DNA of 33,952 bases from a virus. The stretch lies in the IMG/VR virus record IMGVR_UViG_3300035180_001005, positions 1 to 33,952 of that record; one strand, written 5' to 3'. Positions 1 to 33,952 of the stretch are shown in pieces; the stretch's first letter is position 1, and the number at the start of each line of letters is the position of its first letter. A program made the translations under genes and the position numbers. The notes beneath the pieces are model-generated. The model was not told the DNA's origin, made no database searches, and saw only the letters and a list, made by a program, of their open reading frames with translations.

Positions 1-127
1 GAGACGGTGACTGACGGCGGCGAGACGCCGGACCAGAAGCACCGCGCCGCGTTCATGAACTACCTGCGGACCGGCGACGACGGCCCGCTCAAGATCGAGA
101 ACGCATCGCTGTCCTACACGGACGCGA
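1..127. repeat. Terminal direct repeat (left copy), circular assembly overlap
   Basis: These 127 bases are identical to 33826-33952. The capsid reading frame continues without a break through the join: codon phase at 33826 equals that at 1. The copy lies inside a coding gene, and 127 is a common maximum assembler k-mer, so this is most simply the overlap of a circular or circularly permuted contig. It is probably not a physical terminal repeat. Confidence 0.95.
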
Positions 128-966
128 ACGGCGGCTACATCGTGCCCGAGCCGATGCACGCCGAGCTGATCGAGAAGATTCGTAAGAACGACCCGATCTT
201 CGGCCGCGCGACCGTGTTCAACCTGACCGGGGATCCGAGCATCGTACTTCCGTTCAAGAGCTCCCACGGCGTCGCCACGAACGCGGCGGAGACCGATGCC
301 CGCGTCGAGCAGAACGCGCCGACCTTCGCGGGCCCGACGCTCACCTGCTATGACTACTACTCGGACCAGCGCGCGACGCAGCTTGCGCTCGACGCCGTGC
401 CGAACCTCGAGAACATGCTCGTGCAGTGGATGTACGAGGACATCCAGGAGCAGGCCGGAGCCGACGCCGTGGCCGGCGACGGCGCGACCAAGATAAAGGG
501 CCTCTTCGCGGAGACCGCAAGCTACACGACCAAGCTCTCCGGCGTGGCCGGCGCGCTCGCCAACACCAACTTCTTGACGGTGCAGTTCGCGCTGCCGGTG
601 AAGTATCGCCGTGACGCCGTGTGGCTCATGAGCGGTGCCACGCTGTCTGTGGTCGCGGCCTTCAGCCATCCGGCTGCGTCGAGCACTGTGCCGCTCGCTA
701 CGCAGGACCCGAACACCGGCGAGTACAGAATCCTCGGCAAGCCCGTCGTCGAGACCGATTCGGCTCCCGCGATCGGCGCTGCGAACTACCCGGTAGCCTT
801 CGCCAACATCGGCGCGGCCTACGCCGTGGGCATCCACAGGAACACGACGATCCTGCGCGACCCGTACACGGCAACGCCGAAGATTCGTTTCTACTCGCTC
901 GCCCGCCTCGGCGGCTGCGCCTGGGACCACCAAGCGGCCGTGCTCCTCAAGAGCAACAACTCCTAA
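1..966 (+). CDS. Major capsid protein, HK97 fold (3' part; gene continues from 33619)
   Basis: This is the main shell protein of the head. Joined across the contig ends (33619-33825 plus 1-966) the product is about 390 residues, the normal size for an HK97-type capsid precursor. The N-terminal part is a charged helical region resembling the scaffold-like delta domain. It is followed by the typical start of the mature protein, with GGYIVPEPMHAELIEKI (N-arm and helix) and the segment around EDIQEQAGADAVAGDG. The GTG at position 7 is an internal codon, not the start. The gene directly follows the ClpP-like protease, as expected for a shell matured by proteolysis, and ends in front of a strong terminator at 985-1020. 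Family assignment is by pattern and context; the fold itself is inferred. Confidence 0.9.
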   Translation, partial: ETVTDGGETPDQKHRAAFMNYLRTGDDGPLKIENASLSYTDANGGYIVPEPMHAELIEKIRKNDPIFGRATVFNLTGDPSIVLPFKSSHGVATNAAETDARVEQNAPTFAGPTLTCYDYYSDQRATQLALDAVPNLENMLVQWMYEDIQEQAGADAVAGDGATKIKGLFAETASYTTKLSGVAGALANTNFLTVQFALPVKYRRDAVWLMSGATLSVVAAFSHPAASSTVPLATQDPNTGEYRILGKPVVETDSAPAIGAANYPVAFANIGAAYAVGIHRNTTILRDPYTATPKIRFYSLARLGGCAWDHQAAVLLKSNNS

Positions 967-984
967 CCAGTAGCGCCGCGCAGG

Positions 985-1020
985 AAGGGCCGCCGGAACC
1001 TAGGCGCCGGCGGCCCTTTT
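985..1020 (+). terminator. Rho-independent terminator after the capsid gene
   Basis: A perfect 12-bp inverted repeat (985-996 with 1007-1018) encloses a 10-base loop (997-1006), and the 3' arm runs into TTTT (1017-1020). It lies 18 bases after the capsid stop, inside the late gene block. It probably reduces transcription of the tail genes relative to the capsid gene and stabilises the capsid mRNA 3' end. Confidence 0.85.
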
Positions 1021-1028
1021 GCGTCTTT

Positions 1029-1050
1029 GGGTGACACGCCCGGCAATATG
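1029..1050 (+). repeat. 22-bp head-block boundary repeat, copy 1
   Basis: This copy is identical to 31190-31211 and 32723-32744. It begins GGGTGACACGCC and ends GGCAATATG. It sits between the capsid terminator and the next gene, 41 bases before the ATG at 1092. Like copy 3 it is followed by GGGACCGAAG (here directly, at 1051-1060) and by an AGGAG-type SD. The sequence is not a recognisable sigma-70 promoter and has no strong dyad. Confidence 0.95.
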
Positions 1051-1091
1051 GGGACCGAAGAGAAGCGACCCGCTGAAACAGGAGAGTGACC

Positions 1092-1289
1092 ATGGCGCGA
1101 GTACGCTACACGACGGGCCAGGGCATCGAGATCGCGTCAGACGCCGAGGATATCCGCGTCTATGGGGGGGACGCCGGCACAGAGGCCGATGTTCCGGAAG
1201 ACGCCGCAGCGCTGCTCGAGGAACGCGGCTACGCGGAGCGCGTAGACGCGGAGCAGCCTAGCGTGGCCACAGGCGCGAAGCGCAAGTGA
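1092..1289 (+). CDS. Small protein downstream of capsid, unknown function
   Basis: This is a 65-residue protein starting at ATG 1092 after the SD GGAGAG (1081-1086). An in-frame GTG at 1086 lies inside the SD and is less likely. The middle reads DVPEDAAALLEERGYAERVD, the pattern of small phage proteins encoded just after the capsid gene, where a short beta part is followed by a helix and a glycine turn. The C-terminus is basic (GAKRK). Position between capsid and connector suggests a head-completion or decoration role, but nothing in the sequence proves this. Confidence 0.75.
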   Translation: MARVRYTTGQGIEIASDAEDIRVYGGDAGTEADVPEDAAALLEERGYAERVDAEQPSVATGAKRK

Positions 1290-1290
1290 C

Positions 1291-2151
1291 GTGGAACGAC
1301 TGCGCAGAATCACGACCGGGACCTACCGCCTAATCGTCGCCACGAACGACGACGACGGCAACCCCGTCGCCGTGACCGATCCGGCGCTGTCCATCAAGGA
1401 CGGAGCCGGCGCCGCGGTCGCCTACGTCGGCACGCCGGTGGCCACGGCCGGGACGATCACCGCGGACGTGCCGGCCGATCTGCTGACCGCGCTCGACGTC
1501 TACTCGCTCATCTGGACGGGCACCGCCGCCGCGGGGCAAATGGCCTGGCCGGCGGCCCTCGACGTCGCCGGCGGTTACCTGTTCGAGGTCGCCGAGCTGC
1601 GTGCCTCAGACACGGCTCTATCCGACGTGGCCAAGTACTCGTCCGCCGCGGTGCGGGCCGCGCGCACGGCGGCCGAGCAGCGCTTCGAGACGGTCGCGAA
1701 CCTCGCCTATGTGCCCCGCGGCGCGCGCGTCGCCCTCATCGGAAACGGGCTGCAACGCATCCGCGTGCCACACAACGCTGTGCGCCGCGTCGTCTCTGCA
1801 ACGGTGGCCGGAGCCACGCTCACGGCCTCCGACCTCGCCGCGCTGACGCCGCGGGAGTGGGGCGCGATTGACCGCCCGTCCGGCTACGTGTGGGACGACG
1901 GGGCGGTCATCGATCTCTATTACGAGCACGGCCTGGACTATCCGCCCGAACCGGTGCGCCAGGCCGTGATGCTTCTGGCGAAGGACTACCTCGTGCGCAA
2001 GGCGCTCGGGTCCCGGGCCACCGTCGAGGCCACCGACGTCGGCACCTTCCGGCTCTCGATCGCCGACAAGACAGGCTCGACCGGCATTCCCGAGGTGGAC
2101 GCCGTGGCCGCTCCCGGAGCGTTCGGCCGCCGGCCGCCGCTGATCGGCTGA
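1291..2151 (+). CDS. Head-tail connector (gp6-like adaptor) with N-terminal beta domain
   Basis: This 286-residue protein starts at GTG 1291, one base after the preceding stop. The N-terminal part of about 95 residues reads like an Ig-like beta domain (TTGTYRLIVATNDDDGNPV through SLIWTGTA). The C-terminal half has the features of siphophage gp6-type head-tail connectors: a mainly helical block ending PPEPVRQAVMLLAKDYLVRKAL, then an extended tail with GIPEVDAV. Such proteins form a ring under the portal. The extra N-terminal beta domain makes it longer than the usual connector of 100-200 residues and may decorate the neck. Role is from family pattern plus gene order. Confidence 0.75.
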   Translation: MERLRRITTGTYRLIVATNDDDGNPVAVTDPALSIKDGAGAAVAYVGTPVATAGTITADVPADLLTALDVYSLIWTGTAAAGQMAWPAALDVAGGYLFEVAELRASDTALSDVAKYSSAAVRAARTAAEQRFETVANLAYVPRGARVALIGNGLQRIRVPHNAVRRVVSATVAGATLTASDLAALTPREWGAIDRPSGYVWDDGAVIDLYYEHGLDYPPEPVRQAVMLLAKDYLVRKALGSRATVEATDVGTFRLSIADKTGSTGIPEVDAVAAPGAFGRRPPLIG

Positions 2152-2155
2152 CGCC

Positions 2156-2596
2156 ATGGGCTTCCGCACTCTGGCCCCACAGATTCAGCTGGCGCTGCAG
2201 GATGCGGTCACGGCGCTGCTGCCGCCCGGAGTCCGCTGCGACCTCGGCTATCCGGTAGGCGGACTCGAGGAAGACCACGTCTACGTCGGCGGCGCCTTCG
2301 ACGTGCGCGTCGTGCGCCAAACCTCCGGCGGCGGCCAGCGCGGGGAGGAACTTGATATCAACGTGCGCACGATCTGCTCGCGCTCGACAGAGGACTTTCT
2401 CGAGGTGCAGTCCGGAGCGCTGGCGCTGGCGGGCGACGTAGAAGACGCCGTGTCCGCAGACCCAACGCTCGGGGGAATCTGCGATAACGCCTATGTGTCC
2501 GCAATCGAGGGCAGCGAAGCGCTGCCCGACGAAGCCACGCGGCAGTACCTTGTGGTGGTAACCGTCACCTGCGAGGGCTCCGTCGTGCGCGGGTGA
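2156..2596 (+). CDS. Tail terminator / tail completion protein
   Basis: This is a 146-residue protein. An N-terminal helix (APQIQLALQDAVTALLPPGVR) precedes alternating beta strands, and the stretch LALAGDVEDAVSADPTLGGICDNAYVSAIEG is typical of tail terminator proteins, which pair a helix (here with DPTLGG) with a strand. These proteins cap the tail tube and join it to the head. The location between connector and tail tube fits. The gene is packed, with 4 bases after the connector stop. Confidence 0.65.
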   Translation: MGFRTLAPQIQLALQDAVTALLPPGVRCDLGYPVGGLEEDHVYVGGAFDVRVVRQTSGGGQRGEELDINVRTICSRSTEDFLEVQSGALALAGDVEDAVSADPTLGGICDNAYVSAIEGSEALPDEATRQYLVVVTVTCEGSVVRG

Positions 2597-2617
2597 CGCG
2601 CACAGGAGGATAGAGTC

Positions 2618-2806
2618 ATGATCACACGCTACCAGCTGTCCGAGCCGCTCCACGTCGACTTCGCTCCGCCCATGGCCGGCGGTCGCATCGAAGGCGACTA
2701 CGAGCCCGGAGACCACCTGCCGGGAACGCCCGGAGAATGCGAACTGTTCGAGCACCTTGTGACGATCGGCGCCGCCTCCGTTGCCGCGCCGGATGAGAAG
2801 GAGTAG
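2618..2806 (+). CDS. Small protein before the tail tube gene, unknown function
   Basis: This 62-residue acidic protein starts at ATG 2618 behind the strong SD AGGAGGA (2604-2610). It is proline- and glycine-rich in the middle (MAGGRIEGDYEPGDHLPGTPGE) and ends in a helix-like LFEHLVTIGAASVA followed by PDEKE. The end resembles that of the small protein after the capsid, so it may also be a small head-tail joining or decoration protein. I do not recognise the family. Confidence 0.7.
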   Translation: MITRYQLSEPLHVDFAPPMAGGRIEGDYEPGDHLPGTPGECELFEHLVTIGAASVAAPDEKE

Positions 2807-2809
2807 GCC

Positions 2810-3778
2810 ATGGGTCTGCAGGTCGGAAAAGACGTCTTCGGCGTCGCCAAGCAGTCGGGCAAGGGTGCGCTGGCCGCGAACCCGACGTTCGCCCATGGCC
2901 TAACCGGCGGCGGAATCAAGGTCGATATCAGCCAGGAATCCGATCCGATCACAAGCGCCTACCTGAGCCCTGCCGGCGCCTACCGTGACAAGATCGAGGC
3001 TGGAGCGTCGATCGAGACGCGCGTCTGGCAGAAGGCCATCGGCCTCTACCTGCTCGGGGCACTCGGCAGCGATGTGGTCACCGGCACGGGCCCATACACG
3101 CACACGATCACCCTGGGAGGCTCGACGCCGTACCTGTCGCTCTTCGAAAAGAAGGGCGACGGCTCCCTGCACGCTCTGCGCGATGCCAAGATCGACGAGC
3201 TCGAGATCAGCTGGGAAGAGAACAAGCCGCTCGACCTCAAGGTCACGACGGTCGCCGGCGTGTGGTCCGTACCTTCGACCTTCACCCCGACCGTCGACGA
3301 GTCGGACACCGCGAACTACTACGTTCCCGTGGGCGGGACCTTCAAATACGACGTAGACTCCGGTACCCCGGCGGTCGCTGCCATCATGGGCGGCAAGATC
3401 ACGATCAAGCGCAGCGCGGAGGCCATCTTCGTGAGTGGCGCCATCGAGGCGAACGACGTTGAAGAAGGCGGCTGCTCGGTCGAGCTGAGCCTCACGGTGC
3501 TTCCTGACGACATCACGCTCTGGAAGAACGTCGTGACAGGGTCGACGGCCGGCACGTCCATCCAGACGACGCCGCTGTACGGGTCGGCAGAGGTGACCTT
3601 CACGAAGGGCGCCGACTCGCTCAAGCTCGCCGCCGGGTCAGTCGCTTTCCTGTGCGACATGCCCGATGCGGACCCGGCCGGCGGCTCGGCGAAGTCCGAG
3701 CTTGTGGGCACCGCCTATCGCGGGGCGGCCGCGACGCCGATCACGGCCACGCTGATCAACGGGCAGGCGACGTACTGA
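2810..3778 (+). CDS. Major tail tube protein
   Basis: This is a 322-residue, strongly beta-rich protein that should form the hexameric rings of the tail tube. Features include an N-terminal GKDVFGVAKQSGKGALAANPTFAHGL arm, as in many siphophage tube subunits, a central run of beta strands (KIDELEISWEENKPLDLKVTTVAG), and a C-terminal half that reads like an extra Ig-like domain (SAEVTFTKGADSLKLAAG). SD GAGAAGGAG (2794-2802) precedes ATG 2810. It lies directly upstream of the frameshifted chaperone and the tape measure, which is the standard order. The name is secure from context; exact domain borders are inferred. Confidence 0.8.
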   Translation: MGLQVGKDVFGVAKQSGKGALAANPTFAHGLTGGGIKVDISQESDPITSAYLSPAGAYRDKIEAGASIETRVWQKAIGLYLLGALGSDVVTGTGPYTHTITLGGSTPYLSLFEKKGDGSLHALRDAKIDELEISWEENKPLDLKVTTVAGVWSVPSTFTPTVDESDTANYYVPVGGTFKYDVDSGTPAVAAIMGGKITIKRSAEAIFVSGAIEANDVEEGGCSVELSLTVLPDDITLWKNVVTGSTAGTSIQTTPLYGSAEVTFTKGADSLKLAAGSVAFLCDMPDADPAGGSAKSELVGTAYRGAAATPITATLINGQATY

Positions 3779-3794
3779 TCCGGAAGGGGGCGCA

Positions 3795-4076
3795 GTGGGA
3801 GCCGACAATCTGCAGCGATTCCGAGTGACCGATTACGGCGGGAACGTCACCGTCGTCATCGTCGGGATCCGCGAGTTCATCCTGGCGGAGCGCAAGTACG
3901 GAAACGGTGTCATGGGCGAGGGCAACATGGACGCCCTCGGATATGCCGCCTTCCTGGCTTCGCAGCGCTCCGGGCTGGTCGAGGATGGCACAACCTATGA
4001 CGCCTGGCTCAACAACGTAGCCATGATCGGACCGGAGGAGGACGACTCGGGGGAAGCTCAGGCGCCGCCCAGCTGA
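3795..4076 (+). CDS. Tail assembly chaperone, short form (G-like)
   Basis: This 93-residue protein starts at GTG 3795 after the SD GGAAGGGGG. It lies between tail tube and tape measure, the site of the lambda G/GT pair. Its own stop is TGA 4074-4076. The -1 frame is open well past this stop and encodes a helical, charged tail, so the gene probably also makes the longer fusion described separately. Chaperones of this type coat the tape measure and recruit tube subunits but are not in the virion. Confidence 0.75.
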   Translation: MGADNLQRFRVTDYGGNVTVVIVGIREFILAERKYGNGVMGEGNMDALGYAAFLASQRSGLVEDGTTYDAWLNNVAMIGPEEDDSGEAQAPPS

Positions 4077-4231
4077 TAGCAGAGGCGGCGCTCGCAGCCG
4101 GATTCGGCCTTGACCTCGAGCACTGTTCCCCGGAGGTGTTTGCGGCTGTGGTCGACGGGCTCGAACGCCGGGCGCGCGAAGAGCAGCGTCAACAGATGAG
4201 GCAGCGACTCGATGGGATGACGGGCAAGTGA
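3795..4231 (+). CDS. Tail assembly chaperone, -1 frameshift fusion (GT-like)
   Basis: After the first 86 codons a -1 slip at the G run 4049-4053 (codons TCG GGG GAA) would continue to TGA 4229-4231 and give about 145 residues. The added segment is rich in helix formers and charge: AAQLIAEAALAAGFGLDL, then EVFAAVVDGLERRAREEQRQQ, ending RQRLDGMTGK. The frame has no convincing start of its own, only GTGs without an SD. Its stop overlaps the GTG of the next gene. Conserved frameshifting here is established for many siphophages. The particular slip site is my inference, since only the P-site GGG re-pairs perfectly. Confidence 0.7.
4049..4055 (+). other. Candidate -1 slippery site in the tail chaperone gene
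   Basis: Seven bases GGGGGAA are read as G GGG GAA in the zero frame. Slipping back one base keeps GGG in the P site and moves into the frame that stays open to 4231. Re-pairing at the A site (GAA to GGA) is imperfect, so slippage may be driven mainly by the P-site tRNA. Confidence 0.5.
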
Positions 4232-4725
4232 GCAAGGTTACAGGAGCAGGCGGGAAGGGATACTCGGCAGAGGTCCGTATCACCGGCCTCGAGGAGACTA
4301 CCGCCGCCCTGCGCGCCCTCGCTCCGGACGTGCTGAAGCGACTGAACCGTGAGATGCGCGCCACCGGCCGCCTCATCGCCTCCGACGCCGCCCAGTCAGG
4401 ACCTCCCGGGCACAAGCTCGTCTACCGGGTGCGCATCAGGCAGCGCGGCAAGAGCGCCGGCATGTCCGTAATGGCGGCTGATCGGGACACGGCGATCTTC
4501 GAGTTCGCCGGCACGAAGATGAGTAACCGCGCAGGCAACGGGCCGCCGACGCCGCAGGGGCTCGCGATGATCAACTGGCTGAACGGCTTCGGCTCTCCGG
4601 GGCGATTCCTCTGGGATTCATGGGATCGCAACAAGGATCGCGTCGAGGCCAGCATCCGCGAGTCTATGGCCGCAGCCGAGCGCGAGCTGCAGGAGCGCCT
4701 GAACGCCGCGGGGGAGGTGTTCTAA
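4228..4725 (+). CDS. HK97 gp10-like minor tail protein
   Basis: This 165-residue protein starts at GTG 4228, overlapping the TGA of the chaperone extension. The N-terminus GLEETTAALRALAPDVLKRL and the C-terminal WDSWDRNKDRVEASIRESMAAAE, together with a central EFAGTKM strand, match the HK97 gp10-like (neck or tail completion) family. Such genes usually lie before the tail tube gene. Here it follows the chaperone and precedes the tape measure, an uncommon order. The function would be tail completion or a minor tail component. Confidence 0.65.
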   Translation: MSKVTGAGGKGYSAEVRITGLEETTAALRALAPDVLKRLNREMRATGRLIASDAAQSGPPGHKLVYRVRIRQRGKSAGMSVMAADRDTAIFEFAGTKMSNRAGNGPPTPQGLAMINWLNGFGSPGRFLWDSWDRNKDRVEASIRESMAAAERELQERLNAAGEVF

Positions 4726-4727
4726 CG

Positions 4728-6569
4728 ATGGCCGTAATCGTATCCGTGTATGGCAAGGCCAACATGGAGCAGATCGAGCGCGCCGAGGCCAGCCTGCGGA
4801 AGCTGAAGGGCGAGGCCGCGAGTCAGTCCAGTGTATGGAGCCGCATGGGCTCCGCGATCAGCTCCACCGGCGCCAAGATCGCGAGCGGCCTCGCCGCAGC
4901 CGGCGTCACGCACTGGCTCATGGGCTCCGTCCAGGCGGCGGACCAGGCCGAGGTGACGATGAAGAAGCTGCAGACCTCGGTGCAGGCCACCGGCGGTGAC
5001 TGGAACGCCTACTCGAAGGCCATGCAGGACGTGGTCACCAGGCAGATGCAGATCTCCGCCTACTCCGGCGTTGATCTCAGGAACGCGCTCAGCACGCTCA
5101 CGCAGATCACCGGCAGCGCCAGCAAGGGCCTGAACCTCCTTGGCCTTGCGACCGATCTGGCGCGCGCCAAGAGCATGGACCTGGGCAGGGCCGCGCTGCT
5201 CGTCGGTAAGGTCGCCGCCGGCAACACCAGCGCACTCGCCCGCTACGGCATCGTGCTCAAGAAGGGCGCCACAACGCAGGAGAGGCTGGCGGCGATGCAG
5301 AAGCGCTTCGCCGGGCAGGCGAAGGCATACGGCGACACATCGGCCGGCGCCCAGGATAAGTTCAAGAACGCCCTCCTGGCGCTGCAGACGACGGTCGGCA
5401 CGGCGCTGTTGCCGGCAATCAACTCGCTCATGGGCGCGCTGACCGGATTGCTGCAGAAGTTCCAGGCGCTGCCGGGGCCGGTTCAGAAGCTCGTAATCGT
5501 CATCGCCGCCATGGCCGGCGCCGCCCTGATCATCGCACCGTTCGTCGAATCGGTCATCGCCGTCAGCAAGGCGATGAAGATGGCGGCCGCCGCGCAGTGG
5601 CTCCTCAACGCCGCCATGGACGCGAACCCGATCTTCCTGGTCATCGCAGCGATTGCCGCGCTGGTCGCCGTGATCATCATCCTGTGGAAGAAGAACGAGA
5701 CCTTCCGCCGCCTCGTGACCGCAGTTTGGGGCGCCATCAAGACCGCCGCCGTCGCGGTCTGGGACTGGCTCGTCGGCGCATTCAAGAAGTGGGGTCTGCT
5801 AATCATGGCCGCTATCACCGGCCCGATGGGCATCATGGTTCTGCTGGTCGTGAAGCACTGGCGCTTTGTCAAAGACGAGGCCGCGAAGATATGGAACGCG
5901 ATCAAAGAGTTTCTGAGCCGCGTGTGGGGCCTCATCGTGGACGCCTTCAAGCTGAGCCCGGCCGGCATCATCGCTGGCCACTGGCGGCAGATTCTGAGCG
6001 CCGCAGGGAAGATGTGGGCCCGCATCAGGGGCGTCATCGCGGACGCCTGGTCGAAGATCATCGGCGTCTTCTCGAATGTCGGCTCCAAGTTCGCCGACAT
6101 CGGCAGGGCGATCGTCTCGGGTATCAAGAACGGTATCTCCTGGGAATGGGGCCACCTCGAAGGCTGGTTCAAGGGCCTCATCGGCCAGCCGATCAAGTGG
6201 GCGAAGAAGGTTCTGCACATCGGCTCGCCGTCCAAGGTCTTCGCCGAGATCGGCGGCAACGTCGCCAAGGGCCTCGCGCTCGGCATCGGGGGCGGGCAGC
6301 GCATGGTGCGGAGTGCGTCCGAGGCGCTCCTGGGCGCGTCTCTGCCGGCCGGCGCCGGCCAGAGCAGCGCCACGCGCATCGCATTCGCTGGCCCGGCCGG
6401 CGGCTCGGTAGGCTCGCAGACTTTCATCGTCAACCTCGGCGGCATTCGCATCGACAACCTGCATGGCACTGACAGGCGCGCCGCCGAGATGTTCGCGGGC
6501 GAGGTGGCAGGCATCGTAGAGGCCAAGCTCGCCAAAAGGCAGCGGCTCACCGCTAGGACGGCCTACTGA
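4728..6569 (+). CDS. Tape measure protein
   Basis: This is a 613-residue protein, starting at ATG 4728 two bases after the preceding stop, with SD GGGGGAGGTG upstream. It is alanine- and glycine-rich with long helices. Hydrophobic segments lie at about 256-272 (KLVIVIAAMAGAALIIAPF) and 302-322 (PIFLVIAAIAALVAVIIILW), with tryptophan-rich amphipathic repeats between about 330 and 480 (AVWGAIK, KIWNAIKEFLSRVWGLIVDAF). Near the C-terminus is the family hallmark HIGSPSKVFAEIG. Tape measures set tail length and reach the host membrane during DNA delivery. At roughly 1.5 angstrom per residue this length would suggest a tail near 90 nm (inference). Confidence 0.92.
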   Translation: MAVIVSVYGKANMEQIERAEASLRKLKGEAASQSSVWSRMGSAISSTGAKIASGLAAAGVTHWLMGSVQAADQAEVTMKKLQTSVQATGGDWNAYSKAMQDVVTRQMQISAYSGVDLRNALSTLTQITGSASKGLNLLGLATDLARAKSMDLGRAALLVGKVAAGNTSALARYGIVLKKGATTQERLAAMQKRFAGQAKAYGDTSAGAQDKFKNALLALQTTVGTALLPAINSLMGALTGLLQKFQALPGPVQKLVIVIAAMAGAALIIAPFVESVIAVSKAMKMAAAAQWLLNAAMDANPIFLVIAAIAALVAVIIILWKKNETFRRLVTAVWGAIKTAAVAVWDWLVGAFKKWGLLIMAAITGPMGIMVLLVVKHWRFVKDEAAKIWNAIKEFLSRVWGLIVDAFKLSPAGIIAGHWRQILSAAGKMWARIRGVIADAWSKIIGVFSNVGSKFADIGRAIVSGIKNGISWEWGHLEGWFKGLIGQPIKWAKKVLHIGSPSKVFAEIGGNVAKGLALGIGGGQRMVRSASEALLGASLPAGAGQSSATRIAFAGPAGGSVGSQTFIVNLGGIRIDNLHGTDRRAAEMFAGEVAGIVEAKLAKRQRLTARTAY

Positions 6570-8419
6570 TGAGCGCCGAAGGTGCGGGCGGATCTCCGGG
6601 GCCGTGGACCGGCGACGGTCGCTGCCTCATCGCGTGGGGCTCGGGCACTGGCCCCACGTTCGCAGCCGACCCCGAGGGCAAGCCGATCAAAGAAAAGCTG
6701 CTCGGCACCTGCGAGGTCTGGCGGGCGATCGACTCGGAGAGCGGCGGCCCAGCCGTCTGCATCGGCGAAACCGACGCCGAGGCATTCCTCGACGAGCACA
6801 TCGCGAACGGCAGCCGGGCGACCTACTGGGTCATGGAGAAGGCCGCCGGCGGCGGCTTGCGCCAAGTCGGCCCGACCATCGACGTCGAGATGCCCGGGCG
6901 CCCAGGCGCCTCGGCTGACGTGACGCCGCCGACGCCGCCCGACGATCTGCGCGCGAGGCGCACCAGCAAGGGCAACCTGATCTCGTGGCTGCCATCCTGC
7001 GACGACGAGAGCGGCGTTCTGGCCTATCTCATCTACAGCGCCAACGAGCATCAGCCCGACGCCGTGCTTTGGGTCGACGAGGAGAACGACCGCATCCAGA
7101 AGACGGATGCGCACCGGCTGGAGTGGACCGACGAAACGACGGACGCGAACAAGCCCTACATCATGCGGGCGATCGACCGTGCCCTCAACCTCTCCGACCC
7201 GACCGGCAAGGCGATCCCGACCCCCGGCAAGGTACGCGAGCCGGTTGAGCCGGTGGTGCCAGTAGGCTTCGAGGCGTGGAACCTCGCTCAGAACCCGCGC
7301 TTTCATTACAACATCAGCGACGGGTGGATGCCAGACTGGGACTTTACCGACCAGCACTCCGGGATTTACACGAACCCGCACCGTGCCGTCAAAGCGTATC
7401 CGAGCGTATACCCACCGGCTCCCGCCGACGCGATTGTCACGATCCGGTGGCCCTACTACGGGCAGTGGAACTTCTGGACGGTGCCCGTCCCTCTGCCGGA
7501 CAACTTCGGCACGTCCTTCTGGGCGCTGGCGACGTGGTTTGCTAACAATCGCAACGCCTATCTCAAGTACGCCTTTGACTGCACGCCGATGGTCAAGTGC
7601 TACGACTCGGACGGCCTGCTGATCGGCTCCGTTCCCCTCGACAACATCGGAGGGTTCGCTGGCGATGAGGGGTATGCGCCTACGGAGTTCTCCGAGATCG
7701 CCGTGCACGGGACGCTCGCGGAGGGAACCGCGCAGGTCGCCCTCGGCTTCGGAGCTATCTACGGCACCAACAGCAACAACGATGAGTTCGACTTCATGTC
7801 GACCACGAAGTTCGCCCTCATGAACGACCCAGAGGTTGATCCTGTGACGCTTGACCCGCTGGAGTGGAGCAGCCAGCAGGTCGCCGTGGAGCGCGTTGAC
7901 TCGGTGCCCGGCACGGATCTTCCCGAGGGGACGAGCGAGGCGCTCTTTTTGCCACACAGTACCGGCGGGTCGGCTGGTGAGAGTGAGTACGCGCCGCTGC
8001 CGACGAGTCCATGGCGCGACGACGGCCCACTGCTGAGTGGTGACTGGATGATGCTGGAGTTTGACGCCTACATATACGGAGTCTCTGCCGGCCAGTGCTC
8101 ACTCTTCGTCGCCCTGCAGATAAGAGAAGCAGGAGGGGGCTGGCAAGAGGGCATCGTCGCGATCGAAAACGCGCCGGCGCCGCTCGGCGAGTTCACGCAC
8201 TTCAAGAAACCCGTGAGGCTGGGGCCGGACTGCGTCTCGGCCGGCGAATGCTCTGTGTATATCGGGCCCTCGGAGCTTGTTCCGGGCGGGGCGGACAACG
8301 CTGATACCTACTTCTGCAACGTCACCCTAGGCGCCGGCCCCTTCTACGCCGACGGAGACACGTCTGGCTGGGAGTGGGCCGGCGCGGCGCACAACTCGCC
8401 GTCGAGGACAGCCACGTGA
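6569..8419 (+). CDS. Minor tail protein with fibronectin III-like domain and carbohydrate-binding-like modules
   Basis: This 616-residue protein has its ATG overlapping the tape measure stop (TGATG). Residues about 1-115 form an N-terminal domain. At about 118-212 there is a fibronectin III-like domain (PPTPPDDLRARRTSKGNLISW through NKPYIMRAIDRALNLS). The remaining 400 residues are rich in Trp, Tyr and Asn and look like two beta-sandwich modules of the carbohydrate-binding kind: NLAQNPRFHYNISDGWMPDW starts the first, and the second contains DGPLLSGDWMMLEFDAYIYG. The position after the tape measure suggests a distal tail or adsorption component. Domain naming is by pattern only. Confidence 0.65.
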   Translation: MSAEGAGGSPGPWTGDGRCLIAWGSGTGPTFAADPEGKPIKEKLLGTCEVWRAIDSESGGPAVCIGETDAEAFLDEHIANGSRATYWVMEKAAGGGLRQVGPTIDVEMPGRPGASADVTPPTPPDDLRARRTSKGNLISWLPSCDDESGVLAYLIYSANEHQPDAVLWVDEENDRIQKTDAHRLEWTDETTDANKPYIMRAIDRALNLSDPTGKAIPTPGKVREPVEPVVPVGFEAWNLAQNPRFHYNISDGWMPDWDFTDQHSGIYTNPHRAVKAYPSVYPPAPADAIVTIRWPYYGQWNFWTVPVPLPDNFGTSFWALATWFANNRNAYLKYAFDCTPMVKCYDSDGLLIGSVPLDNIGGFAGDEGYAPTEFSEIAVHGTLAEGTAQVALGFGAIYGTNSNNDEFDFMSTTKFALMNDPEVDPVTLDPLEWSSQQVAVERVDSVPGTDLPEGTSEALFLPHSTGGSAGESEYAPLPTSPWRDDGPLLSGDWMMLEFDAYIYGVSAGQCSLFVALQIREAGGGWQEGIVAIENAPAPLGEFTHFKKPVRLGPDCVSAGECSVYIGPSELVPGGADNADTYFCNVTLGAGPFYADGDTSGWEWAGAAHNSPSRTAT

Positions 8420-10386
8420 GCCCCACCTATGGCACCATACCGCACCGCCTGCTCGGCAACTACACGGTGTCCTGCTGCGCCGATCCTCTCGGCCTCACCT
8501 GGTCGAACAAAAACCAGGGCGGCTACGGATCAGCGTCATGGCAGCAGCTCACGCCGCCGCCGGCCTACGGCACGCCGGTCACGATCGTCTCTGAAGGCGT
8601 CCGCGTCTTCGAGGGAAAGGTCGTCAGCTCCTCACTCGCGCGCACCGGCGAGAAGCTCATCTACAACGTCGAGTGCGTCGGCCGCTTCGCCGAGCTCGCC
8701 GATGACGAGACGTATGAGGCCGTCTTCGTCCACCGCGACCTCTCCGCGTGGCAGACCACCGACTGCGGCAACTGGGCAGCGGCCTCCGACTTCCAGGTCA
8801 ACCTCGCAACCGAGGGCGCCCTCGCCTTCAAGTGGCCCGACACCGACAAGCTCATCGTGCAGCAGTCGGACCCGGACGAGGACGGCGCTACCGCCTACGA
8901 GCATATCGGCAACGCGGTCCCGCGCCACCAGGACGCCGACTTCGCCTGGCCGGCGACGCTGTGGACGGCAGCCTACTACGTCATCGGCGGCGGCCTCTCG
9001 CCGCGCCCCATCACGTCGTTTTCCTTCGATGCCTACTGGGACCTGCGGACGCCCAAGCTCGATGCCATGATGACGCCCGACTACACGAACCCTATCGGCC
9101 CCAAGGACGAGAAGTACGGCCACCGCTTCAGCCGGTACCCCCGCATCGACTACTGGACCGACTTCTACGGGCTGGATCACGCCCCGGTGACCGCATTTGT
9201 GGGCATCTACGGCGTGAACGACGCCGCCGACCTGCCGGTAGACGATCCCTGGGCGATGCGCAAGGACCCGCATCTGCTCCACCTCTTCGACGGCCGCACC
9301 TCGCACGCGAAGACCAAGCGCGTGAGGATCCGCCTGCCGCGTCATCGCGCTCGCTTGGAGACGGAGGAGCAGGAGCCCTTCCGCCTCACCGTGCACCCCG
9401 GGACGCGCATGGTGGTCATCTACGCTACATACAAGCCCGTCCGCCTGCCTGTGAACCTCAGCACCCGCTACTCGGTCAACGCCGACCACATCGTCCGCAC
9501 CAAGTGGGTTGCCGTCAATCGCATCTACGCCGAGCCCGGGGAGTATGCCGAGTTCAGCAACCTCGCGATCAGGGCGCAGGGCTTCACCGACGACGACGTC
9601 GGCGCGGCCCTTCGCTTGGTAGTGCCCGGCGCGTCCGTCCCGGCCATGCGGCTCCCCGAGATCGACCCGAAGGTCCCGACCACGAGTATCGTCGTGCCGC
9701 CGTTCACCACGAGGCTCGCGGCGATCGAGTCCCTGCTCGCCCTCTACCCTGCACAGATGTGTTGGGGCGTGTGGGAGGACGGCAGGCTCGTGGTGGCTGA
9801 GACCTACGGCGCCGTCACCATCCCAGACGGCCCCGGCGTCGAGATCGACGCCAGTCTCGATGACGAGGGCGCGGTCGACTACGCGCTCGTGGCCTATTCG
9901 CCAGCGGCAGCAGGGCAGATAGACGGGATGCTGGTGGTCAACGCGCCGGCGCTCATGACGGTCACGGCCGACGGCGACGTCAGCTATCCGCCGCTTGGCT
10001 GGCAGCCGGCCGAAGGCGACCGCGTGGCCTTCGTCGACGCTACCAGCGACACATCCGGAGCGAAGGGCGCGGAGCGTATGGGGCAGCTCGCTTGCCTCGA
10101 GCGCCTGCCCGGCCGCTGGAGCGGCACGATCACCCTGGCCGGAATCGCTGGCGCATCGACTATCCGCCCCGGATACACGATCACCTGTGGCCAGGTGACA
10201 GGAGCCCTCATCACCTCGACCACGTGCGACGCCGAGCAGGATCGCGTCACGCTCGAGCTCGGCAGCGTCGGCTACGTCGGGCGCTTCCCGGCCTCTGTTC
10301 CCGGTCGCCCCGCTACCGCGAGGCCGCGCGGCCATCGCCGGCTCACCCATCTCGACCTGCGCCTAGAGAGGCGCCGCCACAAATGA
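8416..10386 (+). CDS. Tail tip / baseplate hub-like minor tail protein
   Basis: This 656-residue protein starts at GTG 8416, overlapping the previous TGA. An ATG further upstream in frame (8374) would lie inside the preceding gene and has no SD. The N-terminal region has the beta-rich pattern of siphophage tail hub proteins (YGTPVTIVSEGVRVFEGKVVSSSLARTGEK followed by NVECVGR). The C-terminal region (GYTITCGQVTGALITSTTCDAEQDRVTLELG) resembles the OB-like end of hub proteins. It probably forms the tail tip around the tape measure. A catalytic domain is not recognisable. Confidence 0.65.
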   Translation: MSPTYGTIPHRLLGNYTVSCCADPLGLTWSNKNQGGYGSASWQQLTPPPAYGTPVTIVSEGVRVFEGKVVSSSLARTGEKLIYNVECVGRFAELADDETYEAVFVHRDLSAWQTTDCGNWAAASDFQVNLATEGALAFKWPDTDKLIVQQSDPDEDGATAYEHIGNAVPRHQDADFAWPATLWTAAYYVIGGGLSPRPITSFSFDAYWDLRTPKLDAMMTPDYTNPIGPKDEKYGHRFSRYPRIDYWTDFYGLDHAPVTAFVGIYGVNDAADLPVDDPWAMRKDPHLLHLFDGRTSHAKTKRVRIRLPRHRARLETEEQEPFRLTVHPGTRMVVIYATYKPVRLPVNLSTRYSVNADHIVRTKWVAVNRIYAEPGEYAEFSNLAIRAQGFTDDDVGAALRLVVPGASVPAMRLPEIDPKVPTTSIVVPPFTTRLAAIESLLALYPAQMCWGVWEDGRLVVAETYGAVTIPDGPGVEIDASLDDEGAVDYALVAYSPAAAGQIDGMLVVNAPALMTVTADGDVSYPPLGWQPAEGDRVAFVDATSDTSGAKGAERMGQLACLERLPGRWSGTITLAGIAGASTIRPGYTITCGQVTGALITSTTCDAEQDRVTLELGSVGYVGRFPASVPGRPATARPRGHRRLTHLDLRLERRRHK

Positions 10387-10396
10387 AGGAGTCCGC

Positions 10397-10909
10397 ATGA
10401 CCATCGCCGCTACGAGTCTGAAGTGGTACCTCTCAGGAGGCGCGACGAACAGCGACCCCGCCCTCTCGATCGGCGGCGCGCAAAGCGGCGTCGCGCTGTC
10501 GACCGCCGCACTCAACAATCTCTTCGACGACGTGACCGGCGACGAGGCAACGAGCGGATACGACGAGTACCGCCTGCTCTACTTCCAGAACATCGACGAC
10601 GACTCGAATGGCCTCGCCAACCCGATCCTGTGGATCACGACGCAGCCGCCTGGCGACGACGACCTCGAGATCGGCATCGCTGCGGCCGGCAAGAACTCCG
10701 TGGAGACCGCCATTGCCAACGACCACACCGCGCCGGCCGGCGTGACGTTCTCCGCGCCAGCGACCAAGAGCAGCGGGATCGCCCTGCCGGGCGCGCCCTA
10801 CATGCAGGACGACTATGTGGGCGTCTGGTTCCACCGGCACGTTCCGGCCGCCGCGCGCGTCATGCTCGACGACGAGTGCGCGTGGGCCGTCGAGGGCGAC
10901 ACGGTCTGA
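10397..10909 (+). CDS. Phage structural protein, probable minor tail component
   Basis: This 170-residue protein starts at ATG 10397 after SD GAAGGAG. It begins SLKWYLSGGATNSDPALSIGG and contains NLFDDVTGDEATSGYDEYRLLYFQN, a pattern I recognise from many tailed-phage virion gene clusters but for which no detailed function is known to me. A C-terminal segment (YVGVWFHRHVPAAARV) looks like beta strands. The gene lies between the hub-like protein and another tail protein, so a virion role is likely. Confidence 0.6.
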   Translation: MTIAATSLKWYLSGGATNSDPALSIGGAQSGVALSTAALNNLFDDVTGDEATSGYDEYRLLYFQNIDDDSNGLANPILWITTQPPGDDDLEIGIAAAGKNSVETAIANDHTAPAGVTFSAPATKSSGIALPGAPYMQDDYVGVWFHRHVPAAARVMLDDECAWAVEGDTV

Positions 10910-10912
10910 CAC

Positions 10913-11656
10913 ATGAATCTCGTGCGCTCAGAGCCCTCGTCCTCATGGCTGGTCTGGAACACGGTCCAGACCGGCGCGTGGGCTTCGTGGGCGTACCGGA
11001 CGACATGGACGGGAGAGGCGGTCGCGCTCGAGTCGCGAAGCCTGTGGAGCATCCTGCCGGACGAGAGCGTGGTGCGCGGCGCAGGCATCGCTTCGTGGAA
11101 TGTCGCCGAGAACGTGCGCAGCGCGCCGGCGTCCTCGTGGCGCATCGTCGATTCGAACCCCGTGCGCTCGACGCCGACGGCCGGATGGAGAGTTGCCAGT
11201 CTTATGCGCGGCGCGGCACGGTCATCATGGGACGTAGACAGGAGGTCCGACGACGTGGGCGTCATTTGCATCTACAACGGAATCAACATGAACGACGGTG
11301 TGAATACGTGGGTGCTGGCAGACGCCAGCGACCTTGGGAGCGACACGCCCGCCTACGACCAGATCCGGCACCACGATGGCTCGCTCGTCATCCACGACGT
11401 GCACAAGGAGCTTGTGACGCTCTCGGTGCCGGTGCGCGTGAAGTTCAGCGACGCGGCAACCCTCGCCGCATGGCTTGAGTCCACGCGCGCCGCCTGCCTC
11501 GCCGGCGGCTCGCTCACGTGGCAGGAATCGCCCTCGGCGCCGGTGCGCACCTTCACCATCGCCCCGAGCCCGGCGCCAAGGGTTCTGGAGGATAACCAGT
11601 TCTATCTCCAGCACACGGCACTCATCGACCTGCAGCTCACGAGGTGGGCGGAATGA
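10913..11656 (+). CDS. Tail protein with N-terminal Ser-Ser-Trp repeats
   Basis: This 247-residue protein has no strong SD before ATG 10913; translation may be coupled to the previous gene. Residues about 1-110 consist of about seven degenerate units of 14-18 residues, best seen as VRSEPSSSWLV, GAGIASWNV, VRSAPASSWRI, VRSTPTAGWRV and RGAARSSWDV. The C-terminal 135 residues form a separate beta-rich domain (LVTLSVPVRVKFSDAATLAAW, ending LIDLQLTRWAE) resembling tail proteins that pack against the tip. The repeats probably form an extended beta rod. Function is inferred. Confidence 0.6.
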   Translation: MNLVRSEPSSSWLVWNTVQTGAWASWAYRTTWTGEAVALESRSLWSILPDESVVRGAGIASWNVAENVRSAPASSWRIVDSNPVRSTPTAGWRVASLMRGAARSSWDVDRRSDDVGVICIYNGINMNDGVNTWVLADASDLGSDTPAYDQIRHHDGSLVIHDVHKELVTLSVPVRVKFSDAATLAAWLESTRAACLAGGSLTWQESPSAPVRTFTIAPSPAPRVLEDNQFYLQHTALIDLQLTRWAE

Positions 11657-12018
11657 CTGACGACGCGCGGGGCATCGCCGGCGACCGGCGCAGGAACCCG
11701 TTTCCAAGCCTCAACGACACGGAATACGAGCTATTCCTGCTCACCATCGAGAAGTGCGTCGCTGCCGGCGTCGCGTCTGCGATGGACAAGTACCAGAAAT
11801 CCAACTGCCTGCCGCACGTCGTCGACACCGATCACTTGAAGGCGGCCGTCTTCGGGGCCACGGAGTCGGGCGTCATCGGGCTCGACGACCGCGTCGGCAG
11901 TCTTGAGCGCGCCATGGCAACGCTGTCTCGGGTTACTTGGGTTGCCGTGTCGGCCTTCATCGTCGCGTTCACCGGCCTGCTTGTCGGCCTCATCCAGTTC
12001 GCCATCATCGGGAAGTGA
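11653..12018 (+). CDS. XhlA-like membrane protein, probable holin component
   Basis: This 121-residue protein starts at ATG 11653, overlapping the previous stop (ATGA). It has a soluble N-terminus, a short coiled segment (IGLDDRVGSLERAMATLSRV) and one C-terminal membrane helix at about 96-119 (TWVAVSAFIVAFTGLLVGLIQFAII). This layout matches XhlA-type lysis accessory proteins, which act with a holin. Its last codons are duplicated at 12979-13009, directly before the endolysin. The gene originally probably abutted the endolysin gene. Confidence 0.6.
   Translation: MTDDARGIAGDRRRNPFPSLNDTEYELFLLTIEKCVAAGVASAMDKYQKSNCLPHVVDTDHLKAAVFGATESGVIGLDDRVGSLERAMATLSRVTWVAVSAFIVAFTGLLVGLIQFAIIGK
11986..12016 (+). 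repeat. Direct repeat flanking the HNH module, left copy
   Basis: These 31 bases at the end of the XhlA-like gene match 12979-13009 at 27 of 31 positions, with 16 identical bases at the start (11986-12001). The sequence encodes GLIQFAIIG here and GLIQFVVIG in the right copy, so the reading phase is kept. Confidence 0.85.
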
Positions 12019-12545
12019 TAAGGTGGTTCTGGCCTGAGTCCACGATTCACGGATGCTTTGCGCGGATGGAATGGTCCGGAACAGAGGTCGCCTTTCTGAG
12101 GCGCAATGCAGAGCGTGGTGCGCGCTGCATAGCCGACGAGCTTGGCCGCTCCGTCGCTTCCGTCGAACGCCAGGCCTACCGTCTGCGCGTGTCCCTGCGC
12201 CGCTCAGGGAGCCGCCGTGGAGCGGTCCTCGGCCAGCCCCGCGGCGTGTCTATCTCCCGGCTGATACGCGAGAGCGTGGTCAGTGGTCAGATTCCGGCAG
12301 AAGCATTGGACGCGCGCATTGCGCTCGGCGCCGGCGCTGATCTCTGCCCGGGCTGCGGCATTCGCGAGATTGCCGTCGCATCCTCAGGCCTCTGCCGCCC
12401 CTGCCATCTGCGGCGCCTGGCCGCCGCCCACCGCGACGCCCTCGCTGACCTCGCCGCCGAAAGGGATGCGCTGCAGGAGCTATGGACCTGCCGGCAGCAG
12501 GTCAAGCGAGCCAAGCAAGCCATCGATATGGAGGTCGGCGTATGA
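12015..12545 (+). CDS. Putative DNA-binding protein: helix-turn-helix plus zinc ribbon
   Basis: This 176-residue protein starts at GTG 12015, overlapping the preceding TGA, a style used elsewhere in this genome. ATG 12066 is an alternative start. Residues about 19-60 (MEWSGTEVAFLRRNAERGARC, then IADELGRSVASVERQAYRLRV) match a Myb/GcrA-like trihelical DNA-binding domain. Residues 111-130 hold a CxxC...CxxC zinc ribbon (CPGCG and CRPC). The C-terminus is a charged helix. The next gene encodes an HNH nuclease and overlaps it by 4 bases. Both lie inside the 31-bp direct repeat and look like one inserted module. The protein could regulate or target the nuclease (inference). Confidence 0.65.
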   Translation: MIRWFWPESTIHGCFARMEWSGTEVAFLRRNAERGARCIADELGRSVASVERQAYRLRVSLRRSGSRRGAVLGQPRGVSISRLIRESVVSGQIPAEALDARIALGAGADLCPGCGIREIAVASSGLCRPCHLRRLAAAHRDALADLAAERDALQELWTCRQQVKRAKQAIDMEVGV

Positions 12546-12964
12546 GCCTGTTCGCCCATCCTTGCCCATCCTGCGGGGCCAGAATCCCGGTCGGCGGCGT
12601 CTGCCCCGTATGCGGGCCCGCAGGCAGCTTCCGGGCATCCTCGTGTCGCATCTGCGGCGTGCGCACGGAGGCAGGAGCGGAGTACTGCCCGGCGCACTCG
12701 GCCGAGCAGGAGCGGCTCCTGAGTCAGCCTTGGCGGGCGGGCTACTACGACCCGGCATATCTGCGGAATCGCGAACTGGCCTGGAAGCGGGCCGCCGGGC
12801 ACTGTGAAGTCTGCGGCATTCCGATCGCGCGCGCGGCCGCCGAGTGCGACCACATCGTGCCCCTGCGTGACGGAGGCACGAACCTTATAGAAAATCTGCG
12901 CTGGGAGTGCGTCACCTGTCATCGCAAGAAGACGAGGCTCGACCGCCGCCGGCGCGCCGGATAG
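12542..12964 (+). CDS. HNH endonuclease with multiple zinc knuckles
   Basis: This 140-residue protein starts at ATG 12542 (ATGA overlap). The N-terminus has three CxxC pairs (C8/C11, C21/C24, C35/C38) and C49/H52. The catalytic HNH domain is at about 76-130: CEVCG (88-92), the DH of CDHIVPL (103-104), N114 and N118, and CVTCH (123-127). All expected core residues are present. Together with the upstream gene it separates the XhlA-like gene from the endolysin gene, between two copies of the XhlA gene end. This is typical of a free-standing homing-type nuclease. A packaging role is less likely, being far from terminase. Confidence 0.85.
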   Translation: MSLFAHPCPSCGARIPVGGVCPVCGPAGSFRASSCRICGVRTEAGAEYCPAHSAEQERLLSQPWRAGYYDPAYLRNRELAWKRAAGHCEVCGIPIARAAAECDHIVPLRDGGTNLIENLRWECVTCHRKKTRLDRRRRAG

Positions 12965-12978
12965 GGGGCATGAGCATG

Positions 12979-13009
12979 GGCCTCATCCAGTTCGTTGTCA
13001 TCGGGAGGT
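12979..13009 (+). repeat. Direct repeat flanking the HNH module, right copy
   Basis: This is a diverged copy (27 of 31 bases) of 11986-12016. It lies in a 13-codon open stretch (ATG 12970 to TAG 13009-13011) and ends in GGGAGGT, which serves as the SD of the endolysin GTG at 13014. The left copy has GGGAAGT at this place, a weaker SD. Confidence 0.85.
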
Positions 13010-13013
13010 AGCC

Positions 13014-13658
13014 GTGAACGTGCCGAAGCTGAAAGAAGAAATGCGGTTCTATGCCGTTGAGCACGGCCTCCCCGTGCCGCGCGTGGCGTGGAAGTCGAAT
13101 GTCTGGGGCGTGGGTGCAAGGACGCTCGCCTGGAGAGTGTCCGGTCACTACGGCAAGGCGACCACCGACAAGGCCAAGCTCTGGCGTCACTTCAACCCGC
13201 CGACGCTCGGCGAGCGCATCGTGGCTGTGGCCGCCAAGGAAGTCGGCACGACCGAGCACCCGCCGGGGAGCAACGACGGGACGCGAGTACACGTCTACCA
13301 GTCCAGCACCGGGGCCTACCGAGCGCCCTGGTGCGCCTCGTTCGTCCTCTGGGTCCTGCGGCAGGCGGGTTATAACGGGCAGGTCGCGCCGACGCCCGCC
13401 TACGTGCCCAGTTGGACAAACATGATCAAGGTAGGAGGCGGCGGCTGGGAGTCGGTCGCGTTCGAACGCGCCCGTCCCGGCGACCTCGTCACTCTCTGGC
13501 AGTCGGAGCACATCGAGATCGTGACCGGGCGCGACGGCGACTACCTCCTCTGCATCGGTGGCAACACCTCGCCGGTCGGCCAGAACAGCAACGGCGGCAT
13601 GGTTGCGCGTACCCGGCGGCACCGCTCGGAAGTCACCGTTATCGGCAGGGCCTCATAG
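13014..13658 (+). CDS. CHAP-domain endolysin
   Basis: This is a 214-residue peptidoglycan hydrolase (amidase or endopeptidase) acting at lysis. GTG 13014 follows SD GGGAGGT at normal spacing. Residues 1-60 are a small N-terminal region (LKEEMRFYAVEHGLPVPRV, then WGVGARTLAWRVSGHYG). The CHAP/NlpC-type domain spans about 65-214, with the nucleophile Cys107 in PWCASFV, His166 in SEHIEIV and Asn184 in IGGNTS. There is no signal peptide, so export depends on a holin. Candidates are the XhlA-like protein upstream and the two-helix protein at 18587. Confidence 0.85.
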   Translation: MNVPKLKEEMRFYAVEHGLPVPRVAWKSNVWGVGARTLAWRVSGHYGKATTDKAKLWRHFNPPTLGERIVAVAAKEVGTTEHPPGSNDGTRVHVYQSSTGAYRAPWCASFVLWVLRQAGYNGQVAPTPAYVPSWTNMIKVGGGGWESVAFERARPGDLVTLWQSEHIEIVTGRDGDYLLCIGGNTSPVGQNSNGGMVARTRRHRSEVTVIGRAS

Positions 13659-13681
13659 CCCGCCAGACAAGGAGCTGACCC

Positions 13682-14575
13682 ATGGCAGGAATGAGCAACT
13701 ACGCAGAGCAGCAGCTGCTCGACTGGTACTACCGCGGGGCGACGTGGACGGGGGCCGACCCCTACATCCGCCTCTACTCGACGAACCCGACCGATTTTGA
13801 GTCGAACCCTCCGACTGGCGGCACCGAGATGGTCGGCACCGGCTATACCCAGTACGGCCAGCTCGCCGCACGCGGCTCGACCAACTGGGAGGTCATCGCG
13901 TCCGGCAACGGCATGGTCGGCCAGAACAAGCAGACCGCCGCCTTCTCGTGGTCGAACGGCTCGGACTGGCCCGCAATCAACGGCGCGGCACTCTTCGACG
14001 GCAACGCCAGCGGCTCCAACCTCATCTGGGGCGGTGTGTTAACCACGCCGCGTGACCCCTCCACTGGCGACATAGCACGATTCGCGGCCGGGGCCATGCA
14101 GTTCAAGCTCGACACGACCACGCTGGCGGGCGTCAGCACAGAGTCCAAGACGGCCATGCTCCAACACCTGTTCATTGGCGACCAGTCGGCTAACCGCGTC
14201 CCGGCTACGGCCTACCTGGCCGTCTATACGTCGGCCACGGCTATCAACCTGATGACAGGCGCGAATGGGACCGAGGTGTCCACTTCGGGCACCAACTACT
14301 CCCGCGCAGCCATCACGTCATCGACGTTCTGGACCGCAGCTGCCCCGAGCGGAACCGGCTATAAGATTACTAATGCCTCCGACGTGAAGTCGTGGAGCGC
14401 CGCAGGGACGGCATGGGGCGTCTGCCGCTACGTCGCTCTCGTAGACACCGCCTCTGGAGCAATCGGCCACTACTACGCTATCAAGCAGCTTACGTCCGAC
14501 ATCCAGATCGACGCCGGGGACACCTTCTCTATCGCTGCGGGCGACCTCTACATCAGCCTTGACGAGTCGAACTGA
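13682..14575 (+). CDS. Tail fibre-like protein with two tandem Gp80-type domains
   Basis: This 297-residue protein starts at ATG 13682 after SD AAGGAG. The start NYAEQQLLDWYYRGATWTG and the pattern YIRLYST...GGTEMVGTGY match small phage tail fibre-type proteins (Gp80-like). The second half repeats the plan: YLAVYTSA...NGTEVSTSGTNYSRAAIT, then an end rich in beta strands. The ends of the two halves also align (DIARFAAGAMQFKLD with GDTFSIAAGDLYISLD). It is therefore an internal duplication, about residues 8-140 and 150-297. Probably a virion surface or fibre protein; the receptor is unknown. Confidence 0.65.
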   Translation: MAGMSNYAEQQLLDWYYRGATWTGADPYIRLYSTNPTDFESNPPTGGTEMVGTGYTQYGQLAARGSTNWEVIASGNGMVGQNKQTAAFSWSNGSDWPAINGAALFDGNASGSNLIWGGVLTTPRDPSTGDIARFAAGAMQFKLDTTTLAGVSTESKTAMLQHLFIGDQSANRVPATAYLAVYTSATAINLMTGANGTEVSTSGTNYSRAAITSSTFWTAAAPSGTGYKITNASDVKSWSAAGTAWGVCRYVALVDTASGAIGHYYAIKQLTSDIQIDAGDTFSIAAGDLYISLDESN

Positions 14576-14611
14576 GAAGGGAGACCGTTCCTGTGAACCG
14601 AAAGGATTGAG

Positions 14612-15559
14612 ATGTCCTATACCACGAATACGCAGGGGTCGGACTCAAACTGCGCAACCACGTTCCTGGGCACCCTCAGCGGCATCATCACTGCCGTGTC
14701 CGGCTGGTCCCTCGTTGAGACTTGGACGAGCGGCAACGAGACGGCGAAGATATGGAAAAGTGCCGCAGCCCAGAACGGCGGCGTGGACTTCTACGTCGTC
14801 GCTTACGCTGCTACGGCTGGCGCGACGTCTATCACCTTTGCGATCTGTGAGGCATACGACGCTGTCAATCACAAGTTGCAGAAGTATGCGCCCGCGTCTG
14901 GCAGCGGCATCACTGTGAGCACCACCGACAATACCGTGACCAACGCGACCGGAGTCCTTCCCGACTCGGCGACGGCCTACCAATCACCGGTCACGATTAA
15001 CTCCTCAGGTTTCACCTATTGGGTCAGCGCCTCGGCCAAGCGCATCGTCGTCGCCACCCGCGTCGGAACGAGCGACTACGGTGTCTTTGCGGGCATGTGC
15101 GATAACCTGCTAAGTACAACTGACTTTCCCTATTCATCAGTCTGCCTCGGGGTCGGATACACCGGCGGGAATACTTCGCTCACGAACAACGCCTCCGCCT
15201 CAGCAACCTACTTCTCGATGACGCGCGAGCCGGGAGCCCCAGCCGCGGCTACGGGCAACTTCGCATCTGTCTTACTGTCAGCCACTACAGACTATGCGCT
15301 ATGGCCGATTCTCCTAGGAATATCCTCCTATGATTGGCCATATAAGCCGGGCATTCTTGGCGGCCGCAGAGCTATCTACAGTTCGCGCAATGCTTCGTAC
15401 CAGTACATACCGCGCGCCTTGCTCCCCGTGGATATCATCACCGTGCCGCGACTCACTACCGCCGTCAATGGCGACACCATCAGCTATGGCGGAAAAACCT
15501 ATGTACGCATGTGTCGCGGCACTACGGACGGCCTTCTCTTCGTCGACAACTCCGTCTGA
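14612..15559 (+). CDS. Probable virion surface protein, unknown family
   Basis: This 315-residue protein starts at ATG 14612 (SD AAAGGA). It is rich in Ser, Thr, Gly, Ala and Tyr, with beta-strand patterns (GGVDFYVVAYAATAGATSITF) and no hydrophobic or catalytic motifs. The C-terminal part contains DYALWPILLGISSYDWPYKPG and ends with a small beta module (GDTISYGGKTYVRMC). The DNA from about 14850 to 15500 is visibly less GC-rich than its neighbours, with more A/T-ending codons, which hints at more recent acquisition. It lies in a cassette of fibre-type genes. Confidence 0.6.
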   Translation: MSYTTNTQGSDSNCATTFLGTLSGIITAVSGWSLVETWTSGNETAKIWKSAAAQNGGVDFYVVAYAATAGATSITFAICEAYDAVNHKLQKYAPASGSGITVSTTDNTVTNATGVLPDSATAYQSPVTINSSGFTYWVSASAKRIVVATRVGTSDYGVFAGMCDNLLSTTDFPYSSVCLGVGYTGGNTSLTNNASASATYFSMTREPGAPAAATGNFASVLLSATTDYALWPILLGISSYDWPYKPGILGGRRAIYSSRNASYQYIPRALLPVDIITVPRLTTAVNGDTISYGGKTYVRMCRGTTDGLLFVDNSV

Positions 15560-16164
15560 TGGCTGATCTCGGAACCGTCCTCACGCTCGAGGGCTACTGC
15601 ACCTATCCGGCGACGCCGTTCTCTGCGCCGCAGACGATGAACTCAACGCCTCCGATGGTGGCTGCGCTTACGGGGATGCTCAGCATAGCCCGGTGGCCCG
15701 TGTGGGCATGGGCCGTCAACGTCGTTGATCTGACGGGCGTGTCAAAACCAGCCCTCTTAGCTCTCCTGAAGCTCCTGCGCAACAAGGTGGTGACTGACCC
15801 CTCGACGGGCGCGAAGACGATCTATGACGATGACGACGCCACCGCGTTGTGCTCGGGGACGTTGTACAAGGACGTAGCCGGGACGCTACCGTTCGACGGG
15901 ACTGGCGCGAATCGGCAGGACCGGCTTGCTTCTGCGGCTCTCGATGACGTATTGCGAGCCTTACCTACCGAACTCGGCACTGTTCTGGCGACGGCACTCA
16001 AGCTGCTGCGTAACAAGACGGTGACCGACCCATCGACGGGCGTCATGACCGTCTACGACGACAACGGCACGGACGTACTCATGACCGCGAACATCTATAA
16101 GGACGCGGCAGGGACAACCCCGTTCGACGGCACTGGAGCCAATAGGCGGAACAGGCTGGCATAA
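15559..16164 (+). CDS. Protein with tandem KLLRNK modules, probable tail fibre or baseplate part
   Basis: This 201-residue protein has its ATG overlapping the preceding stop (TGATG). After a 70-residue N-terminal region come two related modules at about 71-123 and 148-201. Each starts KLLRNK.VTDPSTG, continues with .YDD and .LYKD or .IYKD, and ends PFDGTGANR. This module is common at the C-termini of phage neck-appendage and fibre proteins, where one copy is usual. Here it is tandem. The N-terminus holds a short hydrophobic stretch (ARWPVWAWAVNVVDL). A structural function is inferred from the module and location. Confidence 0.65.
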   Translation: MADLGTVLTLEGYCTYPATPFSAPQTMNSTPPMVAALTGMLSIARWPVWAWAVNVVDLTGVSKPALLALLKLLRNKVVTDPSTGAKTIYDDDDATALCSGTLYKDVAGTLPFDGTGANRQDRLASAALDDVLRALPTELGTVLATALKLLRNKTVTDPSTGVMTVYDDNGTDVLMTANIYKDAAGTTPFDGTGANRRNRLA

Positions 16165-17490
16165 GTGGCCGTCATCGTCACACGCGGGCTCGGCGACAGC
16201 AGCGATCTTCTCGTCACTTGGGGCCTGGGCACATCCGTCACGCAGGCCACGTGGGAGCTTGCCCTCGCGAGCGAGTCCAAGTCCGCAGCCAGCGCCACGG
16301 GCTCCGTCGTCCATGCCACGTGGGAGCTTGCGCTTGCGAGCGAGGCAAAGAGCGCAGTAGCCGCTAGCGGCGCCAGAACTCCGGCAGGCGTTACCCATGA
16401 ACTCGCGCTCGCCAGCGAGGCCGTCAGTGCCGCCTCGGCTACCGGCTCTGTCACGCAGGCCGTATGGGAACTCGCCCTAGCCTCTGAGGCGAAGTCGGAA
16501 GCCGGCGTGTCCGGCACGGTTACGCACGCAGTATGGGAACTTGCGCTCACGAGCGAGGCGAAGTCGGCCGTAGCCGCAGCAGCCGGCGCAACACAGGCCA
16601 CGTGGGAACTTGCGATTGCGAGTGAGGCCAAGTCGCACGTCGCAGCGACTGGCAGCGTCGCCCACGCGGTATGGGAGCTAGCGCTTGCCAGCGAAGCGAA
16701 GTCCGCGGCCAGCGCTACTGGCGTCAGCGCTAAGGCCGTATGGGAGCTCGCGCTCGCGTCCGAGTCCAAGAGCGTCGTAGCGGCTGCCGGCTCTGTCACA
16801 CAGGCCACGTGGGAGCTCGCCCTCGAGAGTGAAGCCGTCAGCGCAGTGGCCGCCGCCGCCGGCGTCACGCACGCGGTATGGGAGCTCGCGCTGGCGAACG
16901 AGGCGGCGTCTGCAGTCGCGGCAACCGGGCAGAAGCAGGCCGCGCAGACGCACGAGCTCGCCTTTGCGAGCGAGGCGAAGAGCGCCGTAGGGGGCGCCGG
17001 CGCCGTCACTCATGCCGTGTGGGAGCTCGGCCTCGCAGGCGAGGCCAAGAGCGCCGTCAGCGTCAGCGGCTCCGTCGTCCACGCGACATGGGAACTCGCC
17101 CTCGCCTCAGAGGCGAAGAGCAGCGTTGCCTGCGCCGGGCGCGTGGTTCATGCGACGTGGGAGCTCATGCTTGCCAGCGAGGCCACGTCTGCCGTCGTTG
17201 TCACGGCGGCGGTGCATCGGACGCTGGAGCTGAACTGCACCGGCGAGGCGAAGTCGGCGGCGGCCGTGACCGCGATCGTCACGCACGCAACATGGGAGCT
17301 GGCGCTCACCAGTCAGAGCAGGAGCGCTGCATTCGCCTGCGGCTCGGTAACGTGGAGGATCAGTGGCATCACCTGGAGCGTTGACGGGCTCGTGCAGACT
17401 TGGACGTGCCATATGCCGGGCAACGCATGGAAGACAAGCCGCGGGGACGACTGGAGCGTCCGCGCCTACGCACTGGAGGACGGGCCGTGA
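16165..17490 (+). CDS. Repeat protein with 16 units of about 23 residues, probable fibre
   Basis: This 441-residue protein starts at GTG 16165, directly after the previous stop. After 24 residues the segment 16237-17346 (370 residues) is 16 tandem units, most of them exactly 23 residues long. Conserved positions are V.HA.WELALASEAKSAVAA.G. Units 3 and 11 lack the A.W step, and units 2 and 10 carry short insertions. A 48-residue cap with several Trp follows (ISGITWSV, then QTWTCHMPGNAWKTSRGDDWSV). No helix-rich or enzymatic family is evident. Strand-turn periodicity suggests a beta-solenoid or trimeric fibre shaft. It sits among fibre-type genes, overlapped by the next gene (GTGA). Confidence 0.7.
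   Translation: MAVIVTRGLGDSSDLLVTWGLGTSVTQATWELALASESKSAASATGSVVHATWELALASEAKSAVAASGARTPAGVTHELALASEAVSAASATGSVTQAVWELALASEAKSEAGVSGTVTHAVWELALTSEAKSAVAAAAGATQATWELAIASEAKSHVAATGSVAHAVWELALASEAKSAASATGVSAKAVWELALASESKSVVAAAGSVTQATWELALESEAVSAVAAAAGVTHAVWELALANEAASAVAATGQKQAAQTHELAFASEAKSAVGGAGAVTHAVWELGLAGEAKSAVSVSGSVVHATWELALASEAKSSVACAGRVVHATWELMLASEATSAVVVTAAVHRTLELNCTGEAKSAAAVTAIVTHATWELALTSQSRSAAFACGSVTWRISGITWSVDGLVQTWTCHMPGNAWKTSRGDDWSVRAYALEDGP
16237..17346 (+). repeat. Tandem coding repeats, 16 units of about 69 bp
   Basis: The units are well conserved as protein but not as DNA. WELALASEAKS is written with different Leu, Ala, Glu and Lys codons in each unit, and its serines alternate between AGC and TCN codons (compare units near 16321 and 16468). 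This means the units are old or are kept apart at DNA level while the protein sequence is under selection. Confidence 0.9.
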
Positions 17491-17828
17491 CCGTGAACAC
17501 CCTGAGGCTGAAACGCGGCTCCTGGAAGTACGTGCGCGTGCGCATCCGGCCGCCCAAGCGGGGCGGCGTGCGCTATGACCCGACCGACGGCACCGTGGAA
17601 CTCGCCTTCGTCGCGCCTGGCGCATCGGAATCTGAGGCGACGTACAACGCCGCCACCTGGGACGCCGACCCCATGGCCGACGGCTATGACGCGCTCTGCC
17701 TCGTCGCCAACTCCGTGACGCAGTCCGGCGCCGTGCGCCTCGAGCCGGGCTCGTACAAGGTTCTGGTCCGCGTCGCAGCCGTCACGGAGCGCCCGATCGA
17801 GGAAGGCGGGACGCTCGTCTGCGAGTGA
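17487..17828 (+). CDS. Small protein following the repeat fibre, unknown function
   Basis: This 113-residue protein starts at GTG 17487, overlapping the repeat protein stop. It is basic at the N-terminus (LRLKRGSWKYVRVRIRPPKRG), then acidic with beta strands (GTVELAFVAPG, then GSYKVLVRVAAV). It resembles small beta-sandwich proteins next to fibre genes, which may be attachment or assembly partners. I do not recognise the family. Confidence 0.65.
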   Translation: MTVNTLRLKRGSWKYVRVRIRPPKRGGVRYDPTDGTVELAFVAPGASESEATYNAATWDADPMADGYDALCLVANSVTQSGAVRLEPGSYKVLVRVAAVTERPIEEGGTLVCE

Positions 17829-17915
17829 CAGGTGACGCGCCTTATACCCTTCTGAGGGTCAGGCGGGCGCGGCCGGGTCCGGTCGCGTAGCCGCGAGCTC
17901 ACCGGGAGGACTCCC
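17829..17915. promoter_or_regulatory. Leader of second lysis cassette with SD hairpin
   Basis: This 87-base gap contains a weak stem ACCCT/AGGGT (17846-17859, no T run). At 17903-17916 it has a perfect inverted repeat CGGGAG-GA-CTCCCG that includes the SD (GGGAGGA, 17904-17910) and the first base of the GTG start. Folding would hide the SD. This suggests translational control of the following lysis gene. Confidence 0.55.
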
Positions 17916-18572
17916 GTGAGGATCTCATTGACCATGGCGATCGCGCTGCTCACCATCGGCCTGATCGTGGTCATGGCCGCGCTGGCGATCGCTGCGCTCG
18001 CCAACGCTTCGCCGGCCTCTCCGGCGCCGACGGCCACGCCGAGCGCGTCGCCCCCGCCAGTTCCCGCCTCCTCGGCGACCGTGCGCTCCGCCCTTGCCAA
18101 TCAGCGCCGCGCTGAGAGGGCGAGAAGGGACCTCTCCCGCGTCCGCAGGTGCTTTGGCGACCCTGCGCCCGTCCGCGTCTCTCCTGCGCCCAGGCGGCTC
18201 GGGAGCGAGGCAGCATGGGCGCGGGCGTCGCGGCGCTGGCGAGCGCAGGCGACGGGCTGGCGGGCGAAGACGAAGGCGGGCATTGCGAAGATGCGCCATC
18301 CTGGCGGGAGCGGGGCGGCGCGGTGGTGGCCGGCGGCCTTGTACTGCGGCTGGAAGCCGTCGCTGAAGTCCTGGTTCTGCTACGTCGTGAACCGTGAATC
18401 CGGCGGCTGCCCGCAGGCGGTCAACGCATCGTCGCAGTGCCGGGGCCTGCTCCAGCTCCATCCCTGCCACTGGGGAAGCAAGGGCAGCGCCTGGATACGT
18501 GATGTGTTCAACCAGATCGAGCTCGGCTGGCGGCTCTACCGCGAGGCCGGGCCTTCACCTTGGGCTCTTTGA
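17916..18572 (+). CDS. Membrane-anchored or secreted transglycosylase-like hydrolase
   Basis: This 218-residue protein starts at GTG 17916 (SD GGGAGGA). Residues about 4-29 form a hydrophobic, Ala-rich signal anchor (SLTMAIALLTIGLIVVMAAL). A Pro/Ala/Ser linker follows (31-55), then a basic helical middle. At about 150-218 there is a lysozyme/SLT-like fold: VVNRESGGCPQAVN with presumed catalytic Glu161, CRGLLQLHPCHW, and LGWRLYREAGPSPWAL at the end. Cys pairs may form disulfides outside the cell. The weakly hydrophobic anchor is compatible with a signal-arrest-release endolysin. It is the second wall hydrolase of the phage and is next to a holin. Confidence 0.7.
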   Translation: MRISLTMAIALLTIGLIVVMAALAIAALANASPASPAPTATPSASPPPVPASSATVRSALANQRRAERARRDLSRVRRCFGDPAPVRVSPAPRRLGSEAAWARASRRWRAQATGWRAKTKAGIAKMRHPGGSGAARWWPAALYCGWKPSLKSWFCYVVNRESGGCPQAVNASSQCRGLLQLHPCHWGSKGSAWIRDVFNQIELGWRLYREAGPSPWAL

Positions 18573-18586
18573 AGGAGGTGACATTC

Positions 18587-18781
18587 ATGAGCAACATCGC
18601 AACCTGGCTCGACGGTAAGAAGAGCATCATCGGGACGCTCGCCCTCGGCATCCTCGGCATCCTCGCTAGCACCGGCGTCGTCTCGGTCGGCGATACCTGG
18701 TATCAGATCGTGATCCTCCTCGTCGCCACCTTCACCGGCGTCAGTTTCCGCGCGGCGATCGCCAAGAGCGGCGTGAAGTAG
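18587..18781 (+). CDS. Holin, two membrane helices
   Basis: This 64-residue protein starts at ATG 18587 behind the best SD of the genome (AAGGAGGTG, 18572-18580). Two hydrophobic helices at about 12-32 (KSIIGTLALGILGILASTGVV) and 39-57 (YQIVILLVATFTGVSFRAA) are joined by a short loop. The C-terminus is basic (AIAKSGVK). Size and topology are those of a small holin, and it follows the transglycosylase-like gene. The SD can pair with TCACCT at 18555-18560 (AGGTGA 18576-18581). Confidence 0.75.
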   Translation: MSNIATWLDGKKSIIGTLALGILGILASTGVVSVGDTWYQIVILLVATFTGVSFRAAIAKSGVK

Positions 18782-18810
18782 ACTACCGAGTACGGCGGCT
18801 CTCCCCGCCA

Positions 18811-18849
18811 GCCCCGGCCCTCGTCCTCAGCGGGGGCCGGGGCGTTTTT
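18811..18849 (+). terminator. Rho-independent terminator of the late genes
   Basis: A 10-bp GC-only stem (18811-18820 with 18834-18843) with a 13-base loop is followed by GTTTTT (18844-18849). It closes the late/lysis block 30 bases after the holin gene and insulates it from the promoter at 18875. Confidence 0.9.
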
Positions 18850-18874
18850 CGTCTTCCCCCGCCAAGATTGCCTA

Positions 18875-18902
18875 TTGACACCGTAAACCCACCGGCTAGA
18901 AT
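18875..18902 (+). promoter_or_regulatory. Near-consensus sigma-70-type promoter, early genes
   Basis: TTGACA (18875-18880) and TAGAAT (18897-18902) are separated by 16 bp. This is the best promoter match noticed in the window. It lies between the late terminator and the first gene of the opposite half of the genome, so it probably starts early transcription, with a start near 18909. Confidence 0.85.
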
Positions 18903-18937
18903 GAGGCAGTCAGCAACCGCCACTCCAGGAGACGGAC

Positions 18938-19117
18938 ATGGATCGCACGGCGAACCCGAAGATGATTGAGGCAGAGGTCGCGACCGCTCGGAGCATCATC
19001 GCAAGGTACTCGCCGATCACGAACCGGAACATGGAACAGGCCGACGCGCTCGCCGCCGCATGGGCGACGCTGCGCACCTACGGAGCGACCACGCGCGACG
19101 CCGCCGACCATGCGTGA
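18938..19117 (+). CDS. Small early protein, unknown function
   Basis: This 59-residue protein starts at ATG 18938 (SD CCAGGAGA). It is largely helical: KMIEAEVATARSIIARYS, then NMEQADALAAAWATLRTYG. It is the first gene after the early promoter, a place often used for host-takeover or regulatory peptides. No motif reveals its function. Confidence 0.7.
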   Translation: MDRTANPKMIEAEVATARSIIARYSPITNRNMEQADALAAAWATLRTYGATTRDAADHA

Positions 19118-19121
19118 ACAC

Positions 19122-19149
19122 TTGGCACCCGCACCCCAAGGTGTACACT
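19122..19149 (+). promoter_or_regulatory. Second early promoter with palindromic -10 region
   Basis: TTGGCA (19122-19127) and TACACT (19144-19149) are 16 bp apart, in the 57-base gap before the MerR/Xis-like gene. The 8-bp palindrome GTGTACAC (19141-19148) covers the -10 element and could be an operator, possibly for the adjacent DNA-binding protein (inference). Confidence 0.55.
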
Positions 19150-19174
19150 GTCAATCACGCAACAAACGGAGGAG

Positions 19175-19399
19175 GTGAGACCAATCGACATCACCGCAAG
19201 CGAAGCCGCCAAGCGCCTCGGCATCACGAGGCAGGCGACGACCGTATGGGCGCAGGAGGGCAGATTCCCCGGCGCCAGGAAAGACGAGTACAGCGGCATG
19301 TGGCGCATCCCTGAGGAAGTCGTCAACGCCATGGCCGCGGAGAGGGAGAGACGCAATGAGATACGACATGCAGACACCGGCCCGCAGCCGGCCGCGTAG
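19175..19399 (+). CDS. Excisionase / MerR-like helix-turn-helix protein
   Basis: Up to 74 residues. The GTG at 19175 overlaps the SD run GGAGGAGGT (19169-19176), which leaves no spacer. The same SD is ideally placed for an ATC codon at 19184, so the true start may be a rare ATC. The sequence ITASEAAKRLGITRQATTVW, then EGRFPGARKD and WRIPEEVV, is the classic winged-helix DNA-binding pattern (HTH_17, excisionase-like). No integrase is present, so a regulator is more likely than an excisionase. It follows its own promoter and possible operator. Confidence 0.7.
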   Translation: MRPIDITASEAAKRLGITRQATTVWAQEGRFPGARKDEYSGMWRIPEEVVNAMAAERERRNEIRHADTGPQPAA

Positions 19400-19523
19400 C
19401 ACCCGCCAGTCCCGCAGGAAGCGCTTTACCGCCTCGGACGTCGCGGCCTGGCTTCTGTTCTTTGCCGCGCTGGCCGTGATCGAGATCGCCTTCTGCGCCA
19501 TCCTCTGGATCGTGGTGCCATGA
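19356..19523 (+). CDS. Small single-pass membrane protein
   Basis: This 55-residue protein starts at ATG 19356 inside the end of the preceding gene (SD GGGAGAG). It has a basic N-terminal half (ARSRPRSTRQSRRKRF) and one membrane helix at about 30-54 (VAAWLLFFAALAVIEIAFCAIL). Its stop overlaps the next ATG. The function is unknown; superinfection exclusion or anti-host peptides often look like this, but that is only a possibility. Confidence 0.65.
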   Translation: MRYDMQTPARSRPRSTRQSRRKRFTASDVAAWLLFFAALAVIEIAFCAILWIVVP

Positions 19524-19699
19524 CCGAGTCCAAACCGCTCGGGTACGTCATCCCGGTCAGCGCCCCCGACGAAACCGAAGCCGAGTACTATCACCGGCGC
19601 TTCCAGGAGGTCGCCAAGGAACTGGCCGCCGTGCGCGCCGACTACCGGCGCCTGATGACGCGCCTCCTCGAGCTGCTCGAAGAGGAGGCCGAGTCATGA
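19520..19699 (+). CDS. Small coiled-coil protein, unknown function
   Basis: This 59-residue protein starts at ATG 19520 (ATGA overlap with the previous gene). After a short N-terminal strand (PLGYVIPVSAPDE) it is one long helix with heptad character (YYHRRFQEVAKELAAVRADY, RRLMTRLLELLEEE). It was probably made in coupling with its neighbours. I do not recognise a family. Confidence 0.65.
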   Translation: MTESKPLGYVIPVSAPDETEAEYYHRRFQEVAKELAAVRADYRRLMTRLLELLEEEAES

Positions 19700-19920
19700 C
19701 CTGCACCGCCTGCGAGCGCAGCGGCTCGCCCGACTGCACGGCCACGTTCCGCTGCCACGTCTGCGGCCGTGTATTCAACATCTGCGCCGGCATGGTGGGC
19801 GGCTTCGGCGGCAGGGAGCCGATCTGCACCGAGTGCCACTACCGGCGCGAGACCGGCAGGGACCTCGTAAGCCGGCATGCCAACAAGCGCGCGTTCCGGC
19901 CGGGGGAGGCGTGGGGATGA
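19696..19920 (+). CDS. Small zinc-finger protein
   Basis: This 74-residue protein starts at ATG 19696 (ATGA overlap). Three cysteine pairs are seen: CTAC (3-6), CHVC (20-23) and CTEC (44-47), with further Cys and His nearby (C14, C30, H48). A basic tail follows (RRETGRDLVSRHANKRAF). It could bind DNA or RNA or act as an adaptor. It directly precedes the recombination exonuclease gene. Confidence 0.7.
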   Translation: MTCTACERSGSPDCTATFRCHVCGRVFNICAGMVGGFGGREPICTECHYRRETGRDLVSRHANKRAFRPGEAWG

Positions 19921-20747
19921 GCGGCAACGGCAAACGCTATCGCCACGAGACCTACGCATCCTACGCAGCCGCGCCAGGCGTCAATTGGTCCACGCTCAAG
20001 GAGATGGGCCGCTCGCCTGCGCACTACCATCACCGGCTCATCACGCCTCGCGAAGACACGCCGGCCATGCGCATGGGCCGCGCGATTCACACGGCGGTGC
20101 TCGAGCCCGATGCCTTCCCGCTGGAATATACGGTCTACGAGGGACCACGGCGCGCCGGCAAGGACTGGGACGAGTTCGCGCTCGTCAACGCGGACAAAAC
20201 CATTCTGAGGGCCGAGGAATACGAGACCTGCCTCGCCGTGCGAGACGCCGTGCGCCGGCACAAGACGGCGCGGCGGATGCTGCGCTGGGGCAAGGCCGAG
20301 GTCACCCTGAAGTGGGTCGATCCGCAAACGCGGCTGCGCTGCAAGGCGCGGCTCGATTGGATTGCACCCGGCGGCGTGCTCATCGACCTGAAGAGCACCC
20401 GCGACGGCGACCCGCGCGCATTCGGCCGACTCGCTGAGCGCATGGGCTATCACGGCCAGCTCGCGTTCTACCGTCGCGGCCTGCTGGCCAGTGGCCACGA
20501 TCCGGCACCGGTCTACATCATCGCCGTGGAGACGGAGGCGCCGCACGACGTCTCCGTGTTCGAGGTGGACGACGACGTGCTCCTCGCCGGCGACCTGCTC
20601 GTGCACGACTACCTGCACCAGGTCCGCGCCTGCCGCAAGCGGCGTAGCTGGCCCGGACGCGACCCCGGCGTTCAGAAGCTCGACTTCCCCACCTGGGCGC
20701 TGCCCGACGGCGACGCCTACTCCGACCTTATCGAGGTGCTCCCATGA
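19917..20747 (+). CDS. RecE/Cas4-like PD-(D/E)XK exonuclease
   Basis: This 276-residue protein starts at ATG 19917 (SD GGGGGAGG, 4-base overlap). The core is visible: an early helix with His (RMGRAIHTAVLEP, H58), an acidic residue before a strand (KAEVTLKWVD), Asp147 in KARLDWI, then DLKST (157-161, the D-x-K part) and YHGQLAFYRRGLL, the conserved Tyr/Gln helix of the RecE/Cas4/AddB group. It should digest DNA ends to give single strands for recombination. The next gene encodes an OB-like protein, which fits a recombination or replication pair. No annealase of RecT type was recognised. Confidence 0.8.
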   Translation: MSGNGKRYRHETYASYAAAPGVNWSTLKEMGRSPAHYHHRLITPREDTPAMRMGRAIHTAVLEPDAFPLEYTVYEGPRRAGKDWDEFALVNADKTILRAEEYETCLAVRDAVRRHKTARRMLRWGKAEVTLKWVDPQTRLRCKARLDWIAPGGVLIDLKSTRDGDPRAFGRLAERMGYHGQLAFYRRGLLASGHDPAPVYIIAVETEAPHDVSVFEVDDDVLLAGDLLVHDYLHQVRACRKRRSWPGRDPGVQKLDFPTWALPDGDAYSDLIEVLP

Positions 20748-21493
20748 GCCCGACCCAGTTCACATCCTTCGACCAGCTCTACCCCGGCGAGTTCCTCAAG
20801 GCCGGCGAGTTCGGCGGCAAGGCCGTCACCCTGACCATCACCGAAATCGAGCGCCCGCTGCTCAGTGACGGCAGCGGCAACGAGGAGCCGGCCACGGTCG
20901 TGCACTTCGCCGAGACGCCGAAGAAGTTCGTTATGAACAAGACCAACGGCGTTTGCCTGCGCGCCATGTTCGGCGACGACCCACGCGCCTACGACGGCAA
21001 GCGCGTCACCCTGCACCCGGTCAAGGACGACTCCGGCCTCTCGGAGTCCGGCCTCTGCATCCGCGTCAAGGGCTCGCCGGACATCGACAAGCCGATCAAG
21101 TTCCGCGCCCACGTCGGCCGCAAGATGCTCACGCAGACGCTGGTACCGACGGCGACCGGCGCGAAGCAGGCCGCTCCTGCCACAGAAAGGGCCCTTAGAG
21201 ACGTGTCTACGCCGGACGCGACCACGGAGCCGCAAACGGGCTTCGACGCCGCAAACGGCGAAATCGCTGAGGAGCCGCCCGGCCGTGGTCCGCTGCGCGA
21301 CGTGAGTGCCTCCGCCGCCGCCGACGAGCAGCAGATCGACAGGATCGCCAAGCTGCGGAAGTCGAGCGGCATCTATGAAGCGGAGTTCGCATCCGTGATC
21401 GACACGTACGGCGACTTCAACGCCGACGGCTACGGGCTCACGCACGAGACGGCCGGGTTCGTCATCGAGGCGCTCGAGGAGCGAGGCTCATGA
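20744..21493 (+). CDS. OB-fold-like single-strand DNA-binding partner
   Basis: This 249-residue protein starts at ATG 20744 (ATGA overlap). Residues about 1-125 contain LYPGEFLKAGEFGGKAVTLTI, then VVHFAETPKKFVMNKTN and MFGDDPRAYDGKRVTLHPVKD. I know this pattern from phage proteins encoded beside RecE-like exonucleases, with the strand layout of an OB fold. A flexible Pro/Thr/Asp-rich stretch (about 130-190) is followed by a helical C-terminus (DEQQIDRIAKLRKSSG, then FVIEALEERG). It probably coats ssDNA produced by the exonuclease. This is inference from pattern and neighbour. Confidence 0.6.
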   Translation: MSPTQFTSFDQLYPGEFLKAGEFGGKAVTLTITEIERPLLSDGSGNEEPATVVHFAETPKKFVMNKTNGVCLRAMFGDDPRAYDGKRVTLHPVKDDSGLSESGLCIRVKGSPDIDKPIKFRAHVGRKMLTQTLVPTATGAKQAAPATERALRDVSTPDATTEPQTGFDAANGEIAEEPPGRGPLRDVSASAAADEQQIDRIAKLRKSSGIYEAEFASVIDTYGDFNADGYGLTHETAGFVIEALEERGS

Positions 21494-21696
21494 AGGCCGA
21501 ACCAGTCGCCAAGCTGACCACCGACAACGCCTGCCACTCGCTGTGGAGCACACGCTCCGGCTACGTGCTCCAGACGATCGTCGACGGCTCCGTGGTCGCG
21601 GACAAGCACCTGTCGACCGCTGAGGCAATGGAGTGGTGCGATCTCACCAAGCGCTGCGGCGGCGTGGTGTACGGGAGGCGGCGCGATCATGTCTGA
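21490..21696 (+). CDS. Small protein, unknown function
   Basis: This 68-residue protein starts at ATG 21490 (ATGA overlap). The core looks like two or three beta strands and a helix (SGYVLQTIVDGSVVADKHLS, then TAEAMEWCDLTKR), and the C-terminus is basic (YGRRRDHV). It overlaps the next gene by 8 bases. No family recognised. Confidence 0.65.
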   Translation: MKAEPVAKLTTDNACHSLWSTRSGYVLQTIVDGSVVADKHLSTAEAMEWCDLTKRCGGVVYGRRRDHV

Positions 21697-22015
21697 GCAA
21701 CTGTCGATTGGGCAGGGCGTGGATCCACTCGGCGACGTGGTCGCCTGGCGGCGCAACCATCCGCATGCCTGGCGGGCAGTCGTCCGATGGGCGCATGAGG
21801 ACCGCGCCGCCGGGATCGCCCCGTCGACGCGGCTGTACCTCTGCCTCCTGCGCCGGCCGCACTTCGCGTCCGTGCTCGGGCTCGCGCCGACGCCGGGTTC
21901 GCCGGTGCGGCTGAATGACCATCTTTCGTCGGGACTGGCGCGGTACCTGAACCGGGAGTACCCGGACCTCAAGTGTCCGACTCGTGAGGCGATGGTCGAT
22001 CGGTGGGCGTCATGA
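21689..22015 (+). CDS. Small protein upstream of the helicase, unknown function
   Basis: This 108-residue protein starts at ATG 21689. It is mostly helical with Trp and Arg (DPLGDVVAWRRNHPHAWRAV, then RAAGIAPSTRLYLCLLRRP) and a C-terminal segment VRLNDHLSSGLARYLNREYPDLKC. Similar small proteins sit in actinobacteriophage replication regions, but no function is evident. Its stop overlaps the helicase ATG. Confidence 0.65.
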   Translation: MSEQLSIGQGVDPLGDVVAWRRNHPHAWRAVVRWAHEDRAAGIAPSTRLYLCLLRRPHFASVLGLAPTPGSPVRLNDHLSSGLARYLNREYPDLKCPTREAMVDRWAS

Positions 22016-23403
22016 AGGACTACGCCGCGTTCCTCGCCGAACGCGCCATGATGGCCGCCGGCGACGGGTTCATTCCATCCGACCTCAACCCGCAACTGTT
22101 CGACTTCCAGCGCAGCATCGTCACGTGGGCGTGCGAGAAGGGCCGCTCTGCCGTATTCGCCGACTGCGGCCTCGGCAAGACGCCGATGCAGCTTGAGTGG
22201 GCGCGGCTGGTCTGCGCCGAGACGGGCGGCCGCGTGCTCATCATCACGCCGCTGGCCGTGAGTAGCCAGACAGCGCGCGAGGCTGAGAAGTTCGGCGTCG
22301 ACGCGGCCGTTTCGCGCGACGGGTCCCACGCGGCGCAGATCGACATCACCAACTACGAGCGTCTGCACCACTTCGACCCCGCCGACTACCAAGGCGTCGT
22401 CTGTGATGAGTCCAGCATCCTCAAGAACTACGACGGGGCGACGAAGGCGGCAATCACCGCGTTCATGCACCGGATGCCATACCGCCTTCTCTGCACGGCC
22501 ACTGCCGCCCCGAACGACTACGTCGAGCTGGGCACGTCCGCGGAGGCGCTCGGCGTCATGGGCCACATGGACATGCTGAACGCCTACTTCCGCAACCAGA
22601 ACGGCAACGCGACCGACACCAAGGGTCACTGGCGCGGACACTCGGCTCCGCGCATATGGGAGGGCAAGCAGTGGCGCTTCAAGCACCACGCCGAGCACCC
22701 GTTCTGGCGCTTCGTCTCTTCGTGGGCGCGGGCCATGCGGCGACCGTCAGACCTCGGATTCAGCGACGAGGGGTTCGACCTTCCGCCGCTCATCGAGAAT
22801 CAGCACATCGTGCCGTACTCGCGCCCGCTCGATGGCAAGCTGTTCGCCGAGAAGGCGATCGGCCTGCATGAGCAGCGCGAGGAGCGCCGCGCGACCATCG
22901 AACCACGGTGCGAGCGCGTTGCTGCACTGGTCGACGATGGCCAGCCGGCGCTCGTCTGGTGCCACCTGAACGCAGAGGGCGACCTGCTCGAGAAGATGAT
23001 TCCCGGTGCCGTACAGGTCAGCGGCGCCCAGGATGATGACGAGAAAGAGGAGCGCCTGCTCGCGTTCTCACGCGGCGAGGTGCGCGTTCTCGTCACGAAG
23101 CCGCGCATCGGCGGTTTTGGCATGAACTGGCAGCACTGTTCGCACGTCACGTTCTTTCCCTCGCACAGCTACGAGCAATATTACCAAGGCGTGCGCCGCT
23201 GTTGGAGGTTCGGACAGAAGTCGCCTGTAGTGGTCGATGTAGTAACCACCGAAGGCGAGCTAGGCGTACTTGAGAACCTTCAGCGTAAGGCGACGGCGGC
23301 AGACCGCATGTTCACCGAGCTTGTAGCACACATGAACGACGCCGCGCACATGCGCCCAGACAATCCATTCACGATCCAGGAGGCCATCCCATCATGGCTG
23401 TGA
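22012..23403 (+). CDS. SNF2-like superfamily 2 helicase/translocase
   Basis: This 463-residue protein starts at ATG 22012, overlapping the preceding TGA. An upstream GTG at 22003 is less likely. Seen in order: Q-motif-like FDFQRSIVTWA (30-40), Walker A DCGLGKT (51-57), motif Ia LIITPLAV, and Walker B VVCDESS (129-135; DESS instead of DEAH). Then come TATAAPNDYVELG, ALVWCHLN, LVTKPRIGGFGMNWQ, and motif VI QGVRRCWRFGQ (393-403). It should use ATP to move on double-stranded DNA. It lies directly before and overlaps a DNA methylase gene, a pairing known in other phages. It may serve replication or protection of modified DNA. Confidence 0.85.
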   Translation: MKDYAAFLAERAMMAAGDGFIPSDLNPQLFDFQRSIVTWACEKGRSAVFADCGLGKTPMQLEWARLVCAETGGRVLIITPLAVSSQTAREAEKFGVDAAVSRDGSHAAQIDITNYERLHHFDPADYQGVVCDESSILKNYDGATKAAITAFMHRMPYRLLCTATAAPNDYVELGTSAEALGVMGHMDMLNAYFRNQNGNATDTKGHWRGHSAPRIWEGKQWRFKHHAEHPFWRFVSSWARAMRRPSDLGFSDEGFDLPPLIENQHIVPYSRPLDGKLFAEKAIGLHEQREERRATIEPRCERVAALVDDGQPALVWCHLNAEGDLLEKMIPGAVQVSGAQDDDEKEERLLAFSRGEVRVLVTKPRIGGFGMNWQHCSHVTFFPSHSYEQYYQGVRRCWRFGQKSPVVVDVVTTEGELGVLENLQRKATAADRMFTELVAHMNDAAHMRPDNPFTIQEAIPSWL

Positions 23404-24362
23404 TCCAACAGGATATCGCCGACCAGTACGCCCTCTACCTCGGCGACTGCGTCGAGACCATGGCGACGTTCCCGGCGGAGTCCATACACCTATCCATCTA
23501 CTCGCCTCCATTCGGTGGCTTGTACCACTACTCGAGCAGTGAGCGCGACCTCTCGAACGCGCGCAGTTACCAGGAGTTCTTTGACCACTACGGCTACGTC
23601 GTCGCCGAGGTCTCACGCCTGACGATGCCAGGTCGCATCACCTGCGTTCACTGCATGGACGTGCCGTCAGGGAACACCGGGAACGACCACCTGCGGGACT
23701 TCCCCGGAGACATCATTCGGCTACACGAGAAGCACGGGTTCCACTACATCGCCCGCTACGCCGTATGGAAAGAACCGCTCGGCGTTCGCAACCGCACAAT
23801 GGTCAAGAACCTCGCCCACGCAACCGTCGTCAAGGACGCCTCCCGGTGCAGCGTCGCCAGCGCCGACTACCTGCTCGCGTTCCGCCGCCATGGGGATAAC
23901 CCAGTGCCCATCACCCACCCGCGCGGACTCATGGACTACGCCGGCGAGCGGCAGATCCCACCGGACGTGCTCGCCTACCGCGGTTGGACTGGCAATCAGA
24001 TCGAGAACCGCTACTCGCACTGGATATGGAGGCAGTACGCCTCCGCGTTCTGGGATGACGTGCGCATCGGCCGCGTGCTGCCGTACAAGGCGGCGAAGGA
24101 CGAAGAAGACGAGAAGCACGTCCACCCGCTGCAACTTGACGTGATCGACCGCTGCATTGTCCTCTGGAGCAACCCCGGCGAGACCGTGCTCACGCCGTTC
24201 ATGGGCGTCGGCAGCGAGGTCTATGGGGCCGTGATGAACGGCCGGCGCGGCGTCGGCATCGAGCTCAAGCCGAGCTACTACCGCCAGGCTGTGCGGAACA
24301 TCGAGGAGGCCATCGCGCCCGACTACCGGGAAGCCCTCGGGCAACTGGAGATCGAGACATGA
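23394..24362 (+). CDS. DNA methyltransferase (N4-cytosine or N6-adenine, beta-type order)
   Basis: This 322-residue protein starts at ATG 23394, 10 bases inside the helicase gene. Catalytic motif IV SPPF is at 37-40, and SAM-binding motif I FMGVGS at 269-274 is followed by GRRGVGIELKPSYY. The order IV then I is that of the beta class. SPPF is more common in N4-cytosine enzymes, but N6-adenine cannot be excluded. The central part (about 120-240) is the target recognition region. No partner restriction enzyme is seen, so it is probably an orphan methylase that protects phage DNA. The coupled helicase may help it act. Confidence 0.85.
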   Translation: MAVIQQDIADQYALYLGDCVETMATFPAESIHLSIYSPPFGGLYHYSSSERDLSNARSYQEFFDHYGYVVAEVSRLTMPGRITCVHCMDVPSGNTGNDHLRDFPGDIIRLHEKHGFHYIARYAVWKEPLGVRNRTMVKNLAHATVVKDASRCSVASADYLLAFRRHGDNPVPITHPRGLMDYAGERQIPPDVLAYRGWTGNQIENRYSHWIWRQYASAFWDDVRIGRVLPYKAAKDEEDEKHVHPLQLDVIDRCIVLWSNPGETVLTPFMGVGSEVYGAVMNGRRGVGIELKPSYYRQAVRNIEEAIAPDYREALGQLEIET

Positions 24363-24526
24363 CCCCGCCCTCAACCTGCCCCCGATGCGGCAACAGCACG
24401 TTCTACGGACCCGCTGAGATCAAGTTCACCGACGAAGACGGATCGCACTGGTACGTCAGCTGCAAACGATGCGGAACCCTGCTTGTGGTCGGCAGGGACG
24501 TGACCATCGAAGGCAGCGAATCGTGA
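24359..24526 (+). CDS. Small zinc-ribbon protein
   Basis: This 55-residue protein starts at ATG 24359 (ATGA overlap with the methylase). It has two zinc knuckles CPRCG (7-11) and CKRCG (33-37) around a short beta hairpin, and an acidic end. It looks like a complete mini zinc ribbon. It could be an adaptor or nucleic acid-binding protein; the function is unknown. Its stop overlaps the next GTG. Confidence 0.7.
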   Translation: MTPPSTCPRCGNSTFYGPAEIKFTDEDGSHWYVSCKRCGTLLVVGRDVTIEGSES

Positions 24527-25143
24527 TAACGGACGACGCTCTCACCCCGATGTACTTCCGCGTGTCTCCAGGGATCTGGAGGCAGAAGTGGACGGAGCCG
24601 GCGCGCTACTTGGCGCTCTACCTGCTCACCTGCCAGCACCGGACCCTAGAGGGCCTGTTCGTCCTGCCGATTCCCTACATCTGCGCCGACCTGAAATGGT
24701 CACCCGAATCATTGGAGGAACCATTCCGCACGCTCGTGAGCGATGGTTTCCTAGACTACGACGATGAGGAGCAGGTGTGCCTCATCGTCAAGGCGCTGCA
24801 CTACCAACCGCCCCGCAACCCGAACATGGTGAAGGCGGCGGTAAGACGCATCGCAACCGTGCCGGAATCGAGGCTGGACGACCTGTTTCTCCGGTCGGCA
24901 ATAACCTATTGCGGACCATTGGCCGAATCATTGCGCGAATCATTACCGGAACGATACGGCAAACCTCAGCTCTTCTCAGCTCTTCTCAGCTCAGCTCAAA
25001 ACGCGGGCGGGCGCGAGGCGTCGCCAGGAGCGCCGCCCGCCCGCGTTGAGTGCAAGACATGCGGCGCGTATCTGCAGACAAACGGCGACGGGACCGCAGA
25101 CCTGCACTGTCCCGTCTGCGAGCCGGCGCAGGTGAAGTCGTGA
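24523..25143 (+). CDS. DnaD-like replication protein with C-terminal zinc ribbon
   Basis: This 206-residue protein starts at GTG 24523 (GTGA overlap). Residues about 8-100 form a winged-helix domain typical of phage replisome organisers: RYLALYLLTCQHRTLEGLFVL, DLKWSPESLEEPFRTLVSDG and CLIVKALHYQPPRNPNM. The middle (about 128-165) is Ser/Glu/Leu-rich and is encoded by direct repeats. A zinc ribbon closes the protein (CKTCG 177-181, CPVC 196-199). Such proteins bind the origin and load the host replicative helicase. No phage primase, polymerase or DnaB-type helicase is present, so the host replisome is probably recruited. Confidence 0.65.
   Translation: MITDDALTPMYFRVSPGIWRQKWTEPARYLALYLLTCQHRTLEGLFVLPIPYICADLKWSPESLEEPFRTLVSDGFLDYDDEEQVCLIVKALHYQPPRNPNMVKAAVRRIATVPESRLDDLFLRSAITYCGPLAESLRESLPERYGKPQLFSALLSSAQNAGGREASPGAPPARVECKTCGAYLQTNGDGTADLHCPVCEPAQVKS
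24924..25000. other. Candidate replication origin with iteron-like repeats
   Basis: Inside the DnaD-like gene lie two copies of CGAATCATT 12 bp apart (24924-24932 and 24936-24944), with a third at 24704-24712. They are followed by tandem 10-bp units TCTTCTCAGC (24971-24990) and further CTCAGC steps. The stretch is locally richer in A/T than its surroundings. Origins inside the initiator gene are known, for example in lambda O. This is inference. Confidence 0.4.
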
Positions 25144-25277
25144 TCGCCATCATCATCACCGCCGTCGCCATCCTCTGCGTCGTCCCGCTCGTCGTCTTCG
25201 CCTGGGCCATGGGCCGCATGGCGGTGTTATCGGACCAGCACGCGCAGCGGCTGCAGGGCGAGAGGAGGACGCTATGA
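25140..25277 (+). CDS. Small membrane protein
   Basis: This 45-residue protein starts at GTG 25140 (GTGA overlap). Almost the entire N-terminal half is one membrane helix (IAIIITAVAILCVVPLVVFA), followed by a charged tail (DQHAQRLQGERRTL). Its stop overlaps a further short reading frame at 25274. Function unknown. Confidence 0.6.
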   Translation: MIAIIITAVAILCVVPLVVFAWAMGRMAVLSDQHAQRLQGERRTL

Positions 25278-25366
25278 AGAAGGCCGCACTGCTTGCTTGT
25301 GCCAACGCCAGCGCGCAAACGCCCCGGGGCGCGACCCGCCCCACAGGAGGTGAGACTCGTGGATGA
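25274..25366 (+). CDS. Very short reading frame, possible coupling or leader peptide
   Basis: A 30-codon frame starts at ATG 25274 (ATGA overlap) and ends at TGA 25364-25366, 8 bases inside the next gene. The product begins MKKAALLACANASAQ and then is proline/glycine/arginine-rich. Its main effect may be to carry ribosomes to the SD AGGAGGTGA at 25345-25353. Whether a peptide is made is doubtful. Confidence 0.3.
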   Translation: MKKAALLACANASAQTPRGATRPTGGETRG

Positions 25367-25880
25367 TGCCACGGCCGCCTGGCCCCGCCCCATTGACCCC
25401 CGCTACGCCGGCTTCCGTTTTCACTCACGCCTTGAGGCGCAGTGGGCGGTGTTCTTCGATGCCCTCGGCATCTCATGGAGGTACAAGCCGCAGGGTTACA
25501 AGCTCCCCGATGGCACTCAGTGCCTCCCCGACTTCGAGATGGTCCACGACGACATGTTCACGGCGCGACCCGCTAATCCCCGACAAGTGACGTGCGCGGG
25601 CAAAGAAGTCTTCGATCGGACCTTCATAGTAATCAAGGGCACGCATTGGGAGCTCGAAGAGTTCGACAAGATGTACGATCTATCCCAGTCCATGTGCTGC
25701 GAGGTCGTCCTCCTAATGGGTACCCCCAGCGATGTGCTGCGACTGGATAACGTTCGCTCCATCTCGTTCTTCGACGGGATTGACTACGTGACATGGGCCG
25801 GGAGGCTGTACCCGACGGACCTTCTGCATGACGCCATGGACGCGGCCATGGACGCCCGATTTGAGGCCGGCGAGCAATGA
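25359..25880 (+). CDS. Nuclease-like protein of PD-(D/E)XK type
   Basis: This 173-residue protein starts at GTG 25359 after the strong SD AGGAGGTGA. It contains FRFHSRLEAQWAVFFDALGI, then YKPQGYKLPDG and CLPDFEMV. This Glu-containing helix followed by a strand with PDF is common in small phage and bacterial proteins thought to have a restriction-endonuclease-like fold. Further on, RTFIVIKGTHW offers a strand with Lys for the active site. A nuclease role is plausible but not shown. It lies near the RusA-like resolvase. Confidence 0.6.
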   Translation: MDDATAAWPRPIDPRYAGFRFHSRLEAQWAVFFDALGISWRYKPQGYKLPDGTQCLPDFEMVHDDMFTARPANPRQVTCAGKEVFDRTFIVIKGTHWELEEFDKMYDLSQSMCCEVVLLMGTPSDVLRLDNVRSISFFDGIDYVTWAGRLYPTDLLHDAMDAAMDARFEAGEQ

Positions 25881-26083
25881 AGCAGGCCCCAGTACTCGCG
25901 TGGGTCAACGACAACGCCAGCGGCGTCTGGGCCGGCCGCGTCGGGCAAGAGCTCGTCGTGGTCCGCCCCGGCGCCAACTCGCGGCACGTGATCGTCAGGT
26001 GGCCGCAGGACTCGGTGCGGCGGGCGTTCGGGATGCCGACGACTTGGCTCGACTTCACGAAATCCCAGGAGCCGGGCGAATGA
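25877..26083 (+). CDS. Small beta-rich protein, unknown function
   Basis: This 68-residue protein starts at ATG 25877 (ATGA overlap). It reads as a small beta barrel-like chain (VLAWVNDNASGVWAGRVGQE, then LVVVRPGANSRHVIVRW) with a short C-terminal extension. No motif. It is translationally coupled to the resolvase gene. Confidence 0.6.
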   Translation: MKQAPVLAWVNDNASGVWAGRVGQELVVVRPGANSRHVIVRWPQDSVRRAFGMPTTWLDFTKSQEPGE

Positions 26084-26496
26084 GCCGCGAGCTGAACGTC
26101 TCCCTGCCGCTGCCGCCGAGCGTCAACCACTCGCACGCCATGGCCCGGCGCCGGGCGAAGTCCGGCAAGCTCTACACGGCCAGAGTGCCGACGTCCCGCA
26201 CGATGGCCTGGCGCAGCGCGGCCCACGTCGCTCTCAGGAACGCGATCGTCACGCAGGCATGGCGGACGCCGGCCCCGGGCGCGAAGGTCGTGGTCGAGGT
26301 CTGGTACTACTGGCCCGACGAGTCCTACGAGCGCGACACACACAACCGCCTGAAAGAGCTCATGGACGCGCTGCAGCGGGCACTCGTCTTCCCGAACGAC
26401 TGCTCCGCCCTGGCGCGTGAGCAGGACTTCACCTGTGACCGTGAAAATCCACGGGTCGAGCTGCGCATCCGTCCGTTCTCCGAGCGTCTGCCATGA
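26080..26496 (+). CDS. RusA-like Holliday junction resolvase
   Basis: This 138-residue protein starts at ATG 26080 (ATGA overlap). The N-terminus SLPLPPSVNHSHA is the typical RusA opening. The acidic active site is in ERDTHNRLKELMDALQ (D86, N89, K92, D96), followed by LVFPNDCSAL with D107. The order D..N..K...DA and then a late D matches the family. It should cut four-way junctions during recombination and before packaging. The N-terminus has no signal or extra domain. Confidence 0.8.
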   Translation: MSRELNVSLPLPPSVNHSHAMARRRAKSGKLYTARVPTSRTMAWRSAAHVALRNAIVTQAWRTPAPGAKVVVEVWYYWPDESYERDTHNRLKELMDALQRALVFPNDCSALAREQDFTCDRENPRVELRIRPFSERLP

Positions 26497-26786
26497 GCAA
26501 CTGGCGCGTCCTGCACCCGGATGACCTCGTCCTTGCCGTGGCCGGCCAGCTACTCACTGCCGCTGTCGAGCGTCCCGGGCAGAAGGTCTGGCTGCAGCAG
26601 GAACTCGCGCGCCGCTGCATCCTGGCCACCAACGTCGACGTGAACAAGGCCGTGGAGAAGCTGCGCCGGCGCTGCAAGTGGCGCGTCGACGCCGCGGCGG
26701 GAGAGCCGGGCTACCGCCTGGAACAGTGGCCTTGGCACTTCACGCGCCGGCGCCGGGCATCTTGTGGCCGCGTGAGCGGAGAATGA
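26493..26786 (+). CDS. Putative winged-helix DNA-binding protein
   Basis: This 97-residue protein starts at ATG 26493 (ATGA overlap). WLQQELARRCILATNVDVNKA followed by VEKLRRRCKWRVDAAAGEPG and YRLEQW looks like helix-turn-helix plus wing. The C-terminus is very basic (RRRRASCGR). It may be a regulator of early genes. The assignment is by pattern only. Confidence 0.5.
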   Translation: MSNWRVLHPDDLVLAVAGQLLTAAVERPGQKVWLQQELARRCILATNVDVNKAVEKLRRRCKWRVDAAAGEPGYRLEQWPWHFTRRRRASCGRVSGE

Positions 26787-26822
26787 TATGGAGCAGACAA
26801 TGTGCAAAGGGAGGGATCTGGG

Positions 26823-27131
26823 ATGAGTGAGATGCCTGCGACGAAGGCAGCGAAGGACTGGCACTGGTGGACGACGTCGCCATATGCAGAGGCGAGCACC
26901 GTGAGAGAGTGCATCCGTGAGGCACAGGCCCGCATTGCAGAGCTGGAGGGAGAGCTGGAGAGGGCGAAGGTCTGTGGAAGCTGCGCGCACTGGGGGCCCG
27001 TGCTGTTCGAGTGCACTTTGGTATCCGTACACGACCTGCAAAGACCGTGGAGCGGGGAGTGCTACAACCTTGACCCCTGCCACTTCACGCCGTCGCGCTG
27101 GACTGCCTGCGGCGAAGAGAGGAGCGAGTAA
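26823..27131 (+). CDS. Cysteine-rich small protein
   Basis: This 102-residue protein has its start at ATG 26823, chosen because of SD GGGAGGGA (26810-26817); GTG 26802 in frame lacks an SD. A coiled coil (RECIREAQARIAELEGELERA) is followed by a Cys-rich end (CGSCAHW, then C, C and DPC), probably zinc-binding. The last codons (GEERSE) are part of the repeated start-associated sequence. Confidence 0.65.
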   Translation: MSEMPATKAAKDWHWWTTSPYAEASTVRECIREAQARIAELEGELERAKVCGSCAHWGPVLFECTLVSVHDLQRPWSGECYNLDPCHFTPSRWTACGEERSE

Positions 27132-27133
27132 TG
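27112..27133 (+). repeat. Start-associated repeat, copy 1
   Basis: GAAGAGAGGAGCGAGTAATG lies at the junction of two small genes. It holds the end of one coding region, the SD and the next ATG. It is related to the four copies listed below. Confidence 0.75.
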
Positions 27134-27355
27134 TGTCTTTTCGATTCCGTGTACGTTCCCTGCCCGGACTGTGGCAAGCAGTACGAGTTCCAATCAAAGG
27201 CAGGCGGCCCGCATCTCAATAGCTATACGCTTGACGACGCTCCAGGAGTCATCCTTGCGGACCTGAACGGGGCGACCGCGCGCTGTGACTGCGGCACGAC
27301 GTTCGGAATATACACCAACATACAGGTCTCCGTCTGGGCCGACGACTGCGACTAG
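27131..27355 (+). CDS. Small zinc-ribbon protein
   Basis: This 74-residue protein has its ATG at 27131, sharing one base with the preceding TAA. It has CPDCG (11-15) and CDCG (52-55) with a beta-rich middle (GVILADLNGATAR). It is probably a four-cysteine zinc ribbon. Function unknown; one of a row of small genes joined by a repeated SD/start sequence. Confidence 0.7.
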   Translation: MCLFDSVYVPCPDCGKQYEFQSKAGGPHLNSYTLDDAPGVILADLNGATARCDCGTTFGIYTNIQVSVWADDCD

Positions 27356-27372
27356 GAAGAGAGCGAGTCATG
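27353..27372 (+). repeat. Start-associated repeat, copy 2
   Basis: TAGGAAGAGAGCGAGTCATG carries the SD and ATG of the gene at 27370. Here it begins with the stop codon of the previous gene. Confidence 0.75.
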
Positions 27373-27624
27373 AGCATCCGATACGACGCAGAACGCGAAA
27401 GCTTCGTGGACGGGAAGATGTACGTGCCACCGGCCGTCATGGCCGAGATGCTGGAGCAGGCCAAGGCCGAGGTGGAGACGCTGGACCGAACCTTGCGCAT
27501 CGCCGCCGCCGACTACTGGCGCGAGCAGATGGACGCCCTCGCCACCGACCATCCAGTTGACCACATCATCGACGCGACCATCGCAAAGTGGATTGCCCGC
27601 GCCGAGGAAGGGAGCGAGTCATGA
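27370..27624 (+). CDS. Small helical protein, unknown function
   Basis: This 84-residue protein starts at ATG 27370. A short strand (SFVDGKMYVPPAVMAE) is followed by long helices (MLEQAKAEVETLDRTLRI, then DATIAKWIARAEE). The C-terminus EEGSES is encoded by the next start-associated repeat. No family recognised. Confidence 0.65.
   Translation: MSIRYDAERESFVDGKMYVPPAVMAEMLEQAKAEVETLDRTLRIAAADYWREQMDALATDHPVDHIIDATIAKWIARAEEGSES
27601..27623 (+). repeat. Start-associated repeat, copy 3
   Basis: GCCGAGGAAGGGAGCGAGTC plus ATG. The first part is coding for the end of the upstream gene, and the last part is the SD and ATG at 27621. Confidence 0.85.
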
Positions 27625-27782
27625 GCAACGCGCATCCGGAGTTGGTGCCTGCGCCGAGGAAGGGAGCAAACAATGATGGGATGGAAGTGCCCCGTGTGCG
27701 GACGCGGCCTCTCGCCATATATGCCCGTCTGCCCGTGCGGCGGGATGGGGCAGCAGTCTACCTACGGCACCACAACGAATGA
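27621..27782 (+). CDS. Short reading frame overlapped by the next gene, possibly a remnant
   Basis: A 53-codon frame follows a good SD and ATG 27621. Only the first 17 codons are free; the rest overlaps the next gene in another frame, and its product there is unremarkable (basic, no motif). It may be a relic of a small gene whose body was lost by recombination between repeat copies 3 and 4, which are only 52 bases apart. It could still be translated. Confidence 0.35.
   Translation: MSNAHPELVPAPRKGANNDGMEVPRVRTRPLAIYARLPVRRDGAAVYLRHHNE
27653..27675 (+). repeat. Start-associated repeat, copy 4
   Basis: The first 15 bases, GCCGAGGAAGGGAGC, equal copy 3. The following spacer is AAACA instead of GAGTC, then ATG 27673. 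Confidence 0.8.
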
Positions 27783-27918
27783 ATGCGATCATGCGTGGGT
27801 GACCTATGGTCTCCCCGCCCCGCACCGTCGGTGCATAAGGTGCGGGACATGGGCGCCGCTGCCGGAAGAAACAGGAGAAACCGGGACCGCTCGTGCCGAG
27901 GAAAGGAGCGAGTCATGA
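27673..27918 (+). CDS. Small zinc-finger protein
   Basis: This 81-residue protein starts at ATG 27673 (a second ATG follows at 27676). It has CPVCG, CPCGG, CDHAW and CIRCG, giving enough Cys/His for two zinc sites. The C-terminus ARAEERSES is encoded by the fifth start-associated repeat. Function unknown. Confidence 0.65.
   Translation: MMGWKCPVCGRGLSPYMPVCPCGGMGQQSTYGTTTNECDHAWVTYGLPAPHRRCIRCGTWAPLPEETGETGTARAEERSES
27895..27917 (+). repeat. Start-associated repeat, copy 5
   Basis: GCCGAGGAAAGGAGCGAGTC plus ATG 27915. It differs from copy 3 at one base, and has the same layout: end of the upstream gene, SD and ATG. Confidence 0.85.
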
Positions 27919-28718
27919 GCGTCATCGTGGACACCCTCGAAGGCACCACCGACCGCGTGGCCGTGGCCATCGAGCGCATCCGCACGTTCGAGCCGGAGGA
28001 GGGGTACTACGTGGCGTTCAGCGGGGGCAAGGACTCCCAAGTAGCACTTGACCTCGTGGAGCGGTCTGGCGTGCGGTTCGATGCTCACATGAGCCTCACC
28101 ACTGTAGACCCGCCCGAGGTGCTCGCCTTTGTCCGTCAAAAGTATGACGGCACTGTAACGCTAGAGAAGCCAGACACGTCCATGTTCAAGCTCATCCAGA
28201 GTAATGGCCCGCCGACCAGACGGCATCGCTTTTGCTGCAAGGCTCTCAAAGAGCGCGGAGGAGAGGGTCGGCTCGTCGTCACTGGCGTCAGGGCGCAGGA
28301 AAGCAGGAGACGTGCAGGGAGAGGGATGGTCGAGGCGTGCAAGTTCGGCTCTGGTAAGCGATTCCTACACCCGATCATCGACTGGGAAGACGCCGATGTG
28401 TGGGAGTACATCCACGGTCGCAGGTTGGCCTACTGCTCACTTTACGACGAAGGATTCACGCGCCTTGGCTGCGTCATGTGCCCGATGGGCGGCACCAAAC
28501 AGACGAGCCGACACGCTGAGCGGTGGCCGAAGTTCGCGGCCATGTATCTCCGGGCGATCACGAAGTTCTGGGTAGCACGAGAAGAGAAGCTGTCTCCTCG
28601 CTGGGCTTCTGGTCAAGAGATGTACGACTGGTGGCTGAGCGGGAAATCAGTCGACAAGTGGCGGGCTGGATACGATCCGGATCAACAAGGAAGTTCGCGC
28701 CGAGGGATGGGTGAGTGA
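27915..28718 (+). CDS. PAPS reductase / DndC-like PP-loop protein
   Basis: This 267-residue protein starts at ATG 27915 in the start-associated repeat (ATGA overlap). The ATP pyrophosphatase PP-loop SGGKDS is at 36-41 in YYVAFSGGKDSQVALDLV. Further features are RFCCKALKE (Cys107, Cys108), GVRAQESRRR, PIIDWEDADVWEYI, and GCVMCPMGG (Cys186, Cys189). The four cysteines are placed like those of iron-sulfur-binding PAPS reductase-like and DndC-like proteins. Members activate sulfur or other substrates by adenylation. No other dnd or cysteine pathway gene is present, so the target (DNA, tRNA or metabolism) is unknown. Confidence 0.85.
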   Translation: MSVIVDTLEGTTDRVAVAIERIRTFEPEEGYYVAFSGGKDSQVALDLVERSGVRFDAHMSLTTVDPPEVLAFVRQKYDGTVTLEKPDTSMFKLIQSNGPPTRRHRFCCKALKERGGEGRLVVTGVRAQESRRRAGRGMVEACKFGSGKRFLHPIIDWEDADVWEYIHGRRLAYCSLYDEGFTRLGCVMCPMGGTKQTSRHAERWPKFAAMYLRAITKFWVAREEKLSPRWASGQEMYDWWLSGKSVDKWRAGYDPDQQGSSRRGMGE

Positions 28719-28888
28719 GCTCGGCAATGGCGAGTCTAACCGGAGCGGGCGCGCTGAACGCCGCAGGGGGTAGGGGGGTCTCATCACTGCAGGCCCGCAA
28801 CGCTGACCCTGCCAGCCGCCCCGCGCAAATTTCCGCGGGTTGGGCGATTGGGGGTACGAAAGCGTGACGAAAGCGGCATACTGTGGTC
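28719..28888. other. 170-bp gap before terminase block, candidate cos/pac region
   Basis: This is the longest gene-poor gap. It holds a G-rich stretch (AGGGGGTAGGGGGG near 28771), a hairpin CCCGCG-CAAATTTC-CGCGGG (28820-28839, no T run) and no good promoter. Packaging sites often lie just upstream of the small terminase gene. This is a position-based inference. Confidence 0.35.
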
Positions 28889-29254
28889 ATGATCTGCGCC
28901 GGCCCCCAATGCCAGAACGAGGTCGTGCCCACCGGCATCGGCCGGCCGCCGATCTACTGCTCGGACCGCTGCAGGAAAAGGGCCTACAGACTCCGCAAGG
29001 CCGAGGCGAGCGGACGCACGCACCGAACGGCGGCAGCCCCGGAATCCCCGCCGGCTCCGGCGGCGCCCCCGCCGCCCCCGCGCCCCGCGAAACTGGATGA
29101 GCAGGTGGCCGTGGCATTGCTTGAAGCCGAACGTCTCTCTGGAGCGCTGATCAGGCTCGGGTCGCAGGCTCAGCCGCGCCTTGCCTGGCGCTGCCGTATG
29201 CTCGGCGACGTGATCGCCTGCGCGATCGATGACTACTTCGAGGGCGTACTGTGA
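28889..29254 (+). CDS. Zinc-finger protein upstream of terminase
   Basis: This 121-residue protein starts at ATG 28889; GTG 28883 is an alternative, and neither has a strong SD. The N-terminus MICAGPQCQNEV, then PPIYCSDRCRKRAYRLRK, is a known small zinc-binding motif (four Cys) of phage proteins. A Pro/Ala linker (about 45-67) leads to a helical C-terminus (LDEQVAVALLEAERLSGALI). It may bind DNA near the packaging site. Its stop overlaps the terminase small subunit GTG. Confidence 0.65.
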   Translation: MICAGPQCQNEVVPTGIGRPPIYCSDRCRKRAYRLRKAEASGRTHRTAAAPESPPAPAAPPPPPRPAKLDEQVAVALLEAERLSGALIRLGSQAQPRLAWRCRMLGDVIACAIDDYFEGVL

Positions 29255-29739
29255 GCGGCCCGCCGCCGAAGGCAAGGACGCGCCCGGAAGTCAGCAAGCG
29301 GCCTCCCCGCGGGCAAGAGAAGGCGGCCTTGACGAGGGCGGTGCCGATTGGGGAGCTGGCGGAGACGCAGCCTCCCGCCGACATGCCGAAGCAGGTCCGC
29401 GAAGTCTGGAGCGCCTGCGTCACGGAGATGGGCGCAAACCGGCACCTGCGCGCTCCCGACCTTGTCCTTTTGCGCGCCTACTGCGAGGCCACCTACCTGC
29501 ACCTACAAGCAAGCGCTATGATTCACGCCCAGGGCCTGATGACAGAGGGGGCTTACGGGCCGGTCGTCAATCCCATGGTCAAGGTGCAGAAGGACGCCGC
29601 CACTACCATGCGCCATCTCTCCGACGTGCTCGGCCTCAACCCGCTGGCGCGGATTCGCGGCGGCCTGCTCGAGATCGCCGGCCAGAGCATGGTCCTGGAC
29701 ATCCGCGAACGTCTCGTCTCCAAGCTGGCGAAAGGCTGA
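29251..29739 (+). CDS. terS: Terminase small subunit (P27-like)
   Basis: This 162-residue protein starts at GTG 29251 (GTGA overlap). After a basic, disordered N-terminus, PPADMPKQVREVWSACVTEMG, then RHLRAPDLVLLRAYCEATYL and GAYGPVVNPMVKVQKDAATTM, is the P27-type small terminase signature, ending with a helical part (LGLNPLARIR). It recognises the packaging site and hands DNA to the large subunit, encoded 4 bases downstream. Confidence 0.85.
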   Translation: MSGPPPKARTRPEVSKRPPRGQEKAALTRAVPIGELAETQPPADMPKQVREVWSACVTEMGANRHLRAPDLVLLRAYCEATYLHLQASAMIHAQGLMTEGAYGPVVNPMVKVQKDAATTMRHLSDVLGLNPLARIRGGLLEIAGQSMVLDIRERLVSKLAKG

Positions 29740-29743
29740 CCAC

Positions 29744-31195
29744 ATGGCCGGTCGCAAGCGCATCTCCGGAGAACTGTCGGCGGAGCTCATCCGCCTCTTC
29801 ATGGCGGAACATCTGCGCTTCACCGGCGGCCGCTGGGCGGGCAAGCCCTTCGTCCTCGAGCCCTGGCAGTACAAGCATATGATCAAGCCGCTGTTTGGCA
29901 CCCTGGACGCGCGGGGCAAGCGCGTCTACCGAGAGGCGCTGTTCGGACTGCCGCGCTGGGGCGGCAAGAGCCAGGTCGCCGCCGGGCTCGCCCTGGCCGT
30001 GATGTTCACAGAGCCCGTCTACGAGGGCGAGTATTACGTCGTAGCGACCACGCGCCAGCAGGCCGGAATCGTCTTCGACAAGGCCAAGCGCATGGTGCTC
30101 TCCGACCCGCAGTTGCGCGCCGCGACGCATGTCTACCGCAACCTCATCGAGGTGGAAGAGACCGGGGCGATCTTCCGCGTCCTGCCCTGGGACGCCGACA
30201 CGGCGCAGGGATTCCACCCCACGTGCTGCATCATCGACGAGTACCACGTGCACCGGAACGCCTCAATGCGCGAGGCGATGCTATCCGGCATGGTCGGCAG
30301 CGACAACGGCCTGCTAATCACCATCTCGACCGCCGGACCGGAGCGCAAGGGCCCGCTGTGGGATCTTCTGCGCACGGCGCCGAAGGACCCGCGGGCCTAC
30401 GTCTACTGGTGCGGCGCCGGAGACGATGAGGACGGACACGACCCCAAGGCCTGGCGCCGGGCCAACCCGTCGAAGTGGATCACGATGAAGATGCTCCGTG
30501 ATCAGTACCGCACGCTGCCCTTCCCCGTCTTCGAACGTCTGCACCTGAACCGCTTCCCAAGCTCAGGCACAAACCGCGCCTATCCAGCCGACCTCTGGCA
30601 CGCCTGCAGCGCGCCTCCGGACTTCGACCCCGAACGCCCGACGATGCTCGGACTCGACGCCTCCTGGACGCGCGACACGACAGCGCTCGTCATGGTGCAG
30701 CGGAGCGACGCCGGCCGGCATTCCGTCTGGTCACAGGTCTGGCGGAAGGACGCGGCCATGGGTCACATCGACCACGAGGCCGTGGAGGCGAAGATTGTCG
30801 AGCTCTGCGCCGCCTACAACGTGGTCCGCATCGCCTGCGACCCGAACTACTTCACGCGATCCATGCTCAAGCTCGAGCATGAGTTCCACCTGCCGATCGA
30901 GGAGTTCCCGCAGGACGCGAAGCGCATGAGCGCCGCGAGCATGGCACTCTACGACGTGATCCTCGAGGGCCGCATCGCTCACGGCGGCGACGCCGAGCTG
31001 ACCGATCAGGTGCTGAACGCCGGCGTCAAGGCGACGCCTTACGGCTGGCGCATCACGCGCATCGAGGAGGAGCGCAAGGTGGACGCCGCGGTCGCCCTGG
31101 CGATGGCGGTCTACCTTGCAGAAGCGGAGGGGGCCACCTTCGCTCCGAGCTTCGCCGAGACAGGCGGCATCTGGACGCTCAAGCTCGACGGGTGA
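29744..31195 (+). CDS. terL: Terminase large subunit
   Basis: This 483-residue packaging motor starts at ATG 29744. The ATPase part has a deviant Walker A GLPRWGGKS (68-76), Walker B CIIDEYH (D165, E166) and the coupling motif TISTAG. The nuclease part has Asp305 in GLDAS, Asp366 in CDPNYF and Asp447 in KVDAAVALAMA. The order and motifs are those of HK97-type Terminase_1 proteins. The TGA stop is inside the 22-bp boundary repeat (31190-31211). Confidence 0.93.
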   Translation: MAGRKRISGELSAELIRLFMAEHLRFTGGRWAGKPFVLEPWQYKHMIKPLFGTLDARGKRVYREALFGLPRWGGKSQVAAGLALAVMFTEPVYEGEYYVVATTRQQAGIVFDKAKRMVLSDPQLRAATHVYRNLIEVEETGAIFRVLPWDADTAQGFHPTCCIIDEYHVHRNASMREAMLSGMVGSDNGLLITISTAGPERKGPLWDLLRTAPKDPRAYVYWCGAGDDEDGHDPKAWRRANPSKWITMKMLRDQYRTLPFPVFERLHLNRFPSSGTNRAYPADLWHACSAPPDFDPERPTMLGLDASWTRDTTALVMVQRSDAGRHSVWSQVWRKDAAMGHIDHEAVEAKIVELCAAYNVVRIACDPNYFTRSMLKLEHEFHLPIEEFPQDAKRMSAASMALYDVILEGRIAHGGDAELTDQVLNAGVKATPYGWRITRIEEERKVDAAVALAMAVYLAEAEGATFAPSFAETGGIWTLKLDG

Positions 31196-31211
31196 CACGC
31201 CCGGCAATATG
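31190..31211 (+). repeat. 22-bp head-block boundary repeat, copy 2
   Basis: This copy is identical to the other two. It contains the large terminase stop (TGA 31193-31195) and ends with an ATG in the portal frame, 30 bases before the portal GTG chosen here. Confidence 0.95.
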
Positions 31212-31241
31212 AGCCTTAGGTCCCGACCTCGGAGGTGCGGC

Positions 31242-32786
31242 GTGTGGAACCCGTTGCGGCTGTTCGCCCGCAATGAGGCGGAGGAGTACTCACTCAGTGA
31301 CGACAATGTGCTCAATGCGTTCTACGGGGCACTCTCACAACTCTCGTCCTCTGGCGTGACCGTCAACGAGCAGACGGCCATGCGCTCCACGGCCGTCCTC
31401 GCTTGCCTGATTGTCCGCGCACAGACCGTATCTACGCTGCCCGTCGATGTGCTCCGCCAGGAATCAGACGGAAGTAAGACGCACGACATGAGCGCGCCGG
31501 AGTACCGGCTTCTGGCGATTGCTCCGAACGACCTCATGACGTCGAAAGAGTTTTGGCGCTGGAAGCAGATCCGCGAGGATACCACCGGCAACGCCTACGC
31601 GCGCATCGTCTGGGATGGCTATGAGCCGCGCGAGATCTGGCCGCTGACCGGGCCGCAGCCGGCGCTCGTGATTGACCGCGCGACGCGCACCGCGGCCTGG
31701 AACTACACCGGCGACAACTTCACGCCCGCCGGGCCGATTCCGCTGCGCGATGTGATGCACTTCAAGAGTGCTGTGCTGACGTCTCCCTATGAGGGACGCA
31801 GCCTGATCAGCCTTGCGAGCGAGGCGATCGGCGTCTCGATTGGAACGGAGCAGTTCTTCGCTCGCCTGCTCGGGAACGGCTCGCACTTCCCGGGCTACCT
31901 CGAGACGGACCGCGACCTCACTCCCGAGGACTACAAGGCGATCAGTGAGCAACTGAAGGGTTTCTCCGGCCTGCTCAACGCCGGCCAGGTCCGGATATTC
32001 GACCGCGGCCTGACGTACAAGCAGAACGACATGAGCCTGAAGGACGCGCAGCTCGTTGAGCAGATGCGCTGGCAGCTTCAGCAAATCTGCAGCGTGTTCC
32101 GCGTCCCTATGGCGGCCGTGCAGGACCTCACGAACGGCACCTACTCGAACACCGAGCAGCAGGACCTCTCACTGGCGAAGTACACCGCCCAGCCTATCTG
32201 CGTCGACACCGAGGCCGTGATCCGACACCGCCTGTTCGCCATGAAGCCCGCCTACTCGGCGCGCTTCAACATCGACGCCATGCTGCGGGGCGACTACAAG
32301 ACGCGCACCGAGGGAGACGCCATGCTGGTGCGCGCCGGCATCATCGCCCCGAACGAGGGCCGCGCGCATTATGACCTCAACCCGGTGAAGGGTCTCGAAC
32401 GGCCGAGAGCAGAGCTGACGCTCGGCACGGTGACAGAAGACGGCCTCATCCACGCGCCTGCGGCCCCACTGGACGCGCCGCCGCCGGCAGCCCAGCCGGC
32501 GACCGCAAGCGCAATGCTCGCGCCGATTCTGAGCGACGCTGCCGACAGGATTCGCGCCCGATTCGAGGCCGACGCCAAGCGCGGGCGCAGCCGCGCGGAC
32601 ACTGAGAAGTTCGCGAGTGAGAAGCTCGCGCCGATCGCGGCGGCGTTTGGTGCCGCAGGAATCCCGTTCGATGCCGCCGCATTCCTGGCGGATGCGCTCG
32701 AGAAGAATCCCGTGGCGGGCTCGGGTGACACGCCCGGCAATATGGAGCCGCCAGCCTCCGGGACCGAAGCAGGAGTGACGCCGTGA
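31242..32786 (+). CDS. Portal protein (HK97-type)
   Basis: This 514-residue protein forms the DNA entry ring of the head. GTG 31242 was chosen for its SD GGAGGT (31231-31236). ATG 31209, at the end of the boundary repeat, would add 11 residues but lacks an SD. Typical HK97 portal features include VNEQTAMRSTAVLACLIVRA near the N-terminus, LPVDVLRQ, GNAYARIVWDG, LRDVMHFKS, SPYEGRSLIS and the core RVPMAAVQDLTNGTYSNTEQQ. The last 80 residues are Ala/Pro-rich and helical. The final part (GDTPGNM) is encoded by copy 3 of the repeat. Its stop overlaps the protease GTG. Confidence 0.92.
   Translation: MWNPLRLFARNEAEEYSLSDDNVLNAFYGALSQLSSSGVTVNEQTAMRSTAVLACLIVRAQTVSTLPVDVLRQESDGSKTHDMSAPEYRLLAIAPNDLMTSKEFWRWKQIREDTTGNAYARIVWDGYEPREIWPLTGPQPALVIDRATRTAAWNYTGDNFTPAGPIPLRDVMHFKSAVLTSPYEGRSLISLASEAIGVSIGTEQFFARLLGNGSHFPGYLETDRDLTPEDYKAISEQLKGFSGLLNAGQVRIFDRGLTYKQNDMSLKDAQLVEQMRWQLQQICSVFRVPMAAVQDLTNGTYSNTEQQDLSLAKYTAQPICVDTEAVIRHRLFAMKPAYSARFNIDAMLRGDYKTRTEGDAMLVRAGIIAPNEGRAHYDLNPVKGLERPRAELTLGTVTEDGLIHAPAAPLDAPPPAAQPATASAMLAPILSDAADRIRARFEADAKRGRSRADTEKFASEKLAPIAAAFGAAGIPFDAAAFLADALEKNPVAGSGDTPGNMEPPASGTEAGVTP
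32723..32744 (+). repeat. 22-bp head-block boundary repeat, copy 3
   Basis: This copy is identical to copies 1 and 2. It is coding for GDTPGNM near the portal C-terminus. The protease GTG follows after 38 bases, with GGGACCGAAG (32760-32769) and SD AGGAG between, as in copy 1. Confidence 0.95.
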
Positions 32787-33622
32787 AGCAACGCCGGTTC
32801 TACGAGATCAAAAACGAAGCCGGGAGTAGCTCGGCCGATGTGTGGATCTATGACCGCATCGGCGCCGACTTATGGAGCGAGGGCGTCGACGCCAAGAGCT
32901 TCGTCCAGGAGCTCGCGGCGCTGAAGGTCGACGAGATTGCCCTGCATATCAACTCGCCGGGCGGATCTGTGTTCGATGGGCAGGCGATCTATACCGCGCT
33001 GCGTAACCATCCGGCCGTCGTCACGAGCTACGTGGACGGCTGGGCCGCGTCAATCGCCTCCGTCGTGGCGCTGGCCGGCGACACTGTCGTGATGGCAAGC
33101 AACGCACTGTTTATGATTCACGAGCCGTCCGGAGCGGCCGCCGGCACCGCCGACGACATGCGCAAGATGGCAGAGATCCTCGACGCCGTCGCGGAGACGA
33201 TCCTCGGCGTCTACGAGGCCAAGACCGGCCGGTCGCGCGACGAACTCATGGCGGCCATGGCCGAAGAGACCTGGCTGTCCGCCGGCGAGGCGCTCGACTG
33301 GGGATTCGCCGACGAGGTCGCCGGACCGATCGAGGTTGCCGCCGAGTTCGACCTCGAGGGACTCGAGTTCCGCAGACCTCCGGCCATTGCCGCGGCTCCG
33401 GAGGCAGTCGGGCGCACGCTCTCTGCCGCGAATGAGGCCAAGCTTCATGATGCTCGCAACCTCATCGACGAGGTTCTTTCCCAGGTAGCGGAGAACGCCG
33501 CCGGAGACGCACCGTCTGGACCCGCACAGGAGCCGGACGGCATGGCCGCAGAGGTCGCGCCGCCGCTCGCGTACCGAGCTGCCATTGCCGTACACCGTTC
33601 GCACCCAAAGGGGGAAGCGTGA
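32783..33622 (+). CDS. ClpP-like prohead protease
   Basis: This 279-residue serine protease matures the capsid. GTG 32783 (SD AGGAG) overlaps the portal stop. The ClpP/S14-like domain covers about 1-185: INSPGGSVFDGQAIY (oxyanion region), the nucleophile Ser90 in GWAASIAS and His113 in FMIHEPS. The third catalytic residue is less clear; an acidic residue near EETWLSAGEA (161-162) occupies the usual Asp position. The C-terminal 90 residues are Ala/Pro-rich and variable, and may act in scaffolding. Its stop overlaps the capsid GTG. Confidence 0.9.
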   Translation: MKQRRFYEIKNEAGSSSADVWIYDRIGADLWSEGVDAKSFVQELAALKVDEIALHINSPGGSVFDGQAIYTALRNHPAVVTSYVDGWAASIASVVALAGDTVVMASNALFMIHEPSGAAAGTADDMRKMAEILDAVAETILGVYEAKTGRSRDELMAAMAEETWLSAGEALDWGFADEVAGPIEVAAEFDLEGLEFRRPPAIAAAPEAVGRTLSAANEAKLHDARNLIDEVLSQVAENAAGDAPSGPAQEPDGMAAEVAPPLAYRAAIAVHRSHPKGEA

Positions 33623-33952
33623 AGCTCTACGACTACAGGAAACTCGAGGAGGACGTGAAGCCGCTCCAGGCTCGCGTAACCGCCCTCGCCGCGCTTGAGA
33701 ACCCGAGCGCCGCCGAGCAGGCTGAAGCGGCCTCGCTCATGGGCCAGATTTCTGCGATTGAGTCAATTGCCGGCCAGATGAAGGACCACGAACTCGCCGA
33801 GCTGCGCGCCATGGTCGCCGCCGGAGAGACGGTGACTGACGGCGGCGAGACGCCGGACCAGAAGCACCGCGCCGCGTTCATGAACTACCTGCGGACCGGC
33901 GACGACGGCCCGCTCAAGATCGAGAACGCATCGCTGTCCTACACGGACGCGA
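33619..33952 (+). CDS. Major capsid protein, HK97 fold (5' part; continues at 1-966)
   Basis: This is the start of the capsid gene at GTG 33619 (SD GGGGGAAG, GTGA overlap). The first 69 codons before the terminal overlap encode a charged, helical delta-like region (YRKLEEDVKPLQARVTALAA, then AEQAEAASLMGQISAIESIAG). This part is normally removed by the prohead protease. From 33826 the sequence repeats bases 1-127, in the same reading phase. See the entry at 1-966. Confidence 0.9.
   Translation, partial: MKLYDYRKLEEDVKPLQARVTALAALENPSAAEQAEAASLMGQISAIESIAGQMKDHELAELRAMVAAGETVTDGGETPDQKHRAAFMNYLRTGDDGPLKIENASLSYTDA
33826..33952. repeat. Terminal direct repeat (right copy), circular assembly overlap
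   Basis: Identical to 1-127. With one copy removed the circle measures 33,825 bp. Confidence 0.95.

Follow-up and report, generated by a model that had tools for sequence, protein, structure and literature searches.

What do three identical copies of a short sequence do at the borders of a phage's head-gene blocks? The 22-mer GGGTGACACGCCCGGCAATATG occurs in three exact copies on the + strand (1029-1050, 31190-31211 and 32723-32744) of the window, by which we mean the whole 33,952-nt stretch of viral DNA analysed here (IMG/VR record IMGVR_UViG_3300035180_001005). An earlier note, made from the letters of the DNA, had drawn attention to these copies and listed as possible roles a recombination boundary for swapping head modules, a phage-specific promoter or RNA signal, and a start-associated element like those of cluster K mycobacteriophages. 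Relatives of this phage strongly support the promoter, through the conserved core of the motif, its strand, the gene borders at which it lies and its register with start codons. Judging by these features, each copy is very probably a late promoter used by the host RNA polymerase.

The repeat and its gene borders

The copies lie exactly where the earlier note had placed them. No match to the 22-mer occurred in 100 dinucleotide shuffles, and the window holds no further site with up to three mismatches. By its 127-bp end repeat, the window is a phage genome that is circular and 33,825 bp long, so that the copies do bracket the portal gene, and the protease and capsid genes, around the circle as had been claimed.

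Every long gene of the window is on the + strand. Around the circle, the order starts with a gene for a small zinc-finger protein with C-terminal helices (28889-29254), followed by the small (29251-29739; PF05119) and large (TerL, 29744-31195; PF03354/PF20441) subunits of the terminase, copy 2, the portal protein (31242-32786; PF04860), copy 3, a ClpP-type prohead protease (32783-33622; PF00574) and the major capsid protein (PF05065). The first part of the capsid gene (33619-33952) runs on around the circle to 966, its remainder being found at 7-966. The capsid stop is separated from copy 1 by a terminator-like hairpin (985-1028, + strand) with a perfect 12-bp stem and a T-rich tail; this hairpin is retained in a relative with its inner bases changed. 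The genes after copy 1 begin with one of 67 aa (1086-1289), next to which comes a head-tail adaptor (1291-2151).

The contexts of the copies differ, as the earlier note had correctly described. Copy 1 is intergenic, copy 2 crosses the TerL stop (GGG TGA), and copy 3 lies in frame within the C-terminus of the portal protein, where it encodes GDTPGNM. The distances to the following start codons (30, 38, and 35 or 41 nt) and the presence of GGGACCGAAG downstream of copies 1 and 3 also proved right. The 22-mer can be dissected into GGGTGAC, the spacer ACGCCCGG, CAATAT and a final G. The spacer too is identical in all three copies, which promoter function would not require.

Searches of GTDB genomes, with a 20-mer and with TerL, returned no match and no relative, respectively, and Rfam had no match either. 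In phages and plasmids, BLAST of a 30-mer gave only weak hits that look like chance, for instance to DTPGN codons in ParA genes. A baseplate gene of Mu-like type (L009, 1612-1628) shares 20 of the 22 bases and likewise encodes GDTPGN; we judged it a coincidence, although the match, 28 of 30 bases around copy 3, is unusually long.

A core motif shared by distant relatives

All three copies are retained letter for letter in two further IMG/VR records that are about 94% identical to the window, but this says little because few changes are expected in 66 bases. A search of viral contigs confined the exact 22-mer to these three near-identical phages, and it is absent from phages found by a TerL search whose TerL is 70-73% identical. 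The latter have a repeat of their own at these borders, similarly spaced. In one of them (L018) the repeat stands at 1734, 3297 and 5456, giving spacings of 1563 and 2159, compared with 1533 and 2131 in the window. Alignment of the two kinds of repeat gave GGCGTGAC-N8-CANNNT, with GTGAC-N8-CANNNT as the shared core.

After the core had been defined in the window group, it was counted in 19 loci for which TerL relatedness was the sole criterion of choice, most of them with TerL 37-64% identical. The ratio of sites on the coding strand to those on the opposite strand was 23:1 in the window group and 39:1 in the 19 more distant loci (shuffle averages 1.3 and 2.75), counts that are not independent events, as the sites have a common ancestry. 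GTGAC alone gave near-equal totals on both strands. In the distant loci, other spacings between box and hexamer showed no comparable coding-strand excess; a ratio of 11:0 at spacing 19 in the window group probably arises as a by-product of homologous sites. The excess was lacking (0:2) in 19 loci with TerL about 25% identical.

In whole contigs, the sites concentrate in the packaging and head region; in the 38-kb G009, for example, all 4 lie between 7.4 and 18.3 kb. The genes that recur downstream of the core are those for the zinc-finger protein, portal, protease and connector or post-capsid proteins, that is, the four borders of the window. Many uncultured phages that are distantly related have the core in common, at corresponding gene borders. 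We found no cultured member of the motif-bearing family, and the nearest named actinophages, phiC31 and phiPsal1, showed no clear enrichment of the motif.

The earlier note had reasoned that absence of the sequence from these borders in related genomes would speak against a functional element. The exact 22-mer is indeed missing from diverged relatives, but they retain its core there, so the notion of a border element with a function survives.

Anatomy of the putative promoter

The distance between the core and the start codon is telling. An ATG lies exactly 6 nt past the hexamer in 15 of 66 non-redundant sites, compared with an average of 0.72 at other offsets (again among sites of common ancestry). 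The same register recurs at the loci of the zinc-finger gene, which were collected by HMM, independently of the motif. In 17 loci we found [G/C]TGAC-N8-NANNNT-N6-start, including one (L056) that fits with its start re-set by hand to the ATG at 83; in two further related loci (L060 and L076) the start lies 7 nt, not 6, past the hexamer. Because six bases are too few for a ribosome-binding site, CANNNT would be a -10 element spanning -12 to -7, the start codon would be +1, and GTGAC would occupy -25 to -21. The zinc-finger mRNA would then be leaderless. No standard promoter element occupies -25 to -21.

Base preferences are consistent with this anatomy. C is enriched at -1 (45/66 sites) and A at -8 (37/66), as expected at the start of a transcript and in a -10 element. 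As in host-type -10 promoters, A-11 and T-7 stand at a fixed distance from the predicted start, and the placement upstream of genes is strand-specific in both groups of loci. Evidence against the -10 reading is the C in place of T at -12, a poor fit to sigma70 -10 elements. Within the 22-mer, CAATAT would be the -10 element contacted by sigma70-type region 2. GTGAC would stand in for the -35 element, whose TTGAC core it appears to resemble after a shift of one helical turn downstream, and its reader would be a specificity factor, either an alternative factor of the host or a phage activator that acts as MotA does in T4.

Copy 2 is accordingly mapped as the predicted late promoter of the portal gene, with the box at 31192-31196, the spacer at 31197-31204, the -10 element at 31205-31210 and a predicted transcription start at about 31217; this portal border is conserved in both sets of relatives, A and B. 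In copy 3, the predicted late promoter of the protease and capsid genes, the box lies at 32725-32729 and the -10 element at 32738-32743, with a predicted start at about 32750. Copy 1, just after the terminator-like hairpin, would serve the post-capsid and connector genes (box 1031-1035, -10 element 1044-1049, predicted start about 1056). Among the motif-bearing loci, starts of portal and protease genes lie mostly 23-46 nt from the hexamer, mostly with a Shine-Dalgarno sequence.

The two blocks stand in the same register as those of sigma54 (-24/-12) promoters, TGGCACG-N4-TTGCA, and the C at -12, often part of a GC at -13/-12 in set B, would suit a variant of that type. The invariant GG at -25/-24 is absent, however. 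Every zinc-finger locus, found without the motif, has GT or CT there, and T-7, a sigma70 feature, is fixed in these loci; G occurs at -13 in 26/66 sites. A sigma54-type promoter is hence extremely improbable.

An RNA element in the leader, governing translation, stability or processing of the head-gene mRNAs, would also be expected upstream of start codons, and the 22-mer can form a 5-bp stem (GGGUG-ACA-CGCCC, -6.8 kcal/mol). Yet its folding z-scores in context are ordinary, no better than those of shuffles, and the stem is lost in relatives (GGCGTGACGGGCTTTTCA...). The combination of A-11/T-7, C-1 and a start codon at +1 fits reading of the DNA by a polymerase. This leaves the RNA signal raised in the earlier note very unlikely.

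Further copies and the extent of the late region

The count of three holds for exact copies, and the earlier note had missed a diverged fourth copy, a probable fifth and a possible sixth. The fourth, GCGTGACGAAAGCGGCATACTGTGGTC, lies ahead of the zinc-finger gene (28862-28888, + strand), with the core pattern from 28864 and the -10 element CATACT at 28877-28882. Its predicted transcription start coincides with the ATG at 28889. This ATG, rather than the GTG at 28883 chosen by the ORF finder, is probably the start of the zinc-finger gene. The fourth copy would drive the zinc-finger and terminase genes from a leaderless mRNA.

The probable fifth copy, GTGAC-N8-TACCCT (17832-17850, + strand), precedes a gene at 17916 that has only weak transglycosylase-like matches. 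In a relative, the box and the A and T of the -10 element are retained at this site and spacer bases are changed. The possible sixth, GTGAC-N8-GAGGAT (2593-2611, + strand), ends six bases ahead of the ATG at 2618, which would then be +1. It is ambiguous because its GGAGG doubles as a Shine-Dalgarno sequence and its TGA is the stop of the preceding gene; in set A, a promoter is present before the homologue of the gene at 2618.

With copies before the portal, the protease and capsid, and the post-capsid genes, each head-gene block would have a transcript start of its own, and the terminator-like hairpin would divide the capsid gene from the promoter that follows. A second terminator-like hairpin, of 14 bp and followed by TTTTT (18811-18843, + strand), is the predicted end of the late region. 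Behind it lies a canonical sigma70 promoter, TTGACA-16-TAGAAT (18875-18902, + strand), conserved in a relative and predicted to be an early promoter. The succession of terminator and promoter at 18811-18902 probably marks the late/early boundary. The late region would then span from 28.86 kb through the origin to 18.8 kb, a timing that we infer, and the early genes (about 18.9-28.8 kb) would be under the normal sigma70 promoter. Since the early genes would use such a promoter, those with GTGAC would mark the switch from early to late transcription.

Other features of these regions deserve mention. In an ORF at 16165-17490, a 69-nt (23-aa) unit is repeated about 15 times; this ORF probably encodes a tail-fibre-like protein. 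Another start-associated repeat, GCGCCGAGGAAGGGAGCGAGTCATG, occurs in five copies at 27100-27920, ahead of small early ORFs. A gene of the PAPS-reductase family (27783-28718) has a possible role in auxiliary metabolism or DNA modification.

Mosaicism at the TerL/portal border

The modules on the two sides of copy 2 have different closest relatives. For TerL, identity is 71% with set A and 40% with another phage (G020), whereas for the portal protein it is 44% with set A and 61% with G020, and for the capsid protein 50% and 67%, respectively. Portal, protease and capsid, which make up the block at 29744-33622 and 7-966 minus TerL, are closest to the group on the G020 side (60-67%). The TerL/portal border is therefore a mosaic joint, and each module seems to travel with its own promoter. 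Among the loci examined, L032-L035 come from one 61.5-kb contig (IMGVR_UViG_3300042091_002940) with two different TerL/head modules and two promoter sets, which looks as if two phages had been joined or co-assembled.

To this extent the recombination boundary proposed in the earlier note stands: module identities do change across the border at copy 2, and an element at module borders may supply short homology to phages that recombine and swap head modules. The conserved part, however, amounts to 5+2+1 bases around a variable spacer, which is poor homology for recombination, and the exact 22-mers are limited to the three near-identical phages. Spacing, strand and start-codon register fit transcription instead. 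Boundary sequences of mosaic phages resemble the repeat in their location at a mosaic joint; the repeat differs in its promoter signature and in the lack of long homology. We consider it quite unlikely that serving as a boundary is what the repeat is for, as the element appears to have a function of its own.

Candidate readers of the GTGAC box

Pfam scans of the predicted proteins of this complete circular 34-kb genome revealed no phage RNA polymerase, sigma factor or WhiB. Sigma70 region 4 had no match in the phage, with controls working, and promoters of a phage sigma factor were dropped on this ground. For a single-subunit RNA polymerase, the absence is that seen in the Pfam scans, a genome search with PF00940 having been silent in control genomes too. 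Families of the MotA/AsiA kind were likewise absent from the scanned predicted proteins, in scans that could miss a remote analogue. As there is no recognisable phage RNA polymerase or sigma factor, use of the host RNA polymerase is likely.

The same scans bear on promoters of a T7-type phage polymerase, which the repeat recalls in its length of about 22 bp, its several copies on one strand, the GGG that often follows and a loose likeness to CACTATAGGG. The scans found no polymerase domain to read them, and the sequence varies both between box and hexamer and immediately ahead of the start. We find this explanation barely credible.

For the late promoter read by the host enzyme, a phage protein to consider is the zinc-finger protein, which is conserved in nearly all the motif-bearing phages examined. 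It may be a candidate regulator or, alternatively, a terminase accessory protein. A predicted model of it had no useful match among solved structures, nor did tblastn reveal a relative among named phages. It is conceivable, though we would not count on it, that the motif belongs to a new and widespread late switch of uncultured phages, with a phage protein that reads GTGAC and redirects the host RNA polymerase; that protein might be the zinc-finger protein, which would then feed back on its own gene. In such a switch, GTGAC and the -10 element downstream of it would be only 8 bp apart, a distance shorter by one helical turn than that of a -35 element.

We found no description of the motif in the open-access literature, and the box at -25 to -21 matched no promoter class that we compared. 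If the promoter reading is correct, what seemed an odd repeat becomes regulatory code that can be read across a family of uncultured phages. The motif would mark late transcription starts, correct start codons (as in the leaderless zinc-finger genes) and sort early from late genes. Module borders of mosaic phages could be promoter sites, so that swapped head modules bring their own promoters. The geometry of the box also poses a testable question, namely which protein reads GTGAC.

Comparison with known systems

Cluster K mycobacteriophages carry SAS/ESAS, short repeats upstream of phage genes that are conserved with gene families (PMC3203893). SAS are tied to translation starts, whereas the core described here contains no Shine-Dalgarno sequence and lies either 23-46 nt from the start or in an exact leaderless register. 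With gaps of 30-41 nt in the window and no ribosome-binding site within the 22-mer, we set aside the cluster K-like role suggested in the earlier note. The GACAC sites of WhiA in Actinobacteria came into consideration as well, as the window copies contain GACAC. WhiA sites have no fixed orientation (PMC3781837). The relatives carry GTGACG, the window has no WhiB gene, and this candidate was dropped.

Host promoters of the sigma70/sigmaA type (TTGACA-N17-TATAAT) share with the motif A-11, T-7, a start seven bases past the last T of the hexamer, and the TGAC core. They differ in that TGAC is here about 10 bp, or one helical turn, closer to the -10 element and that the box starts with G (sometimes C) rather than T.

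Nearest in design are the middle promoters of T4, where a MotA box replaces the -35 element, the sigma70 -10 element is kept, and sigma is appropriated by MotA/AsiA (PMC2988021, PMC6755090). The MotA box, TGCTTtA, lies 12 ± 1 bp from the -10 element (PMC2988021), whereas GTGAC lies 8 bp from it, and the -10 elements of T4 are close to consensus, in contrast to CANNNT here. Since sequence, spacing and known factors differ, the window's promoters do not belong to the MotA class, and that they work like it is our inference. The two would have in common a phage-specific box in place of the -35 element, a retained -10 element, dispersed copies and the use of the host RNA polymerase.
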